Notes under the pieces: model-generated
What the model saw: the letters and a program-made list of their open reading frames with translations, nothing else
Told to the model about the DNA's origin: nothing
Database searches by the model: none
Assembly: GCF_030813595.1 (NCBI RefSeq)
Contig: NZ_JAUSUH010000001.1
Span: 434,001-498,000 of the forward strand
Reading direction: 5' to 3'
Source of the DNA: Ancylobacter vacuolatus
Lineage (GTDB): Bacteria; Pseudomonadota; Alphaproteobacteria; Rhizobiales; Xanthobacteraceae
DNA: 64,000 nucleotides
Made by a program: the position numbers and the translations under genes
Part shown: in pieces, positions 1-64,000 of the stretch
How positions within the stretch are numbered: position 1 is the first letter of the stretch
Layout of the letters: the number at the start of each line of letters is the position of its first letter

Positions 1-10
1 GGGGGCTGCC

Positions 11-1030
11 ATGAGCAGGGCGGCGGCGGGCACACGCGCGACCGGGGAGGGCCTTGACCGGCAGGGCGGCCTGCGGCGGGACTGGCGGTTCTGGCTGCTG
101 CTGGTCGCGCTGCTTGGCATCATCGCCGCGCTGTTCGCCCCGCGCATCGTCCAGACCGGCAATGTGCGCGATGCCGTGCTGGTGATCGACGTCACCGGCA
201 GCATGAATGTGCGCGACGCGCAGAGCCGGGGGGCGCCGGCCACCCGCCTCGATGCCGCCAAGCGCGGCGCCCGCGACATACTGGCCGGGCTGCCCTGCGG
301 CTCGCGTCTGGGCCTCGGCATCTTCACCGAGCGGCGCAGCTTCCTGCTCTTCGAGCCGGCCGAGGTGTGCGAGAACTTCGCCGCCATCGCCGGCTCGATC
401 GACGATCTCGACTGGCGCATGGCCTGGGAAGGCGACAGCTATGTCGCGCGCGGCGTCCATTCCGGCCTCGCCATGGCCGCCGGCCTGAAGGCCGATCTCC
501 TCTTCATGACCGACGGGCATGAAGCCCCTCCCCTGCCCGGCGGCGCCCTGCCGGAATTCGACGGCAAGCCGGGCGAGGTCGCCGGGCTGCTGATCGGCGT
601 TGGCGGCGTCGATCCTTCCCCGATCCCGAAATTCGACCAGGACGGGCGCGAGACCGGCTTCTATGCCGAAGAAGACGTGCCGCAGGAAAACCGCATGGGC
701 CCGCCGCCGGAGGACGCCGCCTCGCGCGCCGGCTGGAACCCGCGCAACGCCCCCTGGGGTAGCGAGGCGGCCACCGGCACCGAGCATCTGAGCGCCCTGC
801 GCGAGGAACATCTGCGCGCGCTCGCCGCCCAGACCGGGCTCGGCTACGTCGCGCTCGGCAATGCCGGCGGGCTGCTCGCCGCCGTCGAAGCCGATACCCG
901 GCCCCGGCCGGTGGAGATGCGCGTCGATACCGCCGCCATCCCAGCCGTGCTGGCGCTGTTCTGCCTCGCATTGCTGTTCGGGCTCGGCGCAACCACCTCG
1001 CGGCGGCCCGAGCGACTTCCCACTCGATAA
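11..1030 (+). CDS. mxaL: MxaL-like von Willebrand factor A domain protein
   Basis: 339 aa. The role is inferred from context: in methylotrophs mxaL and mxaD sit together in the accessory part of the methanol dehydrogenase operon (maturation of the Ca/PQQ enzyme in the periplasm). A membrane segment lies at about residues 26-43 (FWLLLVALLGIIAALF), a vWA domain at about 52-290, and a second membrane segment at about 312-330. The MIDAS motif reads D60-V-T62-G-S64, so Thr replaces the first Ser of the usual DxSxS. The domain sits between two membrane anchors, as in MxaC/MxaL/BatA-type proteins. mxaD starts 12 nt downstream, so they are probably co-transcribed. Upstream mxa genes would lie left of the window. 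A generic vWA (BatA-like) protein is the alternative. Confidence 0.75.
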   Translation: MSRAAAGTRATGEGLDRQGGLRRDWRFWLLLVALLGIIAALFAPRIVQTGNVRDAVLVIDVTGSMNVRDAQSRGAPATRLDAAKRGARDILAGLPCGSRLGLGIFTERRSFLLFEPAEVCENFAAIAGSIDDLDWRMAWEGDSYVARGVHSGLAMAAGLKADLLFMTDGHEAPPLPGGALPEFDGKPGEVAGLLIGVGGVDPSPIPKFDQDGRETGFYAEEDVPQENRMGPPPEDAASRAGWNPRNAPWGSEAATGTEHLSALREEHLRALAAQTGLGYVALGNAGGLLAAVEADTRPRPVEMRVDTAAIPAVLALFCLALLFGLGATTSRRPERLPTR

Positions 1031-1042
1031 AGGAAAAAGACG

Positions 1043-1570
1043 ATGCTTCAACGACTTGCGCTCGCGCTGGGCCTTCTCATTCTCGGCCCGGCCCTGGCCC
1101 TCGCCCATGGACCGACGCCCCAGCGCGCCGATGAGACGCTGGTGATCGCCGCCCCGCCGGAGGCGGTGTGGGCCGTGCTCTCCCGCTTTGGCGGCATTGG
1201 CGAGTGGCATCCGCTGGTGAAGAAGGTGGAGGCGACCGGCGGCGACGCGGCCGGCGCCGAGCGCGTGCTGACGCTGGAGAAAGGCGAGGTCAAGGAAGGG
1301 CTGGACGAGCTTGATCCCGCCGCCCACCGCCTCTCCTACCGCCTGCTGACGGAGAATGCCGAGGCGATCCCGGTCAGCTTCTACACCCAGACCATCGAGG
1401 TGAAGCCGGACGGCGCCGGCAGCGAAGTCAGCTGGGGTGCCCGCTTCTACCGCGCCGACACCACCAATGAGCCGCCGGAGGATCGCAATGACGCGGCCGC
1501 CATCGCCGCGATGACCGACTTCATCCAGCAGGGTCTCAAAGGGCTGCAGGCCAAGGTGACGGCCAAGTGA
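1043..1570 (+). CDS. mxaD: MxaD-like SRPBCC family protein, exported
   Basis: 175 aa. Residues 1-21 form a signal peptide (MLQRLALALGLLILGPALALA) ending before HGPTP. The rest is an SRPBCC/polyketide-cyclase-like fold, with APPEAVWAVLSRFGGIGEWHP typical of its first helix and strand. MxaD is a periplasmic protein thought to assist electron transfer from methanol dehydrogenase to cytochrome cL. The length matches that family (about 175-180 aa). It lies between the MxaL-like gene and an exported beta-propeller with almost no spacing, which supports a shared mxa transcript. The start has an AAGGAAAAAG Shine-Dalgarno stretch. Confidence 0.78.
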   Translation: MLQRLALALGLLILGPALALAHGPTPQRADETLVIAAPPEAVWAVLSRFGGIGEWHPLVKKVEATGGDAAGAERVLTLEKGEVKEGLDELDPAAHRLSYRLLTENAEAIPVSFYTQTIEVKPDGAGSEVSWGARFYRADTTNEPPEDRNDAAAIAAMTDFIQQGLKGLQAKVTAK

Positions 1571-1632
1571 AGGGTGGGGCGGCAGTGGCGGGGCCGGGAG
1601 ACGGTGGGGAGAACGCCGCCCTGCCCCCGCTA

Positions 1633-2619
1633 ATGCGGACGCGTCAGGCTCTGGCACGCCTCGCCTTCGCGCTGCTCGCCCTCGGCCCGTTCGCGGCGTC
1701 AGGCCCGGCACGGGCCGACACGCCCGCGCCGCTGGTCGCGGTGGTGTCGCAGAAGGCGGCGGAGCTATCGCTCGTCGACATCGACGCGCGCGAGGTGCGG
1801 GCGGTGATCGGCCTCGCCGCCGTTCCCGCCGGCCTTGCCGCCAGCGCGGACGGGGCGAGCGTCTACGTCACCCATCCCGACCTCAGCCTGGTCAGCCGCG
1901 TCGACCTCGCCTCCGGCACGGTGGCCGCGACCTTCAAGGTCGGGCTGGAGCCCTTCGGCATCGCGGTGAGCGCGGATGGCCGCCACCTGCTGGTCAGCGA
2001 CTGGAGCGCCGATGCGTTGATCCGCCTCGACGCTTCCACCGGCGCGGAAACCGGCCGCGTCGCCATCGGGCACGCCCCGGCCGGGCTGGTGGTGGATGAG
2101 AAAGCAGGCCTCGCCTATGTCGCTGATCGCGAGAGCAACCAGGTCAGCGTCGTGCGCCTCGCCGACATGGTCCGGCTCGCCACCGTGCCAGTGGGGCGGG
2201 CGCCGTTCGCGCTGGCGCTGTCGCCGGGCGGCGAGCGGCTCTATGTCGCCAATGTGCAGAGCGGCGACCTCTCGGTGATCGACACCGGCGCCACGCCGCG
2301 CGAAATCGCCCGCCCGAAGGTCGGGCTCATGCCCTATGGGGTGGCGGTGACGCCGGACGGGCGCACGGTGCTGGTGAGCAACCAGCAGAGCGGCAAACTC
2401 GCCATCGTCGATGCCGAAACGCTCGCGCTGGGACCGGCGCAGCCAAGGCTGGGCACGTTTCCGGAAGGCATCACGGTGGTGTCGCCCAGCCGCGCGGCGG
2501 CGGTGGACTGGGCCGAGGACGAGGTGGTGGTGATCGATATCGAGGCCAGCACGATCCTCGGCCGGGTCAAGGTCGGCACCAGCCCGCGCAATCTGGTGGC
2601 CCTGCCCCGGGGGCGGTGA
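1633..2619 (+). CDS. Exported YVTN-type beta-propeller protein
   Basis: 328 aa from this ATG. The frame is also open from a GTG at 1567 that overlaps the mxaD stop (GTGA), which would give 350 aa. I prefer 1633 because it yields a clean signal peptide (MRTRQALARLAFALLALG, cleavage after ARA). The mature part is a run of about 40-residue repeats of the form 'V..LAD...LYVAN..SGDLSVIDT', the YncE/YVTN seven-blade beta-propeller pattern. Such propellers often accompany PQQ-dependent alcohol oxidation genes ('PQQ-dependent catabolism-associated beta-propeller'). The tight link to mxaD supports a periplasmic role in methanol oxidation, but the molecular function is unknown. Confidence 0.75.
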   Translation: MRTRQALARLAFALLALGPFAASGPARADTPAPLVAVVSQKAAELSLVDIDAREVRAVIGLAAVPAGLAASADGASVYVTHPDLSLVSRVDLASGTVAATFKVGLEPFGIAVSADGRHLLVSDWSADALIRLDASTGAETGRVAIGHAPAGLVVDEKAGLAYVADRESNQVSVVRLADMVRLATVPVGRAPFALALSPGGERLYVANVQSGDLSVIDTGATPREIARPKVGLMPYGVAVTPDGRTVLVSNQQSGKLAIVDAETLALGPAQPRLGTFPEGITVVSPSRAAAVDWAEDEVVVIDIEASTILGRVKVGTSPRNLVALPRGR

Positions 2620-2631
2620 ACCGGAGGGGCT

Positions 2632-2874
2632 TTATCCGCCCCAGTCGATCTTTGGAATGTCGCGCCGCACCGCGTCCACTGCCGCGCGCAGCTGCTCCAG
2701 CCGCCACTGCTTGTAGGCATGCCCGCCGCCGGACTGCCGGGCGATCCTTGCGGTCCAGTTCGGGCCGTCACCGCTCGTCTCGACCGGGTAGATGGCGACC
2801 TCCTGCGCGTCGATGCGGCCGAGACGGGGCTGCACCGCCTCTGAGATCCGTCGTATCACCTCGACTGCCGTCAT
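2632..2874 (-). CDS. Small hypothetical protein
   Basis: 80 aa starting MTAVEVIRRISEAVQ and ending DIPKIDWGG. I do not recognise the family. It looks soluble, with no signal peptide or membrane segment, a mixed charge pattern, and a Trp/Lys-rich C-terminal half (YKQWRLEQL). It is convergent with the beta-propeller gene (12 nt between stop codons). The frame extends further upstream to 3030, but the added part is Arg/His-rich and would overlap the next gene's ribosome-binding site, so I take the internal ATG. Real coding is likely but not certain. Confidence 0.5.
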   Translation of the reverse strand: MTAVEVIRRISEAVQPRLGRIDAQEVAIYPVETSGDGPNWTARIARQSGGGHAYKQWRLEQLRAAVDAVRRDIPKIDWGG

Positions 2875-3016
2875 TATTGCCGCGCTCCACTTCTCGGCCG
2901 GGGCCGGCAGGGTATGCCGTGGCAATGTGCGTTCATGATGGCCGTGCCTTGACGCGGCGACGACATGTCGCCCCCCGGCCGAACTTCCGCGGCCATCGCG
3001 GGTTAGTCCCGAGATC

Positions 3017-3028
3017 AAGGAGGTGATC
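3017..3028 (+). promoter_or_regulatory. Extended perfect Shine-Dalgarno sequence
   Basis: AAGGAGGTGATC is a 12-nt exact complement of the 3' end of 16S rRNA and abuts the ATG at 3029. It decides the start of the DUF1488 gene: the upstream in-frame GTG at 3023 lies inside the SD itself and is not a start. Confidence 0.85.
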
Positions 3029-3316
3029 ATGACGCTGCATCATTCGGCCAAGCCGCCGGAGGACCTCAACGACCGCAAGGCCATCCGCTTCTTCTTCCGC
3101 GGCGACAAGGACATCGTCGAATGCCTCGTCAGCTGGGGCGCGCTGGAGCGGCTGGAGAACAGCCCGCTGGACAGCCGCGCCGACCGCATGGCGCGGTTTG
3201 AGCAGCACCGGCTGCTGATCGAGGCGGCGGCCCTGCGCAAGATGGAAAAGGCCGGCGCTGGCGAGCGCCCGCTCACCCTCGACGCGCAGGACGTGCTGGC
3301 TGGCCCGGTGGCCTGA
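3029..3316 (+). CDS. DUF1488 family protein
   Basis: 95 aa beginning MTLHHSAKPPEDLNDRKAI. It resembles the short DUF1488 proteins of proteobacteria, with a conserved RFFFRGDKDIVECLVSWGAL core. No function is established for the family. It is monocistronic: an unusually strong ribosome-binding site precedes it and a GC-rich terminator lies 20 nt after its stop. The C-terminal half is helical and charged, with no cysteines forming a metal site. The strong translation signal suggests an abundant small protein. Confidence 0.7.
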   Translation: MTLHHSAKPPEDLNDRKAIRFFFRGDKDIVECLVSWGALERLENSPLDSRADRMARFEQHRLLIEAAALRKMEKAGAGERPLTLDAQDVLAGPVA

Positions 3317-3335
3317 GGCCGCCCCTGCGAAAAAA

Positions 3336-3369
3336 GCCCCGCCGCCCTTTTCCGGGCGGCGGGGTTTTT
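3336..3369. terminator. Bidirectional rho-independent terminator
   Basis: An 11-bp perfect stem (3337-3347 with 3354-3364, CCCCGCCGCCC/GGGCGGCGGGG) has a 6-nt loop. It is preceded by an A-run (3330-3335) and followed by five Ts (3365-3369). It lies between the convergent genes ending at 3316 (+) and 3378 (-) and can serve both. Confidence 0.9.
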
Positions 3370-3377
3370 GCGTGGCG

Positions 3378-3821
3378 TCAGCCACGGATCAGCTTTTCCG
3401 CGGCGTCGAGCGCCGTGCCGCACGCTGCGGCGTCGCCGCTCGCGTCGGCCTGCCGGGCGCGGGCGAGGGCGTCGGCGAGCTGGCCCTCGGTGGAAGCGCC
3501 GCCTTCCGCCGCTGTCTTCTGGCCCGAGGTCTGGGCGCGGACATCGGCGGGCGAGGCCGCCTTGCCGGCGAGCGTCTCGTTCATGCCGCCGGTCCCCGGG
3601 GCTTCGCCGGTACGGGGCACGCCGGCATCGGGGGCGGTGGTGCCGGCCGGCGGCAGCTGCGTCGGGCCCGATCCCGCGTCGGTGGCGGCGACGTTCTTCT
3701 CCACCTGCGCGAGCCGTTCCGTGCACGGCCCGGCAAAGGCGCTGCCGGCTGCGAGGCTCAGCGTCATGCCGAGCATGGCGGTGGTGGCGAGGGTCCGGGC
3801 GGTTTTCCGGGGATCTGTCAT
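3378..3821 (-). CDS. Exported hypothetical protein, Ala/Gly-rich
   Basis: 147 aa. Residues 1-30 are a signal peptide (ATTAMLGMTLSLAAGSAFA, cleavage before GPCTERL). The mature chain starts with a Cys-containing helix (GPCTERLAQVEKNV), passes through a low-complexity Pro/Gly/Thr linker, and ends in a helical segment (ALARARQADASGDAAACGTALDAAEKLIRG) with a second Cys. This pattern occurs in small periplasmic proteins of rhizobia with no assigned function. It ends at the shared terminator at 3336-3369. I cannot name a family. Confidence 0.6.
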   Translation of the reverse strand: MTDPRKTARTLATTAMLGMTLSLAAGSAFAGPCTERLAQVEKNVAATDAGSGPTQLPPAGTTAPDAGVPRTGEAPGTGGMNETLAGKAASPADVRAQTSGQKTAAEGGASTEGQLADALARARQADASGDAAACGTALDAAEKLIRG

Positions 3822-3918
3822 TGGCGTTCCTCCTGCCAGGGGTTCTGGCTTCGGGAAGAACTTCCCGGCAAACCACTCGTTCCCCGCCCGCGTGCCGGAC
3901 GCGGGCGGGCGGCGTCGC

Positions 3919-6114
3919 TCAGGCGGCGCGAACGGTCTCCAGGAACCCGTCCATCACCGCGCGCAGGGTGCGGGACTGCTGGGCGAGGGCGGCGGCGGCG
4001 TCCTGCACCTGTGTCGCGGCGCGGGTGGAATCGGAGGCGGCGCTGTTGATGCCAAGGATGTTGCTGGCCACCTGCTCGGTGCCCTGCGAGGCGCGGCTCA
4101 CATTCTGCGCGATCTCGCGGGTGGCGAAGCCCTGCTGCTCGACCGAGGCGGCGATGGTGCCGGCGATGTTGTTGATCTGCCCGATGACGTCGGTGATCAC
4201 CACGATCGCGGTGGACGAGCTGGCTGTCGCCGCCTGGATCTCGGTGATCTGGGCTTCGATTTCCGCCGTCGCCTGGGAGGTCTGTTCGGCCAGCTGCTTC
4301 ACCTCCGTGGCCACCACCGCGAACCCTCTGCCAGCATCGCCGGCGCGCGCCGCTTCGATGGTGGCGTTCAGCGCGAGGAGGTTGGTCTGACCGGCGATAT
4401 TGCGGATGAGATCGATGATCTGCCCGATCTTGCCCGCCGAGGCCGACAGTGCCCGCACCTTCGTGGCGGTGGCATCCGCCTCGCTCGCGGCCATCGCGGC
4501 GACGCGCGCGGAATCATCCACTTGCCGCTTGATCTCGGCGATGGAGCTGGCGAGTTCCTCCGCCGCCGAGGCGACGGTTTGCACATTGGCCGCCGCCTCC
4601 TCGGACGCCGCCGCGGCCGTATCGGTTTCGCCGGCGACGCGCTCGGTGGCGGAGGCCATGGTCTGCGCGGCGCCGGAGAGCTGGGTGGAGGCGGAGCCGA
4701 CGCCATTGACCACTTCGCCCATGGCGTTCTCGAAACCGTCGGCAAGCTTGACCATGGTCGCGCGCCGCTCCTCGTCCTGGCGCAGGCGGCTCGCTTCGAC
4801 GTCGAGCGCCTGCTGGCGGGCCTTCTCCTCAATGCCGAGGCGTATCTGGTCGACAGCGCGGGAGATGTCGCCAATCTCATCCTTCCGGTTGGCACCGGCA
4901 ATCTCGGCCACATGCTCACCCGACGCCATGCGGCGCAGCGCGGCGGTGAGGCGCGAGATCGGGCCGGAGACGCCGCTTGCCACAAAGGCCATCGCCACCA
5001 GGGCCAGCACGGTGACACTGATAGCCGAGACAACCTGCCAGAACAGGTCGATCTCGGCGCGCTCCTGCAGCGCATCGCGCAGGCTCAAGGCTTCCGCCAT
5101 CACCAGCGCCTGCGGCACCGTGATGATGAGCGACCAGCTCGCGCCGGTGCGGCCGAGGGCGATCGGCGCGAAGACCTTCAGCAGGTCCTGCCCTGCATCG
5201 ACCTTCACCACCGACTGGCCGTTGTGCAGAATGGTCATGTCATTGGCCGCATCCGGCTCGATGGCGCCAAACGCGCCGCCGATCGCCTGAGGCTTGGCGC
5301 TGGAGGCCACGACCAGCCCGGCATTGGTGACGATCGAGACCGTTCCCTTGCCGTTATAGATCGATGCGTCGACCTTCTCGGCGAGCGCCTGCACGAAGGA
5401 GAGGTCGAAGTCGGCCCCAGCGACGCCCGCGAACACCCCGCCCAGCGTGATCGGCACGGACATGGTGGCGAGGAACACCGGCTTGCCCTGGACGATATAG
5501 GGCAGCGGCGCGAGGATGCTTTCCTTGCCATCGGTCTGCGGGCCGATGAACCAGCCGCCCTTCATCACCCCGTTCGAGTGCAGGTCGCGGCTGTCATATT
5601 CCACCAGCGGCTGCAGCGCGATCTTCCCTTCCGCGTCGCGCGTCCAGTAGGGCAGCGCGCGGCCGGTGGCATCGGAGCCCACGTCCTTGCGGCCGGTGAA
5701 GCCGTCGTCATTCCCGTCGAGCGCTCCCGGCATCCAGGCGCTGTAAGTGCCGTTGAAGCGGGGATTGTCCTTCAGCACGCCGAGCAGCACGGCGTTCAGC
5801 TGCGAGCGGCGCTGGTCCAACGGCGAGCCGTCGAGGCCGGGCTTGCTCGCCACCACTTCCAGCGCGCGGGCCATGTTGCGCGCCGCGTTGAAGGCGGAAT
5901 CGACCTCGGTCTGGACGATGCCGGCCTGCGTGGAGGCCAGACGCTGCAGCGATTCCTGGCTCAGGCGCTCCAGAAGATTCTCGACACTTCCCGATACGTA
6001 ATTCGACGTCTGCGCAGCCGAATAGATGCCATAGCCGACAAGGGCGCCGGTCGCCGCCAGAACGCACAAGGCGGACAGCGATATGATCTTGAATTTCACG
6101 GAGTGGATGTTCAC
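3919..6114 (-). CDS. Methyl-accepting chemotaxis protein with dCACHE sensor
   Basis: 731 aa. The order is a membrane segment at about 8-30, a large periplasmic dCACHE-like ligand-binding domain to about 355, a second membrane segment at about 362-383 ([19 protein letters not shown]), a HAMP domain ([18 protein letters not shown]), and a coiled-coil signalling domain. The hairpin tip [16 protein letters not shown] lies near residue 580. The sensor contains the WFIGPQ and [17 protein letters not shown] patterns of dCACHE_1 domains. The last residues (FLETVRAA) carry no CheR/CheB-binding pentapeptide. No other che or fla genes are nearby, so it is an orphan receptor. The ligand cannot be predicted. 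Confidence 0.92.
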
Positions 6115-6458
6115 CGGCGCCAGTTCCTTCGCTTGTCAGAAGTGCGAAGGGTCCGGGGCCGGGCTTGTGTCAGGCTGGTATTTTACTCCGAATACGTAGT
6201 CCTACGTAGCCTGGCGGCGTGCCGGCAGGACCTGAGCTCGATCCTCCTGGAGAGGGGTGACGGGAGACGGGCGACGTCCCGGCGGGGGCTTGGCGAGGGC
6301 TTGGCAGACCGCACCCGGATGCGCGGTACCCGCCTCGGTTCGCCATGTTAAAAAGTCAAACAGTATGACTATTCAGCCCTTCCAGACTGTGGCATAGATT
6401 CCCCGCCGGCAAGCACCCGCAAGTGGCGCGACGGCTAGACATCACGGGAGAAACGCCA
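6115..6458 (+). promoter_or_regulatory. Upstream region of the sugar locus with two inverted repeats
   Basis: 344 nt with no gene between divergent genes. It holds a 7-bp inverted repeat TACGTAG-tc-CTACGTA (6193-6208) and, in an AT-rich patch, AGTCA (6354-6358) facing TGACT (6366-6370). Either could be an operator for the GntR regulator encoded inside the operon. A GGGAG Shine-Dalgarno stretch lies at about 6447, just before the ATG at 6459. I cannot place a -35/-10 pair with confidence. Confidence 0.45.
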
Positions 6459-7424
6459 ATGAATCTCAGGGCATTGCTGCTTGCGTCCGCCGTTTCCGGC
6501 ACGCTCTTCTCCGTCGGCGCGCAGGCCGCGGACATGACCATCGGCTTCTCGCAGATCGGCTCGGAATCGGGCTGGCGCGCGGCGGAGACCACCGTTTCCA
6601 AGGCCGAGGCCAAGAAGCGGAACATCAATTTCAAGATCGCCGACGCCCAGCAGAAGCAGGAAAACCAGATCAAGGCGATCCGCTCCTTCGTCGCCCAGGG
6701 CGTGGACGCCATCTTTCTCGCCCCCGTCGTCGCCACCGGCTGGGATTCGGTGCTTAAGGAAGCCAAGGAAGCGAAGATCCCGGTCGTGCTGCTCGACCGC
6801 GACATCGACCCGGCCGGCAAGGACCTGTACCTCACCGCCGTCACCTCCGACAGCGTGCATGAGGGCAAGGTCGCCGGCGAATGGCTGGTCAAGACCGCCG
6901 CCGGCAAGCCCTGCAATGTGGTGGAGCTTCAGGGCACCGTCGGCGCTTCCGTCGCCACCAACCGCAAGAAGGGTTTTGAGGACGGCATTGCTGGCGCCTC
7001 CAACGTCAAGATCGTGCGCAGCCAGACCGGCGACTTCACCCGTGCCAAGGGCAAGGAAGTGATGGAGAGCTTCATCAAGGCGGAAGGCGGCGGCAAGAAC
7101 ATCTGCGCCGTCTACGCCCATAATGACGACATGATGGTCGGCGCCATCCAGGCGATGAAGGAAGCCGGGCTCAAGCCGGGCACCGAGGTGCTCACCGTCT
7201 CCATCGACGCCGTGCCCGACATCTTCAAGGCCATGGCGGCCGGCGAAGCCAATGCCACGGTTGAGCTGACCCCGAACATGGCCGGCCCGGCCTTCGACGC
7301 GGTGATCGCCTTCAAGGAAAAGGGCACCGTGCCGCCCAAGTGGATCCAGACGGAATCGAAGCTCTACACCCAGGCCGACAACCCGATGGCGGTCTACGAA
7401 GCCAAGAAGGACCTCGGCTACTGA
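6459..7424 (+). CDS. ytfQ: Galactofuranose/galactose-type CUT2 substrate-binding protein
   Basis: 321 aa with a signal peptide (MNLRALLLASAVSGTLFSVG, cleavage after AQA). The mature chain is very close to E. coli YtfQ as I recall it: GFSQIGSESGWRAAETTVSK, QQKQENQIKAIRSFVAQGVD, APVVATGWDSVLKEAK, VVELQGTVGASVA, CAVYAHNDDMMVGAIQAMK. YtfQ binds galactofuranose and galactose in the periplasm for the YtfRT-YjfF importer. The start is the ATG at 6459, preceded by GGGAG and followed by the signal peptide; an upstream in-frame GTG (6423) is rejected. It is first in the long sugar locus. In this setting arabinofuranose is also a plausible ligand. Confidence 0.9.
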   Translation: MNLRALLLASAVSGTLFSVGAQAADMTIGFSQIGSESGWRAAETTVSKAEAKKRNINFKIADAQQKQENQIKAIRSFVAQGVDAIFLAPVVATGWDSVLKEAKEAKIPVVLLDRDIDPAGKDLYLTAVTSDSVHEGKVAGEWLVKTAAGKPCNVVELQGTVGASVATNRKKGFEDGIAGASNVKIVRSQTGDFTRAKGKEVMESFIKAEGGGKNICAVYAHNDDMMVGAIQAMKEAGLKPGTEVLTVSIDAVPDIFKAMAAGEANATVELTPNMAGPAFDAVIAFKEKGTVPPKWIQTESKLYTQADNPMAVYEAKKDLGY

Positions 7425-7485
7425 GCCTTGTCCGCGAGAGTTGCCAGACTTCCGCGAGAGGAAAAGGCTCCAATTCTTTGAGACT

Positions 7486-7536
7486 AGAGCGCTTTCGTGT
7501 CGATCGGGCGTTTCCACCCGATCGGATGAGGGCTCT
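7486..7536. repeat. Interspersed palindromic repeat (REP-like)
   Basis: AGAGC (7486-7490) and GCTCT (7532-7536) flank an 8-bp perfect hairpin, CGATCGGG (7501-7508) and CCCGATCG (7517-7524). From general knowledge this resembles 'AGAGCGCTTT...GATCGGG...CCCGATC...GCTCT' repeats scattered through Hyphomicrobiales genomes. Only one copy is in the window, so its repeat status is inferred. Confidence 0.55.
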
Positions 7537-7578
7537 CAGCGGGCGCCGCTGCGGCCCCTCGCCCGCAGCTCCTGCCCC

Positions 7579-7612
7579 GCGCGAGCCGGTTCTTCCTCCG
7601 GCCGGCTCGCGC
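7579..7612 (+). promoter_or_regulatory. Hairpin between ytfQ and ytfR
   Basis: An 11-bp perfect stem, GCGCGAGCCGG (7579-7589) with CCGGCTCGCGC (7602-7612), has a 12-nt loop and no T-run. Hairpins after binding-protein genes commonly protect that part of the transcript or reduce readthrough, so the receptor is made in excess over the membrane parts. The role here is inferred. Confidence 0.5.
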
Positions 7613-7639
7613 CGCTTTCCTGCCGCTTCCGAGGCCGCC

Positions 7640-9175
<1,536 letters not shown>

Positions 9176-9186
9176 CGGAGGGCGGC

Positions 9187-10197
9187 ATGGCATTGCGTCT
9201 TCCCCGCATCGGCACCTCGCAGATCGTCGCGCTGGGGCTCATCCTCGTCGCCAACTGGATCGTCTCGCCGCAGTTCTTCGACATCCGCCTGCAGGATGGG
9301 CGGCTGTTCGGCAGCCTGATCGATGTGTTCAACCGCGGCGCGCCGGTGGCGCTGCTCTCCATCGGCATGGTGCTTGTCATCGCCATGCGCGGCATTGATC
9401 TCTCGGTCGGCGCTGTGATGGCGATCTGCGGCGCCATCGCCGCCAGCCTCGCCGACAGCCATTCCCTCCCCGTGGTGCTGGCCGCCGCACTGGGCGCGGG
9501 CCTGCTTTGCGGCCTGTGGAACGGGCTTCTGGTCGCCGTGCTCGGCATCCAGCCCATTGTCGCGACGCTGATCCTCATGGTGGCGGGGCGCGGCATCGCC
9601 CAGCTCATCACCGAGGGGCGCATCGTCACCTTCACCTCGCCCGATCTCGCCTTTCTCGGCGGCGGGTCGGTGCTCGGCCTGCCGACGCCTGTTGTGCTGA
9701 CGCTCGGCATGATGGCGCTGACGCTGCTGCTGGTGCGCGGCACGGCGCTCGGCCTGATGATCGAGGCGACGGGGGGCAATCCCCGCGCCAGCGCGCTGGC
9801 CGGCATCGGCACCCGGCTCATCACGGTGGCGGTCTATATGTGGAGCGGGCTGTGCGCCGCGCTGGCCGGCATCGTCGCCAGCGCTGATATTCTCGGCGCC
9901 GACGCCAATAATGCCGGGCTCTGGCTGGAGCTCGACGCCATCCTGGCGGTGGTGATCGGCGGCACCTCGCTGTTCGGCGGGCGCTTCTCCATCCTCCTCG
10001 CCGTGGTCGGCGCCTTCATCATCCAGGCGATGAACACCGGCATCCTGCTCTCCGGCTTTCCGCCCGAGACCAATCTGGTGGTGAAGGCGGTGGTGGTGCT
10101 CGCCGTGCTGCTCGCCCAGTCGCCGCGCCTTGGCGGGCATCTCGCCGGGCTCGGCGTGCTGTTCAAACGCTCGAAATCCGGAGGCAGGCGCTCATGA
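9187..10197 (+). CDS. ytfT: CUT2 sugar ABC transporter permease (YtfT type)
   Basis: 336 aa, mostly hydrophobic with 8-10 predicted membrane helices. It carries the CUT2 permease motif IAMRGIDLSVGAVMAICGAI and the C-terminal LDAILAVVIGGTSLFGG. The ATG at 9187 has GGAGG six bases upstream; a GTG at 9172 overlapping the ytfR stop is the alternative start. Its stop overlaps the next permease by 4 nt. Two different permease subunits, as in E. coli ytfT and yjfF, distinguish this importer from single-permease ribose-type systems. Confidence 0.88.
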   Translation: MALRLPRIGTSQIVALGLILVANWIVSPQFFDIRLQDGRLFGSLIDVFNRGAPVALLSIGMVLVIAMRGIDLSVGAVMAICGAIAASLADSHSLPVVLAAALGAGLLCGLWNGLLVAVLGIQPIVATLILMVAGRGIAQLITEGRIVTFTSPDLAFLGGGSVLGLPTPVVLTLGMMALTLLLVRGTALGLMIEATGGNPRASALAGIGTRLITVAVYMWSGLCAALAGIVASADILGADANNAGLWLELDAILAVVIGGTSLFGGRFSILLAVVGAFIIQAMNTGILLSGFPPETNLVVKAVVVLAVLLAQSPRLGGHLAGLGVLFKRSKSGGRRS

Positions 10198-11186
10198 TCC
10201 GTTTCCTGAGCCGGCTGACGCCGGTGCTCGCCACGGCTGCGGTATTCCTTGCCGGCTTCGTGGTGTGCGCGCTCATCTACCCCAATTTCGCCTCGCTGCG
10301 GGTGGTGATGAACCTGCTTACCGACAATGCCTTTCTCGTCATCGTCGCGGTGGGCATGACCTTCGTCATCATTTCAGGCGGCATCGACCTCTCGGTCGGC
10401 TCGGTCATCGGCTTCACCACCGTGTTCCTGGCCCTCGCCATCGAGCGCTGGGGCGTGCCGCCGCTCGCCGCCTTCGTGCTCATCCTCGTCATCTGCGCCG
10501 CCTTCGGCGCCGCCATGGGCGCGATCATCCAGTATTTCGAGCTGCCGGCCTTCATCGTCACCCTGGCGGGCATGTTCCTGGCGCGCGGGGTGAGCTTCCT
10601 CTTGTCGACGGAATCGCTGCCGATCACCGCCGACCTCTACGCCCATCTCTCCGAACACGCGCTGCGGTTCGGCGCCGGGGCGCGGCTTACCGTGCCGGCG
10701 ATCATCATGCTCGTCGTCGTGCTCGCCGGCATGGTGCTGCTGCACCTCACCCGCTTCGGCGCCAATGTCTACGCGCTGGGCGGCTCGCGCACCGCCACCG
10801 GGCTGATGGGCATCAATGTCGGGCGCACGACAGTGCTGATCTACACCCTCTCCAGCGTGCTGGCCGGGCTCGCGGGCATCGTGTTCTCGCTCTACACCTC
10901 GTCGGGCTATTCGCTCTCGGCGGTGGGGGTGGAGCTGGACGCCATCGCGGCGGTGGTGATCGGGGGCACGCTGCTCTCGGGCGGCTACGGCTTCATCTTC
11001 GGCTCCTTCCTCGGGGTGATGATCCAGGGCCTGATCCAGACCTACATCAGCTTCGACGGCATGCTGTCGAGCTGGTGGGCGAAGATCGCCACCGGGCTGC
11101 TGCTGTTCGCCTTCATCGCCTTCCAGCAGCTCACCTTGCACCTGGCCCGCCGCTCCCGGCGCGCCCCGGCTGGAGCCCATCCATGA
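10194..11186 (+). CDS. yjfF: CUT2 sugar ABC transporter permease (YjfF type)
   Basis: 330 aa and the second inner-membrane subunit of the YtfQRT-YjfF importer. It has the family motif [19 protein letters not shown] near residue 65 and LDAIAAVVIGGTLLSGGYGF near the C-terminus, with about 9 membrane helices. Start and stop codons overlap neighbours by 4 nt on both sides (ATGA), indicating translational coupling with ytfT and the GntR gene. Confidence 0.88.
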   Translation: MIRFLSRLTPVLATAAVFLAGFVVCALIYPNFASLRVVMNLLTDNAFLVIVAVGMTFVIISGGIDLSVGSVIGFTTVFLALAIERWGVPPLAAFVLILVICAAFGAAMGAIIQYFELPAFIVTLAGMFLARGVSFLLSTESLPITADLYAHLSEHALRFGAGARLTVPAIIMLVVVLAGMVLLHLTRFGANVYALGGSRTATGLMGINVGRTTVLIYTLSSVLAGLAGIVFSLYTSSGYSLSAVGVELDAIAAVVIGGTLLSGGYGFIFGSFLGVMIQGLIQTYISFDGMLSSWWAKIATGLLLFAFIAFQQLTLHLARRSRRAPAGAHP

Positions 11187-11917
11187 GAGCGCCCAACGCC
11201 TCGCAGATCATCATCATCCCGGCCCGGCGCTCGCATTCCAACCATGCGGAAGTGGCGCGCACCATCGGCATCGACATCATCGCCGGGCGCTATGGCGAGG
11301 GCGCCAAGCTGCCGGGCGATGCCGAGCTGACGCTGATCTTCGGCGTGTCGCGGCCGGTGCTGCGCGAGAGCGTGAAGACGCTGGTGGCCAAGGGCCTGCT
11401 CTCCACCAAGGCGCGGGTCGGCACGGTGGTGCGCGAGCGGGCCGCCTGGAACATGTTCGACGCCGACGTGCTGGCCTGGCATCTCGACGCCGGCATCGAC
11501 AAGCGCTTCCTGCGCGACCTCTCCGAGATCCGCCTCGCGGTGGAGCCGCGCGCCGCCGCGCTGGCCGCCGAGCGCCGCAGCGCCGACGACCTCGCGCTGA
11601 TGCGGCAGGCCGTGGCGCGGATGAAGGACCAGCCCGGCGCGTCGGAGAGCTTCGCCGAGGCCGACCTGACGCTGCATGTGGCGGTCGCCACCGCCTCGGG
11701 AAACCCGTTCATGCGCTCGATCGGCGCGGTGATCGAGGCGGCGCTGCGCGCCTCCTTCGTGCTCTCCGCCCCCGGCGACGCGCGCGAGCACGACATCGCG
11801 GTCGCCGCCCATGAGCGCATCGTCGAGGCGATTGCCGACGCCGATGCGGAGGCCGCCGCCGCCGCTATGACCAATGTGATTTTCAACGGCCTGCGCCGCC
11901 ACGGCGCGGCCGGCTGA
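11183..11917 (+). CDS. GntR-family (FadR/FCD subgroup) regulator of the sugar locus
   Basis: 244 aa. The winged helix is at about residues 22-82 (GAKLPGDAELTLIFGVSRPV is the recognition region). An FCD-type helical ligand domain covers about 95-235 and carries the usual metal-site pattern (EIRLAVEPRAA, DLTLHVAVATAS, HERIVEAI). It sits inside the operon, coupled to yjfF and 12 nt before the first dehydratase. It therefore probably senses a pathway sugar acid and represses the promoter upstream of ytfQ. The ligand is not predictable; arabinonate, galactonate or a keto-deoxy acid are reasonable candidates. Confidence 0.85.
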   Translation: MRAPNASQIIIIPARRSHSNHAEVARTIGIDIIAGRYGEGAKLPGDAELTLIFGVSRPVLRESVKTLVAKGLLSTKARVGTVVRERAAWNMFDADVLAWHLDAGIDKRFLRDLSEIRLAVEPRAAALAAERRSADDLALMRQAVARMKDQPGASESFAEADLTLHVAVATASGNPFMRSIGAVIEAALRASFVLSAPGDAREHDIAVAAHERIVEAIADADAEAAAAAMTNVIFNGLRRHGAAG

Positions 11918-11929
11918 ACAGGTGCCGAA

Positions 11930-13678
11930 ATGAGCGATGACGGGTCGACCAACGACAACAAGAAGACGCTGCGCAGCCAGGCCTGGTTCGGCCGGCAGGA
12001 CAAGATGGGGTTCTATTACCGCTCCTTCCTGAAGAATTCCGGCCAGCCGCAGGACCGTTTCGACGGCCGCCCGGTGATCGGCATCTGCAACACCTGGTCG
12101 GAGCTGACCCCCTGCAACATCCATTTCCGCGACCTCGCCGAACATGTGCGGCGCGGCGTGCTGGATGCGGGTGGCTATCCCTTGGAATTCCCGGTCTCCT
12201 CGCTCGGCGAGGTGACGATGCGCCCCACCGCCATGCTCTTTCGCAACCTCGCCTCGATGGATGTGGAGGAGGCGATCCGCGCTCACCCGCTCGACGGCGT
12301 GGTGCTGTTGATGGGCTGCGACAAGACCACCCCGGCGCTGCTGATGGGCGCGGCTTCCGCCAATCTGCCGGCCATCGGCGTGTCAGGCGGGCCGCAGCTG
12401 CGCGGCAATTACCGGGGCCAGATCATCGGCTCGGGCACCAACATCATCTCGATGAGCGAGCAGCTGCGCGCCGGCGAGATCACCATGGCCGAGTTTCACG
12501 AGGCGGAAGCGGGCATGAACCGCTCCTCGGGCTCCTGCATGACCATGGGCACCGCCTCCACCATGGCCTCGATGGTGGAAGCGCTCGGCATCGGCCTGCC
12601 GGAGAACGCCGCCATTCCCGCCGTCGACGCCCGCCGCAATTTGCTGGCGCGCATGGCCGGAAGGCGCATCGTCGACATGGTGCAGGAGGACCTGAAGCCC
12701 TCCGATATTCTCACCCGGGAAGCCTTCGAGAACGCCATCCGCACGCTGGCCGCCATTGGCGGCTCGACCAATGCGGTGGTGCACCTGCTCGCCATCGCCG
12801 GCCGTGTCGGCATCGACCTGACGCTGGCCGATTTCGACCGGCTCGGCCGCGACATCCATTGCCTGGTCGACCTGATGCCCTCGGGTCGTTTCCTGATGGA
12901 GGATTTCTACTATGCCGGCGGCCTGCCGGCGGTGCTGCGGGCGCTGGGCGAGCGCGGCCTGCTCAACAAGGACGCCGTCACCGCCAATGGGCGCACCATG
13001 TGGGAGAATGTCGCCACGGCGCCGAACTGGAATGCCGAGGTCATCACCCCGTTCGAGGCGCCGTTCAAGCCGGAGGCCGGCATCGCCATCCTCACCGGCA
13101 ACCTCGCCCCGGATGGCGCGGTCATCAAGCCCTCCGCCGCCTCGCCGGAACTGATGGTGCACACCGGCCGCGCCGTGGTGTTCGAGAGCGTCGAGGAGAT
13201 GCACCATGGCGTGAATGACGAGGCGCTCGACATCGACGCCTCCTGCATCATGGTGCTGAAGAACTGCGGCCCGAAGGGCTATCCCGGCATGGCCGAGGTC
13301 GGCAACATGCCGCTTCCCGCTAAGCTGCTGCGCGAGGGCGTGCGCGACATGATCCGGATTTCCGATGCCCGCATGTCCGGCACCGCCTATGGTACCGTCG
13401 TGCTGCATGTCGCCCCGGAAGCCACCGCCGGCGGGCCGCTGGCGCTGGTGAAGAATGGCGATCTGATCACGCTCGACGTGCCGGCCCGCTCGCTGCACCT
13501 GCATGTGAGCGAGGAGGAGATGGCCGCCCGCCGCGCCGCCTGGGTGGCGCCGGAACCGCACGCGACGCGCGGCTACCAGCGTCTGTATATCGACCATGTG
13601 CTGCAGGCCGATCGTGGCGCCGATTTCGACTTTCTGGTCGGGCGTTCGGGTTCGCCCGTTCCCCGCGACAATCACTGA
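11930..13678 (+). CDS. IlvD/Edd dehydratase, probable L-arabinonate dehydratase
   Basis: 582 aa. It closely follows the Rhizobium leguminosarum L-arabinonate dehydratase pattern as I recall it: [87 protein letters not shown]. The three iron-sulfur cysteines are C62, C130 and C203, expected to hold a [2Fe-2S] cluster that with Mg2+ dehydrates the aldonate to a 2-keto-3-deoxy acid (EC 4.2.1.25; 'araC' in Azospirillum naming). Rhizobial members also accept D-galactonate or D-fuconate, which would explain dgoK and dgoA downstream. It is followed after 8 nt by the next pathway enzyme. Confidence 0.85.
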   Translation: MSDDGSTNDNKKTLRSQAWFGRQDKMGFYYRSFLKNSGQPQDRFDGRPVIGICNTWSELTPCNIHFRDLAEHVRRGVLDAGGYPLEFPVSSLGEVTMRPTAMLFRNLASMDVEEAIRAHPLDGVVLLMGCDKTTPALLMGAASANLPAIGVSGGPQLRGNYRGQIIGSGTNIISMSEQLRAGEITMAEFHEAEAGMNRSSGSCMTMGTASTMASMVEALGIGLPENAAIPAVDARRNLLARMAGRRIVDMVQEDLKPSDILTREAFENAIRTLAAIGGSTNAVVHLLAIAGRVGIDLTLADFDRLGRDIHCLVDLMPSGRFLMEDFYYAGGLPAVLRALGERGLLNKDAVTANGRTMWENVATAPNWNAEVITPFEAPFKPEAGIAILTGNLAPDGAVIKPSAASPELMVHTGRAVVFESVEEMHHGVNDEALDIDASCIMVLKNCGPKGYPGMAEVGNMPLPAKLLREGVRDMIRISDARMSGTAYGTVVLHVAPEATAGGPLALVKNGDLITLDVPARSLHLHVSEEEMAARRAAWVAPEPHATRGYQRLYIDHVLQADRGADFDFLVGRSGSPVPRDNH

Positions 13679-13686
13679 GGTGCAGG

Positions 13687-14619
13687 ATGACCAGCCTTTC
13701 CGCCGCCGGCCCGTATAAGGGCGTGTTCCCGGTCGCACCGACCGTGTTCGACGCCGAGGGCCGGCTCGATCTCGACGGCCAGAAGCGCGCCATCGACTTC
13801 ATGATCGACGCCGGCTCGCACGGCCTGTGCATCCTCGCCAATTTCTCCGAGCAGTTCGTGCTCGCCGATGACGAGCGCGACCTGGTCATGACCACGGTGC
13901 TGGAACATGTGGCAGGTCGGGTGCCTGTCATCGTCACCACCACCCATTTCGCCACCCATATCTGTGCCGAGCGCTCGCGCCGCGCGCAGGAGGCGGGGGC
14001 GGCGATGGTGATGGTGATGCCGCCCTATCACGGCGCCACCTTCCGCGTGCCGGAAGCCTCGGTCTATGCCTTCTACAAGGCGGTCTCCGACGCGATCGAC
14101 ATCCCGATCATGGTGCAGGACGCGCCCGTGGCCGGCACGCCGCTCTCCGTGCCGTTCCTCGCCAAGATGGCGCGCGAGATCGAGAACCTCGCTTATTTCA
14201 AGATCGAGGTGCCGCAGGCCGCCAACAAGCTGCGGGCGCTGATCGAGGCCGGCGGGGATTCCATTGTCGGTCCGTGGGACGGCGAGGAGGCGATCACGCT
14301 TATGGCCGATCTCGACGCCGGGGCCAACGGCGCCATGACCGGCGGCGGCTATCCCGATGGCATCCGCCAGATCATCGACCCCTATGTCGCGGGCAATCGT
14401 GAGGCCGCGCTCGACGCCTATGAGCGCTGGCTGCCGCTGATCAACTATGAGAACCGGCAGGCCGGCTTCGCCACGGCGAAAATCCTGATGCAGGAAGGCG
14501 GCGTCATCAAGCACGACACGCTGCGCGCCCCGCTGCCGCCGGTCCACCCCGCCACCCGCGCCGGGCTGATCGAGCTGGCCCGCCGGCTCGATCCAATGGT
14601 ATTGAAGTGGGGCAAGTGA
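13687..14619 (+). CDS. L-2-keto-3-deoxyarabonate dehydratase (DHDPS superfamily)
   Basis: 310 aa TIM barrel. It strongly resembles Azospirillum brasilense L-KDA dehydratase (EC 4.2.1.43; called AraD there): [44 protein letters not shown] and [11 protein letters not shown]. The Schiff-base lysine is K172 in AYFKIEVPQ. The strand that carries the catalytic Tyr in aldolases of this superfamily reads IPIMVQDAP instead, as in the dehydratase subgroup, so 2-oxoglutarate semialdehyde is the expected product rather than aldol cleavage. Its C-terminus is followed directly by the semialdehyde dehydrogenase gene. Confidence 0.88.
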
Positions 14620-14642
14620 GCGTGATCGCGCAGGAAATGGCC

Positions 14643-16235
14643 ATGACCGACCTCACCGGCGCCGCCCTTCTCGGCTCCCGCGACCTCACCGGCGCCGCGA
14701 CCTTCCGCGCCGTCGATCCCGCCACCGGCGCATCGCTGGAGCCGGCCTTCACCGAGGCCGGCCCGGCCGAGGTGGCGCAGGCGGTCGCGCTCGCCGCGAG
14801 CGCCTTCCCGCTCTACCGCGCCACCACGCCGGAAGCCCGCGCGGCCTTTCTCGACGCCATCGCCGCGAATATCGAGGCGCTGGGCGATGGGCTGATCGCG
14901 CGCGCCGCTGAGGAAACCGGCCTGCCCACCGCCCGCCTCACCGGCGAGCGGGCCCGCACCATGGGTCAGCTTCGCCTGTTCGCCAGCTGGGTGCGCGCCG
15001 GCGGGGCCGACGAGCCGCGCCTCGACAGCGCCCTGCCCGATCGCACGCCCCTGCCCCGGGCCGATCTGCGCCTGCGCCATATCGGCGTGGGACCGGTGGC
15101 GGTGTTTGGCGCCTCGAACTTCCCCCTCGCCTTCTCGGTAGCGGGCGGCGACACCGCCTCGGCGCTGGCAGCCGGCTGCCCGGTCATCGTCAAGGGCCAC
15201 CCCGCCCATCCCGGCACGTCGGAACTGGTCGGCCGCGCCATCCGCGCCGCTGTGAGCGCCGCCGGCCTGCCGGAAGGCGTGTTCTCGCTGCTCACCGGCA
15301 CCTCGCATGAATTGGGTTCCGCGCTGGTGGCCGATCCGCGCATCAAGGCGGTGGGCTTCACCGGCTCGCGCGCTGGGGGGCTGGCGCTGTGCCGCATCGC
15401 CGCCAGCCGGCCCGAGCCGATCCCGGTCTTTGCCGAGATGAGCAGCATCAACCCGGTGTTCCTGCTGCCCGCCGCGCTGGAGGCGCGCGCCGAGACGCTG
15501 GCCACCGGCTTTGTCGGCTCGCTGACCATGGGCGCCGGCCAGTTCTGCACCAATCCGGGCCTCGTCATCGCCCTCAGCGGCCCGGCGCTGGACCGCTTCA
15601 TTGCCGCCGCTTCCCCGTTGGTGGCGTCGGCCCCCGCCGCCACCATGCTCACCCCGGGCATCGCCGGCGCCTATGCCAAGGGCGTCGCCGCCTTGGAGAC
15701 CTGCGCGGACGTCACCGAACTCGCCCATGGCGCGGAGGGCGGCGCCAATGCCTGCCGCCCGGCGCTGTTCGTCACCGAGGCGGCCGCCTTCCTGCGCGAG
15801 CCGGTGCTGTCGCATGAGGTGTTCGGCGCCTCTTCGCTGGTGGTGCGCTGCGCCGATGCCGACGAGATGGCGGCCGTGGCCGGCGCGCTGGAAGGCCAGC
15901 TCACCGCGACCCTGCATCTGGACGCCGCCGACCACGCCCTCGCCGCCACCCTGCTGCCGGTGCTGGAGGACAAGGCCGGGCGCATTCTCGCCAATGGCTG
16001 GCCGACCGGCGTGGAGGTCTGCCACGCCATGGTGCATGGCGGCCCGTTCCCGGCGACCTCGGACCCGCGCTCGACCTCGGTCGGCACGCTCGCCATCCGC
16101 CGCTTCCAGCGCCCGGTCTGCTACCAGGACCTGCCGGACGCGCTGCTGCCCGCCGCCGTGCAGACAAGCAATCCGCTCGGCCTGCCCCGCCTTATCGATG
16201 GCACGCTGGTGCCCGCCGGGGAGGCGCGCTCATGA
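14643..16235 (+). CDS. 2-oxoglutarate semialdehyde dehydrogenase
   Basis: 530 aa aldehyde dehydrogenase of the NADP+-dependent KGSADH type (EC 1.2.1.26), the last step of the non-phosphorylative pentose route. It has [20 protein letters not shown] in the cofactor region, the general base E265 in FAEMSS, and the nucleophile C302 in [10 protein letters not shown]. The ATG at 14643 has AGGAA upstream. Other in-frame starts exist (GTG 14607 and 14616, ATG 14637) and would add up to 12 residues. It overlaps the next gene by 4 nt. Its position right after L-KDA dehydratase fixes the substrate better than sequence alone. Confidence 0.87.
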
Positions 16236-17158
16236 GCCCGATCCGTCTCGCCCTTGTCGGCCTCGGCAAGATCGCCCGCGACCAGCACCTCCCCGCCATC
16301 GCCGCGACGGAGGGCATCGAACTGGTCGCGGTGGCCAGCCGCAATGCGAGCCTCGACGGCGTCGCCCATTTCGCCACGCTGGCCGAGCTGCTGGCGAGTG
16401 GGGAGGCGATCGACGCGGTGGCGCTGTGCACCCCGCCGCAGGGGCGGCACGACCTCGCGGCGCTGGCCTTGAAGGCCGGCAAGCATGTGCTGCTGGAGAA
16501 GCCGCCCGGCGCGACGGTGAGCGAGCTCGGCCCGCTCGTCGCAGCGGCGGAGGTGTCGGGGCGGACGCTGTTCGCCACCTGGCATTCGCGCTTCGCCCCG
16601 GCGGTGGAGCCGGCCCGCGCCTTCCTCAGCGAAGTCGCCCCCCGCGCGGTGACGATCACCTGGAAGGAGGATGTCCGCGTCTGGCATCCCGGCCAGCGCT
16701 GGATCTGGGAGCCGGGCGGGCTCGGCGTGTTCGATCCGGCGATCAACGCCCTGTCGATCCTCACCGCCATCCTGCCGCGCGCCGTGTTCGTGACCGGGGC
16801 GGAGCTGTCCTTCCCGTCCAATTGCGCCGCGCCCATCGCTGCGACGGTCGATCTGGCCGATGCGGGCGGGCTGAAGGTGCACGCCGATCTCGATTTCCTG
16901 CAAACCGGGCCGCAGAGCTGGGACATTGCTGTTGAGACCGACCGTGGCACGCTGCTGCTGTCACATGGCGGGGCGAAGCTGACGCTGGACGGGCAGGTGC
17001 TGAGCGCCCAGCCCGAAGCCGAATACCAGAACATCTACAAGCACTTCGTCGAACTTGTTGCCGAGGGGCGGTCGGATGTCGACCTCGCCCCGCTGCAGCT
17101 TGTCGCCGATGCCTTCCTGCTGGGCCGGCGCGTCGACGTCGCACCGTTCCACGACTGA
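16232..17158 (+). CDS. L-arabinose/D-galactose 1-dehydrogenase (Gfo/Idh/MocA family)
   Basis: 308 aa. It matches the Azospirillum L-arabinose 1-dehydrogenase pattern: [16 protein letters not shown] (Rossmann glycine motif), [17 protein letters not shown] (catalytic-region EKP), and [20 protein letters not shown], a hallmark of the sugar 1-dehydrogenase subgroup. These enzymes oxidise L-arabinose and D-galactose, which share C2-C4 stereochemistry, to lactones using NAD(P)+ (EC 1.1.1.376/1.1.1.46/1.1.1.48). It is the only sugar 1-dehydrogenase seen in the locus, so it would be the common entry enzyme. Confidence 0.87.
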
Positions 17159-17173
17159 GCCGAGGATACCCCA

Positions 17174-18979
17174 ATGCACGGCAATGCGCCGAAAAGCGAC
17201 CGGCCCCTGCGCTCCCGCGCCTGGTTCGACAACCCGGACAATATCGACATGACCGCGCTCTATCTGGAGCGCTACCTCAATTTCGGCCTCAGCCAGGAGG
17301 AACTGCAGAGCGGCCGGCCGATCATCGGCATCGCCCAGACCGGGTCCGACCTCTCTCCCTGCAACCGCCACCATCTCGAACTTGCCAAGCGCACCCGCGA
17401 GGGCATTCGCGAGGCTGGCGGCATCGCCATCGAATTTCCGGTCCACCCGATTCAGGAAACCGGCAAGCGCCCCACTGCCGGGCTCGACCGCAACCTCGCC
17501 TATCTCGGCCTTGTCGAGGTGCTCTATGGCTACCCGCTCGATGGCGTGGTGCTGACCATCGGCTGCGACAAGACTACCCCCGCCCTGCTGATGGCGGCGG
17601 CGACGGTGAACATTCCCGCGATCGCGCTTTCCGTCGGGCCGATGCTGAATGGCTGGTACAAGGGCGCGCGCACCGGCTCGGGCACCATCGTCTGGAAGGC
17701 ACGCGAATTGCTGGCCGCCGGCGAGATCGACCATGCCGGCTTCGTCAAGCTGGTCGCCTCCTCGGCGCCTTCGACCGGCTATTGCAACACCATGGGCACG
17801 GCGACGACGATGAACTCGCTCGCCGAGGCGCTGGGCATGCAGCTGCCCGGCTCGGCCGCCATTCCCGCGCCCTATCGCGACCGGCAGGAAATCGCCTACC
17901 GCACCGGCCTGCGCATCGTCGAGATGGTGCGCGAGGACCTCAAGCCCTCCGACATCCTCACCCGCGACGCTTTCCTCAACGCCATCCGGGTGAATTCGGC
18001 GATTGGCGGCTCGACCAACGCGCCGATCCATCTCAACGCGCTGGCCCGCCATGTCGGGGTGGAGCTGTCCATCGACGACTGGCAGACTTATGGCGAGCAT
18101 GTGCCGCTGCTGGTGAACCTGCAGCCGGCGGGGGAATATCTCGGCGAGGATTATTACCATGCCGGCGGCGTGCCGGCGGTGGTGAACCAGCTGATGGGCC
18201 AGGGCCTGATCGCCGAGGATGCGCTCACCGCCAATGGCCGCACTCTCGGTGCCAACTGCGCTGGCGCCAGCATCCAGGACGAGGCGGTGATCCGCCCCTA
18301 TGACCAGCCGCTGAAGGAGAATGCCGGCTTCCGCGTGCTGCGCGGCAATCTGTTCTCCTCCGCCATCATGAAGATGAGCGTCATCAGCCCGGAATTCCGC
18401 GTCCGCTACCTCTCCAACCCGGACGACCCGGAAGCTTTCGAGGGCCGCGCCATCGTGTTCGACGGGCCGGAGGACTACCACGCCCGCATCGACGACCCGG
18501 CGCTGGCCATTGACGATATGTGCGTCCTGTTCATGCGCGGCGCCGGCCCGGTCGGCTATCCCGGCGCGGCGGAAGTGGTGAACATGCGGGCGCCGGACTA
18601 CCTCATCAAGGCCGGCGTCCATGCCCTGCCCTGCATCGGCGACGGCCGCCAGTCCGGCACCTCAGGCTCGCCCTCCATCCTCAACGCCTCGCCGGAAGCG
18701 GCGGTCGGCGGCGGGCTCGCCTTGCTGCGCACCGGCGACCGGATCCGCATCGACCTCAGGCGCAACAGCGCCAACATGCTGGTGGCCGAGGAGGAACTCG
18801 CCCGTCGCCGCGCCGAGCTGGAAGCCGCTGGCGGCTATGCCTACCCCGCCAGCCAGACCCCCTGGCAGGAGATCCAGCGCGGCCTCGTCGGCCAGCTGGA
18901 GAGCGGCGCCGTGCTGGAAGGGGCCGTGCGCTACCAGCGCATCGCCCAGACCATGGGGATGCCGCGTGACAACCATTAG
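17174..18979 (+). CDS. xylD: IlvD/Edd dehydratase, D-xylonate dehydratase type
   Basis: 601 aa. It is close to Caulobacter Xyl[84 protein letters not shown]. Probable iron-sulfur cysteines are C63, C131 and C204. The product from D-xylonate is 2-keto-3-deoxy-D-xylonate (EC 4.2.1.82). No xylose dehydrogenase is visible here, so the aldonate may be imported, formed by the neighbouring promiscuous dehydrogenase, or made elsewhere. The subgroup also includes YjhG/YagF and galactonate-active members, so the exact substrate is uncertain. Confidence 0.8.
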
Positions 18980-19880
18980 CGCCCCGCCTGCCGCGCCGGC
19001 GGCGACCCCGGCCACACTGCTCGGCGCCGAGCGCTGTCATCTCGGCGAGGGCCCGGCCTATGACGCCGCGCGCGACACCGCCTGGTGGTTCGACATCGTG
19101 GAGAAGCGGCTCCATGAGGCGCGGCTCGGCACGGGCGCCATCACCGCGCACGCGCTGCCTGTCATGGCGAGCGCGCTGGCCATGGTCGATGCGGAGCGCC
19201 AGCTGCTGGTCACTGAGGGTGGGCTGGCGCTGCGCGACATCGCCAGCGGCCGGCTGGAGAGCGTCGCCACTGTGGAGGCCGACAAGTCAGGCACCCGCTC
19301 CAATGACGCCCGTGTCCACCCCGGCGGTACCTTCTGGTTCAGCACCATGGGGCGCGCGGCTGAGCCCGGCGCCGGCACAATCTATGCCTTCCACGCCGGC
19401 AGCGTGATCCCGCTTTTCCGCGCCGTCACCATTCCCAACGCCATCTGCTTTTCGCCTGACGGTACGCTCGGCTATTTCGCCGACACGGCCCTCGGGGAAC
19501 TGTACCGTGTGCGGCTCGACCCCGTCTCCGGCCTGCCGCTGGAAGCGCCGAGCGTGCTGCACCGGCATGGCGGCGCGGGCGGCCTCGATGGCGCCGTCAC
19601 CGATGCCGAGGGGCTGATCTGGTGCGCCATCTGGGGCGGGGCGCGGCTCAATGCCTATTCGCCGGCGGGTGATCTGGTCCGCAGCGTTGCCACCCCGGCC
19701 CTTCAGACCAGTTGCCCGGTCTTCGTCGGGCCGGGCTTTGATCGCGTGCTCGTCACCTCGGCCTGGGAGGGCATGGACGCGGCCACCCGCGCCGCCGACC
19801 CGGAACATGGGCGCACCTTCCTCATCGACATCGGCGCCAAGGGCCGTGCCGAGCCGCGCGTCCGGCTGGGAGGCCTCTGA
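18966..19880 (+). CDS. SMP-30/gluconolactonase-family sugar lactonase
   Basis: 304 aa six-blade beta-propeller of the SMP-30/LRE family. The metal-site landmarks are [12 protein letters not shown] (Glu ligand), [19 protein letters not shown] (Asn/Asp), [20 protein letters not shown] and [20 protein letters not shown]. It is expected to hydrolyse L-arabinono-1,4-lactone and D-galactono-lactone made by the 1-dehydrogenase (EC 3.1.1.15 or 3.1.1.25). I chose the GTG at 18966, which overlaps the end of the dehydratase gene by 14 nt; the coding frame upstream of it is that gene's shadow. The stop overlaps the dgoK start (TGATG). Confidence 0.85.
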
Positions 19881-20806
19881 TGCCGCGCGTCTCCCATATC
19901 GTCGTCGACTGGGGCACGTCGAGCTTCCGCCTCTGGGCGCTCGACCGCGCCGGCGCCGTGCTGGGCGAGCGGCGCAGCGCGCAGGGGCTGGCCGCCTCGG
20001 CGGCGGAGGGTTTCGAGGCGGTGCTGGAAGCCCATCTCGAAGCGCTCGCCATTCCCGAGGGCGTGCCGGTCATGATGTGCGGCATGGTCGGCTCGCGCGC
20101 CGGCTGGGTGGAGGCCGCCTATGTCGCCACCCCCGCCGGGCTCGACGGGCTGACCGAGAAGGCCGCTCATGTCCCCTCCGCGCGGCGCCTCATCCGCATC
20201 CTTCCCGGTCTCGCCCAGCGCGGCGCGGAGGGCGCCGACGTGATGCGCGGCGAGGAAACCCAGCTGCTGCCGCTGTTGCGCGACGGCTTCGAGGGGCTCG
20301 CCTGCCTGCCCGGCACCCATTCCAAATGGGTGCGGGTCGAGGCTGGCGCGGTCGGCGGCTTCGCCACCTTCATGACCGGCGAACTGTTCCATCTGCTGCG
20401 CAGCGCCTCGATCCTCGCCCCGGCGGTGGAAGGGGCGGCCGCCGTGGACCCCGGCTCGGACGCCTTTGCCCAGGGCGTGCAGGACGGCCTGGCCGAACCG
20501 GACATGCTGGGCAACCGGCTGTTCCGCCTGCGCGCCGCCTGGCTGCTGGAAGGCGTGGCGCCGGAGACGGCGCTGGCGCGGCTGTCCGGCCTGCTGCTCG
20601 GGGCGGAACTCGCCGGGGCGGCGCGGTTCGGCGGGCGGGGGCCGGTCGCGCTCATCGCCTCCGGCCCGGCGGCTTCGCTCTACCAGGTGGCGCTGGCGCT
20701 GGCCGGCATCGCCTCCGTCACCACGCATGATGCCGAGGCCTGCGTGCGGGCCGGGCTGCACGCCGCGGCCGTCAGCGCCTTCCGGCTGGAAAGGATCTCC
20801 GCATGA
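19880..20806 (+). CDS. dgoK: 2-dehydro-3-deoxygalactonokinase
   Basis: 308 aa. The N-terminus IVVDWGTSSFRLWALD is the phosphate-binding motif of DgoK, followed by CGMVGSRAGWVEAAYV and CLPGTHSKWVRVEAG, typical of the family. It phosphorylates 2-keto-3-deoxygalactonate at O6 with ATP (EC 2.7.1.58) in the DeLey-Doudoroff pathway of D-galactose. Both ends overlap neighbours, so it is translationally coupled to the lactonase and the aldolase. Its presence shows the locus handles a hexonate as well as pentonates. Confidence 0.92.
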   Translation: MPRVSHIVVDWGTSSFRLWALDRAGAVLGERRSAQGLAASAAEGFEAVLEAHLEALAIPEGVPVMMCGMVGSRAGWVEAAYVATPAGLDGLTEKAAHVPSARRLIRILPGLAQRGAEGADVMRGEETQLLPLLRDGFEGLACLPGTHSKWVRVEAGAVGGFATFMTGELFHLLRSASILAPAVEGAAAVDPGSDAFAQGVQDGLAEPDMLGNRLFRLRAAWLLEGVAPETALARLSGLLLGAELAGAARFGGRGPVALIASGPAASLYQVALALAGIASVTTHDAEACVRAGLHAAAVSAFRLERISA

Positions 20807-21474
20807 GCGCCCCCTTCACTCCCCGCATCGCCTGGCCTTCGCTGCAGCGCGGGCTGGTCGCCATTCTGCGCGGCATCCGCCCGGAGGAGACGGAGGCCAT
20901 CGTCGCCGCGCTGATCGAGGAGGGACTGGAGGCGATCGAGATCCCGCTCAACTCGCCGGACCCGTTCGCCTCCATCGAAGCCGCCGCCCGCCTGGCCCCG
21001 GACCATGTGCTGATCGGCGCCGGCACGGTGCTGGCGGTGGAGCAGGTCGACCTGCTCAATTATGCCGGCGGCCGGCTGATGGTGAGCCCGAATGTCGACC
21101 CGCAGGTGATCGCCCGCGCCAGCGCCCACGGCATGGTGACGATGCCGGGCGTGCTGACCCCCACGGAGGCGTTCGCGGCATTGAAGGCGGGGGCGTCGGG
21201 GCTGAAATTCTTCCCCGCCAATCTGCTTGGCCCATCGATCATCCAGGCGATTTCGGTGGTGCTGCCGCCGGGAACGGTGATCGGCGCGGTGGGCGGCGTC
21301 GGCGAGAAGGAATTTTCCGCCTATGCGAGCGCGGGCATCCGCACTTTCGGCCTCGGCTCCAGCCTGTACCGGCCGGGCGCCACGGTGGGCGAGGTGCGGG
21401 CGAAGGCGCGCGCGGTGGTCGCCGCCTATGACGCCGCTTTTCCTTCCATCGAGACATGGCGCGCCGCCCAGTGA
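20803..21474 (+). CDS. dgoA: 2-dehydro-3-deoxy-6-phosphogalactonate aldolase
   Basis: 223 aa class I aldolase of the KDPG/KDPGal family. It has [14 protein letters not shown] at the N-terminus, [12 protein letters not shown] with catalytic E46, and the Schiff-base lysine K135 in [16 protein letters not shown]. It cleaves KDPGal to pyruvate and glyceraldehyde-3-phosphate (EC 4.1.2.21), finishing galactose catabolism. It is a stand-alone aldolase, not the DgoA-DgoD type of fusion. It is the last enzyme before the second transporter. Confidence 0.9.
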
Positions 21475-21569
21475 GGCGCGCGCCCTCGCGCGGGATTCCC
21501 CGCCAAGAAACCGGAACGCCAAAGGCGACCGCTCAACAAACGAAACGTGAAACGCTCAAGGAGCCGACG

Positions 21570-22640
21570 ATGAAACGCCTGACGACGCTTTTCTCCGCTG
21601 CCGCCTTCGCGCTCGGCGCGCTGGCCCTCGCCCTCCCCGCCTCGGCGGCGGACAAGGGCACGGTCGGCATCGCCATGCCCACCAAATCCTCCGCCCGCTG
21701 GATCGCCGATGGCGACAACATGGTGAAGGTGCTCAAGGAGCGCGGCTACACCACCGATCTGCAATATGCCGAGGACGACATCCCGAACCAGCTCTCGCAG
21801 ATCGAGAACATGGTGACCAAGGGCGCCAAGGTGCTGGTCATCGCCTCGATCGACGGCACCACCCTGTCCGACGTGCTCAAGCAGGCGCATGACAAGGGCA
21901 TCAAGGTCATCGCCTATGACCGGCTGATCCGCGAGACGCCGAATGTCGACTATTACGCGACCTTCGACAATTTCCAGGTCGGCGTGCTGCAGGCGCAGTC
22001 GCTGCTCAAGGGCCTCGGCTATCCCGAGAATAAGGGCCCGTTCAACATCGAGCTGTTCGGCGGCTCGCCGGACGATAACAACGCCTATTTCTTCTATGAC
22101 GGCGCCATGTCGGTGCTGAAGCCGCTGATCGACAACGGCACGCTGAAGGTCGCCTCCGGCCAGATGGGCATGGACAAGGTCTCGACCCTGCGCTGGGACG
22201 GCGCCACCGCCCAGGCCCGCATGGACAACCTGCTCAGCGCCTATTACTCCGACAAGACGCTCAATGGCGTGCTCTCGCCCTATGACGGCCTGTCCATCGG
22301 CATCCTGTCCTCGCTGAAGGGCGTGGGCTATGGCTCGGGCAAGATGAAGATGCCCGTCGTCACCGGCCAGGACGCCGAAGTGCCGTCGATGAAGTCGATC
22401 CTCGCCGGCGAGCAGTACTCCACCATCTTCAAGGACACGCGCGAGCTCGCCAAGGTGACGGCCGACATGGTCGATGCCTCGCTCAGCGGCAAGGAAGTCA
22501 CGGTCAACGACACCAAGACCTATAATAATGGCGTCAAGGTCGTGCCGTCCTACCTGCTCAAGCCGGTCGTGGTCGACAAGAGCAACTGGGAAGCCGTGCT
22601 CATCGGCTCCGGCTACTACAAGCCCGGCCAGATCAACTGA
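21570..22640 (+). CDS. chvE: Multiple-sugar-binding periplasmic receptor ChvE
   Basis: 356 aa with a signal peptide ([14 protein letters not shown], cleavage before ADKGT). It matches Agrobacterium ChvE as I recall it along its length: [88 protein letters not shown]. ChvE binds arabinose, galactose, glucose, xylose and related aldoses, and in Agrobacterium also signals to VirA. Here it would feed GguAB with the same sugars the enzymes degrade. AAGGAG lies nine bases before the ATG. No virA or chvG gene is in the window. Confidence 0.9.
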
Positions 22641-22662
22641 CCCCATCCGCACCCGCCGACCC

Positions 22663-22687
22663 CCGCGCCGGACTGGTTCCGGCGCGG
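22663..22687 (+). promoter_or_regulatory. Hairpin between chvE and gguA
   Basis: A 10-bp perfect stem, CCGCGCCGGA (22663-22672) with TCCGGCGCGG (22678-22687), has a 5-nt loop and no T-run. It sits in the only sizeable gap of this transporter operon, directly after the binding-protein gene, like the hairpin after ytfQ. Confidence 0.55.
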
Positions 22688-22708
22688 ACCCGGCCATTGG
22701 AGCGAGCC

Positions 22709-24255
<1,547 letters not shown>

Positions 24256-24259
<4 letters not shown>

Positions 24260-25443
24260 GCGACACCGCTCTCAACGACAAGCCGCGGCATGCCGGCTTC
24301 CTGAAGAACAATCTGCGCGAATACGGGATGCTGATCTCGCTCTTCGCCATCATGATCTTCTTCGAGGTGGTGACGAACGGCACGCTGATGCGCCCGCTCA
24401 ACCTCACCAATCTCGTGCTGCAGAACAGCTACATCGTCATCATGGCGCTGGGCATGCTGCTGGTCATCGTCACCGGCCATATCGACCTGTCGGTCGGCTC
24501 GGTGGCCGGCTTCATCGGCGCGGTGGCGGCGGTGCTGATGGTGAAGTTCGACGTCCACTACATCCCCGCGACGCTGATCTGCCTGGCGCTGGGTGGGCTG
24601 ATCGGCGCGGCGCAGGGCTATTGGGTGGCCTATTTCAAGATCCCGTCCTTCATCGTGACGCTGGCCGGCATGCTGGTGTTCAAGGGGTTGGCGCTCGCCA
24701 TACTCGCCGGCCAGTCGGTCGGCCCGTTCCCGCCCACCTTCCAGAAGCTCTCCTCCGGCTTCATCCCGGAACTGGTGCCTGATGCCGGCACGCTCTACCC
24801 CACCTCATTGGCGGTGGGCGCGCTGCTCGCCCTCGCGCTGGTGTGGCTGAACTTCCGTGGCCGGGCGCGGCAGGAGGCGCACCATGTGGAGACTGAGCCC
24901 TACGGTTTCTTCGTCGCCAAGAATGTGGCGCTGTTCGGCATCATCACCTATTTCGCCTATCTGATCGCCTCGCATCGCGGCATGCCGAACGTGCTTGTGA
25001 TCATGACGGCGCTGATCGCGCTCTATGCGTTCGTGACCACCCGCACCACCATCGGCCGGCAGATCTACGCCGTCGGCGGCAATGAGAAAGCGGCCAAGCT
25101 CTCCGGCATCAAGACCGAGCGGCTGACCTTCCTCACCTTCGTCAATATGGGCGTGCTGGCGGCGCTGGCGGGGCTGGTCTTCGCCGCCCGACTAAATACG
25201 GCGACGCCGAAGGCGGGCCTCGGCTTCGAGCTCGACGTCATCGCCGCCTGCTTCATCGGCGGCGCCTCGGCCTATGGCGGCGTCGGCCGTGTCGGCGGCG
25301 CGGTGATCGGCGCGCTGATCATGGGCGTGATGAATAACGGCATGTCGATTCTGGGCATCGGCATCGACTACCAGCAGGTGATCAAGGGGCTCGTGCTGCT
25401 CGGCGCCGTCTGCCTCGACGTCTACAACCAGCGCCGTGCCTGA
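24256..25443 (+). CDS. gguB: Multiple-sugar ABC transporter permease
   Basis: 395 aa, the larger CUT2 permease form seen in GguB/XylH, with about 11 membrane helices. It carries [19 protein letters not shown] near residue 75 and [19 protein letters not shown] near residue 330. The extra length is a hydrophilic loop around residues 195-215 ([17 protein letters not shown]) typical of this subgroup. It is the last gene of the sugar locus and is followed by a GC-rich hairpin. Confidence 0.9.
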
Positions 25444-25451
25444 GCGCACGC

Positions 25452-25479
25452 ACCCGGCCGCCCGATACGGCGGCCGGGT
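25452..25479 (+). terminator. GC-rich hairpin after gguB
   Basis: An 11-bp perfect stem, ACCCGGCCGCC (25452-25462) with GGCGGCCGGGT (25469-25479), has a 6-nt loop and starts 9 nt after the gguB stop. No T-run follows, so it may act with Rho or as a 3'-end stabiliser. Confidence 0.6.
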
Positions 25480-25554
25480 CATCCGCCCGGCTTGACAAGA
25501 GCGGCGCGCTGGCCGACCCCGGTTGTCCGCACCCCTCCCCGCACCCGGCGCGCC

Positions 25555-26679
25555 ATGTTCCGCTTCCTGCATTCCAGCGACCTGCATCTGGGCAAGCGCT
25601 TCGGCAATTTCACCGGCGACCTGCCGAGCCGGCTGCGCGAGGCGCGCCATGGCGTCATCGCCCGGCTGGCGCAACACGCCCGCGAACAGGGCGCCGACAC
25701 CATTCTTCTCGCCGGCGACACCTTCGACACCGAGACTCCTGCCCCGGAGGTGCGACGGCAGGCGCTGGCGGAAATGCGCCACCACGCGCCGCTCCGATGG
25801 GTACTGCTGCCCGGCAACCATGATTCGCTGCAGGCCGCGCCGCTCTGGGCGATGCTGGCGGCGGAGGCGCCCGACAATGTGATCCTCGCCACCGCGCCCC
25901 AGCCGCTGGACCTCGCCCCCGGCGTGGTGCTGTTGCCCGCCCCCTGCACCACCCGGCGGCCCGGCCGCGACCTGACGGAATGGATGGAGTCATACGCGAC
26001 GCCCGAAGGCACGCTGCGCCTCGGCCTCGCCCATGGCGCCATTCGCTCCTTTTCCGAGGACGCGGTGGCGGGCGACGTGATCGCGCCCGACCGCGCCCGC
26101 CGCGCCGGCCTTGCCTATCTCGCGCTCGGCGACTGGCACGGCGCGGTGGAGGTCGATTCCCGCACCCGCTACAGCGGCACACCCGAGCCGGACCGCTTCA
26201 AGCATGAGGCGCCGGGCACGGCGCTGCTGGTCAGCCTTGCCGGGGCGAATGCCCTGCCGGAGGTGACGGCGCTGCCGACGGCGAGCTTCGCCTGGCGCGA
26301 ACTCGACCTGCATCTCTTGGAGGGCGACGACCCCGTGACGGCGCTGGCGGCGCTGCTGCCGGAGGCGCGGGCCCGCCGGCAGACGCTGGCCCGCCTCATC
26401 GCCACCGGGCGGACCCATCTGGCGGGGCATGCGGCGCTGGCGGGCGCCGTCACCGAGGCGGCGCCGGACTTCGCCCTGCTGGAACTGGTTGAGGCGGGCC
26501 TCGCCACCGCCTGCGCGCCGGACGATCTCGACCTCATCGACCGTGCCGGCGCGCTGCGCGAGGCCGCCGATGCGCTGCTGGCGGAAGCCGGCGATGCCTC
26601 CCGCTCGGCCGCCGAGCGCGAGGTCGCGCGCGCGGCGCTGGCGCGGCTCTATTCCTATGCGCAGGCAGTGGCATCATGA
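25555..26679 (+). CDS. Mre11/SbcD-like DNA repair exonuclease (YhaO type)
   Basis: 374 aa calcineurin-like metallophosphoesterase. The metal-binding motifs appear in order: HSSDLHLGKRF (D-x-H), LLAGDTFD, LPGNHDSLQ, LAHGAI and LALGDWHG, the YhaO-type variant of the last motif. The C-terminal third is a helical domain likely to contact the partner ATPase. It overlaps the ATPase gene by 4 nt, the standard arrangement of Mre11/Rad50-like pairs. Such nucleases process DNA ends; the YhaO/YhaN branch is little characterised. The ATG at 25555 gives the conserved N-terminus; the open frame upstream is not conserved-looking. Confidence 0.87.
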   Translation: MFRFLHSSDLHLGKRFGNFTGDLPSRLREARHGVIARLAQHAREQGADTILLAGDTFDTETPAPEVRRQALAEMRHHAPLRWVLLPGNHDSLQAAPLWAMLAAEAPDNVILATAPQPLDLAPGVVLLPAPCTTRRPGRDLTEWMESYATPEGTLRLGLAHGAIRSFSEDAVAGDVIAPDRARRAGLAYLALGDWHGAVEVDSRTRYSGTPEPDRFKHEAPGTALLVSLAGANALPEVTALPTASFAWRELDLHLLEGDDPVTALAALLPEARARRQTLARLIATGRTHLAGHAALAGAVTEAAPDFALLELVEAGLATACAPDDLDLIDRAGALREAADALLAEAGDASRSAAEREVARAALARLYSYAQAVAS

Positions 26680-29312
26680 AGATCACGGCGCTGCGCCTGT
26701 TCAATGTGAAGCGCTTCGCCAATCGCGGCGTGGCGATCGAGGGCATCGGCAACGGCGTCAACGTGCTGTGCGCCGTTAATGAATTCGGCAAGTCGACCAG
26801 CTTCGAGGCGCTGCACGCGCTGTTCTTCCAGCCCCATTCCGGCACGCCGGGCGATGTTCAACGGCTGCGGCCCTATAGCGGCGGCAGCCCGCTGGTCGAG
26901 GCCGACATCGCCACCGATGCGGGCCGCTTTCGCCTCACCAAGCAATATTATGGCGGCCGTTCCGCCCGCGTCACCGATCTCGCCACCGGCCGGCTGGTGG
27001 CGCAGGCGGACGAAGCGGAAAACTTCATCGCCGGGCTCATCCGTGGCGGCACCGCCGGGCCGGCCGGGCTGCTCTGGGTGCGGCAGGGCCTCACCGGCAT
27101 CGAGAAGCGCAGCAAATCGGAAGAGGACAGCGAGAAGCAGGTGCGCGCCAGCCTGCTCGAATCGGTGCAGGGCGAGGTCGAGGCCGTCACCGGCGGGCGC
27201 CGCATGGCGGAGATCATGGCGGCGACGCAGGACGCTCTGGCCGAACTCGTCACCGCCACCGGCCGCCCGAAGACCGGCGGGCGCTACGCCGCCGCAATCG
27301 ACGTCCGCGACCGGCTGCTGGCGCAGGAAGAGCGGCTGGTCGGCGATGTGCGGACCCTGCGCGAGGCGCTGGACCGCCGCGCCACCGCCGTGAAGCGGCT
27401 CGCCGAACTGGACAACGCCGAGGACCGGCAGGCGCGGGCCCGCGCGGTTGAGAGCGCGCAGGCGGCCTTCGATGCGGCGAAGGCGCAGGGCGAGGCGCTG
27501 CGCACCGCCGAGGCCGAAGGGAAGCTGGCGCGCGAGCGCCGCGACGCCGCCGAGCGGGAGCTTTCCGCCTATCGGACCGCCCTTGACCAGGTCGAGCAGA
27601 AGCAGGCCGCGCTGCAAGCGGCCGAACAGCGGCGCGAGGCGGCGGTGGGCAAGCGCCACGCCACCGGCGCCGGAGTCGAGCAGGCCCATGCCGAGGTCGC
27701 GGCGGCGGAAGCCGCCGAGCAGGAGGCCCGCCAGCTGCTGGCCCGCCTCGACGCGGCTTTGAGGGCGCGCGAGGCACAGGCGCGGCACGCGGCGCTGAGC
27801 GAGCGGCTGGCCGGCGCCGAGGCCGCCCGTCAGGCGCTGGAAGCGGCCGAGGCACGGCTCGCCACCGAGGCGATTGCGCCCGGCGCGGTGGAGGAACTTC
27901 AGGCGCTGGAAATCGACATCGCCACGCTCCGCGCGGTCGAGGAGGCGGCCCGCCCCTCGGTGGCGATCGCCTATGCGCCCGGCGCCGCCTCGCCCATCCT
28001 CATGGAATCGGCGCCGCTGCGCGAGGGCGAGGAACGCGGCTATGAGGGGCAGGCGGAGCTGGTCATTCCCGGCATCGGCACGCTCACGTTGCGCTCCAAC
28101 CGGCCGGCGCAGGACAATAGCCGGCTGGAAAAGGCCGTCGCCAAACGGCGGACGCTGCTCGCCGCGATCGGGGTCGAGGATCTCGCCGCCGCCCGGGCTC
28201 GGCAGATACGGGCGCAGCAGATCGACGCCGAGCGGCGGGAACTGCACGGCCGGCTCGCCTTGCTGGCGCCGGAGGGACTGGCCAAGCTCCGGGCGGAAGT
28301 GGCCGCGCATGGCGCGCGCGGCACCGAGGACATCGAGCTGACGGACGACCCGGCGCAGGCGCAGGCGGAAGCTCATGCGTCCCTCGCCGCCGCCGAGGCG
28401 CGGCGCACCGGCGCCCGGCAGGCGCTGCGGGCGGCCGAGCCGGCGCGGGCCCGCGCCGACGAGGCGTTCGTCGAGGCCGAGACCGCGCTGGCCGCGTTGA
28501 AGGCCGAGCGCACCCAAATCGAGGCCATTCTCGGCCCGGAAGAGGCGCGCGGCGCCCGGCTGCAGGAGTTGTCCGAGCGCTTCGAGCAACGTGACCGGCA
28601 CGGCGCGAGCGCGCAGGCGCTGGTGCAGCGCCTGCGCGCCACCGTCATCGATCTCGAATCGGCCGAGGCAGCGCTGAGGCGCGCCCGCTCAGTGGCGGAC
28701 GCCACCGACAAGGAAGCCGCCACCCTGCGCGAGGCCATTGCCGGGCTGAACGCTGAGATCAGCACCCGCTCCGACGAGGCGGTGGAGGAGATGTGGGGCG
28801 AGGCGAAGGAGGCGCTGGCCGCCGCCAGCGCCCGCGTCGAGGGCTTCGCCGCCGAAATCCGCGTGCTGCAGCGCCTCGCCTCGGCGCTGGAGGCGGCACG
28901 GGCGCAGGCGCGCGATCTCTATCTCAAGCCTGTCATGGCCGAACTGACGCCGCTGCTCGGCCTGTTGTTCGACGATGCCTCCATCACCTTCGACGACAAG
29001 ACGCTGCTGCCGCAGACGCTGCGCCGCAACGGCCATGAGGAGGATGTCGAGCGCCTCAGCGGCGGCATGCGCGAACAGCTCTCGGTGCTCACCCGCCTCG
29101 CCTTCGCCCGGCTGCTCGCCCGCGACGGGCGGCCGGCGCCGGTTATTCTCGACGACGCGCTGGTCTATTCCGACGATGACCGCATCGAGCGGATGTTCGA
29201 CGCGCTGCACCGCCAGTCGCGCGACCAGCAGATCATCGTCTTCTCCTGCCGCCAGCGCGCCTTCCAGAAGCTCGGCGGCAACGTGCTCACCATGACCGAC
29301 TGGCAGCCCTGA
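26676..29312 (+). CDS. SMC/Rad50-like ATPase (YhaN type)
   Basis: 878 aa. The N-terminal ATPase half has Walker A VNEFGKST. A very long Ala/Glu/Arg-rich coiled coil covers about residues 190-750, interrupted near 410-480 by a short beta-rich insert (YEGQAELVIPGIGTLTLRSN). The C-terminal half has signature LSGGMREQLSVLTRLAFARL and Walker B PVILDDALVYSDDD. There is no CxxC zinc hook in the coil, so dimerisation differs from true Rad50/SbcC. It is translationally coupled to the nuclease gene. It is convergent with the next gene, with 13 nt between the two. Confidence 0.86.
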   Translation: MKITALRLFNVKRFANRGVAIEGIGNGVNVLCAVNEFGKSTSFEALHALFFQPHSGTPGDVQRLRPYSGGSPLVEADIATDAGRFRLTKQYYGGRSARVTDLATGRLVAQADEAENFIAGLIRGGTAGPAGLLWVRQGLTGIEKRSKSEEDSEKQVRASLLESVQGEVEAVTGGRRMAEIMAATQDALAELVTATGRPKTGGRYAAAIDVRDRLLAQEERLVGDVRTLREALDRRATAVKRLAELDNAEDRQARARAVESAQAAFDAAKAQGEALRTAEAEGKLARERRDAAERELSAYRTALDQVEQKQAALQAAEQRREAAVGKRHATGAGVEQAHAEVAAAEAAEQEARQLLARLDAALRAREAQARHAALSERLAGAEAARQALEAAEARLATEAIAPGAVEELQALEIDIATLRAVEEAARPSVAIAYAPGAASPILMESAPLREGEERGYEGQAELVIPGIGTLTLRSNRPAQDNSRLEKAVAKRRTLLAAIGVEDLAAARARQIRAQQIDAERRELHGRLALLAPEGLAKLRAEVAAHGARGTEDIELTDDPAQAQAEAHASLAAAEARRTGARQALRAAEPARARADEAFVEAETALAALKAERTQIEAILGPEEARGARLQELSERFEQRDRHGASAQALVQRLRATVIDLESAEAALRRARSVADATDKEAATLREAIAGLNAEISTRSDEAVEEMWGEAKEALAAASARVEGFAAEIRVLQRLASALEAARAQARDLYLKPVMAELTPLLGLLFDDASITFDDKTLLPQTLRRNGHEEDVERLSGGMREQLSVLTRLAFARLLARDGRPAPVILDDALVYSDDDRIERMFDALHRQSRDQQIIVFSCRQRAFQKLGGNVLTMTDWQP

Positions 29313-29325
29313 GGCATCTCCCCGC

Positions 29326-30756
29326 CTAACCCCGTACCACCTTGCCGGGGTTCATCATGTTGGCGGGGTCCAGCGCCGCCTTGAGCGCGCGCATCATGGA
29401 GAGCTTGGCCGGGTCGCCATAGCGGTCCAAGAGGTCCAGCTTGACGGTGCCGATGCCGTATTCCGCGCCGAAGGAGCCGCCCATCGCCACGGCGAGGTCG
29501 TAGATGCGCGGCGACACCTCGCGTTCGAACCAGGGCTTGTAGACGGTTGGCTCTGCCCCGACCGGGGCGACCACGTTGAAATGCACATTGCCATCGCCGA
29601 CATGGCCATAGATCGACAGCCGCCCGCCGGCGCTGTGCGCCTCCACCAGCGCGCTGGCCTTGGTGATGAAGGACGGCAGCGCCGAGGTCGGCACCGAGAC
29701 ATCGTGCTTCACCGAGCCGCCATTGGCCACTTCCGCCTCGGGAATATGCTCGCGCAGGTACCAAAGCTGGTCGCGCTGCTGGCCGCCGGCGGCGAGTGTG
29801 CCGTCGCTCACCAGCCCCTCGCCCATCAGCTCCTCCAGCAGCGTCCCCACCGCCTCCTCCAGCCCCAGCACGGGCGAACAGGTCTGCGCCTCCATCAGCA
29901 CATAGTGCGGCGCGGGCGTCTCAAGCGGGTGGCGCAGGCCGGGCTGCGCGGCGAGCAGAAGGCTGAGCGAATGGTGGGAGACATATTCGAACGAGGTGAT
30001 GTTCTCGCCGGTCAGAATCTGCGCCCGCGCCAGCAGCGTGGTCAGCGTGTCGATCTCTTCGACGGCGAGAAAGGCGGTCACGGTCTGCGCCGGCATTCGC
30101 GCGAGTTTCAGCGAGGCGGCGGTGATGATGCCGAGCGTGCCCTCGGCGCCGAGCAGCATTTGCTTGACGTCATAGCCGGTGTTGTTCTTGCGCAGCGGCT
30201 GCAGCACGTTGAGAATCTGCCCGTCCGGCAGCACGGCCTCAAGCCCCAGCACGAGGTCGCGGGCCATGCCGTATTTCAGCACGGAAATGCCGCCGGCATT
30301 GGTGGAAAGCGCGCCGCCGAGCTGGCAGGACTGGCGCGAGCCGAGGTCGAGCGGCAGCATCAGCCCGGCCGCGTCGGCCGCCTCCTGCAGCACGCTCAGC
30401 ACGCAACCCGCTTCCGCCGTCAGCGACAGATTGGCGGCGTCGATCGCCCGCACGGCGTTCAGCCGCTCCAGGCTCAGCACCAGCTCGCCGCCCTCCGGCG
30501 AGGGGGTGGCGGCGGCGCAATAGGAGGTGTTGCCGCCCTGCGGTACCAAAGGCACGCCATGGGCGGCGCAGAGGGCGACGATGGCCTGCACCTCGGCCGT
30601 GGAGCGCGGGCGCAGCACGGCGCGGGCGGCGCCGGTGCGGAAGCGGCGGAAATCGGTGAGATATTTCGCCACCACGTCCGGGTCGATGGCGATGAGCTCC
30701 GGCGGCAGGCTGCCGAGGACTCGGTCGATCGGGTCCATCTCTGCCATGTCAGCCAT
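29326..30756 (-). CDS. FAD-binding oxidase, D-2-hydroxyacid dehydrogenase type
   Basis: 476 aa of the VAO/PCMH flavoprotein family (GlcD, D-lactate and D-2-hydroxyglutarate dehydrogenases). The FAD-domain motifs are RPRSTAEVQAIVALC, VPLVPQGGNTSYC, LDLGSRQSCQLGGALSTNAG and KNNTGYDVKQMLLGAEGTLG. The C-terminal metal/substrate site is YGHVGDGNVHFNV, with AEYGIGTVK. It presumably oxidises a D-2-hydroxy acid and passes electrons to a cytochrome, quinone or ETF. The ATG at 30756 has GAGGA upstream. It lies 94 nt downstream of a GntR gene on the same strand and may be controlled by it; the substrate is unknown. Confidence 0.82.
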   Translation of the reverse strand: MADMAEMDPIDRVLGSLPPELIAIDPDVVAKYLTDFRRFRTGAARAVLRPRSTAEVQAIVALCAAHGVPLVPQGGNTSYCAAATPSPEGGELVLSLERLNAVRAIDAANLSLTAEAGCVLSVLQEAADAAGLMLPLDLGSRQSCQLGGALSTNAGGISVLKYGMARDLVLGLEAVLPDGQILNVLQPLRKNNTGYDVKQMLLGAEGTLGIITAASLKLARMPAQTVTAFLAVEEIDTLTTLLARAQILTGENITSFEYVSHHSLSLLLAAQPGLRHPLETPAPHYVLMEAQTCSPVLGLEEAVGTLLEELMGEGLVSDGTLAAGGQQRDQLWYLREHIPEAEVANGGSVKHDVSVPTSALPSFITKASALVEAHSAGGRLSIYGHVGDGNVHFNVVAPVGAEPTVYKPWFEREVSPRIYDLAVAMGGSFGAEYGIGTVKLDLLDRYGDPAKLSMMRALKAALDPANMMNPGKVVRG

Positions 30757-30850
30757 CTCGTCCTCGCCGCTTTCATCCGCCCCGCGCGGGCCGTGCGAGA
30801 TAGCCGGTGGGCGGCGCGGCTGGCAAGCCGGTGCGTGACGCGGCGCGAGG

Positions 30851-31546
30851 TCAGATCTGGCTGAGAATGGCGCCAGCGAGCCCGGCCACCGTCGCCACAT
30901 GGGCGCGGCTGGCCTCATAGGCGCCCGCCCCGTCCCGCCGCAGCAGCGCCGCGTGCAGCAGCCGCATCTCGGCGATGGCGGTCCTGTGCCGCCCTTCCTG
31001 GGCGATGGTCATCGAGCGAAGATGGTTGATGCGGGCATTGAGCGAGCGCACCACGTCCCACGCCACTTCCTTGCCGGCGGCGACGAACAGCTTCTCGTAG
31101 AATTCCGTGGTCCGCCGCAGCACCTCGCGCGGGCTGCCGGTCTGGAAGGCGGCGTCGATCTCGTCGATCACCCCGCCCAGCTCGGCAATCGCCGCGTCGG
31201 AGGCCTGAAGCGCGCAGGCCCGCGCGGCCTCGCTCTCCAACAGGCCGCGTATCTCGTAGATCTGCGCCGCCTGCGCCGGGTCCGGCTTGGTCACGGCCGG
31301 GCCCTGATGGGGAATGGTCTCCACCAGCCCCTCGGCTTCCAGATGCCGCAGCACCTCGCGCACCACGCTGCGGCTCACCCCCAGCCGCTCGCACAGCGTG
31401 CGCTCGACCAGCCGCTCGCCGGGCTTGAAGCGGAAATCGAGAATGGCGTCGCGCATCTTTTCCAGCGTCAGGCTGCGCAGCGTGGTGACGCTGCGCTCGA
31501 CCTTCATCTCTTCGTTCGCCGTGTTCGATTCCGTCGTCGCGACCAT
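30851..31546 (-). CDS. GntR-family (FCD subgroup) transcriptional regulator
   Basis: 231 aa. The winged helix is at about residues 22-85 (KPGERLVERTLCERLGVSRS, VVREVLRHLEAEGLVETIPH). The FCD domain is at about 95-220 (EIRGLLESEAARAC, NARINHLRS, EMRLLHAALLRRDGAGAYEA). It is divergent from the AA_synth-led operon, and a perfect palindrome lies in the shared promoter region. It is therefore the likely local repressor of both its own transcript (with the FAD oxidase) and the large catabolic operon. Confidence 0.86.
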   Translation of the reverse strand: MVATTESNTANEEMKVERSVTTLRSLTLEKMRDAILDFRFKPGERLVERTLCERLGVSRSVVREVLRHLEAEGLVETIPHQGPAVTKPDPAQAAQIYEIRGLLESEAARACALQASDAAIAELGGVIDEIDAAFQTGSPREVLRRTTEFYEKLFVAAGKEVAWDVVRSLNARINHLRSMTIAQEGRHRTAIAEMRLLHAALLRRDGAGAYEASRAHVATVAGLAGAILSQI

Positions 31547-31595
31547 GGCCGTCTCCGTTCCCGCCTCTTGTCGCCCGAGTGGCGCGGGATGACAA

Positions 31596-31626
31596 TTGAC
31601 TCGATCGTCTTATGGTATACCATCAT
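31596..31626 (+). promoter_or_regulatory. Promoter with palindromic GntR operator
   Basis: TTGACT (31596-31601) is a -35-like hexamer. Centred just downstream is the perfect 12-bp palindrome ATGGTATACCAT (31612-31623), which overlaps any -10 position (TACCAT at 31618 with 16-nt spacing is the best fit). The palindrome agrees with the TNGTNNNACNA-type sites bound by FadR/VanR-class GntR proteins. It lies between the divergent regulator and its target operon. Confidence 0.7.
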
Positions 31627-31701
31627 ATCAGAAGCGAGACCACCCGCCCGGAACACACCCTTTCCGGGTCCCGACCCCGCCCGTTTTTCTTGGGACACGC
31701 C

Positions 31702-32325
31702 ATGCCGTTGCAGCTGCGCAAGCTCGTCACCTATGCCGAGACCACCTTCATCGAGGGCGGGCGCGCCGCCCCCACGCCGCTGCGCCTTTATGCGGCGGCG
31801 GCGGTGCTCACCAATCCCTGGGCCGGGCGCGGCTTTATCGAGGACCTCAAGCCCGAGATCCACGACATCGCCCCCCAGCTCGGCGCCCTGCTCACCGAGG
31901 AAATCCTGCGCATGGCCGGCTCGGGCGAGGCGGTGGAGGGCTATGGCAAGGCGGCGGTCGTCGGCACGTCGGGCGAGGTCGAGCACGCCTCGGCGCTGAT
32001 CCACACGCTGCGCTTCGGCAATCACTACCGCAAGGCGGTGGGCGCCAAGAGCTATCTCGCCTTCACCAATACGCGCGGCGGGCCGAATGCCTCCATCGCC
32101 ATTCCGCTGATGGACAAGCTGGATGAAGGCCGTCGCTCGCACTACCTCACCATCCAGTTCGCCATCAACGACGCCCCGGCGCCTGATGAGATCGTGGTCG
32201 CGCTCGGCGCCTCCATTGGCGGGCGCCCGCATCACCGCATCGGCAACCGCTATCAGGACCTTGAGGAGCTCGGCTCCACCCAGGGGCTGGATACGGCTCC
32301 CGGAGCGGACGCCTCCCATGGCTGA
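31702..32325 (+). CDS. AA_synth/DUF1185 family protein
   Basis: 207 aa. It matches the 'amino acid synthesis' family (PF06684 type): QLRKLVTYAETTFIEGGR, GYGKAAVVGTSGEVEHASAL, RKAVGAKSYLAFTNTRGGPN, IPLMDKLDEGRRSHYLTIQF, EIVVALGASIGGRPHHRIG. The biochemical role of the family is not established. It is the first gene of the operon behind the palindromic operator and overlaps the next gene by 8 nt. An upstream in-frame ATG at 31612 lies inside the operator and is rejected. Confidence 0.8.
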   Translation: MPLQLRKLVTYAETTFIEGGRAAPTPLRLYAAAAVLTNPWAGRGFIEDLKPEIHDIAPQLGALLTEEILRMAGSGEAVEGYGKAAVVGTSGEVEHASALIHTLRFGNHYRKAVGAKSYLAFTNTRGGPNASIAIPLMDKLDEGRRSHYLTIQFAINDAPAPDEIVVALGASIGGRPHHRIGNRYQDLEELGSTQGLDTAPGADASHG

Positions 32326-34090
32326 GGTTCGCACCCTCGCCTATGCCGGCCGCGACGGCGCCCCCGCGCGCGTCGCCTATCGCCGGGCGGGCGTGCCGGG
32401 CGCGCCGCCGGTGGTGCTGATCCATGGCGTCGGCATGGGGAGCGAGGTGTGGGCGCCGCAGATCGCGGCGCTGGCCGCCGGCCATGACGTGATCGCGCTC
32501 GACATGCCCGGCCATGGCGGCTCCAGCCTGCCGCCGGAAGAGGCCCGCCTGTCTGACTATGCCGGGCAGGTCATCGCCCTTCTCGACGCGCTGGCGATCC
32601 CCTCGGCGGTGCTGGTCGGCCATTCCATGGGTGCGCTGGTGGCGCTGGAGACGGCGCTGTCGCACCCCGCCCGGGTGCGCGCGGTGGCCGCGCTCAACGC
32701 CGTGTTCTGCCGCACGCCGGAACAGCGCGCCATCGTCACCGCCCGCGCCGGCGCGCTCGACGCAGAAGGCCGCGCCGCCTCGCACGCCGCTGCCGTGCAG
32801 CGCTGGTTCGGCGATCCGGTGCCGCCGGAACTGGAGGCGAGCGCGGCGCAGGTCGCGGCGCTGCTCGCGGCGGGCGATCCGGTCGGCTATGCCCGCACCT
32901 ATGCGCTGTTCGCCGCCTCCGACGCGGCCCATCGCGACCGGCTTTCCAGCCTCGCCCGGCCGGCGCTGTTCATGACCGCCGATGGCGACGGCAATTCGAC
33001 CCCGGCCATGTCGCAGGCGATGGCCGCGCTCGCCCCGCAGGGCCGCGCCGAGGTGCTGGAAGGTGCCCGCCACATGATGACGCTGACCCATCCGGACGCG
33101 GTGAACGCGCATCTGCTGGCCTTTCTCGACGCGCTGGCCCCCGCGCCCGCTTTCGATCCCAAAGCCTTCCGGCAGGCGCTCGGCGCCTTCCTCACCGGCG
33201 TGACCGTGGTGACCACCCGCAACCCCGCCGGCGAGATGCGCGGCTTCACCGCCAATTCCTTCTCCTCCGTCTCGCTCGATCCCCCGCTCATCCTCGTCTG
33301 CCTGGCGAAAACCGCGTCGAGCTTCCCGGTGTTCTCAGCGGCGGAAAACTTCGCCGTCTCGGTGCTGGCGGCGGGCCAGAAGGACGTCTCGGCCCTGTTC
33401 GCCTCCAAATCTCCCGACAAATTCGCTGGCGCGCCGTGGCATCTCGGCCCGGCCGGCAGCCCGGTCATCGCAGGGGCGGCGGCGTGGTTCGACTGTACCC
33501 GCCACGAGGTGGTGGAAGCGGGCGATCATGTGATCCTCATCGGCCATGTGCGCGGCTTCGGTGCCGGCACGGAGGCCCCGCTCGGCTATTGCCGCGGCGC
33601 CTATGTCGACGTCTCGCTCGGCCAGCAGGCGCTGGCCAAGCGCGACGAGCCGGCCCGCGTCGGCGCCCTGCTGGAGAGCGACGGCGCGCTGCTTCTGGTC
33701 GAGGATGGCAAGGGCGGGCTCGATCTTCCCACCGGTTCCTGCCTGGAGCCGGCCTCGAACCCGCGTAGCCTGCGCGGGGCCTTGGCCCAGCTCGGCGTCG
33801 AGGGCCAGCTCGGCTTCCTGTTCGCGGTGTTCGAGACCCCGGGCGATGGCTCGGCCCCGCCCACCGTCTCGATCTATTATCGCGGCGGCTTCAACGGCAC
33901 GCCGCGCCCGGAGGCCGGCGCCGTGCTCGTGCCGCTGGAGGCGGTCGACCTCGCCCGCCTGCCGGATGAGGCCACCCGCTCCATGCTGGCGCGCTATCTG
34001 CGCGAGCGGCGCGAGGACGCGTTCGGCATCTATGTCGGCGATGCCGAGCGCGGCCAGATTCACCCGCTCGCCGCCGCCCCCCTCGGCTGA
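32318..34090 (+). CDS. Alpha/beta hydrolase - flavin reductase - Nudix-like fusion
   Basis: 590 aa in three parts. (1) Residues 5-272: alpha/beta hydrolase with oxyanion-region HGVGMGSEVW, nucleophile S103 in GHSMG, acid near D222 and H252. (2) Residues 280-432: RutF/HpaC-type flavin reductase (FRQALGAFLTGVTVVTT, GFTANSFSSVSLDPPLILVC), expected to reduce FMN with NAD(P)H. (3) Residues 445-565: a domain with Nudix-like strand order (RVGALLESDGALLLVED, LDLPTGSCLEP) but no REUXEE catalytic glutamates, so probably not a hydrolase. The reductase would supply FMNH2 to the monooxygenase encoded next, and the hydrolase would act on its product. One continuous frame runs through with no stop or frame change. 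Confidence 0.83.
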   Translation: MAEVRTLAYAGRDGAPARVAYRRAGVPGAPPVVLIHGVGMGSEVWAPQIAALAAGHDVIALDMPGHGGSSLPPEEARLSDYAGQVIALLDALAIPSAVLVGHSMGALVALETALSHPARVRAVAALNAVFCRTPEQRAIVTARAGALDAEGRAASHAAAVQRWFGDPVPPELEASAAQVAALLAAGDPVGYARTYALFAASDAAHRDRLSSLARPALFMTADGDGNSTPAMSQAMAALAPQGRAEVLEGARHMMTLTHPDAVNAHLLAFLDALAPAPAFDPKAFRQALGAFLTGVTVVTTRNPAGEMRGFTANSFSSVSLDPPLILVCLAKTASSFPVFSAAENFAVSVLAAGQKDVSALFASKSPDKFAGAPWHLGPAGSPVIAGAAAWFDCTRHEVVEAGDHVILIGHVRGFGAGTEAPLGYCRGAYVDVSLGQQALAKRDEPARVGALLESDGALLLVEDGKGGLDLPTGSCLEPASNPRSLRGALAQLGVEGQLGFLFAVFETPGDGSAPPTVSIYYRGGFNGTPRPEAGAVLVPLEAVDLARLPDEATRSMLARYLRERREDAFGIYVGDAERGQIHPLAAAPLG

Positions 34091-34112
34091 GACCAGAACC
34101 GGGATCACTCTC

Positions 34113-35171
34113 ATGAAGTTCTCCCTCTTCGTCCATATGGAGCGCACCGATCCCGCCATTCCCCATGCAAGGCTGTTCGCCGAGCTGGAGGAGCTGGCGC
34201 TCACCGCCGAGGGCGCGGGCTTCGAGACGGTGTGGATCGGCGAGCACCACGCGATGGACTTCACCATCGCCCCCAACCCCTTCATCCAGCTCGCCCATCT
34301 CGCGGCCAAGACCAAAACTATCCGCCTAGGCACCGGCAATGTCATCGCCCCGTTCTGGCACCCGATCCGGCTGGCCGGCGAGGCGGCGATGATGGACATC
34401 GCCTGCGAGGGCCGGCTCGATCTCGGCGTGGCGCGCGGCGCCTACAGCTTTGAATATGAGCGCCTGCTGCCCGGCCTCGACGCCATGGGCGCGGGTCTGC
34501 GCATGCGCGAGCTGGTGCCGGCGGTGCGCAAGCTCTGGCAGGGCGACTACGCCCATGAGGGCCAGTTCTGGAGCTTCCCCACCTCCACCGCCTCGCCCAA
34601 GCCGGTGCAGGCGGGCGGCCCGCCGATCTGGATCGCCGCGCGCGACCCCAACAGCCACGCCTTCGCGCTCGCCAATGGCTGCAATGTGCAGGTGACGCCG
34701 CTCGCCTCAGGCGATGGCGAAGTGGCGAGCCTGATGGAGCGCTTCAACACCGCCGTCGCTGACAATCCGCAGGTGCCGCGCCCGAAGATCATGCTGCTGC
34801 AGCACTGCTTCGTCGCCGATTCCCCCGCTGAAGCCGACCGGCTCGCCGACGATCTTTCCGCCTGGTACGGGCTGTTCGGCGCCTGGTTCGCCAATAAGCG
34901 GCCGATCCATCAGGCGATCATGGCGCCGCTGTCGCCGGAAGAGCGTGCCGCCGTCCCGCACTTCGCCCCGGAGGTCGTGCGCAAAAATCTCGTCATCGGC
35001 GAGCCCGACGAGGTGATCGCCCGGCTGAAGGGTTATGAGGCGCTCGGCTTCGACCAGTTCTCGCTGTGGATCGACGCCGGCATCAGCCATCAGCGCAAGG
35101 CGAAGTCGCTCGACCGCTTCATCCGCCACGTCCTGCCGGCCTTTGCCGGGTCGGCCACAGCGGCGGCGTGA
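34113..35171 (+). CDS. Luciferase-like (LLM class) flavin-dependent monooxygenase
   Basis: 352 aa TIM barrel of the bacterial luciferase-like family. It has FAELEELALTAEGAGFETVW, WIGEHHAMDF, IRLGTGNVIAPFWHPIRLAG, EGRLDLGVARG and PPIWIAARDPNS, all typical of FMNH2-dependent members. It needs reduced flavin from a partner reductase, which the preceding fusion gene supplies 22 nt upstream. The oxidised substrate is unknown. The trio of luciferase-like oxygenase, flavin reductase and alpha/beta hydrolase recalls RutA, RutF and RutD of uracil breakdown, but no RutB, RutC or RutG homologue is present. Confidence 0.85.
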   Translation: MKFSLFVHMERTDPAIPHARLFAELEELALTAEGAGFETVWIGEHHAMDFTIAPNPFIQLAHLAAKTKTIRLGTGNVIAPFWHPIRLAGEAAMMDIACEGRLDLGVARGAYSFEYERLLPGLDAMGAGLRMRELVPAVRKLWQGDYAHEGQFWSFPTSTASPKPVQAGGPPIWIAARDPNSHAFALANGCNVQVTPLASGDGEVASLMERFNTAVADNPQVPRPKIMLLQHCFVADSPAEADRLADDLSAWYGLFGAWFANKRPIHQAIMAPLSPEERAAVPHFAPEVVRKNLVIGEPDEVIARLKGYEALGFDQFSLWIDAGISHQRKAKSLDRFIRHVLPAFAGSATAAA

Positions 35172-35210
35172 GGGGCGAACCATGCAGATCATCTCGGCAT
35201 CGGCCTTCTG

Positions 35211-35321
35211 CGTCCTTCGAGGCCCGAGCTGCGCTCGGGCACCTCAGGATGACGGCCGAACCCGTTTGGCATCGCGCCTCGTCATGCGGAGGTGCCGGCC
35301 GCAGGCCGGCCTCGAAGCACG
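35211..35321. repeat. Inverted pair of REP-type palindromic repeats
   Basis: Two copies of one element of about 43 nt face each other: 35211-35253 and, reversed, 35280-35321. Each has its own hairpin (GCCCGAG/CTCGGGC at 35222-35240; GCCGGCC/GGCCGGC at 35294-35310). They share the flanks CTTCGAGGCC and GCACCTC with a terminal ATGACG. This is the BIME layout known in Hyphomicrobiales. It sits in the largest gap of the operon, between the monooxygenase and the aldehyde dehydrogenase, and could attenuate or stabilise the mRNA. Confidence 0.8.
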
Positions 35322-35357
35322 CAGGCCCGCCTCTCATCTGGCGCCGAAGGAGTCCCG

Positions 35358-36839
35358 ATGACCGCCCTGCGCGACGATTTCCGGCTTTATATCGACGGCG
35401 CCTTCGTCACGGGCGGGGCGAGCTTCGAGAGCCTCGATCCCTCCACCGGCCAGCCCTGGGCGGTGATGCCGGCCGCCACGGCGGACGACGTGAACCGCGC
35501 TGTCGAGGCCGCGCACCGCGCTTTTGAGGCGCCCGAATGGGCGAACCTCACCGCCACCGCGCGCGGCAAGCTCTTGACGAGGCTCGGCGATCTCGTCGCC
35601 GCCCATGCGCAGGAACTGGCGGAGCTGGAGACCCGCGACACCGGCAAGATCATCCGCGAGACGCGAGCGCAGATCGGCTATGTCGGGGAGTATTATCGCT
35701 ATTTCGGCGGCCTCGCCGACAAGGTCGAGGGCTCCCATCTGCCCGTCGACAAGCCGGATATGGAAGCCTGGCTGCGGCGCGAGCCGATCGGCGTCGTTGC
35801 CGCATTGGTGCCGTGGAACTCGCAGCTCTTCCTCTCGGCGGTGAAGCTCGGCCCGGCGCTGGCGGCGGGCTGCACCGTGGTGCTGAAGGCGTCGGAAGAG
35901 GGCCCCGCCCCGCTGCTCGCCTTCGCCCGGCTGGTGCACGAGGCCGGCTTTCCCCCCGGCGTGGTCAACATCATCACCGGCTTCGGCGAGGAGTGCGGGA
36001 AGACGCTCACCGCCCACAAGCTCGTCTCCCGCGTCGCCTTCACCGGCGGCCCGGCCACCGCGCGGCATGTGGTGCGCAACACGGCGGAAAACCTCGCTTT
36101 TACGACGCTGGAACTCGGCGGCAAGTCGCCGGTGCTGGTCTTCGCCGATGCCGATCTGGAGAGCGCCGCCAATGCGGTCGTCGCGGGCATCTTCGCCGCC
36201 TCCGGCCAGAGCTGCGTCGCCGGCTCGCGCCTCTTCGTCGAGGAGAGCGTGCGCGAGAAGCTGCTCGCCATCCTCATCGGGAAGGCCCGCCGCATCCGCA
36301 TCGGCGACCCGCAGGACCCGGCGACCGAAATGGGCCCACTCTCCACCGCGCGCCAGCTCGCCCATATCGAGCAGGTCATCGCCGCCAGCCTCGCCGCCGG
36401 CGCGACGCTCATCACGGGCGGGCAGCGGGCGGAAGGTTTTGACGCCGGCAATTACTACGCCCCGACCATCCTCGCCTGCGCCGGCAATGAAGTGCCGTGC
36501 GCGGCGGAGGAACTGTTCGGCCCGGTGCTCAGCGTCATCAGCTTTGAGGGCGAGGCGGATGCGCTTGCCAAGGCCAATGACAGCCCGTTCGGCCTCGCCG
36601 CCGGCGTGTTCACCCGCGATCTCACCCGTGCCCACCGGCTGATCCGCAAGCTGCGCGCCGGCATCGTCTGGGTGAACACCTATCGCGCGGTCTCCCCCAT
36701 CGTGCCCTTCGGCGGCTACGGCCTGTCCGGCCTCGGGCGCGAGGGCGGGGCGGAATCGATCCGCGACTACACCCGCACCAAATCGGTCTGGCTGCGCACC
36801 AGCGACGAACCGATCGCCGATCCCTTCGTGATGCGCTGA
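35358..36839 (+). CDS. Aldehyde dehydrogenase (NAD(P)+-dependent)
   Basis: 493 aa of the betaine/phenylacetaldehyde dehydrogenase-like group. It has PWNSQLFLSAVKLGPALAAG, the general base in TLELGGKSP, the nucleophile Cys in ASGQSCVAGSR, and EELFGPVLSVISFE near the C-terminus. AAGGAGTCCCG precedes the ATG at 35358, which settles the start; upstream in-frame codons lie in the REP pair. Within this operon it probably oxidises an aldehyde made by the monooxygenase or hydrolase. The substrate is not predictable from sequence. Confidence 0.87.
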   Translation: MTALRDDFRLYIDGAFVTGGASFESLDPSTGQPWAVMPAATADDVNRAVEAAHRAFEAPEWANLTATARGKLLTRLGDLVAAHAQELAELETRDTGKIIRETRAQIGYVGEYYRYFGGLADKVEGSHLPVDKPDMEAWLRREPIGVVAALVPWNSQLFLSAVKLGPALAAGCTVVLKASEEGPAPLLAFARLVHEAGFPPGVVNIITGFGEECGKTLTAHKLVSRVAFTGGPATARHVVRNTAENLAFTTLELGGKSPVLVFADADLESAANAVVAGIFAASGQSCVAGSRLFVEESVREKLLAILIGKARRIRIGDPQDPATEMGPLSTARQLAHIEQVIAASLAAGATLITGGQRAEGFDAGNYYAPTILACAGNEVPCAAEELFGPVLSVISFEGEADALAKANDSPFGLAAGVFTRDLTRAHRLIRKLRAGIVWVNTYRAVSPIVPFGGYGLSGLGREGGAESIRDYTRTKSVWLRTSDEPIADPFVMR

Positions 36840-36848
36840 GGCCCCGCC

Positions 36849-37163
36849 ATGCTCTACGAGATGCGTACCTATCGCCTGAAGACCGGCACCGTCCCGGCCT
36901 ATGTGAAGCTGGTCGCCGAGGAAGGCATCGCTTTGCAAAAGAGCCATCTCGGCCAGCTGGTCGGCTATTTCACCAGCGATATCGGCCCGCTGAACGAGAT
37001 CGTCCACATCTGGGCCTATGCCAGCCTGGATGACCGCGCCGCCCGCCGCGCGCGGCTGAACGCCGATCCCGCCTGGCTCGCCTTCCTGCCGAAGATCCAG
37101 GCGCTGATCGAGACCATGGAGAACAAGATTCTCCTGCCCACCGCCTTCTCGCCGCTGAACTGA
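36849..37163 (+). CDS. NIPSNAP family protein
   Basis: 104 aa ferredoxin-like (dimeric alpha/beta-barrel) protein starting MLYEMRTYRLKTGTVPAY, the typical NIPSNAP opening, with NEIVHIWAYASLDDRAARRA. Members are often encoded beside catabolic oxygenases, but no general activity is known. It follows the aldehyde dehydrogenase by 9 nt in the same operon. It might be a small enzyme or ligand-binding factor of this pathway; this is inferred only from position. Confidence 0.8.
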   Translation: MLYEMRTYRLKTGTVPAYVKLVAEEGIALQKSHLGQLVGYFTSDIGPLNEIVHIWAYASLDDRAARRARLNADPAWLAFLPKIQALIETMENKILLPTAFSPLN

Positions 37164-37264
37164 TGGAGGGGGCACCGTGAGGCCCTGCTCCTCGCCGCGA
37201 CGCAAAAAATCCGAGCGCCCAACGCGCCGCCTTCCACACCGAACGCCAACCAAAGGGGACTAAC

Positions 37265-38293
37265 ATGTCGCGCACATCACGAGCCCTCGGGGTCGCCGCC
37301 CTCGCCCTCGCCGCCGGCCTCGCCGGCGCCGCCATGGCGCAGTCGGGATCCCTCGTCTTCACCAGCTGGGGCGGCACCACCCAGGACGCCCAGAAGAAGA
37401 GCTGGGCCGTGCCCTTCACCAAGGAAACCGGCATCACCGTCAAGCAGGACGGCCCGACCGACTATGGCAAGCTCAAAGCCATGGTCGAGAGCGGCAACGT
37501 CTCCTGGGACGTGGTGGATGTGGAAGCCGATTTCGCTGCCGCCGCCGCCAAGGACGGGCTGATCGAGCCGATCGACTTTTCCATCGTCAAGCGCGACGAG
37601 ATTGACCCGCGCTTCGTCACCGACCATGCGGTGGGCAGCTTCTATTATTCCTTCGTGCTCGGCTTCAATCCGGCGAGCCTCAAGGGCAAGGCTCCGAAAA
37701 GCTGGGCGGATGCGTTCGACATCAAGGCCTTCCCCGGCAAGCGCACCTTCTACAAATGGTCGGCCCCGGGCGTGCTGGAAATCGCCCTGCTGGCGGACGG
37801 CGTGCCGGCCGACAAGCTCTACCCGCTCGACCTCGACCGCGCCTTCAAGAAGCTCGACAGCATCAAGAAGGACATCGTCTGGTGGGGCACCGGCGCGCAG
37901 TCGCAGCAGCTGCTCGCCTCCGGCGAGGCGCCGATCGGCCAGTTCTGGAACGGGCGCCTGTTCGCGCTGGAGCAGAGCGGCGAGAAGGTCGGCATATCCT
38001 GGGAGCAGAACCTGACCGCCGCCGACATGCTGGTCGTGCCCAAGGGCGCGAAGAACAAGGAAGCGGCGATGAAGTTCATCGCCGAGGCGACCAGCCCGGA
38101 GGGCCAAGCGAGCTTCGCCACCGAGAGCGGCTATGCGCCGGTCAATGTGAAGTCCGCCGCACTGATGCCGAAGGACGTCGCCGCCAATCTCCCCGACAAG
38201 CACACCGCCTCGCAGATCAATCTCGACATGGGCTATTGGGCCGCCCATCGCGACGAGATCGGCAAGCGCTGGTACGCCTGGCAGGCGGAGTGA
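37265..38293 (+). CDS. Polyamine-type ABC transporter substrate-binding protein (PotD-like)
   Basis: 342 aa with a signal peptide (ALGVAALALAAGLAGAAMAQ). The mature protein belongs to the spermidine/putrescine-binding-like family: SLVFTSWGGTTQDAQKKSW, WDVVDVEADFAAAAAKDGLI, SFYYSFVLGFNPASLKGKAP, ATSPEGQASFATESGYAPVN. It is the periplasmic receptor for the permeases and ATPase that follow. Linked enzymes suggest the ligand is the compound degraded by the luciferase-like operon, possibly cationic or nitrogen-containing. A long hairpin follows it. Confidence 0.85.
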   Translation: MSRTSRALGVAALALAAGLAGAAMAQSGSLVFTSWGGTTQDAQKKSWAVPFTKETGITVKQDGPTDYGKLKAMVESGNVSWDVVDVEADFAAAAAKDGLIEPIDFSIVKRDEIDPRFVTDHAVGSFYYSFVLGFNPASLKGKAPKSWADAFDIKAFPGKRTFYKWSAPGVLEIALLADGVPADKLYPLDLDRAFKKLDSIKKDIVWWGTGAQSQQLLASGEAPIGQFWNGRLFALEQSGEKVGISWEQNLTAADMLVVPKGAKNKEAAMKFIAEATSPEGQASFATESGYAPVNVKSAALMPKDVAANLPDKHTASQINLDMGYWAAHRDEIGKRWYAWQAE

Positions 38294-38343
38294 CGCCGGC
38301 GACGGCCCGCTAAGCCCGGCGCGCCCGGCGCAAGCGCGCCCCG

Positions 38344-38380
38344 CCCGTCCGCGCTTCCCGCTGAGGAGAGCGCGGACGGG
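38344..38380 (+). promoter_or_regulatory. Hairpin after the PotD-like gene
   Basis: A 12-bp perfect stem, CCCGTCCGCGCT (38344-38355) with AGCGCGGACGGG (38369-38380), has a 13-nt loop in the 186-nt gap before the first permease. No T-run follows. It is the third hairpin in this window found right after a binding-protein gene. Confidence 0.6.
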
Positions 38381-38479
38381 CGCGGAGGCGGGGCGCCGCC
38401 CCCCCCATCGCCCGCGTTGGCCGCATCGGCCTGATCGTCCACCTCACTGCACTCATCGAACCGCCGTGATCGAGCCCTC

Positions 38480-39355
38480 ATGACCGTGACCGACGTGCCG
38501 ATTGCCGCCCCCTCACCCGTCCTCGCCGCCGCCCGGCGGCGGGGCCGGGGCTTCGCGCCTGTCCTGCCCGCTCTCGCTCTGGTTGTGGTTGTCTTCGTGA
38601 TCCCGGTGCTGGCCCTGCTGCTGCGCAGCGTGCTGGAACCCGAGCCGGGGCTGCAGAACTACGCCGCCTTCTTCGCCTCGACGACCTATCTCAAAGTGTT
38701 GGGCAACACCTTTCTGGTTGCCGGAACGGTGACGGTGGCGACGGTTCTCCTCGGCTTTCCCGTGGCTTGGTTCCTGGCGATCGCCCCCGCCTTCTGGTCG
38801 CGGCTGCTGTTCGCCATCGTCATCCTGTCGATGTGGACCAACCTTCTCGCCCGCACCTATGCCTGGATGGTGCTGCTTCAGCGCACCGGCATCATCAACC
38901 GCACGTTGATGAATCTCGGCCTGATTTCCGAGCCGCTGCCGCTGATCAACAACCTCGCCGGCGTCACCATCGGCATGACCTACATCATGCTGCCGTTCAT
39001 GATCCTGCCGCTGCACGCCACGATCCGCTCCATCGACCCCGCCATCTTCCAGGCCGCATCCCTTTGCGGCGCCAGCCGTTTTCAGGCTTTTACCCGCGTC
39101 ATGCTCCCCCTCACCGCCTCCGGCATCGCCGCCGGCGCCTTGATGGTGTTCGTCATGTCGCTCGGCTATTTCATCACCCCGGCTTTGCTCGGCGGCACCT
39201 CGAACATGATGCTGGCCGAGCTGATCGCCCAGCTGGTGCAATCGCTGCTCGATTGGGGGCTGGCGGGGGCGGCGGCGCTGGTACTGCTGGTGATTACGCT
39301 GGCGATCTACATGATCCAGCTGCGCTTTTTCGGCTTCGGCCAGGCGAGGAGCTAG
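38480..39355 (+). CDS. ABC transporter permease (PotB-like)
   Basis: 291 aa with six membrane helices. The first is at about 28-50 (ALALVVVVFVIPVLALLLRSV), and the EAA loop is near residue 195 (AASLCGASRFQAFTRVMLPL), the contact with the ATPase. It forms the membrane channel with the next permease (6 nt gap). The subgroup is that of spermidine/putrescine-type importers. Confidence 0.87.
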   Translation: MTVTDVPIAAPSPVLAAARRRGRGFAPVLPALALVVVVFVIPVLALLLRSVLEPEPGLQNYAAFFASTTYLKVLGNTFLVAGTVTVATVLLGFPVAWFLAIAPAFWSRLLFAIVILSMWTNLLARTYAWMVLLQRTGIINRTLMNLGLISEPLPLINNLAGVTIGMTYIMLPFMILPLHATIRSIDPAIFQAASLCGASRFQAFTRVMLPLTASGIAAGALMVFVMSLGYFITPALLGGTSNMMLAELIAQLVQSLLDWGLAGAAALVLLVITLAIYMIQLRFFGFGQARS

Positions 39356-39361
39356 CGCGCC

Positions 39362-40162
39362 ATGCTGCTTGATTTCGCCCGTCTCGGCCCCTGGCGGGTC
39401 GCCCTGATCGTCATCGCCCTGCTGGTCGGCGCCTATCTGCTGCTGCCGATCCTGCTCATCATCGCCCTCTCCTTCGGCTCTTCGCAATGGCTGCAATTCC
39501 CGCCGCCGGGCTGGACGCTGCGCTGGTATGAGGACCTGTTCGAGGATCCCGAATGGATCGCCTCCTTCCTCACCAGCTTCCAGATCGCGGCCGTGGTGAC
39601 GGTGCTGTCGGTCGGCATCGGGCTGATGGCCTCCTTCGGCCTGACGCGCGGCACCTTTCGCGGCCGCGCGGCGCTGCGGGCGCTGTTCCTGACGCCAATG
39701 ATCCTGCCGGTGGTGGTGCTCGCGGTCGCGCTGTACGCCTTCTTCCTCAGGCTGCATCTCAACGGCACGTTTGTCGGCTTCGTGCTGGCGCATCTGGTGA
39801 TCGCCCTGCCCTTCTCCATCATCGCGATTTCCAATGCGCTGGAACGGTTTGACCGCGATATCGAGACCGCCGCCATTGTTTGCGGCGCCAGCCCGCTGGA
39901 AGCCAAGATCCGCGTCACCCTGCCCGGCATCCGGCTGGGTCTGGTGAGTGCGGCGATCTTCTCCTTCCTCGCCTCCTGGGACGAGGTGGTGATCGCCATC
40001 TTTATGGCGAGTCCCGATCTCCAGACCCTACCGGTGCGGATCTTCGGCGCGCTGCGCCAGGATCTCTCGCCGGTCATTGCGGCGGTCTCGACGCTGCTGA
40101 TCGCCCTGACCGCCGCCCTCATGGCGCTTGCCGCCTTCTTCCGCAAGGACGCCCGTTCATGA
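39362..40162 (+). CDS. ABC transporter permease (PotC-like)
   Basis: 266 aa with six membrane helices. The EAA loop is near residue 170 (TAAIVCGASPLEAKIRVTLP), followed by SAAIFSFLASWDEVVIAIFM, typical of PotC. The stop overlaps the ATPase start by 4 nt. Partner of the preceding permease. Confidence 0.87.
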   Translation: MLLDFARLGPWRVALIVIALLVGAYLLLPILLIIALSFGSSQWLQFPPPGWTLRWYEDLFEDPEWIASFLTSFQIAAVVTVLSVGIGLMASFGLTRGTFRGRAALRALFLTPMILPVVVLAVALYAFFLRLHLNGTFVGFVLAHLVIALPFSIIAISNALERFDRDIETAAIVCGASPLEAKIRVTLPGIRLGLVSAAIFSFLASWDEVVIAIFMASPDLQTLPVRIFGALRQDLSPVIAAVSTLLIALTAALMALAAFFRKDARS

Positions 40163-41238
40163 CCTTTTTGGAAATAAGCAATATTTCCAAGACGTTCGGC
40201 AAGGTTGCCGCCGTCAATGACGTCTCGCTGGAAATCGCGCGCGGCGAGTTCGTCACCTTTCTCGGGCCTTCGGGTTCGGGAAAGAGCACGACGCTCTATA
40301 TGATCGCTGGCTTCTTCGAGCCGACGGGGGGCGATGTGCGGCTGGAGGGGCGCAGCATCCTCGCCGAGCCCTCGAACAAGCGGAACATCGGCATGGTGTT
40401 CCAGCGTTACACGCTGTTCCCTCACCTCTCCGTCGCGGAAAACGTCGCCTTCCCCTTGCGCGTGCGCCGGCGTCCGGCGGGCGAGATCGCCCGCAAGGTC
40501 GAGGAGATGCTGGCACTGGTGCGGCTGGAGAATTTCGCCGACCGGATGCCGGCCCAGCTCTCCGGCGGCCAGCAGCAGCGTGTCGCGCTGGCCCGGGCGC
40601 TGGCCTACAACCCACCGTTGCTGCTGATGGATGAGCCGCTCTCGGCGCTCGACAAGAAGCTGCGGGAGGAAATCCAGGACGAGATCCGCCGCATCCATCG
40701 CCAGACGGGCGTCACCATCCTCTATGTCACCCACGACCAGGAGGAAGCGCTGAGTCTTTCGGATCGCATCGCCCTGTTCAACCAAGGCCGCATCGAACAA
40801 CTCGGCAAAGGTCGCGATCTCTATGATGCGCCGCGTACCCGCTTTGTCGCGGATTTCATTGGTCATTCCAACTTTATCGACTGCACCATCACCCGCAGCG
40901 AAGGCGAGAGCGCCGACATCGTGCTGCCGGATGGCGGTGCGCTGAGCGGGATATCCCTGCACGGCGCCGCCGTCGCCGGTGCCCGCGCCGGGCTGATGAT
41001 CCGCCCCGACCGGCTGCGCCTTTCGGCTCTCGCGGAGACGGTGGAACCGGGCATCGACGCTGTCCTGGCCGACGCCACCTTTATCGGCGAGACCTACCAT
41101 TTTGTCCTCGCCACCGGCTGGGGCGCCAGCATCAATGTGCGGATTCCCGCAAGCCGTGTGCAACCGGACGACATCACCATCGGCGCCCGCATGCGGTTGC
41201 ACTGGGAGGCGGTGGACGCACGGCTCTTCGGCCATTGA
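40159..41238 (+). CDS. ABC transporter ATPase (PotA-like)
   Basis: 359 aa. The ATPase domain covers residues 1-235 with Walker [10 protein letters not shown], the Q-loop region [20 protein letters not shown], signature [16 protein letters not shown], Walker [12 protein letters not shown] and the switch histidine in THDQEE. A TOBE domain lies at about 280-355 ([15 protein letters not shown]). The start overlaps the permease stop (ATGA). It is last in the operon that starts at 31702. Codon use is slightly less GC-biased than upstream, though not strikingly so. Confidence 0.88.
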
Positions 41239-41299
41239 GATCGACGCCCCGGCGGGGCGGGCCATAGCCAGTCCGTTTCGCTCCTGCTATTGCCGGGAC

Positions 41300-41686
41300 A
41301 TGACAGCCGAAGAATTCCAGGACGCACTCGAAAAGCTCGACGCGACGCCAGCCCGCATCGCCAAGCTCATCGGCGTCGACATCCGCACGGTGCGCCGCTG
41401 GAGCACAGGGGCGAAAGTGATTCCCGACACCGTCGCCGCCCAGCTCGGCGCCATTATCGAGGCCGGTGGCCTCCCGTCAGAGGCGGACAGGCAGTCTCTG
41501 CGGAACAATGAGCAAGCGGATCAGCCGGTGTCGCGTTTCGTTTGGGTTCAGCGCAGGGAAAGCGACCCACATTGGACGGTCGCGGAACACGACCTTGTCT
41601 CCGATGTGTTTTATCTGCCCGGCCGGGTCGAGCGCTTCGTCGCCGACGAGCTGGTGATCGGTTTGCCGCTGACGGCGCCGGAGTGA
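41300..41686 (+). CDS. Small helix-turn-helix protein
   Basis: 128 aa. Residues 5-55 (LEKLDATPARIAKLIGVDIR, TVRRWSTGAKVIPDTVAAQL) form a likely Xre/Cro-type DNA-binding domain. The remainder is acidic and Trp-containing (FVWVQRRESDPHWTVAEHD) with no recognised domain. It follows the transporter ATPase by 61 nt on the same strand, so it may be read through or independent. A DNA-binding role is likely; targets are unknown. The following 156 nt to the DUF763 stop hold no convincing gene. Confidence 0.6.
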   Translation: MTAEEFQDALEKLDATPARIAKLIGVDIRTVRRWSTGAKVIPDTVAAQLGAIIEAGGLPSEADRQSLRNNEQADQPVSRFVWVQRRESDPHWTVAEHDLVSDVFYLPGRVERFVADELVIGLPLTAPE

Positions 41687-41842
41687 GTGCGCCGCCCTGG
41701 CAAGCGCGCGGAATATGTCCAGTTCCATCCCAATCGCCTGCCGCGCGAGCTCATGGCGGGTCAGTTCGATGCTGCGCATGCGAGGCAGCAGGTTGATGAA
41801 GCGGACGGCCTGCGCCGACGTCTGGATGATGCGCGATCCGCG

Positions 41843-43045
41843 TCAGTTCCTCGATGTCCGCCTCTCGTCCTCGACGATCTCATCCCAGCTGCGCCCTGCG
41901 GCGAAACCTTCGAGCTGGCGCGCTTGGTCGTCGAGCCGGCGGATCGCGGCAAGCTCCTCGGACTGACCGAGCTTCGCCTTTCGCACCGCTGATTTCATCA
42001 CGTCGATGGTGTGATCGTAGACCCTCAGCGGCACCGGGAAGGGATGACGATCCTTGCCGCCATGCGCATAGGAAAAACGTGCCGGGTCAGAGAAGCGACA
42101 GGGCGCTCCGTGCACCACTTCCGCAACCATGGCGAGCGCCTCGACCGTGCGGGCGCCGACGCCCGGCACCAGCAGCAATTCGGCGAAGTCCTGCGGCCCG
42201 CGATCGGTGGCTGCGGCGAGCGCCGCCTGCAGGCGCGGCAGCACCACGTCCTTCGCGCGCACATCGTGATGCGACGGCATGACGAGGTGCGGCAGTTCGA
42301 GCTGGTCGCTGGCGGGCACCGCCTTCTGCACCTTCGCCCCGTCCAGCCCCGCAAAGGTCCGGGCGATCGCGTCGGGTCCGAGATTTTCCAGCAGGTCCAG
42401 CTGCCCGCTGCGGGACGGCGCGGCGCGGGCATCGGCGAGATTGACGATGTCGCCCTGATGCGGGCCGTCGACCGCGGCATGCGGGTCGTCGAGAAAGCTC
42501 TTCAGCCCTTCGGAGAGCCAATGATAGCGCCGCGCCTGCCCGCGCGCGTCGTTCATTCCCTGCTGCACCACCACCCAGTGCCCGTCATCGGTGACGATGA
42601 AGCCGTGCAGATAGAGATCGAACCCGTCCTGCACGGCGGCGCTGTCGATCTTGGCGACGAGGCGGCTCGCCCTGCCCAGAGCCTCGCCATCGCAGCCTGT
42701 GCGTTCGCCCACGGCCATCAGCTCCTGCGGCGTCTTGCGCGAATGCCTGCCGCGCCCCCCGCAGACATGGATGCCCAGCTCGCCCTCGAGCGGCTGCAGA
42801 CCGCGCTTCAGCGCGCCGATCACGCTGGTGGTGATGCCGGAGGAGTGCCAGTCCATGCCCATGACGGCGCCGAAGGACTGGAACCAGAACGGATGTGCCA
42901 TCCGGCGCAGGAATTCGTCGCTGCCATAGTGATGCACGATGGCCTCACTGATCACCGCGCCGAGCTTGGTCATGCGCTCCGCCAGCCAGGGCGGCACGCG
43001 GCCAGTGTGAAGGGGCAGGTCGGCGCTTCCGGTGCGACGGGACAT
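41843..43045 (-). CDS. DUF763 family protein
   Basis: 400 aa. It matches the DUF763 family of bacteria and archaea: GSADLPLHTGRVPPWLAERM, HPFWFQSFGAVMGMDWHSSG, IHVCGGRGRHSRKTPQEL, HWVVVQQGMND, ELLLVPGVGARTVEALAMVA and HGGKDRHPFPVP. The LLVPGVGARTVEAL segment looks like a helix-hairpin-helix, so nucleic-acid binding or nuclease activity is plausible, but the family is uncharacterised. It is preceded on the same strand by htpG further downstream in transcription (63 nt between them) with no obvious functional link. Confidence 0.82.
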   Translation of the reverse strand: MSRRTGSADLPLHTGRVPPWLAERMTKLGAVISEAIVHHYGSDEFLRRMAHPFWFQSFGAVMGMDWHSSGITTSVIGALKRGLQPLEGELGIHVCGGRGRHSRKTPQELMAVGERTGCDGEALGRASRLVAKIDSAAVQDGFDLYLHGFIVTDDGHWVVVQQGMNDARGQARRYHWLSEGLKSFLDDPHAAVDGPHQGDIVNLADARAAPSRSGQLDLLENLGPDAIARTFAGLDGAKVQKAVPASDQLELPHLVMPSHHDVRAKDVVLPRLQAALAAATDRGPQDFAELLLVPGVGARTVEALAMVAEVVHGAPCRFSDPARFSYAHGGKDRHPFPVPLRVYDHTIDVMKSAVRKAKLGQSEELAAIRRLDDQARQLEGFAAGRSWDEIVEDERRTSRN

Positions 43046-43108
43046 GGTTCTCTCAATAGCCCACGCACGAGGTTGCCGGAAGCGCCGTCAACGGAAAGCG
43101 GCGCCGGT

Positions 43109-45001
43109 TCAGGCGGTGCCGAGTCCGCGTGTCATCAGCCGGAACAGCCGTTGCGAGAACGCGGCCGCGTCGCCCGGCCGCTCGCCGTCGAGCACGCGGG
43201 CCGTGTCGAGCAGAAGATGCGCGACATCCGCACGTGTGGAGTCGTCGGCATGGCCGGCGAGGCCGGTGATCATGGCATGCGCGGGGTTCACCTCGAGGAT
43301 CGGCTTCGCCGCGCTGCCAAGGCGGCCCGATGCCGCGAGGAAGCGCTCATATTGCCGGTCCGGTCCCTTCTCGCCGGCAACGAGGCAAACAGCACTGTCG
43401 GTGAGGCGGTCGGAGGCCCGCACATCGGCCACCTCAGCGCCGAGCAGATCCTTCATCTCAGTGATGAGCGCGCTCACTTCCGAGCTCGCCTCGACCGAGG
43501 GCGGAGCGTCCTTGTCTAGGAGCGGAATAAGGCCGAGATCGGCACTGCCCTGAGTCACCGATCGGAACGGCTTGCCCTCATAGTCCAGCCCGCTCGCCAC
43601 CCAGAAGGCGTCGACCGGATCGGCGAGCAGCAGCACCTCGATGCCGCGTGCGCGGAAGCCTTCCAGATGCGGCGAGTTCGCAATGCGCGCCGCGTCGTCA
43701 CCGGCGATGGTGTAGATCGCGGTCTGGTTCTCCTTCAGGCCCGCAACATATTCCTTGAGGCTGCGTGTGCCCTCGCCGGAGGCCGTGGTCTTGAAGCGGG
43801 CGAGGTTTAGGAGCTGTTCGCGGCGCTCGAAATCCTCATAGAGGCCCTCCTTGATAACCGCGCCGAAATTCTCCCAAACCTTGCCGAACGCTTCCGCATC
43901 CTGTTCGGCAAGCCTGGCGAGATCGGAGAGGACCCGGCTGGTGACGCCCTTGCGGATCGCGCCGAGCAGCGGGCTGTCCTGGATCATTTCGCGCGAGACA
44001 TTGAGCGGTAGGTCGGCGCTGTCGACCAGGCCGCGCACGAAGCGCAGATAGCGCGGCAGCAGCTCGGCGTCGTCGGTGATGAAGACCCGCTTCACATAGA
44101 GCTTGATGCGGCCCTTGCGGTCGGCATCGAACAGGTCGAACGGGCGCGCGCCCGGCACAAAGGCCAGCGCGGTGTATTCATGCCGGCCCTCGGCGCGGAA
44201 GTGCACGGTGAGCGCCGGATCGTCATATTGCCCCGCGACGCTGCGGTAGAAGTCGGTGTATTCCTGCGCCGTGATCTCGGACTTGGCGCGGGTCCAAAGC
44301 GCGGCGCCGTCCGATAGCGCGGCTGCTTCCGCACCGGGCTTCTCGATGAAGCGGATCGGCACCGGCACATGGCCGGACTGTTCCTTGACGATGCGCTCCA
44401 GGGTCCAGCGCTCGGCATAAGTCTTGGCGTCGTCGGCGAGATGAAGCACGACCCGCGTTCCCCGTGCCGGGGCTTCGTCGAGGACGACGGGCGCGACCGA
44501 GAATTCCCCCTTGCCGTCCGAAGACCAGAGCCACGCCTCGTCGCTGCCGGCGCGGCGGCTGACGACATCCACTTTTGCCGCGACCATGAAGGCGGAATAG
44601 AAGCCGACGCCGAACTGGCCGATCAGCTGCGCGCCTTCCTTGCCGCTTCCCTGGCCCTCGGCAACGGCGATGCGATCGATGAAGCTGCGCGTGCCGGAAC
44701 GCGCGATCGTGCCCAGCGCCTCGATCATCTCGTCCCGGCTCATGCCGATGCCGTTGTCGGCGATGGTCAGCGTGCCGGCCTCCGGATCGGCCGAGAGGGT
44801 GATGGCGAGCCCGGGTTCGTCGCCCAGCAGCTCGGGGCGGGTGATCGCCTCGTAACGCAGCTTCTCGCAGGCATCGGCGGCGTTGGAGATCAGTTCCCGC
44901 AGGAACACGTCGCGGTCGGAATAGACCGAATGCACCATCATGTGCAGCAGACGGGAAACGTCGGCCTCAAAAGGGCGGCTCTCAAAGGTCTCGGAGGTCA
45001 T
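43109..45001 (-). CDS. htpG: Molecular chaperone HtpG (Hsp90)
   Basis: 630 aa. The N-terminal GHKL ATPase has ELISNAADACEKLRYEA, DNGIGMSRDEM and GQFGVGFYSAFMVA. The middle domain has GVVDSADLPLNVSREM-like sequence (here GLVDSADLPLNVSREMIQD). A C-terminal dimerisation domain ends at GLGTA. Length is normal for alphaproteobacterial HtpG. The ATG at 45001 gives the canonical FEADVSRLLHMMVHSVYSDR start. The frame stays open far upstream through the antisense of the next gene, which is an artefact of high GC. Confidence 0.95.
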   Translation of the reverse strand: MTSETFESRPFEADVSRLLHMMVHSVYSDRDVFLRELISNAADACEKLRYEAITRPELLGDEPGLAITLSADPEAGTLTIADNGIGMSRDEMIEALGTIARSGTRSFIDRIAVAEGQGSGKEGAQLIGQFGVGFYSAFMVAAKVDVVSRRAGSDEAWLWSSDGKGEFSVAPVVLDEAPARGTRVVLHLADDAKTYAERWTLERIVKEQSGHVPVPIRFIEKPGAEAAALSDGAALWTRAKSEITAQEYTDFYRSVAGQYDDPALTVHFRAEGRHEYTALAFVPGARPFDLFDADRKGRIKLYVKRVFITDDAELLPRYLRFVRGLVDSADLPLNVSREMIQDSPLLGAIRKGVTSRVLSDLARLAEQDAEAFGKVWENFGAVIKEGLYEDFERREQLLNLARFKTTASGEGTRSLKEYVAGLKENQTAIYTIAGDDAARIANSPHLEGFRARGIEVLLLADPVDAFWVASGLDYEGKPFRSVTQGSADLGLIPLLDKDAPPSVEASSEVSALITEMKDLLGAEVADVRASDRLTDSAVCLVAGEKGPDRQYERFLAASGRLGSAAKPILEVNPAHAMITGLAGHADDSTRADVAHLLLDTARVLDGERPGDAAAFSQRLFRLMTRGLGTA

Positions 45002-45157
45002 GGCTGGCGACACGTCATGTGGGTGAAACGATGCCCTCGAAATGGCAAGGCCGGCCCGAGAGATCAAGACGCGCGATGACCCGCGTCGCGACGCCGAAGC
45101 AGCTTCGGCACCCCAGCGCCGGGCGCAGCCCCTGGAGCCGGCCCGGAACGGGGAGCG

Positions 45158-47604
45158 ATGGCTGGGGCTAAGAATGCAGGCGCCGGGATAGGGCGCGCTA
45201 GGACAAAGCTTCCTGTATTCAAATCCGGTCAAAGCTCCACTCGCCCCGTCCGGGCGCGTCACACCGTTGCGTTGCTCTCGGCGGTCTCGCTCAGTGCCCT
45301 GCCGGCATCGATGCCGGCGGCACGGGCCTATACGATCAACGACACCACCGAGACGGTTCCCGGTACGCATGCCTCGCCCTGGGATCTCGGTACGCAAGAC
45401 ATCATCATCGGCAACACCGGCACCGGTGCGCTCACCGTGGAGAGCGGCGGCGTGGTCAAGAACCGGGAAACCCATGTCGGCGAGAAATCCGGTTCCACCG
45501 GAACCCTGACCGTGACCGGGGACGGCTCCAGCCTGAGCGGCGGCACGCAGATCGAGGCCGGCATTCTCAAGGTCGCCGCGGACGACAATCTGGGGGCCGA
45601 CACGGGCGGCCTCGATTTCTCCGGCGGCGCGCTGGCGACCACCGCCAGCTTCACCAGCGCCCGCAATGTGAGCCTCGCCGACCCGGGCGGCACCATCGAC
45701 ACCGCCTCCGCGACATCCCTCATTCTCTCTGGCGCCGTCACCGGCACGGGCGGCCTGACCAAGGAAGGTGACGGCACGCTCATCCTGACCGGCACCAACA
45801 GCTCCAGAGGCACCACCACCATCAATGCCGGCACGCTGCAGATCGGCAATGGCGGCGCCACCGGCTCGATCACCGGCCATGTGGTGAACAATGCGTCCCT
45901 GGTGTTCAACCGCTCCGGCACTTACAGCTTCCCCGGCACCCTCACCGGCAGCGGGACGGTGAGCCTCCTCGGTTCCGGCACGGTGCTGTTCGCCGATCCC
46001 GGCGCCTATAGCGGTGCGATACATGTATCCGGCTCGACCGTGCATCTGGAGAACCAGACGCAGAGCGGCTCCGTCTTCACCTTGGACGAGGGCGCGATCC
46101 TGAACGGCACCGGGACCATTGGCGGGCTCCAGGCCAATAGCGGCAGCCGGGTTTCGCCGGGAAATTCGCCCGGTACGCTTATTAGAGTGAACGGCGTCGT
46201 CGCCTTCAACGCCAGTTCGATCTACCGCGTGGATGTGACCCCTGCCGGCGCCTACGACCTCATCTCCGCCGGCGGAGCCGTCACGCTCTCCAGTGGCGCT
46301 TCCGTCTAGGTGGTGGCGGAGCGTGGCGTCTATGACACGAACACTACCTATACCATCATCACCACGACCGGCACGGTGAGCGGAACCTTTGGCTCGGTGA
46401 TCAGCGAGTACGCCTTCCTCACGCCCACGCTCGGCTATGACGCGCAGAACGTTTTTCTGACCCTCACCTACAACAATGTGGACTTCGCCGGCCATGCGGC
46501 CACGGCGAACCAAGCCGCCGTGGCCTGGTCAGCGCAGGCATTGGGCAGTGGCAGCAAAGTGTACGACGCAGTGCTCGAACTGTCGGATCAGAATGCTGGC
46601 CGCGCCTTCGACGCGCTCTCGGGCGAGGCCTACGCCTCGGTCGGCACTGTCATTCAGCAGCAGTCGATCTATCTGCGCGACGCGGTGAGCGGGCGGCTGC
46701 GCCAGTCGCTGAGCGCGCCGGGCGCCGCCCCGCTCGCCTATCGCCCCGGCCCGCAGACGGCGGCGCTCGCCGAAGGCCTCGCGCCCACCCTGTGGGCGCA
46801 GGGCTATGGCGGCTGGGGCGACACCTCTTCCAACGGCAATGCCGCCAACATCTCCAATACCGTTGGCGGCTTCCTCATGGGGGCGGATGTGGCGATGGCG
46901 GAGAACGCCCGCGCTGGCCTTTTCGCCGGCTACAGCCGCTCGGATTTCGACGTGAGCGGGCGCGCCTCCTCCGGCTCGATCAACAATGTGGATCTCGGTC
47001 TCTATGCCGGCGCTCGGATCGGTGCCGTCGCCCTGCGCGGCGGCGCCTCCTACACCTGGCACGAGCTGTCGATGTCGCGCACCGTTGTCTTGCCCGGCTT
47101 CTGGGAGCCGAGCAAGGGCAGCGACACCACGGGTACGGCGCAGTTGTTCGGCGAGCTCGGCTATGACATGGAAGTCGGCGCCCTCGCCTTTGAACACCTC
47201 ATCGGCCTTGCCTACGTCAATGTCTCCGGCGCCTCGCTCAACGAGCAGGGCGGCGCGGCGGCGCTGGCGGTGTCGACCGACGCCATGAGCACCTTCTACA
47301 CGACGCTGGGCGTGCGCCTCGCCACCACGGTCGATGTCGGCGGGCAGGCGCTCACCCCGTATGCGACGCTGGGCTGGCTGCATGCCTTCGGCGACGTGAC
47401 GCCGACAGCGACGATGCAGTTCAGCCGCGGGGCGACGCCCTTCACCATCTCCGGCGTGCCGGTGGCGGAGGATGCGCTGCTGCTGGAGGCGGGGCTCAGC
47501 TACGCGCTCTCGCCCACGGCGCAGATCGGTGCCAGCTATGCCGGCCAGCTTGCCAGCGGCGCCGCGCTGAACGCCTTCACGCACAGTTCTCCCTCAAGTT
47601 CTGA
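45158..47604 (+). pseudogene. Autotransporter adhesin gene with amber stop and C-terminal frameshift
   Basis: A leading part (45158-46306, 383 codons) encodes an extended signal peptide (ALLSAVSLSALPASMPAARA) and a beta-helical passenger with autotransporter repeats (GGLTKEGDGTLILTGTNSSR, TTTINAGTLQIGNGG). TAG at 46307-46309 interrupts it, and the same frame then continues through the rest of the passenger and a full-size beta-barrel domain (ALAEGLAPTLWAQGYGGWGD to IGASYAGQLASGAALNAFT). Just after, the frame is shifted: GCACAG...TTCTGA at 47581-47604 in another frame encodes AQFSLKF-stop, the expected C-terminal beta-strand ending in Phe. In the uncorrected frame the protein runs to 47710 as unrelated residues. 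Two independent lesions argue for a pseudogene, though sequencing errors are possible. Confidence 0.8.
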
Positions 47605-47810
47605 GGGCCGGGCGGTGGGGGCTGTTCGAGAAACGCCTCCCGGTGCTCGGCAGCGGGCTCGGCTGCGGAGCGCCGGACCTGCGGTTCTTTGGGAGCGTCG
47701 GGTGTCATGATGCGCGCGAGGACGCCGCGCGAGGCGGCACCGTTTCCGCGGGACCGGAAGAAGCCAGTGTGGCGGCGGATGGAGCCGGTCCGTGCGGCGA
47801 ACGACGCCGC

Positions 47811-48662
47811 TCAGCCTTGGTCCCATCCGTCCGCCGGCACGCTCTGGCCGGCCATGAGGCAATCCACCAGATGGACCGCGGCTTGCGTGCCCGGCGTTCC
47901 AAGGTCCGCCATGATGCTCATATGGTCGGCGCCGGAGAGCGTGCATTGACCAACGCGCAGGCCGGCGGCGATCGCCAGATGCGAGCCGAAGGCGTGCATC
48001 TGCTGGTGAAACGGTGCCGTCTCCAGTTCCCCGACCAGCAGCCGGACGTTGGCGCCCGCCTTGTAGCGCCGGGCTAGCGGGCTGAAGTCGCGGATCTCCT
48101 GGTCGGTCAGGCCGATCAGTTCCCGCAGGAAAGAGTCCTTCAGCGGTGCGAGATCGTAGATGCCGCTGAGCAAAACGGCACCGGCGATCGCTCCCGCCGG
48201 GGCGCTCGCATCTAACAGCAGCGCGCCGAGCTGGGCACCGGCGGAATGGCCGCTAATGGTGAGGCGGGACGCGTCGCCGCCATAGGCGCCGATATGCGCC
48301 ACTATCCAGTCCCGGGCCTGGCGGACCTGCGCGACGAGCGTCTCCATCCGCACGGCAGGCATCAGGGCGTAATCGACAATCACCGCGATCGCCCCCGCCC
48401 CCGTCACCGTCTCGGCGACGAAGGAGAAGTCCTCCTTGGTGAACATGCGCCAATAGCCGCCGTGAATGAACATGTGCACGGCGCCGGTCGCCAGATGGGG
48501 CGGCGGCAGGAAAAGATCGAGCCGCTCCGCCGGCGAGGCGCCATAGGCGATATCGGCATGCATCGGCAGCCGCGCCCGCGTGATGAGGCTGCGGGCCGCG
48601 TAGTCGGCCACGTGGCGGTCGAAATCCGGCACGACGTCGCGGGTTCGAAAGGGATCGGCCAT
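47811..48662 (-). CDS. Alpha/beta hydrolase, arylformamidase-like
   Basis: 283 aa. It has the HGGYWRMF oxyanion motif (HGGxW, as in kynurenine formamidase), nucleophile Ser in ISGHSAGAQL, an acid in the LVGELET region and His in SGADHMSIMADL. The family hydrolyses N-formyl or other small esters/amides in the cytoplasm; kynurenine formamidase activity is a guess from the motif. It stands alone, convergent with the broken autotransporter gene. The 206-nt gap between them holds no convincing gene or terminator. Confidence 0.8.
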   Translation of the reverse strand: MADPFRTRDVVPDFDRHVADYAARSLITRARLPMHADIAYGASPAERLDLFLPPPHLATGAVHMFIHGGYWRMFTKEDFSFVAETVTGAGAIAVIVDYALMPAVRMETLVAQVRQARDWIVAHIGAYGGDASRLTISGHSAGAQLGALLLDASAPAGAIAGAVLLSGIYDLAPLKDSFLRELIGLTDQEIRDFSPLARRYKAGANVRLLVGELETAPFHQQMHAFGSHLAIAAGLRVGQCTLSGADHMSIMADLGTPGTQAAVHLVDCLMAGQSVPADGWDQG

Positions 48663-49079
48663 GGTGGCGCATCTTCACGTTCAGGAGGAGGCGGCGAGAT
48701 CGGGCGCGCCGGACGGTTTCCGCAGGCTGACGAGCACCGGGCCGCCCGGGTGGGCACGGTCTGTCCGCACGGGAACGCAGCGTCGCGGCCGGCGCCGGCG
48801 TGCGCGCCGCGGCAGGCGCAGGACCGGCGACACGACAGCATCGACACGCATCCGCAGGTCACGGCACCGGGCACAATCAGCCGGCGCAAGAGGTTGGCCG
48901 CTGCCGAATAGACGTTCCCGCGCTATCCGCGCCGCCGAGATGTCAGCCAAAAGCCCCTCCCATGTTTCTGGTATAATGTATTATCAGTGAACTATTGGCC
49001 TATATAAAATCGTATAGGATATCGTATTGAGTGATGGGGAGGATCGTGCTAGCTGTTGATCGCTGTCAAGGGGCAACGC
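48663..49079 (+). promoter_or_regulatory. Promoter island upstream of the GntR-CUT2 operon
   Basis: 417 nt with no gene. Its right end (about 48965-49030) is sharply AT-rich in an otherwise GC-rich window. It contains the inverted repeats ATAAT-gt-ATTAT (48973-48984) and CCTATA-n8-TATAGG (48999-49004/49013-49018), then GATATC. These are good candidates for the promoter and for operators of the adjacent GntR protein. AAGGGG lies seven bases before the ATG at 49080. The left 300 nt show nothing I can assign. Confidence 0.5.
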
Positions 49080-49796
49080 ATGCGCAGTCCGAAACCTCAC
49101 GCTACTTCCCGCTACCTCGCCGAAGACGGCGGATCAGCACCGGCGGTGCATCGTGGCGCCGGCCTGGCCGATGAAGTCTATGAGGCGATTTTCGCGCGTC
49201 TTATGGCGCTGAAGATTCCGCCCGGCGCGCGCATCACCGTCGATAATCTGGTGCGCGAGCTGGAAGTGTCGCAGACGCCGATCCGCGAGGCGCTGGGGCG
49301 GCTTGAGGGCGAGGGCCTCGTCGTCAAGACCCATCTGGTCGGCTACAGCGCCGCGCCGCAGATCACCCGCGCCCGCTTCGAGGAGCTGTATGATCTGCGC
49401 CTGCTGCTGGAGCCGGAAATGGCCGGCCGCGCCGCTTCCTCCATGACCGCACCGGCGCTCAAGGCGCTGACGGGTGCCGCCGGCGTCAATCTGCGCGGTG
49501 GCGGCACGGATGAGCGCGCCCGCTACCCGCAATTCGCCCGGCAGGACGCCATCTTCCACGACATGATCCTGGAAATCGGCGGCAACGGCCTAGTGCGGGA
49601 AACGCTGGCGCACCAGCACACCCATTTCCACATCTTCCGCCTGATGTTCCATGCGCTCGTGACCGAAGAGGCGCTTGACGAGCATGAGGCCCTTCTCGCG
49701 GCTTTCGCCGCCCGCGATGTCGACGCCGCACGCCTGGCGATGCGCGCGCATCTCGAGCGCTCGCGCGACCGCCTGTCCCCGGCCTTCGACCAATGA
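49080..49796 (+). CDS. GntR-family (FCD subgroup) regulator of a CUT2 operon
   Basis: 238 aa. The winged helix is at about residues 30-90 (YEAIFARLMALKIPPGARIT, VRELEVSQTPIREALGRLEG). The FCD domain is at about 100-230 (YDLRLLLEPEMAGRAASS, RQDAIFHDMILEIGGN, EHEALLAAFAARDVDAARLA). A TTG at 49056 is an alternative start. It overlaps the transporter ATPase by 4 nt, so it is the first gene of the operon and probably an autoregulated, ligand-responsive repressor of it. Confidence 0.86.
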   Translation: MRSPKPHATSRYLAEDGGSAPAVHRGAGLADEVYEAIFARLMALKIPPGARITVDNLVRELEVSQTPIREALGRLEGEGLVVKTHLVGYSAAPQITRARFEELYDLRLLLEPEMAGRAASSMTAPALKALTGAAGVNLRGGGTDERARYPQFARQDAIFHDMILEIGGNGLVRETLAHQHTHFHIFRLMFHALVTEEALDEHEALLAAFAARDVDAARLAMRAHLERSRDRLSPAFDQ

Positions 49797-51352
49797 GCGC
49801 GGCGCACGCCCACCTCCCCGCGCTCGAGGGCGCGCCGGTGCTTCGGGCCGAGCGGCTCGCCAAGGAATTCGGCGGCGTCACGGTTCTCTCGGAGGTGACG
49901 CTGGACATTCGGCCCGGCGAAATCCACGCCATCATCGGCGAGAACGGCGCCGGCAAGTCCACCCTCATGCGCCTGCTCTCCGGCTATCTCCAGCCGAGCG
50001 ACGGCGAGCTGCTGATGGATGGCGCGCCGATCCGCTTCCACGCGCCCTCGCAGGCGCAGGCGGCCGGCATCGCGCTGGTGCACCAGGAGATCCTGCTCGC
50101 CGAGGCGCTGACCGTGGCCGAGAACATCTTCATCGGCCGCGAGATCACCCGTTTCGGCCGGATCGATGAGCGCGCGATGCGCGAGGCCGCCGCCGCACAG
50201 CTCGCCGCCATCGGCTGCAGCGTGTCGCCGCGCGCGCGGGTCGGCGACCTCTCCATCGCCAACCGGCAGCTGGTGCAGATCGCCAAGGCGCTGCTCGGCA
50301 CCCACCGCGTGGTGATTTTCGACGAGCCGACGGCCGTGCTGACCCATGAAGAGGTCGACCCGCTGCTCGACATCATCCTCGCGCTGAAACAGCGCGGCGT
50401 CGCCATTCTCTATATCAGCCACCGGCTGGACGAGGTGGAGCGGCTGGCCGACCGGGTCACCGTTCTGCGCGACGGCCGCATGGTCGGCACCTATGATGCC
50501 GACGGCCTCACCCCTCAGCGCATGGCAAGCCTGATGGTCGGGCGTGAATTCGCCAGCCTCTACCCGCCAAAGCTTGAAAGGGAGCTGGGCGAGCCTGCGC
50601 TCGACATCGCGCACGCCCATGTGCCCGGCTTCGTCAACGACGTGTCGCTCACCCTGCGCAAGGGCGAGATTCTCGGCCTCGCCGGCATGATCGGCGCCGG
50701 GCGCACCGAACTCTTCGAGGGGCTGCTGGGCCTGCTGCCGGCCAGCTTCGGCGAGGTGCGCCTGCATGGACGGCCGGTGCATTTCCGCTCGCCGGCCGAG
50801 GCGGCGCGGGCGGGCCTCGGCTATCTCACCGAGGACCGCAAGGGCAAGGGCCTGCTGCTCGGCGAGCGCCTCGCGCCCAATCTGACTCTGGCGGCGCTGG
50901 ACCGGGTGCACCCCTTTGCCGGGCTCGACCTTGCCGGCGAGGCGACGCAGCTCGACCGGGCCGTGCGCAGCTATGATATCCGCCTGCGCAGCCGCGACGC
51001 CCGCGCCGGCCAGCTCTCCGGCGGAAACCAGCAGAAGCTGCTGCTGGCCAAGGTGATGCTGAACGACCCCACCGTCCTCGTCATCGACGAGCCGACCCGC
51101 GGCATCGATATCGCCAATAAGAGCCAGATCTACGCCTTCATCCAGTCGCTGGTGCGGGAGGGGCGCTCCTGCATCGTCATCTCCTCGGAGATGCAGGAAC
51201 TGATCGGCCTGTGCGACCGCATCCTGGTCATGCGGTCCGGCCGGATCAACGGGGAACTCACCGGCGACGCCATGTCGGAGAGCAATGTCGCGCTTTACGC
51301 CACCAGCAGCGTGGCGAGTGAACAAGCCTTAGAGGAAAACGCCCATGGCTGA
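49793..51352 (+). CDS. CUT2 sugar ABC transporter ATPase (RbsA-like)
   Basis: 519 aa tandem ATPase. Domain 1 has [25 protein letters not shown] and IFDEPTAVL. Domain 2 has [25 protein letters not shown] and [12 protein letters not shown]. It is coupled to the GntR gene and overlaps the permease by 8 nt. The substrate is probably a sugar or sugar alcohol; it is not the ChvE or YtfQ set, since it has its own receptor. Confidence 0.88.
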   Translation: MSAAHAHLPALEGAPVLRAERLAKEFGGVTVLSEVTLDIRPGEIHAIIGENGAGKSTLMRLLSGYLQPSDGELLMDGAPIRFHAPSQAQAAGIALVHQEILLAEALTVAENIFIGREITRFGRIDERAMREAAAAQLAAIGCSVSPRARVGDLSIANRQLVQIAKALLGTHRVVIFDEPTAVLTHEEVDPLLDIILALKQRGVAILYISHRLDEVERLADRVTVLRDGRMVGTYDADGLTPQRMASLMVGREFASLYPPKLERELGEPALDIAHAHVPGFVNDVSLTLRKGEILGLAGMIGAGRTELFEGLLGLLPASFGEVRLHGRPVHFRSPAEAARAGLGYLTEDRKGKGLLLGERLAPNLTLAALDRVHPFAGLDLAGEATQLDRAVRSYDIRLRSRDARAGQLSGGNQQKLLLAKVMLNDPTVLVIDEPTRGIDIANKSQIYAFIQSLVREGRSCIVISSEMQELIGLCDRILVMRSGRINGELTGDAMSESNVALYATSSVASEQALEENAHG

Positions 51353-52337
51353 TGTCGCCACCGCGCCGCCGCGCGCCCAGCATAACTGGTCCATCGGCTG
51401 GGGTGATGCCGGCCCCTTCCTGGCGCTCGCCGCGCTGGTGGCGATCGGCTACCTGATCAATCCCGACTTCCTGTCGGCCAACAACATCGCCAACGTCGTC
51501 ACCCGCAGCGCCTTCATCGCCATCATCGCGATCGGCGCGACCTTCGTCATCTCCTCGGGCGGGCTCGATCTGTCGGTCGGCTCGATGGCCGCCTTCATCA
51601 CCGGGGTGATGATCCTGTTCATGAACACGGTGGCGCCGAATGTGGGCACGGCGGCGATCCCGCTCGGCATGGCGGTGGCGCTGGTCACCGGCATCGCCTG
51701 CGGCCTGCTCAACGGCACCATCGTCACCGTCGGGCGCATCGAGCCCTTCATCGCCACGCTGGGCACAATGGGCATCTTCCGCGCCCTCATCACCTACATG
51801 ACCGATGGCGGCACGGTGGCGATCGACCGCAGCCTGCGCGATGCCTATCGCCCGGTCTATTTCGGCGATGTGCTGGGTGTGCCGATCCCGATCCTCGTCT
51901 CGCTCGCCGTGGCGGTGGTCGCCGCCTATGTGCTTTACCGCACGCGCTATGGAAGGCGCTGCGTGGCGGTGGGCGCCAATGAGGATGTGGCGCGCTATTC
52001 CGGCATCTCGGTCACCCGCGTGCGCATTACCGCCTATGTGATCCAGGGCGCTTGCGTCGCCATCGCCGCCATCTGCTACGTGCCCCGGCTTGGCGCGGCG
52101 ACGCCGACCACCGGCCTGCTGTGGGAGTTGCAGGTGATCACCGCCGTGGTGATCGGCGGCACGGCCCTGCGCGGCGGGCGCGGGCGCGTCTGGGGCACGG
52201 TGGCCGGCGCGGTGATCCTCGAATTCATCGCCAACCTCATGGTCCTTTCCGACTTCGTCTCCGAGTACCTCGTCGCGGCGGTGCAGGGCGTAATCATCAT
52301 CATCGCCATGCTGATCCAGCGGATGTCCAAGAGGTAG
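51345..52337 (+). CDS. CUT2 sugar ABC transporter permease (RbsC-like)
   Basis: 330 aa with 8-10 membrane helices. It has ISSGGLDLSVGSMAAFITGV near residue 70 and LQVITAVVIGGTALRGGRGR near residue 265, the CUT2 permease landmarks. It is the single permease of this importer. The gap to the receptor gene is 82 nt with no obvious hairpin. Confidence 0.88.
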   Translation: MADVATAPPRAQHNWSIGWGDAGPFLALAALVAIGYLINPDFLSANNIANVVTRSAFIAIIAIGATFVISSGGLDLSVGSMAAFITGVMILFMNTVAPNVGTAAIPLGMAVALVTGIACGLLNGTIVTVGRIEPFIATLGTMGIFRALITYMTDGGTVAIDRSLRDAYRPVYFGDVLGVPIPILVSLAVAVVAAYVLYRTRYGRRCVAVGANEDVARYSGISVTRVRITAYVIQGACVAIAAICYVPRLGAATPTTGLLWELQVITAVVIGGTALRGGRGRVWGTVAGAVILEFIANLMVLSDFVSEYLVAAVQGVIIIIAMLIQRMSKR

Positions 52338-52419
52338 CGAAGGGAAGAACCGGCGCGCGCGAGGCAGCCGCGACGCGCCGGGCATCAATCAAGACTGCCG
52401 CACCTGGTGGAGGAAACAC

Positions 52420-53370
52420 ATGCTCAGGAATGCTCTCATTGCCGCTGGGGTGACGACCGCGCTGCTGGCGGCCGGCCCGGCTTCAGCCGCCGAAAAGAAG
52501 GTCATCGCCGTCTCCATTCCCGCCGCCGACCATGGCTGGACCGCCGGCGTCGTCTACCACGCCAATGCCGCCGCCAAGGAGATCAACAAGGCCTTCCCCG
52601 GCATCGAGGTGGTCGTGAAGACCTCGCCCTCGGCCAGCGCCCAAGTGAGCGCTATCGAGGACATGTCGGCCACGCGCAAGATGGACGCGCTTGTCATCCT
52701 GCCGCACAGCTCCGAGGAGCTGACCACGCCGGTGAAGACCATCAAGGAGAAGGGTACCTTCATCACCGTGGTCGACCGCGGCCTGAACGACCCGCATATC
52801 CAGGACCTCTATGTCGCTGGCGACAACATCGCCGTCGGCTTCAACACGGCGAAGTTCCTCGTCGAGAAGATGGGCGGCAAGGGCAATCTCGTCGTGCTGC
52901 GCGGCATCCCGACCGTCATTGACGACGAGCGCATCAAGGGCTTCCAGGACGGGATCAAGGGCTCTGACCTGAAGATCCTCGACATCCAGTACGCCAACTG
53001 GAACAGCGACGAAGCCTTCAAGCTGATGCAGGACTATCTCGCCAAATACCCGCAGATCGACGCGGTGTGGGCCAATGACGACGACATGCTGCTCGGCGTG
53101 CTGGAGGCGATCAAGCAGTCCGGCCGCAAGGACATCAAGTTCGCGCTCGGCGGCAACGGCATGAAGGAGATCATCGAGAAGGTGAAGGCGGGCGACGCCA
53201 TGACCCCGGTCGAGACGCCCTACCCGCCCTCGATGATCAAGACCGCCATCTATCTCACGGCCGCGCATTTCGCCGGCCACGCCCCGGTGCGCGGCGCGCT
53301 CAAGCTCGATGCGCCGCTCATCACCAAGGACAATGCCGAGGAATACTATTTCCCCGACTCGCCATTCTGA
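52420..53370 (+). CDS. CUT2 substrate-binding protein (RbsB-like)
   Basis: 316 aa with a signal peptide (LIAAGVTTALLAAGPASA, cleavage before AEKKV). The periplasmic-binding fold has VIAVSIPAADHGWTAGVVYH, ALVILPHSSEELTTPVKTIK, VVDRGLNDPHIQDLYVAGDN, AVWANDDDMLLGVLEAIKQS and LGGNGMKEIIEKVKAGDA. AGGAAACAC precedes the ATG. The ligand is unknown; the IPAADHGWTAG opening is the one common to this subgroup rather than to ribose-binding proteins in the strict sense. Confidence 0.87.
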   Translation: MLRNALIAAGVTTALLAAGPASAAEKKVIAVSIPAADHGWTAGVVYHANAAAKEINKAFPGIEVVVKTSPSASAQVSAIEDMSATRKMDALVILPHSSEELTTPVKTIKEKGTFITVVDRGLNDPHIQDLYVAGDNIAVGFNTAKFLVEKMGGKGNLVVLRGIPTVIDDERIKGFQDGIKGSDLKILDIQYANWNSDEAFKLMQDYLAKYPQIDAVWANDDDMLLGVLEAIKQSGRKDIKFALGGNGMKEIIEKVKAGDAMTPVETPYPPSMIKTAIYLTAAHFAGHAPVRGALKLDAPLITKDNAEEYYFPDSPF

Positions 53371-53436
53371 CCCTCGCACCCCGGGCCGGGCACGTCACAT
53401 CCCGCCCCGCCCCCACAACGAACGGAGGCACTCCCC

Positions 53437-54057
53437 ATGCCGGGCAAGAAAATCCTGATGCTGACGGGCGAATTCACCGAGGAATACGAGATCTTCGTGT
53501 TCCAGCAGGGAATGGAAGCGGTCGGCCACACCGTCCACGTCGTCTGCCCCGACAAGAAGGCCGGCGACAAGATCCAGACCTCGCTGCACGATTTCGAGGG
53601 GCACCAGACCTATATCGAGCGCTACGGCCACCTCGCCGACATCAACAAGACCTTCTCCGAGGTGAAGCTCGAGGAGTACGACGCCGTCTACTGCGCCGGC
53701 GGGCGCGGGCCGGAATATATCCGCACCGACAAGCGCGTGCAGGCCATGGTCCGCCACTTCCACGAGACCAGCAAGCCGATCTTCACCATCTGCCACGGGG
53801 CGCAGATCCTCATGGCGGTGGACGGGGTGCTGACCGGCAAGCGGGTTGGCGCGCTCGGCGCCTGCGAGCCGGAAGTGCGCCTCGCCGGCGGAATCTATGT
53901 CGACCTCTCGCCCACCGAGGCGCTGGTCGACGGCAATATGGTTTCCGCCAAGGGCTGGACGGCGCTGGCCGCCTTCATGCGCGAATGCCTGAAGGTGCTC
54001 GGTACAGAAATCCGCCACTCCGACAACGTGCCGGCCGTCGCGACGCGGGCGGCGTAG
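53437..54057 (+). CDS. DJ-1/PfpI family protein
   Basis: 206 aa. The nucleophile elbow is FTICHGAQIL with C119-H120, and CAGGRGPEYIRTDKRVQAM is typical of the PfpI/YhbO/ThiJ group. Proteins of this fold include glyoxalases, deglycases, chaperones and amide-bond enzymes. The gene is last in the GntR-CUT2 operon, 66 nt after the receptor, with GGAGG before the start. It may act on the imported sugar or on reactive carbonyls from it; this is inference from position. Confidence 0.83.
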   Translation: MPGKKILMLTGEFTEEYEIFVFQQGMEAVGHTVHVVCPDKKAGDKIQTSLHDFEGHQTYIERYGHLADINKTFSEVKLEEYDAVYCAGGRGPEYIRTDKRVQAMVRHFHETSKPIFTICHGAQILMAVDGVLTGKRVGALGACEPEVRLAGGIYVDLSPTEALVDGNMVSAKGWTALAAFMRECLKVLGTEIRHSDNVPAVATRAA

Positions 54058-54066
54058 TGTTGGCAA

Positions 54067-54095
54067 CCCCCGGGCGCGTGCAAGGCGCCCGGGGG
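54067..54095 (+). terminator. GC-rich hairpin after the DJ-1 gene
   Basis: An 11-bp perfect stem, CCCCCGGGCGC (54067-54077) with GCGCCCGGGGG (54085-54095), has a 7-nt loop and starts 9 nt after the stop codon. No T-run. It marks the end of the CUT2 operon, facing the convergent chitinase gene. Confidence 0.65.
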
Positions 54096-54204
54096 CTCGC
54101 TCGATCTGCCGCGTTCCTCTCAGATTGAGAGCAGCGGTCGCCAGGAGGCGCCAGACCGCCGCAGGCGGATCACGGCCGCCTGCGGCTTTGCCAATAGCGG
54201 TGGT

Positions 54205-56421
54205 TCAAACCAGGCCGTCCGACGCGTGCAGCGCGCTCGCGACGGAGACCGTTTCTGCCGCAGCGTCATCGGCCGCATCGAGAAGGGCCTGCCATTCAGC
54301 CAGCGCCGACGTGTCCTTTGCCGTGATGTCGCCGATCGACAGGTCGGCCAGCGTTACGCCATCGAGCGTATAGGTCTGGTTGTTGCCGGCGATGTCGATG
54401 ACGACCGAGCCGCCGACTTCCGAGACCGAAAAACTCTGCGCCGACATCCAGCCGAAATCGAGCGTATCGGTGCTCGGCTCGAAGGCCAGGACGGTGTCGG
54501 TGCCCCAGGCCCAGTTGATGGCGGTGGTGGTGCTGGTTCCGGTGCCGTCGTCGCCACCATTGCCGTTTCCAGTATCAGTGTCACCGTCACCGTCGCCGGT
54601 GTCGCCTTCATCCGTATCGCCGCCATCGCCGTCGCCACTTCCGGTATCGGTGTCCCCGCCATCCGTGTCGCCATCACCGTCCGACGAACCGGAATCGGAG
54701 CTGTCGGCCACCGTTTTCAGGATCTCGGCGAAGGCATAGCTGTCCTGAACGATGCCGCTGCCGGTCGGCGAGACATAGCCGGTGGCGGAGCCATTGTCGC
54801 GGCTCAGCGACCACATGGAGATGCCGGCGACGTTGTCATTGGCCTGCGCAAAGGCGACAAGTTGCTCGGCATCCTCCAGTGTGAACACTTCGGAGGTGAC
54901 ATCGTTGATGCCGATCATCACCGTGATGACAAGCGGGCTGTCGAGGCCGATGGTCTCCATCTGGGCGAGGGTCGACCGCGCGGCCGAAATGGCGTCATTG
55001 CCCATGTCGCCGGTGTCGTAATACGCGCCATAGTCCATCGCCATGATGTTGACGGCGGCGATGTCCACCCCCGCCGCCATGGCCGCGGTGAGCAGATCTA
55101 TCCCGTCCTGGGTCAGGCCGTCGGTGAGCACCGGGAGGGTGAACGACACTTCCAGCTCGGGATTGGCCGCCTGCAGCAACGCCAGCGCCTCGTTGCGCAG
55201 CGCGTTGGCCGCGTCATTGGCGATCGCCGATCCTTCGATATCGAAGTCGAGCCGGGAGACGTGGTAGCGGTCGATGATCTCCTGATAGGCGGCGGCAAGA
55301 GCCTCGGCGCTGGAGAAGGTGAGCGCGCCTTCCTGGCCGTTGGCGCCACCCAGCGAGATTGTCACCTCGACACCCCGTGCCTGGAGCGTCTCGATCTGCG
55401 ACAGGATGGAGGTGCCATTGGGCAGTGTGTCCGCCGCAATCGTGCCGATGCCGCCCCAGCCGAGCGTGTTGGGGCCGGAGGACAGGACGAAGGCCAGGGT
55501 GACGGCGCTCAGCCCGGCGGCCTCGACGATCTCGACCAGGTTCTGGCTGCTGGACAGCGACATGTCGATATAGGGCGAGAAGGTCTTGTCGCCCCCGCCC
55601 GTGCCCTCGAGCGCGGTGTTCACGCTCACCACCTCGGAGGCCTCGGAAGCCCCGGCCTCGTCGATGGCGACGATGCTGAAGGCATAGGCGGTGGAGGGCT
55701 CCAGCCCGGTGACCTTGTAATAGGTCGAGGCGGTGGTCGCGATCAGTACGCCGTCCTGATAGATCTGATAGGCGCTGACCGTGCCGACTCCGTTTACTTC
55801 GGCCGCATCCCACACCAGGACGGTAGTCGTGGCCGAGGTGCCGGCGGCATAGAGGTCCTCCGGTGCATCGGGCACCACGGGCGTGGTGTCCATGTAGCCA
55901 ACAAGGGTCCAGACCGAGCCGCCGGCGGAAGGGTCTTCGCCCTGGGTCCACCATCCGGCCTGATACACCAGATTGCCCATGCTGACGCGGTCGCCCCCGG
56001 TGTAGATGTCGCTGGCCGACCAGGCGTCTGCATAGCCGGCTTCAGTGTCCCCGCCGGTGCCGCCATCTGGATCGCCGTCGCCATCGGAATCCCCACCGGT
56101 ATCACCGGGGTCGCCGCCGTCATCCGTGCCGTCGCCGCTGCCTGCGGCCTCGAGCGCGACCTGCCAGGCCGCGAGGGCCGAGGCGTCGCGGGCGGTGATG
56201 TTCTCCAGGCCCAGATCGGACAGCTGCACCGATTCCAGCCGGTAAGTCTGATTGTTGGAAGGAATGGAGATGACGACATCGCCATCCACTTCCGAGATGG
56301 TGAAATTGGTCGAGGCGAACCAGCCGAAATCGAGCACATCAATGGCCGGGTTGAAGGCCAGCACCGTCGCGGTGCCCCACTGCCATGTAATCGTTGTCGT
56401 TACACCGGAGACAGAAGACAT
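54205..56421 (-). CDS. Secreted GH18 chitinase with CBM5/12, FN3 and duplicated end modules
   Basis: 738 aa. The order is module A (about 10-93), an Asp/Gly linker (94-125), a CBM5/12 chitin-binding domain (130-175, QAGWWTQGEDPSAGG), FN3 (185-270), a GH18 catalytic domain (280-572), an Asp/Gly-rich linker (575-628) and module A' (633-717). GH18 carries DxDxE as LDFDIEG with E396 the proton donor, and MAMDYG at 462-465. There is no Sec signal peptide, and the adjacent genes encode a type I exporter, so export by that route is likely. The Asp/Gly linkers probably bind Ca2+ and fold outside the cell. The ATG at 56421 has AGAGG upstream. Confidence 0.85.
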   Translation of the reverse strand: MSSVSGVTTTITWQWGTATVLAFNPAIDVLDFGWFASTNFTISEVDGDVVISIPSNNQTYRLESVQLSDLGLENITARDASALAAWQVALEAAGSGDGTDDGGDPGDTGGDSDGDGDPDGGTGGDTEAGYADAWSASDIYTGGDRVSMGNLVYQAGWWTQGEDPSAGGSVWTLVGYMDTTPVVPDAPEDLYAAGTSATTTVLVWDAAEVNGVGTVSAYQIYQDGVLIATTASTYYKVTGLEPSTAYAFSIVAIDEAGASEASEVVSVNTALEGTGGGDKTFSPYIDMSLSSSQNLVEIVEAAGLSAVTLAFVLSSGPNTLGWGGIGTIAADTLPNGTSILSQIETLQARGVEVTISLGGANGQEGALTFSSAEALAAAYQEIIDRYHVSRLDFDIEGSAIANDAANALRNEALALLQAANPELEVSFTLPVLTDGLTQDGIDLLTAAMAAGVDIAAVNIMAMDYGAYYDTGDMGNDAISAARSTLAQMETIGLDSPLVITVMIGINDVTSEVFTLEDAEQLVAFAQANDNVAGISMWSLSRDNGSATGYVSPTGSGIVQDSYAFAEILKTVADSSDSGSSDGDGDTDGGDTDTGSGDGDGGDTDEGDTGDGDGDTDTGNGNGGDDGTGTSTTTAINWAWGTDTVLAFEPSTDTLDFGWMSAQSFSVSEVGGSVVIDIAGNNQTYTLDGVTLADLSIGDITAKDTSALAEWQALLDAADDAAAETVSVASALHASDGLV

Positions 56422-56571
56422 GAAGACCTCTTGATCAGTATCATCACCAACTGGGTCGGGTCTTCGGAAAGCCCGCAATTCGGCCTTTCCGTCGCGCAGC
56501 CCGCGTCTGAATGCACCTCGCGCATAAATGTATCATGTCAAAACGGTGGCTATTCGGGCGTTTCCGATAGG

Positions 56572-56587
56572 TTATATTTTATAAGTG
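56572..56587. promoter_or_regulatory. Shared near-palindromic motif upstream of the chitinase gene
   Basis: TTATATTTTATAAGTG lies 151 nt upstream of the chitinase ATG in an otherwise unassigned 286-nt gap. It matches 14 of 16 bases of TTATATTTCATAAGCG at 60160-60175, upstream of the exporter operon, in the same orientation. Probable common operator or activator site; the neighbouring XRE protein is the obvious candidate binder. Confidence 0.6.
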
Positions 56588-56707
56588 AGCTCGTTCTACA
56601 ATAATGGCGCGGTGTTCGGGGCGACATGCGCGAACATCGTCTTTACGTGCAGAATACTGGATTGTTCGGACGGCATTCGCTTCCGGCCTATGGGCGCGTC
56701 ACCTGCC

Positions 56708-58240
56708 TCAGTCTTCGCGGAACGCCCGCGCCATCTGGTCGGTCAGCGGCTTCGTCAGGTAGCTCAGTGGCGTGCGCGCGCCGGTCACGACGAACACGTC
56801 GGCCGGCATGCCCGGCACGAGTGTCTGCTCCGGGCGCAGCAGGGCCAACTGGGCGGCATCAATCCCGATCTTCAGCGCATAATAGGCCGTACCGGTCTGG
56901 GGATCGACCAGGCGGTCAGGCGAGACGGCGAGAAGCGTGCCGGACAATTCCGGTGTAGTGCGCTGATCAAAGGCGGCGAGGCGGACACGGGCGGGCTGTC
57001 CGGCGCGAATCCGGTCCACCGATGCCGGGTCTGCGCGGGCTTCCACAATCAGGGCCTCGTTATCAGGCACAATCTCCATCACAACGTCGCCCGGCTTGAT
57101 GACGCCACCGATGGTGTGGAAGGCGAGGCCATTGACCCGGCCGCTCACCGGTGCGCGGATATCGGTGCGCTTGAGCTTGTCGATGGCGGCGATGCGTTCC
57201 TCGGTCTGCTCCTGCACATTGGCCTCCGCCTCGCGCAGCTCGGTCAGCACCTTCTCTCGCGTGTCCCGCTCAAGTTCCAGGATCTGCAGCTGCAGCTGGC
57301 CGATCGCCTGCTCGATGGCGGCCTTGTCGGCGATGCGCCCGGCGATGGCGCCTTCCAGCTCGGCCTGCTGGCGCTCCAGCGCCAGAAGTCGCGTGGTCGG
57401 CATCAGGCCCTTGGCGCCGAGCGCGCGCGCCGCCTCCAACTCCTGGCCGATGAGAGCGTGCTGGCGCAGGGCTGCCGCGCGCTGGGCCTCCAGACCGCCG
57501 ATCTGCTCCCGGCTCTGGGCAATGCCGGCCTCGAGGCGCGCCACCTGGGCCTTCAGCGTCTCGCGCCGGGCCTGAAACAGCCGCTCTTGCCCAGTGAACA
57601 CGCGGTCGGCGATTTCCGCGCCCGTCTCGGGTGGCGCGATGCCGTCGGCTGGCAGACCGTCGCCGGCGAGGCCCGGTGCGGCGTCGGGTGGCACGGCATT
57701 CGCCCATTGCCGGTCTACCGCCACCATGGCGATGAGCATGGCCGGGCGCGTCATGGCCGGGGCGTCGTCGCGCTCGGCCTTGAGCCGGGCCTGCCGGGCG
57801 AGGGCCTCATAAAGCCGGTTCTCGACGATCGCCCGTTCGGCGGCATGGCGGGTGGCGTCGAGGCGGATCAGCAGGTCGCCGGCCTTGACCGATGCGCCAT
57901 CGCGCACGGCAAGCGCGCTGATGATGCCGCCGTCCAGATGTTGGATGGCGCGTGACTTTCCTTCCGTGACCAGGACGCCCGAAGAGACCACCGCGCTCTG
58001 CAGCATGGCGAGGGCCGACCAGATGCCGAAGCCGAGTATGACGCTGACGCACACCATGGCACCAAAGCGCAGGTGCCCGGCGGGATCGGCCGGGTCATCG
58101 GTGGCGCGGGAACCGGAGGCGGTCCGTCGGCGCCGGCCGAAGACCCCTCCCCCTGCGACGCGTTCCGGCCCTGCGGATGGCGGTTGGCAAACCTCGTCGG
58201 ACGAAGAAGCGCCGCGGTCATCCGAGGGGCCGGAGCTCAC
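56708..58240 (-). CDS. Type I secretion membrane fusion protein (HlyD/PrtE-like)
   Basis: 510 aa from a GTG that overlaps the exporter stop (GTGA). One membrane segment lies near 60-82 (FGAMVCVSVILGFGIWSALA). The N-terminal lipoyl half is GVLVTEGKSRAIQHLDGGII with AVRDGASVKAGDLLIRLD. A long periplasmic coiled-coil covers about 130-345. The C-terminal barrel has RTDIRAPVSGRVNGLAFHT and a final LVPGMPADVFVVTGARTPLS. It bridges the inner-membrane ABC protein and a TolC-like outer-membrane channel, which is not encoded in this window. Confidence 0.9.
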   Translation of the reverse strand: MSSGPSDDRGASSSDEVCQPPSAGPERVAGGGVFGRRRRTASGSRATDDPADPAGHLRFGAMVCVSVILGFGIWSALAMLQSAVVSSGVLVTEGKSRAIQHLDGGIISALAVRDGASVKAGDLLIRLDATRHAAERAIVENRLYEALARQARLKAERDDAPAMTRPAMLIAMVAVDRQWANAVPPDAAPGLAGDGLPADGIAPPETGAEIADRVFTGQERLFQARRETLKAQVARLEAGIAQSREQIGGLEAQRAAALRQHALIGQELEAARALGAKGLMPTTRLLALERQQAELEGAIAGRIADKAAIEQAIGQLQLQILELERDTREKVLTELREAEANVQEQTEERIAAIDKLKRTDIRAPVSGRVNGLAFHTIGGVIKPGDVVMEIVPDNEALIVEARADPASVDRIRAGQPARVRLAAFDQRTTPELSGTLLAVSPDRLVDPQTGTAYYALKIGIDAAQLALLRPEQTLVPGMPADVFVVTGARTPLSYLTKPLTDQMARAFRED

Positions 58241-59991
58241 GAGGCGGTCTCCGTCGCAACAGCCGCCCTTGCCGCCGCCTCGGCGGGCGGCTTCATCAGG
58301 TCACGCAGCACCGCTTCCTTGGGGCCGAGCGCAGCGATGCGCCCATCCTTCAGCACCAAAGCCCGGTCGCAGGCGGCAAGGCCGCTGGCGCGGTGGGTGA
58401 TGACGATCACGGCAGCGCCGCGCTTGCGGGCCACCAGCAATGCGGCCGTCAGCGCGGCATCGCCCTCCTGGTCGAGACTGGCGTTCGGTTCGTCGAGAAC
58501 GATCAGGCAGGGGTCGCCATAAAGTGCCCGGGCCAGGGCGATGCGCTGGCGTTGGCCGCCAGAAAGCGCCGCTCCGCCCGGCCCGAGACGGGTCATGTAG
58601 CCGTCCGGCAGCGCCAGGATCATGGCATGAGCCGCCGCGGCCTGGGCAGCACGAATGATGGTCTCGTCCTTGGCGCCGGGCTGGTGCCGGCTGATCGCGT
58701 CGCGCACGGTGCCGCCGATCAGTTCCACATCCTGCGGGAGATAGCCGATATGCCGGCCGAGCCTGTCGGCGTCCCATTGATCGAGCGTCGCGCCGTCCAG
58801 CCGCACACTGCCGCTCATGGGGCGCCAGAGGCCGACGATGATGCGGGCGAGAGTGGACTTGCCCGAGGCACTCGGCCCGAGAATGCCAAGCCCCTCGCCG
58901 GGTTCGAGCCGGAAGCCTATGCCATCCAGCACCGGGCGGCGCAGCCCTGGCGGCGCGGCGATGACGTTGGCGAGGCAGAGATGGCCCGTGGGTGTCGGAA
59001 GATCCATTTTCGGTCCGGCGTCGGCCTCATGGGCAAGCCGCCGCTCCAGTCGCTCAAGGGCGGCCCGCGCGCCGGCCATGGCCTTCCACTGGGCGACGAT
59101 CTGGTCGATGGGCGCCAGAGCCCGGCCCAGCATGATCGACGAGGCGATCATGATGCCGCCGGTCGCCGCCTGCTCGATGACCAGAACCGCGCCGATGGCC
59201 AGCGTCGCCGACTGCAGGAACAGGCGGAATCCGCGTGAGACGGCGGCGATACGGGCGGCCGCGTCGCCGCCGTCGCGTTCGGTCGCCCGTGCCCGGGCCA
59301 GTGTCCCACCCCACAGGCCGGCCACCTGGGGCCGCATGCCGAGCGCCGTCACTGCCTCGGATGAACGGCGGGCGGCCTCCAACATCATGCTGGCCTGCGC
59401 CGCCTCGCCCGCCGCCAGCGCCATCGGCGCCTGCGTCAGCTGATTGTTCAGGACGGCAAGTGACACCACCACCGCGACGCCCAGAAGGCCGATGAGCCCG
59501 AGCGACCAATGGAGAAGCCCCAGCACCACCAGATAGAGTGGCACCCATGGCAGATCGAGCAGTGCCAGCGGCGCCGGCCCACTGAGAAAGCGACGGGCGG
59601 TGGCCAGATCCGCGGTCGGCCTGCCGGCGGTTGCGTGCCCTGCGAACGCATCGGCGATCTCACTGCGAAAGGCCGGGCCTGAAAACTGCGCTTCCAGCCG
59701 GTCGCCCACACGCGCCAGAACCCGGCCTCGCGCATAGTCGATCATGGCGAAGGCGATGTAGAGCGCCGTCGTAATGAGACCGAGCAACCACAGGGTTGGC
59801 AACGAACGACTGACCAGCACCCGGTCATACACCTGGAGCATGAAGAGCGGGCCGGTGAGCATCAGGAGGTTGATGACGCCGCTGAACACGCCGACGCCGA
59901 TGAGGGCATGCTGGCTACCGTCGAGGAGGGCTCCAACGACGCTGCCAAGGCGACGGCGTGGCGACCCGGATTCTGCCGGGCGCGCCGTCAT
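58237..59991 (-). CDS. Type I secretion ABC permease/ATPase (PrtD-like)
   Basis: 584 aa, fused membrane and ATPase halves. Membrane helices lie within about 25-300 (SGVINLLMLTGPLFMLQVYD is the family's hallmark, PrtD/AprD type, with no C39 peptidase domain). The ATPase has GPSASGKSTLARII, ALSGGQRQRIALARALY, LIVLDEPNASLD and VITHR. An in-frame ATG at 60030 would add 13 residues. It is coupled to the HlyD-like gene, and the chitinase is the only evident substrate nearby. Confidence 0.9.
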   Translation of the reverse strand: MTARPAESGSPRRRLGSVVGALLDGSQHALIGVGVFSGVINLLMLTGPLFMLQVYDRVLVSRSLPTLWLLGLITTALYIAFAMIDYARGRVLARVGDRLEAQFSGPAFRSEIADAFAGHATAGRPTADLATARRFLSGPAPLALLDLPWVPLYLVVLGLLHWSLGLIGLLGVAVVVSLAVLNNQLTQAPMALAAGEAAQASMMLEAARRSSEAVTALGMRPQVAGLWGGTLARARATERDGGDAAARIAAVSRGFRLFLQSATLAIGAVLVIEQAATGGIMIASSIMLGRALAPIDQIVAQWKAMAGARAALERLERRLAHEADAGPKMDLPTPTGHLCLANVIAAPPGLRRPVLDGIGFRLEPGEGLGILGPSASGKSTLARIIVGLWRPMSGSVRLDGATLDQWDADRLGRHIGYLPQDVELIGGTVRDAISRHQPGAKDETIIRAAQAAAAHAMILALPDGYMTRLGPGGAALSGGQRQRIALARALYGDPCLIVLDEPNASLDQEGDAALTAALLVARKRGAAVIVITHRASGLAACDRALVLKDGRIAALGPKEAVLRDLMKPPAEAAARAAVATETAS

Positions 59992-60154
59992 CGACCCAAC
60001 CTGGTCGGCGGCAGCGCAGCGGCCGGCCATCGGTACGTCGAAGGGTTGAGCGCACTCATTCCGTGGATGTATTTCGCCTTCGCCAGTCCTGCAAAACTAT
60101 GGCGCGGGCCGGCGGAGTGGAGCAAGGGCGCCACCATGGTCCCGCCTGATGACA

Positions 60155-60177
60155 GGCGCTTATATTTCATAAGCGCC
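60155..60177. promoter_or_regulatory. Perfect inverted repeat upstream of the type I secretion operon
   Basis: GGCGCTTAT (60155-60163) and ATAAGCGCC (60169-60177) form a 9-bp perfect inverted repeat with a 5-nt spacer. It lies 130-170 nt upstream of the exporter start and just after the stop of the XRE gene. Its core recurs at 56572-56587. It could be an operator, or a hairpin ending the XRE transcript; the second copy without GC arms favours the operator view. Confidence 0.6.
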
Positions 60178-60195
60178 GCCGCCGACTCCCATGGC

Positions 60196-60798
60196 TCACC
60201 TTAGGTCGGTGAAGAGCTTGACTTCGGTGATGCCGACCGGGACGGTTTCGGCGCAGGGATCGTAGGAGATGGACAGGAGCGTCTTGGGCCCGAAGCGACG
60301 GATACGGATGTTCCACTCATGGCGGACCGCAGTGTCAACCATGATGTCGGTGTGCCGGTCGCTCACACCGCTGACGAGGGCCAGCTTGCCGGAATCGATG
60401 TCGCGCCGGAGAGCGTCGTTCGCTTGCAGTTCTCCCGACTCGTTCACGAGATGGCCTTCCAACGACTTGCCCTGCAGGAGCGACATGCCCGGCCACAAGG
60501 CGCGATAGCCGCGCGATGCCGCCATGAAGCGTATGCCATCAAGATCATAGAGCGCCACGATTCCGGGCTGACGCTCCGTGAACAAACGCTCCAGCAAGAT
60601 CTCGTCGCAGTCGGTCGGGGTGATCATGTCGCTGATCCGCCGCATCAGGTCGGCAGATGGCTTGTCCTGCCCGGTTTCCCAATACGACACGGCCGCTTGC
60701 GACACGCCGAGCATCTCCGCCAGCGCGACCTGCTTGATGCCGTTCAGTCGTCGCCAGGAGCGCAGCCTCTGAGCGAAATGAGTACCCTCTTCCGACAT
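60196..60798 (-). CDS. XRE-family regulator with PAS-like sensor domain
   Basis: 200 aa. Residues 8-62 are an XRE helix-turn-helix (QRLRSWRRLNGIKQVALAEM, LGVSQAAVSYWETGQDKPSA). Residues 80-190 look like a PAS-type sensor (GIVALYDLDGIRFMAASRGY, WPGMSLLQGKSLEG), a combination seen in alphaproteobacterial regulators. It is upstream of and co-oriented with the type I secretion genes, separated by 165-205 nt containing the inverted repeat. It probably controls the exporter and chitinase. The PAS ligand is unknown. Confidence 0.8.
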   Translation of the reverse strand: MSEEGTHFAQRLRSWRRLNGIKQVALAEMLGVSQAAVSYWETGQDKPSADLMRRISDMITPTDCDEILLERLFTERQPGIVALYDLDGIRFMAASRGYRALWPGMSLLQGKSLEGHLVNESGELQANDALRRDIDSGKLALVSGVSDRHTDIMVDTAVRHEWNIRIRRFGPKTLLSISYDPCAETVPVGITEVKLFTDLR

Positions 60799-61453
60799 CG
60801 ACCTGGCATTCCTTGCCCGAGAGTCCCAGCGTTTTCCGCCGGAAGATCATGGCGGTGCGTGTTCCGGGGTGTCAATCAACCGCAGCGGTATCTCGCTGGG
60901 TTCTACAGCTTCGCACGGCACAAGCCGTAGGCGACAAGACGTGGGCGACAAGACGTGGGCGACGAGAGAGCCCCGTGTTCGGCGTCGGAATGGCCGGCGG
61001 CGAGGCCCGGATGCAGGATCGCGTCATCGCCACGATGCCGGTCACGCCGGCAAGAGGGCCGATATTCAAGGATCGTCGGCACCGGACTGTCGCCCTCCGG
61101 CAGCCATCTTTCAGAATGATCCAGACGGTCTTTTGAGTGGGCATGGCATCCTGATCGGCAATGGGCGTTCGCAGCCCACTGATAGGCGCCAACCGGGGCG
61201 AGACGTGACGCATCCGACCTCGCACATCAGATCGGCGACAGGGAATGGCGGGGCCCTGCATCGTCGCTGTGCAGAACCGCCGACGCACAATTCAGGAGCA
61301 TCGGCTGGCGGAGAGAGGTTGAACCGATCGGGCGCAAGGAACGGCGAGCGTTGCCGCCGTCCGGTCCGTGCGGCTCCGGCGTCACGCCACGATGAAAGGC
61401 TGGCCCCTCTGCGGGTGATCCACTAGCCTTCGCCAAAACAAGGTGCGAAGCCC
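60799..61453. other. 655-nt non-coding gap with a short tandem repeat
   Basis: No open frame here looks like a protein: candidates are Arg-rich or overlap each other antisense. The only structure I see is a 14-nt tandem repeat GCGACAAGACGTGG, two exact copies (60931-60944, 60945-60958) plus a partial third (60959-60968, GCGACGAGAG). The region separates the XRE gene from the permease-kinase gene and should hold both promoters. Confidence 0.5.
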
Positions 61454-64000
61454 GTGGAAACGCCTGACCTGCCCGCCTTGCGGTCCTATCATTCCTGGAT
61501 CGCCAACGAGACGCTTGAAGACTATTCGCTGCGCTACACCGCGCGCTCCTTCCGCCGTTGGTCGCCCTTCGTCATCGCCAACACGGCGCTGGGGGGCATT
61601 TCCTTCCTGGCGCTGGAGACGATCGGTGCCTCGATCACGCTGAGCTACGGCTTCATGAATGCCGGGCTGGCAATCCTCGTCGTGTCGGTGTTCATCTTCG
61701 TCACCAGCCTGCCGATCGCCTATTACTCCAGCAAATACGGCATCGACCTCGACCTGCTGACCCGGGGTGCCGGCTTCGGCTATATCGGCTCGACCATCAC
61801 CTCGCTGATCTATGCCAGCTTCACCTTCATCTTCTTCGCGCTGGAAGGCGCGATCATGGCGCAGGCGCTGAAGATCTACGCCGATGTGCCGCTGGTGCTG
61901 GGCTACATCGTCTCCTCGCTGGTCATCATCCCGCTGACGCTGATGGGCATCACCATGATCTCGCGGCTGCAAATGGTGACGCAGCCGCTGTGGCTGGGGA
62001 TGATGATCCTGCCCTTCGTGCTGATCGCGGTGAAAGCGCCGGAGGACATCGCCGCCTGGACACAGTTCGCCGGGCTGGAAACCGGCTCGCGCGGCTTCAA
62101 CGTGCTCGCCTTCGGCGCGGCGGTCAGCATGATGTGCTCGCTGGTGGTGCAGATCGGCGAACAGGCGGACTATCTGCGCTTCCTCCCCGAGAAGACGGCG
62201 GCGAACCGGCTGGGCTGGTGGAGCGCGGTGGTGCTGGCGGGGCCGGGCTGGATCCTCATCGGCGGGCTGAAGATTCTCGCCGGCGGGCTGCTGGCGGTGC
62301 TGGTGCTCGGCAGCGGCCTGCCGCGCCCGGCGGCGCTGGAGCCGATCCACATGTATATCGTGGCCTATGGCCATGTGTTCGAGAACCCGGCCCTGGTTCT
62401 GTTCTGCGCGACCTTCTTCGTGCTGATCTCGCAGATCAAGATCAACGTCACCAACGCCTATGCCGGCTCGCTCGCCTGGTCGAACTTCTTTTCCCGCGTG
62501 ACGCACTACCATCCCGGCCGGGTGGTCTGGCTGGTGTTCAACATCCTCATCTCGCTGCTGCTGATGCTGCTCGGCATCTTCGACACGCTGGAGGTGGTGC
62601 TGGCGGTCTATTCCAACATCGCCATGGCGTGGGTCGGGGCGATCATTGCCGATCTCCTGGTGCTGAAGCCGCTCAAGGTCAGCCCTGGCTTCATCGAGTT
62701 CAAGCGCGCGCATCTGCACGATATCAACCCGGTGGGCTGCGGCGGCATGGCGCTCGGCTCGCTGGTGGCGCTGACGGCCTTCACCGGCGTGCTGGGGCCG
62801 CTGATGCAGGCCTATGCCGCGCCCTGCTCCTTTCTCATCGCCTTCCTGACGGCGACGCTGATCGGCTTCGCCACGCGCGGGCGCTATTATCTCGCGCGCC
62901 AGCCGGTGCATCCGAGCCTCGGTTCCGACTCGTCGGCGGTGCTGCGCTGCGAAATCTGCGACCATGGCTATGAACGGGACGACATGGCCTATTGCAGCTT
63001 CTATGAGCGGCCCATCTGCTCGCTGTGCTGCAGCCTCGACGCGCATTGCCACGACGCCTGCAAGAAGTCGCACCAGGATCTGGAGACCTCGCGCTCACGC
63101 TATTTCGGTGTCGGCTTCACCCGGCGCATCGCCCCGCACATGCCGCAGCGTCTGCTGAAGGTCGCTGGCGTGCTGATTGCGCTCTCCGTGGTGACGGGCG
63201 CGCTGTTCCTGCTCACCTACCGGCTGATCGACCCGGGCGAGGACGTGCCGCATCTCGACAATGGCGCGCTGCTGCTGCGGATCTTCCTCGCCCTCCTGCC
63301 GCTGATGGCGATCAGCGCCTGGTGGATCGTGCTCGCCAATGAGAGCCGGGAGCTCGCCGAGCGCAACCTCGTCGGCTCGCTGGAAAAGCTCTACGAGACC
63401 CGCGAGGAGCTGACCCGCAGCGAGCGGCTCGCCGCGCTCGGCCAGCTGACCGCCACGGTGAGCCATGAGTTGCGCAACCCGCTCGGCACGCTCGCCACTT
63501 CGGTCGCGGTGCTGCAACGGGCGGGAAGCTTGACCGGCGAGCGCGAGCGCGGCGAGCTCGACCGCATCCAGCGCAATGTGCGCCGCTGCGTGCGCATCAT
63601 CGACGACCTCTTGGAATTCTCCCGCCGACCCAACGTCGCCATGGTGCCGCTGGCGCTCGACGCCTGGATCGCCGAGCAGGCGGGCGACCTCCGCGCGCTC
63701 GGCCCGGTGCCGCTGGAACTGGTGCTTCGCTGCGGCGAGATGATCGAGGCCGATGGCGAAAGGCTGCGGCAGGTGCTCGTCAATCTGGTGCAGAACGCCA
63801 TGCAGGCGGTGATGGAGCGCCCCGCCGGCGCGCCGCCGGGCCAGGTGCGCCTCGCCACCGCGCGCGAGGGCGAACAGGTGGTGATCACGGTCGCGGATAA
63901 TGGCGCCGGCATGAGCGCGGAGGTGCGGGCGCGGCTGTTCGAGCCCCTGTTCAGCACCAAGCCGTTCGGCCTCGGGCTCGGCCTCGCGCTGGTGCAGCGC
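61454..64000 (+). CDS. NCS1-type permease fused to a histidine kinase (3' end outside window)
   Basis: 849 codons are visible with no stop before the window edge. Residues 36-480 are a polytopic transporter of the NCS1 (cytosine/purine permease) kind, 10-12 helices, with NTALGGISFLALETIG, LLTRGAGFGYIGSTI and the TM8-like KINVTNAYAGSLAWSNFFSR (about 330-350). Residues 497-535 are Cys-rich (CEICDHG, YCSFYERPICSLCC, HCHDAC), a likely metal site. Two further helices (about 555-615) and a short coiled coil lead to a kinase with H671 in VSHELRNPLG, N-box VNLVQNAMQAV, DNGAGMS and GLGLGLALVQR. Presumably it senses or transports a nucleobase-like solute and signals to a response regulator beyond the edge. 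The GTG at 61454 is the best start; AAGGTGCGAAG precedes it. Confidence 0.82.
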   Translation, partial: METPDLPALRSYHSWIANETLEDYSLRYTARSFRRWSPFVIANTALGGISFLALETIGASITLSYGFMNAGLAILVVSVFIFVTSLPIAYYSSKYGIDLDLLTRGAGFGYIGSTITSLIYASFTFIFFALEGAIMAQALKIYADVPLVLGYIVSSLVIIPLTLMGITMISRLQMVTQPLWLGMMILPFVLIAVKAPEDIAAWTQFAGLETGSRGFNVLAFGAAVSMMCSLVVQIGEQADYLRFLPEKTAANRLGWWSAVVLAGPGWILIGGLKILAGGLLAVLVLGSGLPRPAALEPIHMYIVAYGHVFENPALVLFCATFFVLISQIKINVTNAYAGSLAWSNFFSRVTHYHPGRVVWLVFNILISLLLMLLGIFDTLEVVLAVYSNIAMAWVGAIIADLLVLKPLKVSPGFIEFKRAHLHDINPVGCGGMALGSLVALTAFTGVLGPLMQAYAAPCSFLIAFLTATLIGFATRGRYYLARQPVHPSLGSDSSAVLRCEICDHGYERDDMAYCSFYERPICSLCCSLDAHCHDACKKSHQDLETSRSRYFGVGFTRRIAPHMPQRLLKVAGVLIALSVVTGALFLLTYRLIDPGEDVPHLDNGALLLRIFLALLPLMAISAWWIVLANESRELAERNLVGSLEKLYETREELTRSERLAALGQLTATVSHELRNPLGTLATSVAVLQRAGSLTGERERGELDRIQRNVRRCVRIIDDLLEFSRRPNVAMVPLALDAWIAEQAGDLRALGPVPLELVLRCGEMIEADGERLRQVLVNLVQNAMQAVMERPAGAPPGQVRLATAREGEQVVITVADNGAGMSAEVRARLFEPLFSTKPFGLGLGLALVQR

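Follow-up and report, generated by a model that had tools for sequence, protein, structure and literature searches.

A fusion of an NCS1-like transporter and a histidine kinase beside formamidase genes in Ancylobacter vacuolatus, a probable sensor of short amides or urea

The window analysed here, 64,000 nucleotides of Ancylobacter vacuolatus DNA (G000:C1:434001-498000), ends inside a gene on the forward strand, whose frame opens at GTG 61454, a start also present in close relatives, and remains open up to the window end at 64000 (849 codons). In the contig the frame runs on to a stop at C1:498111, window coordinate 64111, which gives a complete protein of 885 amino acids; coordinates past the window end are extrapolated throughout (window coordinate = position in locus L009 + 59999). 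Residues 1-480 of the protein are a multi-helix membrane domain, most of which (residues about 36-480; 61559..62893, + strand) forms a transmembrane module of predicted NCS1 fold. The C-terminal part holds a HisKA phosphoacceptor domain with the motif VSHELRNP and His671 (63437..63628, +; residues 662-725, Pfam PF00512, E 1.5e-15), followed by a HATPase_c domain (63752..64000 and on to extrapolated 64084, +; residues 767-877, PF02518, E 3.2e-26 with the full protein). These two are the only Pfam domains above cut-off in the protein, and both are complete. Having a phosphoacceptor histidine in HisKA and a complete HATPase_c, the protein qualifies, as judged from its sequence, as a sensor histidine kinase.

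Between the two halves lie two features that the initial annotation had overlooked. The first is a segment of eight cysteines, CxxC..C..CxxCC..C..C, at 62948..63061 (+; residues 499-536), which is present in 80/80 homologous loci (best 80 of at least 590) and missing in one distant stand-alone member, from Arthrobacter. On its own this segment gave no match to Pfam at E ≤ 5; it is modelled, with modest confidence, as beta-hairpins and a helix, and we infer that it probably binds metal. The second feature is a pair of further transmembrane helices at 63140..63346 (+; residues about 563-591 and 603-631), found by hydropathy and in the full-length model, where the second helix is predicted to be continuous with the kinase helix. 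No Pfam domain was found in residues 480-660, where STAC was sought, though Pfam may hold no STAC model.

The fusion of transporter and kinase in this gene is real. An assembly error or a frameshift between the halves is ruled out because the uninterrupted frame recurs in relatives: within the family sample, four further genomes (G022, G073, G145, G106) carry it as a frame of 889-921 codons with 78-93% identity, and frames of 875-916 amino acids occur in seven of the eight named relatives with the window's layout (L036-L039, L041, L042, L065). The eighth, L040, has an interrupted kinase frame that ends after 627 amino acids. The initial annotation had described one unbroken frame joining an NCS1-like half to a complete kinase core; the 885-residue frame with its two complete kinase domains agrees with this, and neither a stop nor a frameshift separates the halves.

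Assigning the transporter half to a family required more than sequence searches, as those against Pfam, NCBIfam and the PDB gave nothing useful, Pfam and NCBIfam matching only the kinase part. Of the three domains that the initial annotation had named, HisKA and HATPase_c were matched, whereas for Transp_cyt_pur (PF02133) the window protein has no match at E ≤ 1; a PF02133 search of the organism's own genome gave nothing at E ≤ 0.001. In Foldseek, an AlphaFold model of residues 1-537 (22 sequences, pLDDT 77.5) matched Mhp1 and CodB best. VIA-align superposed the module model on CodB with Z 32.1 (rmsd 3.6, 389 aligned) and on Mhp1 with Z 29.0, 28.0 and 25.4 (rmsd 4.0 and 411 aligned for the first), the runner-up families (YcsG, Nramp and others) reaching Z 24.0 and lower. 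When 102 module rows were compared by hhalign with 31 Pfam NCS1 proteins, the probability was 99.1% (E 1.3e-18, 397 columns), while the control, a profile of 29 SLC5 proteins, gave 3.6%; on this result and the absence of an SSF match in Pfam we reject SLC5 membership. A stand-alone transporter of 497 amino acids (L151), which adjoins a carbon-nitrogen hydrolase and a Peripla_BP_5 protein, bridges the two groups, matching the module profile with E 3.2e-25 (best stretch) and Pfam NCS1 with E 3.6e-9. Since predicted fold, profile match and bridge protein agree, we assign the module to a distant branch of NCS1, and the call made by eye in the initial annotation was right in kind.

The residues of the putative pocket were compared in two alignments, each of the window module with 20 others drawn from 67 rows; the assignments of pocket and sodium-site residues depend on alignments between distant sequences, and the pLDDT of the model is below 70 over part of TM8-TM9. 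The position of the base-stacking Trp holds Phe in 20/21 sampled members, compared with Trp in 30/31 NCS1 proteins, and the second base-stacking aromatic, CodB Phe204, has no confident placement in the module alignment. The position of Mhp1 Gln121 corresponds to E131, which is Glu in 21/21 sampled members (Gln in 19/31 NCS1 proteins). In TM8 the hydroxyl residues of the Na2 site are replaced by the aligned pair K329 and I330, both invariant in the 21 sampled members; at the position of K329, 26/31 NCS1 proteins have Gly, Thr or Ala, and two bridge proteins have Arg and Lys. A lysine in place of sodium-site residues would speak against sodium coupling. The conserved N334 aligns with Asn318 in TM8 of Mhp1, and E131, K329 and N334 are all invariant across 40 aligned members, three stand-alone ones among them. 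For CodB and Mhp1 we follow the published account of the stacking pair (Trp108/Phe204 of CodB) and of what the Trp, Gln121 and Asn318 do (PMC9379551).

The initial annotation had also supposed that the gene heads a signalling locus of its own beyond the window, and reading the next stretch for a response regulator and targets bore this out. The kinase stop is overlapped by the start of a gene for a REC-HisKA-HATPase protein of 391 amino acids (64101-65276, +; Response_reg 1.1e-20, HATPase_c 4.8e-14, HisKA 7.1e-4, the last below cut-off). It is followed on the opposite strand by an OmpR-type response regulator (65294-66007, -; Response_reg 7e-22, Trans_reg_C 5.4e-22) and then, on the forward strand, by the formamidase gene fmdA (66276-67502, +; FmdA_AmdA, PF03069, 3.4e-182), a gene for an AmiS/UreI amide/urea channel (67563-68081, +; PF02293, 4.7e-55) and a gene that we take, from its sequence, to be FmdB-like (68143-68445, +). 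The order kinase, REC-kinase, regulator, fmdA, amiS, fmdB is kept in 8/8 named loci of the window's type (L036-L042, L065), with a longer REC-kinase in L038 (814 amino acids) and L042 (852 amino acids). The organism's own genome has a second copy of the module, on C5, in a hybrid kinase of 1189 amino acids with a LuxR-type regulator. An operon transcribed divergently from this copy encodes two permeases and two ATPases, together with a Peripla_BP_5 protein and another FmdA.

Between the OmpR-type regulator and the divergent fmdA lies the repeat TTACA-N5-TTACA (66126-66140), which is found upstream of fmdA in 12/12 window-type loci examined: the window's own, the eight named ones and those of G073, G106 and G341, with G022 and G145 left out. 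They represent 11 genomes, because L065 and L155 (G341) share the same sequence there. A third TTACA follows 32-34 bases past the second in 11 of the 12, and is TTACG in L037. The repeat occurs twice in the 1,289,370 bases of the other 72 named loci, and has three exact matches in the organism's own genome, the reversed control having none. As a direct repeat of 10 bases placed between an OmpR-type regulator and its divergent target, it resembles the operators usual for this class. We infer that TTACA-N5-TTACA is a candidate operator of the OmpR-type regulator.

The module is widespread. At least 590 loci matched it in one scan of genome contigs, the best 80 of which were kept; this set is biased to close relatives, with many Bradyrhizobium, and a survey of 398 Pseudomonadota genomes gives the less biased counts. 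The module was found in 54 of these 398 (the window's own included) and in 47/149 genomes of the window's own family, where the form of 889-921 codons is present in five and the remaining matches lie in frames of 1096-1646 codons, save for one partial match in a frame of 358 codons. It is also present in cyanobacterial, Campylobacterota, myxobacterial and actinobacterial records, and in 530/72,556 plasmid records, 342 of them from Klebsiella. The outputs joined to it vary from none to simple kinase, hybrid kinase and GGDEF/EAL: among nine chosen members searched with Pfam, L043, L044 and L051 are kinases, L049, L055 and L058 (Sulfurimonas) have GGDEF with or without EAL, and L085, L105 and L114 are without any output domain. 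A tree was built from the 68 of 84 rows left after removal of near-copies; in it, length decided between the labels 'HK' and 'hybrid', and 'cdiGMP_or_other' was assigned from the Pfam results for L049, L055 and L058, not for L070 and L094. The fused members form one group in this tree (92/98), with stand-alone members as the earliest branches. We lean towards a single fusion event, as no more than a lean because the position of the root depends on a single, very long outgroup branch.

Amide and urea genes accompany the module in most settings. An FmdA or UrtA-like protein is encoded within the flanks examined at 67/80 loci (best 80 of at least 590), and at 49/53 loci with at least 7 kb on both sides; an AmiS/UreI channel or a UrtA-type ABC importer is found in 65/80. 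The 13 loci with neither FmdA nor UrtA-like neighbour in the flanks examined include four with long flanks on both sides, and L114, which has urease in their place; inspection by eye of the long flanks of the cyanobacterial L044 and L107 and of L055 and L070 (Sulfurimonas) revealed no obvious amide gene. In the survey of 398 genomes, where we counted long module matches only (58 places, spread over 52 of the 54 genomes with a match) and full-length FmdA only (E < 1e-160, 44 places in 40 genomes, leaving out weaker and mostly partial FmdA_AmdA matches, which bring the total to 75 genomes), the module is present in 39/40 genomes with FmdA, 13 having the module only and one FmdA only (Fisher p about 1e-41, uncorrected for kinship). 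Of the FmdA genes 40/44 lie 3-12 kb from a module, while 18/58 module places are without full-length FmdA within 15 kb. In all, three unrelated amide or urea hydrolases are found near members: FmdA, urease alpha, at less than 3 kb from L087, L110 and L114, with a urease cluster close to the module also in Methylovirgula, and a carbon-nitrogen hydrolase annotated as aliphatic amidase, which directly follows the stand-alone member of Arthrobacter. Two kinase-less modules of cyanobacteria, L085 and L105, stand directly 5' of fmdA.

From the architecture, predicted fold, neighbourhood, conservation and repeat, as observed or computed above, we consider it likely, by roughly two chances in three, that the window gene encodes an NCS1-type kinase that senses short amides or urea and controls formamidase by way of a two-component relay. 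The transporter pocket would bind small amides (formamide, acetamide and/or urea), and this would cause the module to switch between inward and outward states, in whichever direction; the switch would be relayed through the cytoplasmic eight-cysteine segment and the two-helix membrane hairpin into the continuous kinase helix, and autophosphorylation would be altered. Phosphate would then reach the OmpR-type regulator, probably through the adjacent REC-kinase, though the order of the relay is conjectural, and the regulator would bind TTACA-N5-TTACA, with fmdA-amiS-fmdB presumably being switched on.

A special case of this reading, whose odds overlap with it, is that the module is purely a receptor, which binds the amide and has lost transport, in the way that Ks-Amt5 arose from a transporter and no longer transports (PMC5764959). 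The Lys-Ile pair in the sodium site is in keeping with this, as is the separate channel or importer at most of the 80 loci, and we regard it as possible, at somewhat under one chance in three. Against it, the stand-alone L105 (21.6 kb examined) and L085 (only 4.1 kb) are without such an importer, which suggests that the module can itself move solute, and they carry the same lysine.

The transporter module may instead be a passive or modulatory anchor, the real input being cytoplasmic: the eight-cysteine segment or the kinase would then respond to, for instance, metal, redox or nitrogen status. In SLC5/STAC, the best studied family of transporter kinases, the transporter domain of CbrA is reported to be non-essential for signal perception (PMC9100948), so that here too the sensor may lie outside the module, and for this reason we keep the receptor claim at moderate confidence. 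The presence of the cysteines in every one of the best 80 loci would also suit an anchor, whereas their absence from one stand-alone member does not, and the invariance of E131, K329 and N334 and the position of stand-alone modules ahead of amide hydrolases fit a module that handles solute; we therefore judge the anchor unlikely. It is improbable that the protein senses reaction products or nitrogen state (ammonium, formate) in place of the amide. The same module accompanies formamidase, amidase and urease, whose common product is ammonia; against this, the pocket is of the uptake type, stand-alone copies lie in amidase operons, and so tight an association with FmdA is not what one expects of an ammonia sensor. 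Least probable of all is the transceptor of the initial annotation, in which a canonical NCS1 substrate, a purine, pyrimidine or hydantoin, drives the kinase: the nearest solved structures are indeed carriers of cytosine (CodB) and hydantoin (Mhp1) and the TM8 asparagine is kept, but we set the nucleobase role aside because the pocket has changed at the stacking Trp and the substrate Gln, and because the neighbourhoods are dominated by amide and urea genes (formamidase, AmiS/UreI, urea/short-amide ABC transporters, urease, aliphatic amidase), with no nucleobase gene identified among them, in what was not a systematic search.

Extending the amide/urea-sensing reading to the whole family, we propose tentatively, at a confidence a little short of even, that the module is a general input unit for amides and urea. 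It would be a sodium-independent branch of the NCS1 fold, at first a free-standing carrier of amides within amidase and urease operons, which fused a single time with a signalling output by way of the cysteine-rich relay. The same unit would later have been combined with simple kinases, hybrid kinases and c-di-GMP enzymes, and in many bacteria it would be the sensor, so far missing, for the inducers of formamide and urea use. Transporter-kinase fusions are already a known kind; our searches of the open-access literature turned up no NCS1-kinase fusion, and nothing on the cysteine segment or on the link to amide and urea genes. The only transporter folds that we found there fused to histidine kinases are SLC5 and Amt, to which the NCS1-like fold would add a third. 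A widespread third fold would show that conversion of carriers into sensors happens repeatedly, and it would provide the formamide and urea operons with a sensor. With stand-alone and fused forms available for comparison, it can be tested whether a transporter that becomes a receptor loses transport.

The closest known systems are the SLC5/STAC kinases (CbrA, CrbS, RpuS), which likewise have a LeuT-fold transporter N-terminal to a histidine kinase and control how the probable solute is used; hybrid kinases paired with LuxR-type regulators are reported there as they are found here (PMC9100948, PMC13022988). The window's transporter, in contrast, is NCS1-like and not SLC5, and in its family the eight-cysteine segment and the two-helix hairpin occupy the position that STAC and PAS have in the SLC5 kinases. 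In the ammonium sensor histidine kinase Ks-Amt5, too, a transporter of a nitrogen compound is reused as the sensor of the fused kinase, and its conversion into a receptor is established for ammonium (PMC5764959); the Amt fold is unrelated and trimeric, whereas the predicted ligand of the window protein is an amide or urea. With Mhp1 and CodB the module shares the fold, the profile match and the conserved TM8 asparagine, and it differs from them in lacking a Pfam match, in the replaced stacking Trp, substrate Gln and TM8 sodium-site residues, and in its fusion to signalling outputs. As at other loci of the module family, formamidase is associated with a short-amide/urea ABC importer in fmdCABDEF of Methylophilus methylotrophus, which is induced by formamide and urea (PMC10781810), and in urtABCDE-fmdAB of Pseudomonas veronii, for which the authors suggest formamide uptake (PMC13209695). 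The cited passages on these two clusters name no inducer-sensing kinase (PMC10781810, PMC13209695), and the module-kinase family is a candidate for this role. Finally, Dechloromonas aromatica has, beside urtA and urease, a protein of 1131 amino acids listed in the 2009 genome paper merely as a histidine kinase (PMC2907700); compared by description and not by sequence, its size, the adjoining receiver protein of 308 amino acids and the urt/ure setting fit the hybrid branch, and it likely belongs to the module family.

A second copy of the transporter module is present in the same genome (G000), on contig C5 (L010:7877-11446), where it takes the form of a hybrid kinase and is accompanied by a LuxR-type regulator. 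This second copy is divergent from a urea/amide-type ABC operon, which includes its own formamidase, FmdA. The exact TTACA-N5-TTACA repeat, a candidate operator, is found at only two other places in G000, C3:202060-202074 and C8:194603-194617; both sites read TTACAAGTC(A/C)TTACA and are possible additional targets of an OmpR-type regulator. Upstream of the transporter-kinase gene, window positions 56708-60798 (minus strand) encode an apparent type I secretion pair, formed by an ABC transporter and a membrane fusion protein, alongside an XRE-type regulator, as judged by eye from the translations. These genes seemingly bear no relation to the transporter-kinase.

In Sulfurimonas (loci L049, L055 and L058) the module is joined to GGDEF or GGDEF-EAL domains, and therefore short amides or urea may feed c-di-GMP signalling in these bacteria. 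Inspection of the neighbourhoods by eye revealed no obvious amide genes near these loci.

A relative with about 50% identity within the module occurs in 342 records of Klebsiella plasmids. In the single record opened (L214, NZ_CP039955.1 61869-83461) this relative, annotated as 'ATP-binding protein', adjoins urtABCDE and a formamidase gene. The Arthrobacter sp. U41 plasmid carries a stand-alone member (L215:5932-7608, annotated as 'hypothetical protein') immediately 5' of an aliphatic amidase; in this member the C-terminal segment is partly retained, and the cysteines are gone. At L151:5949-10373 (genome G337, contig C40) a distant NCS1-like transporter, devoid of the cysteine segment, adjoins a double carbon-nitrogen hydrolase as well as a Peripla_BP_5 protein, neighbours which suggest that it is another amide or nitrile carrier.
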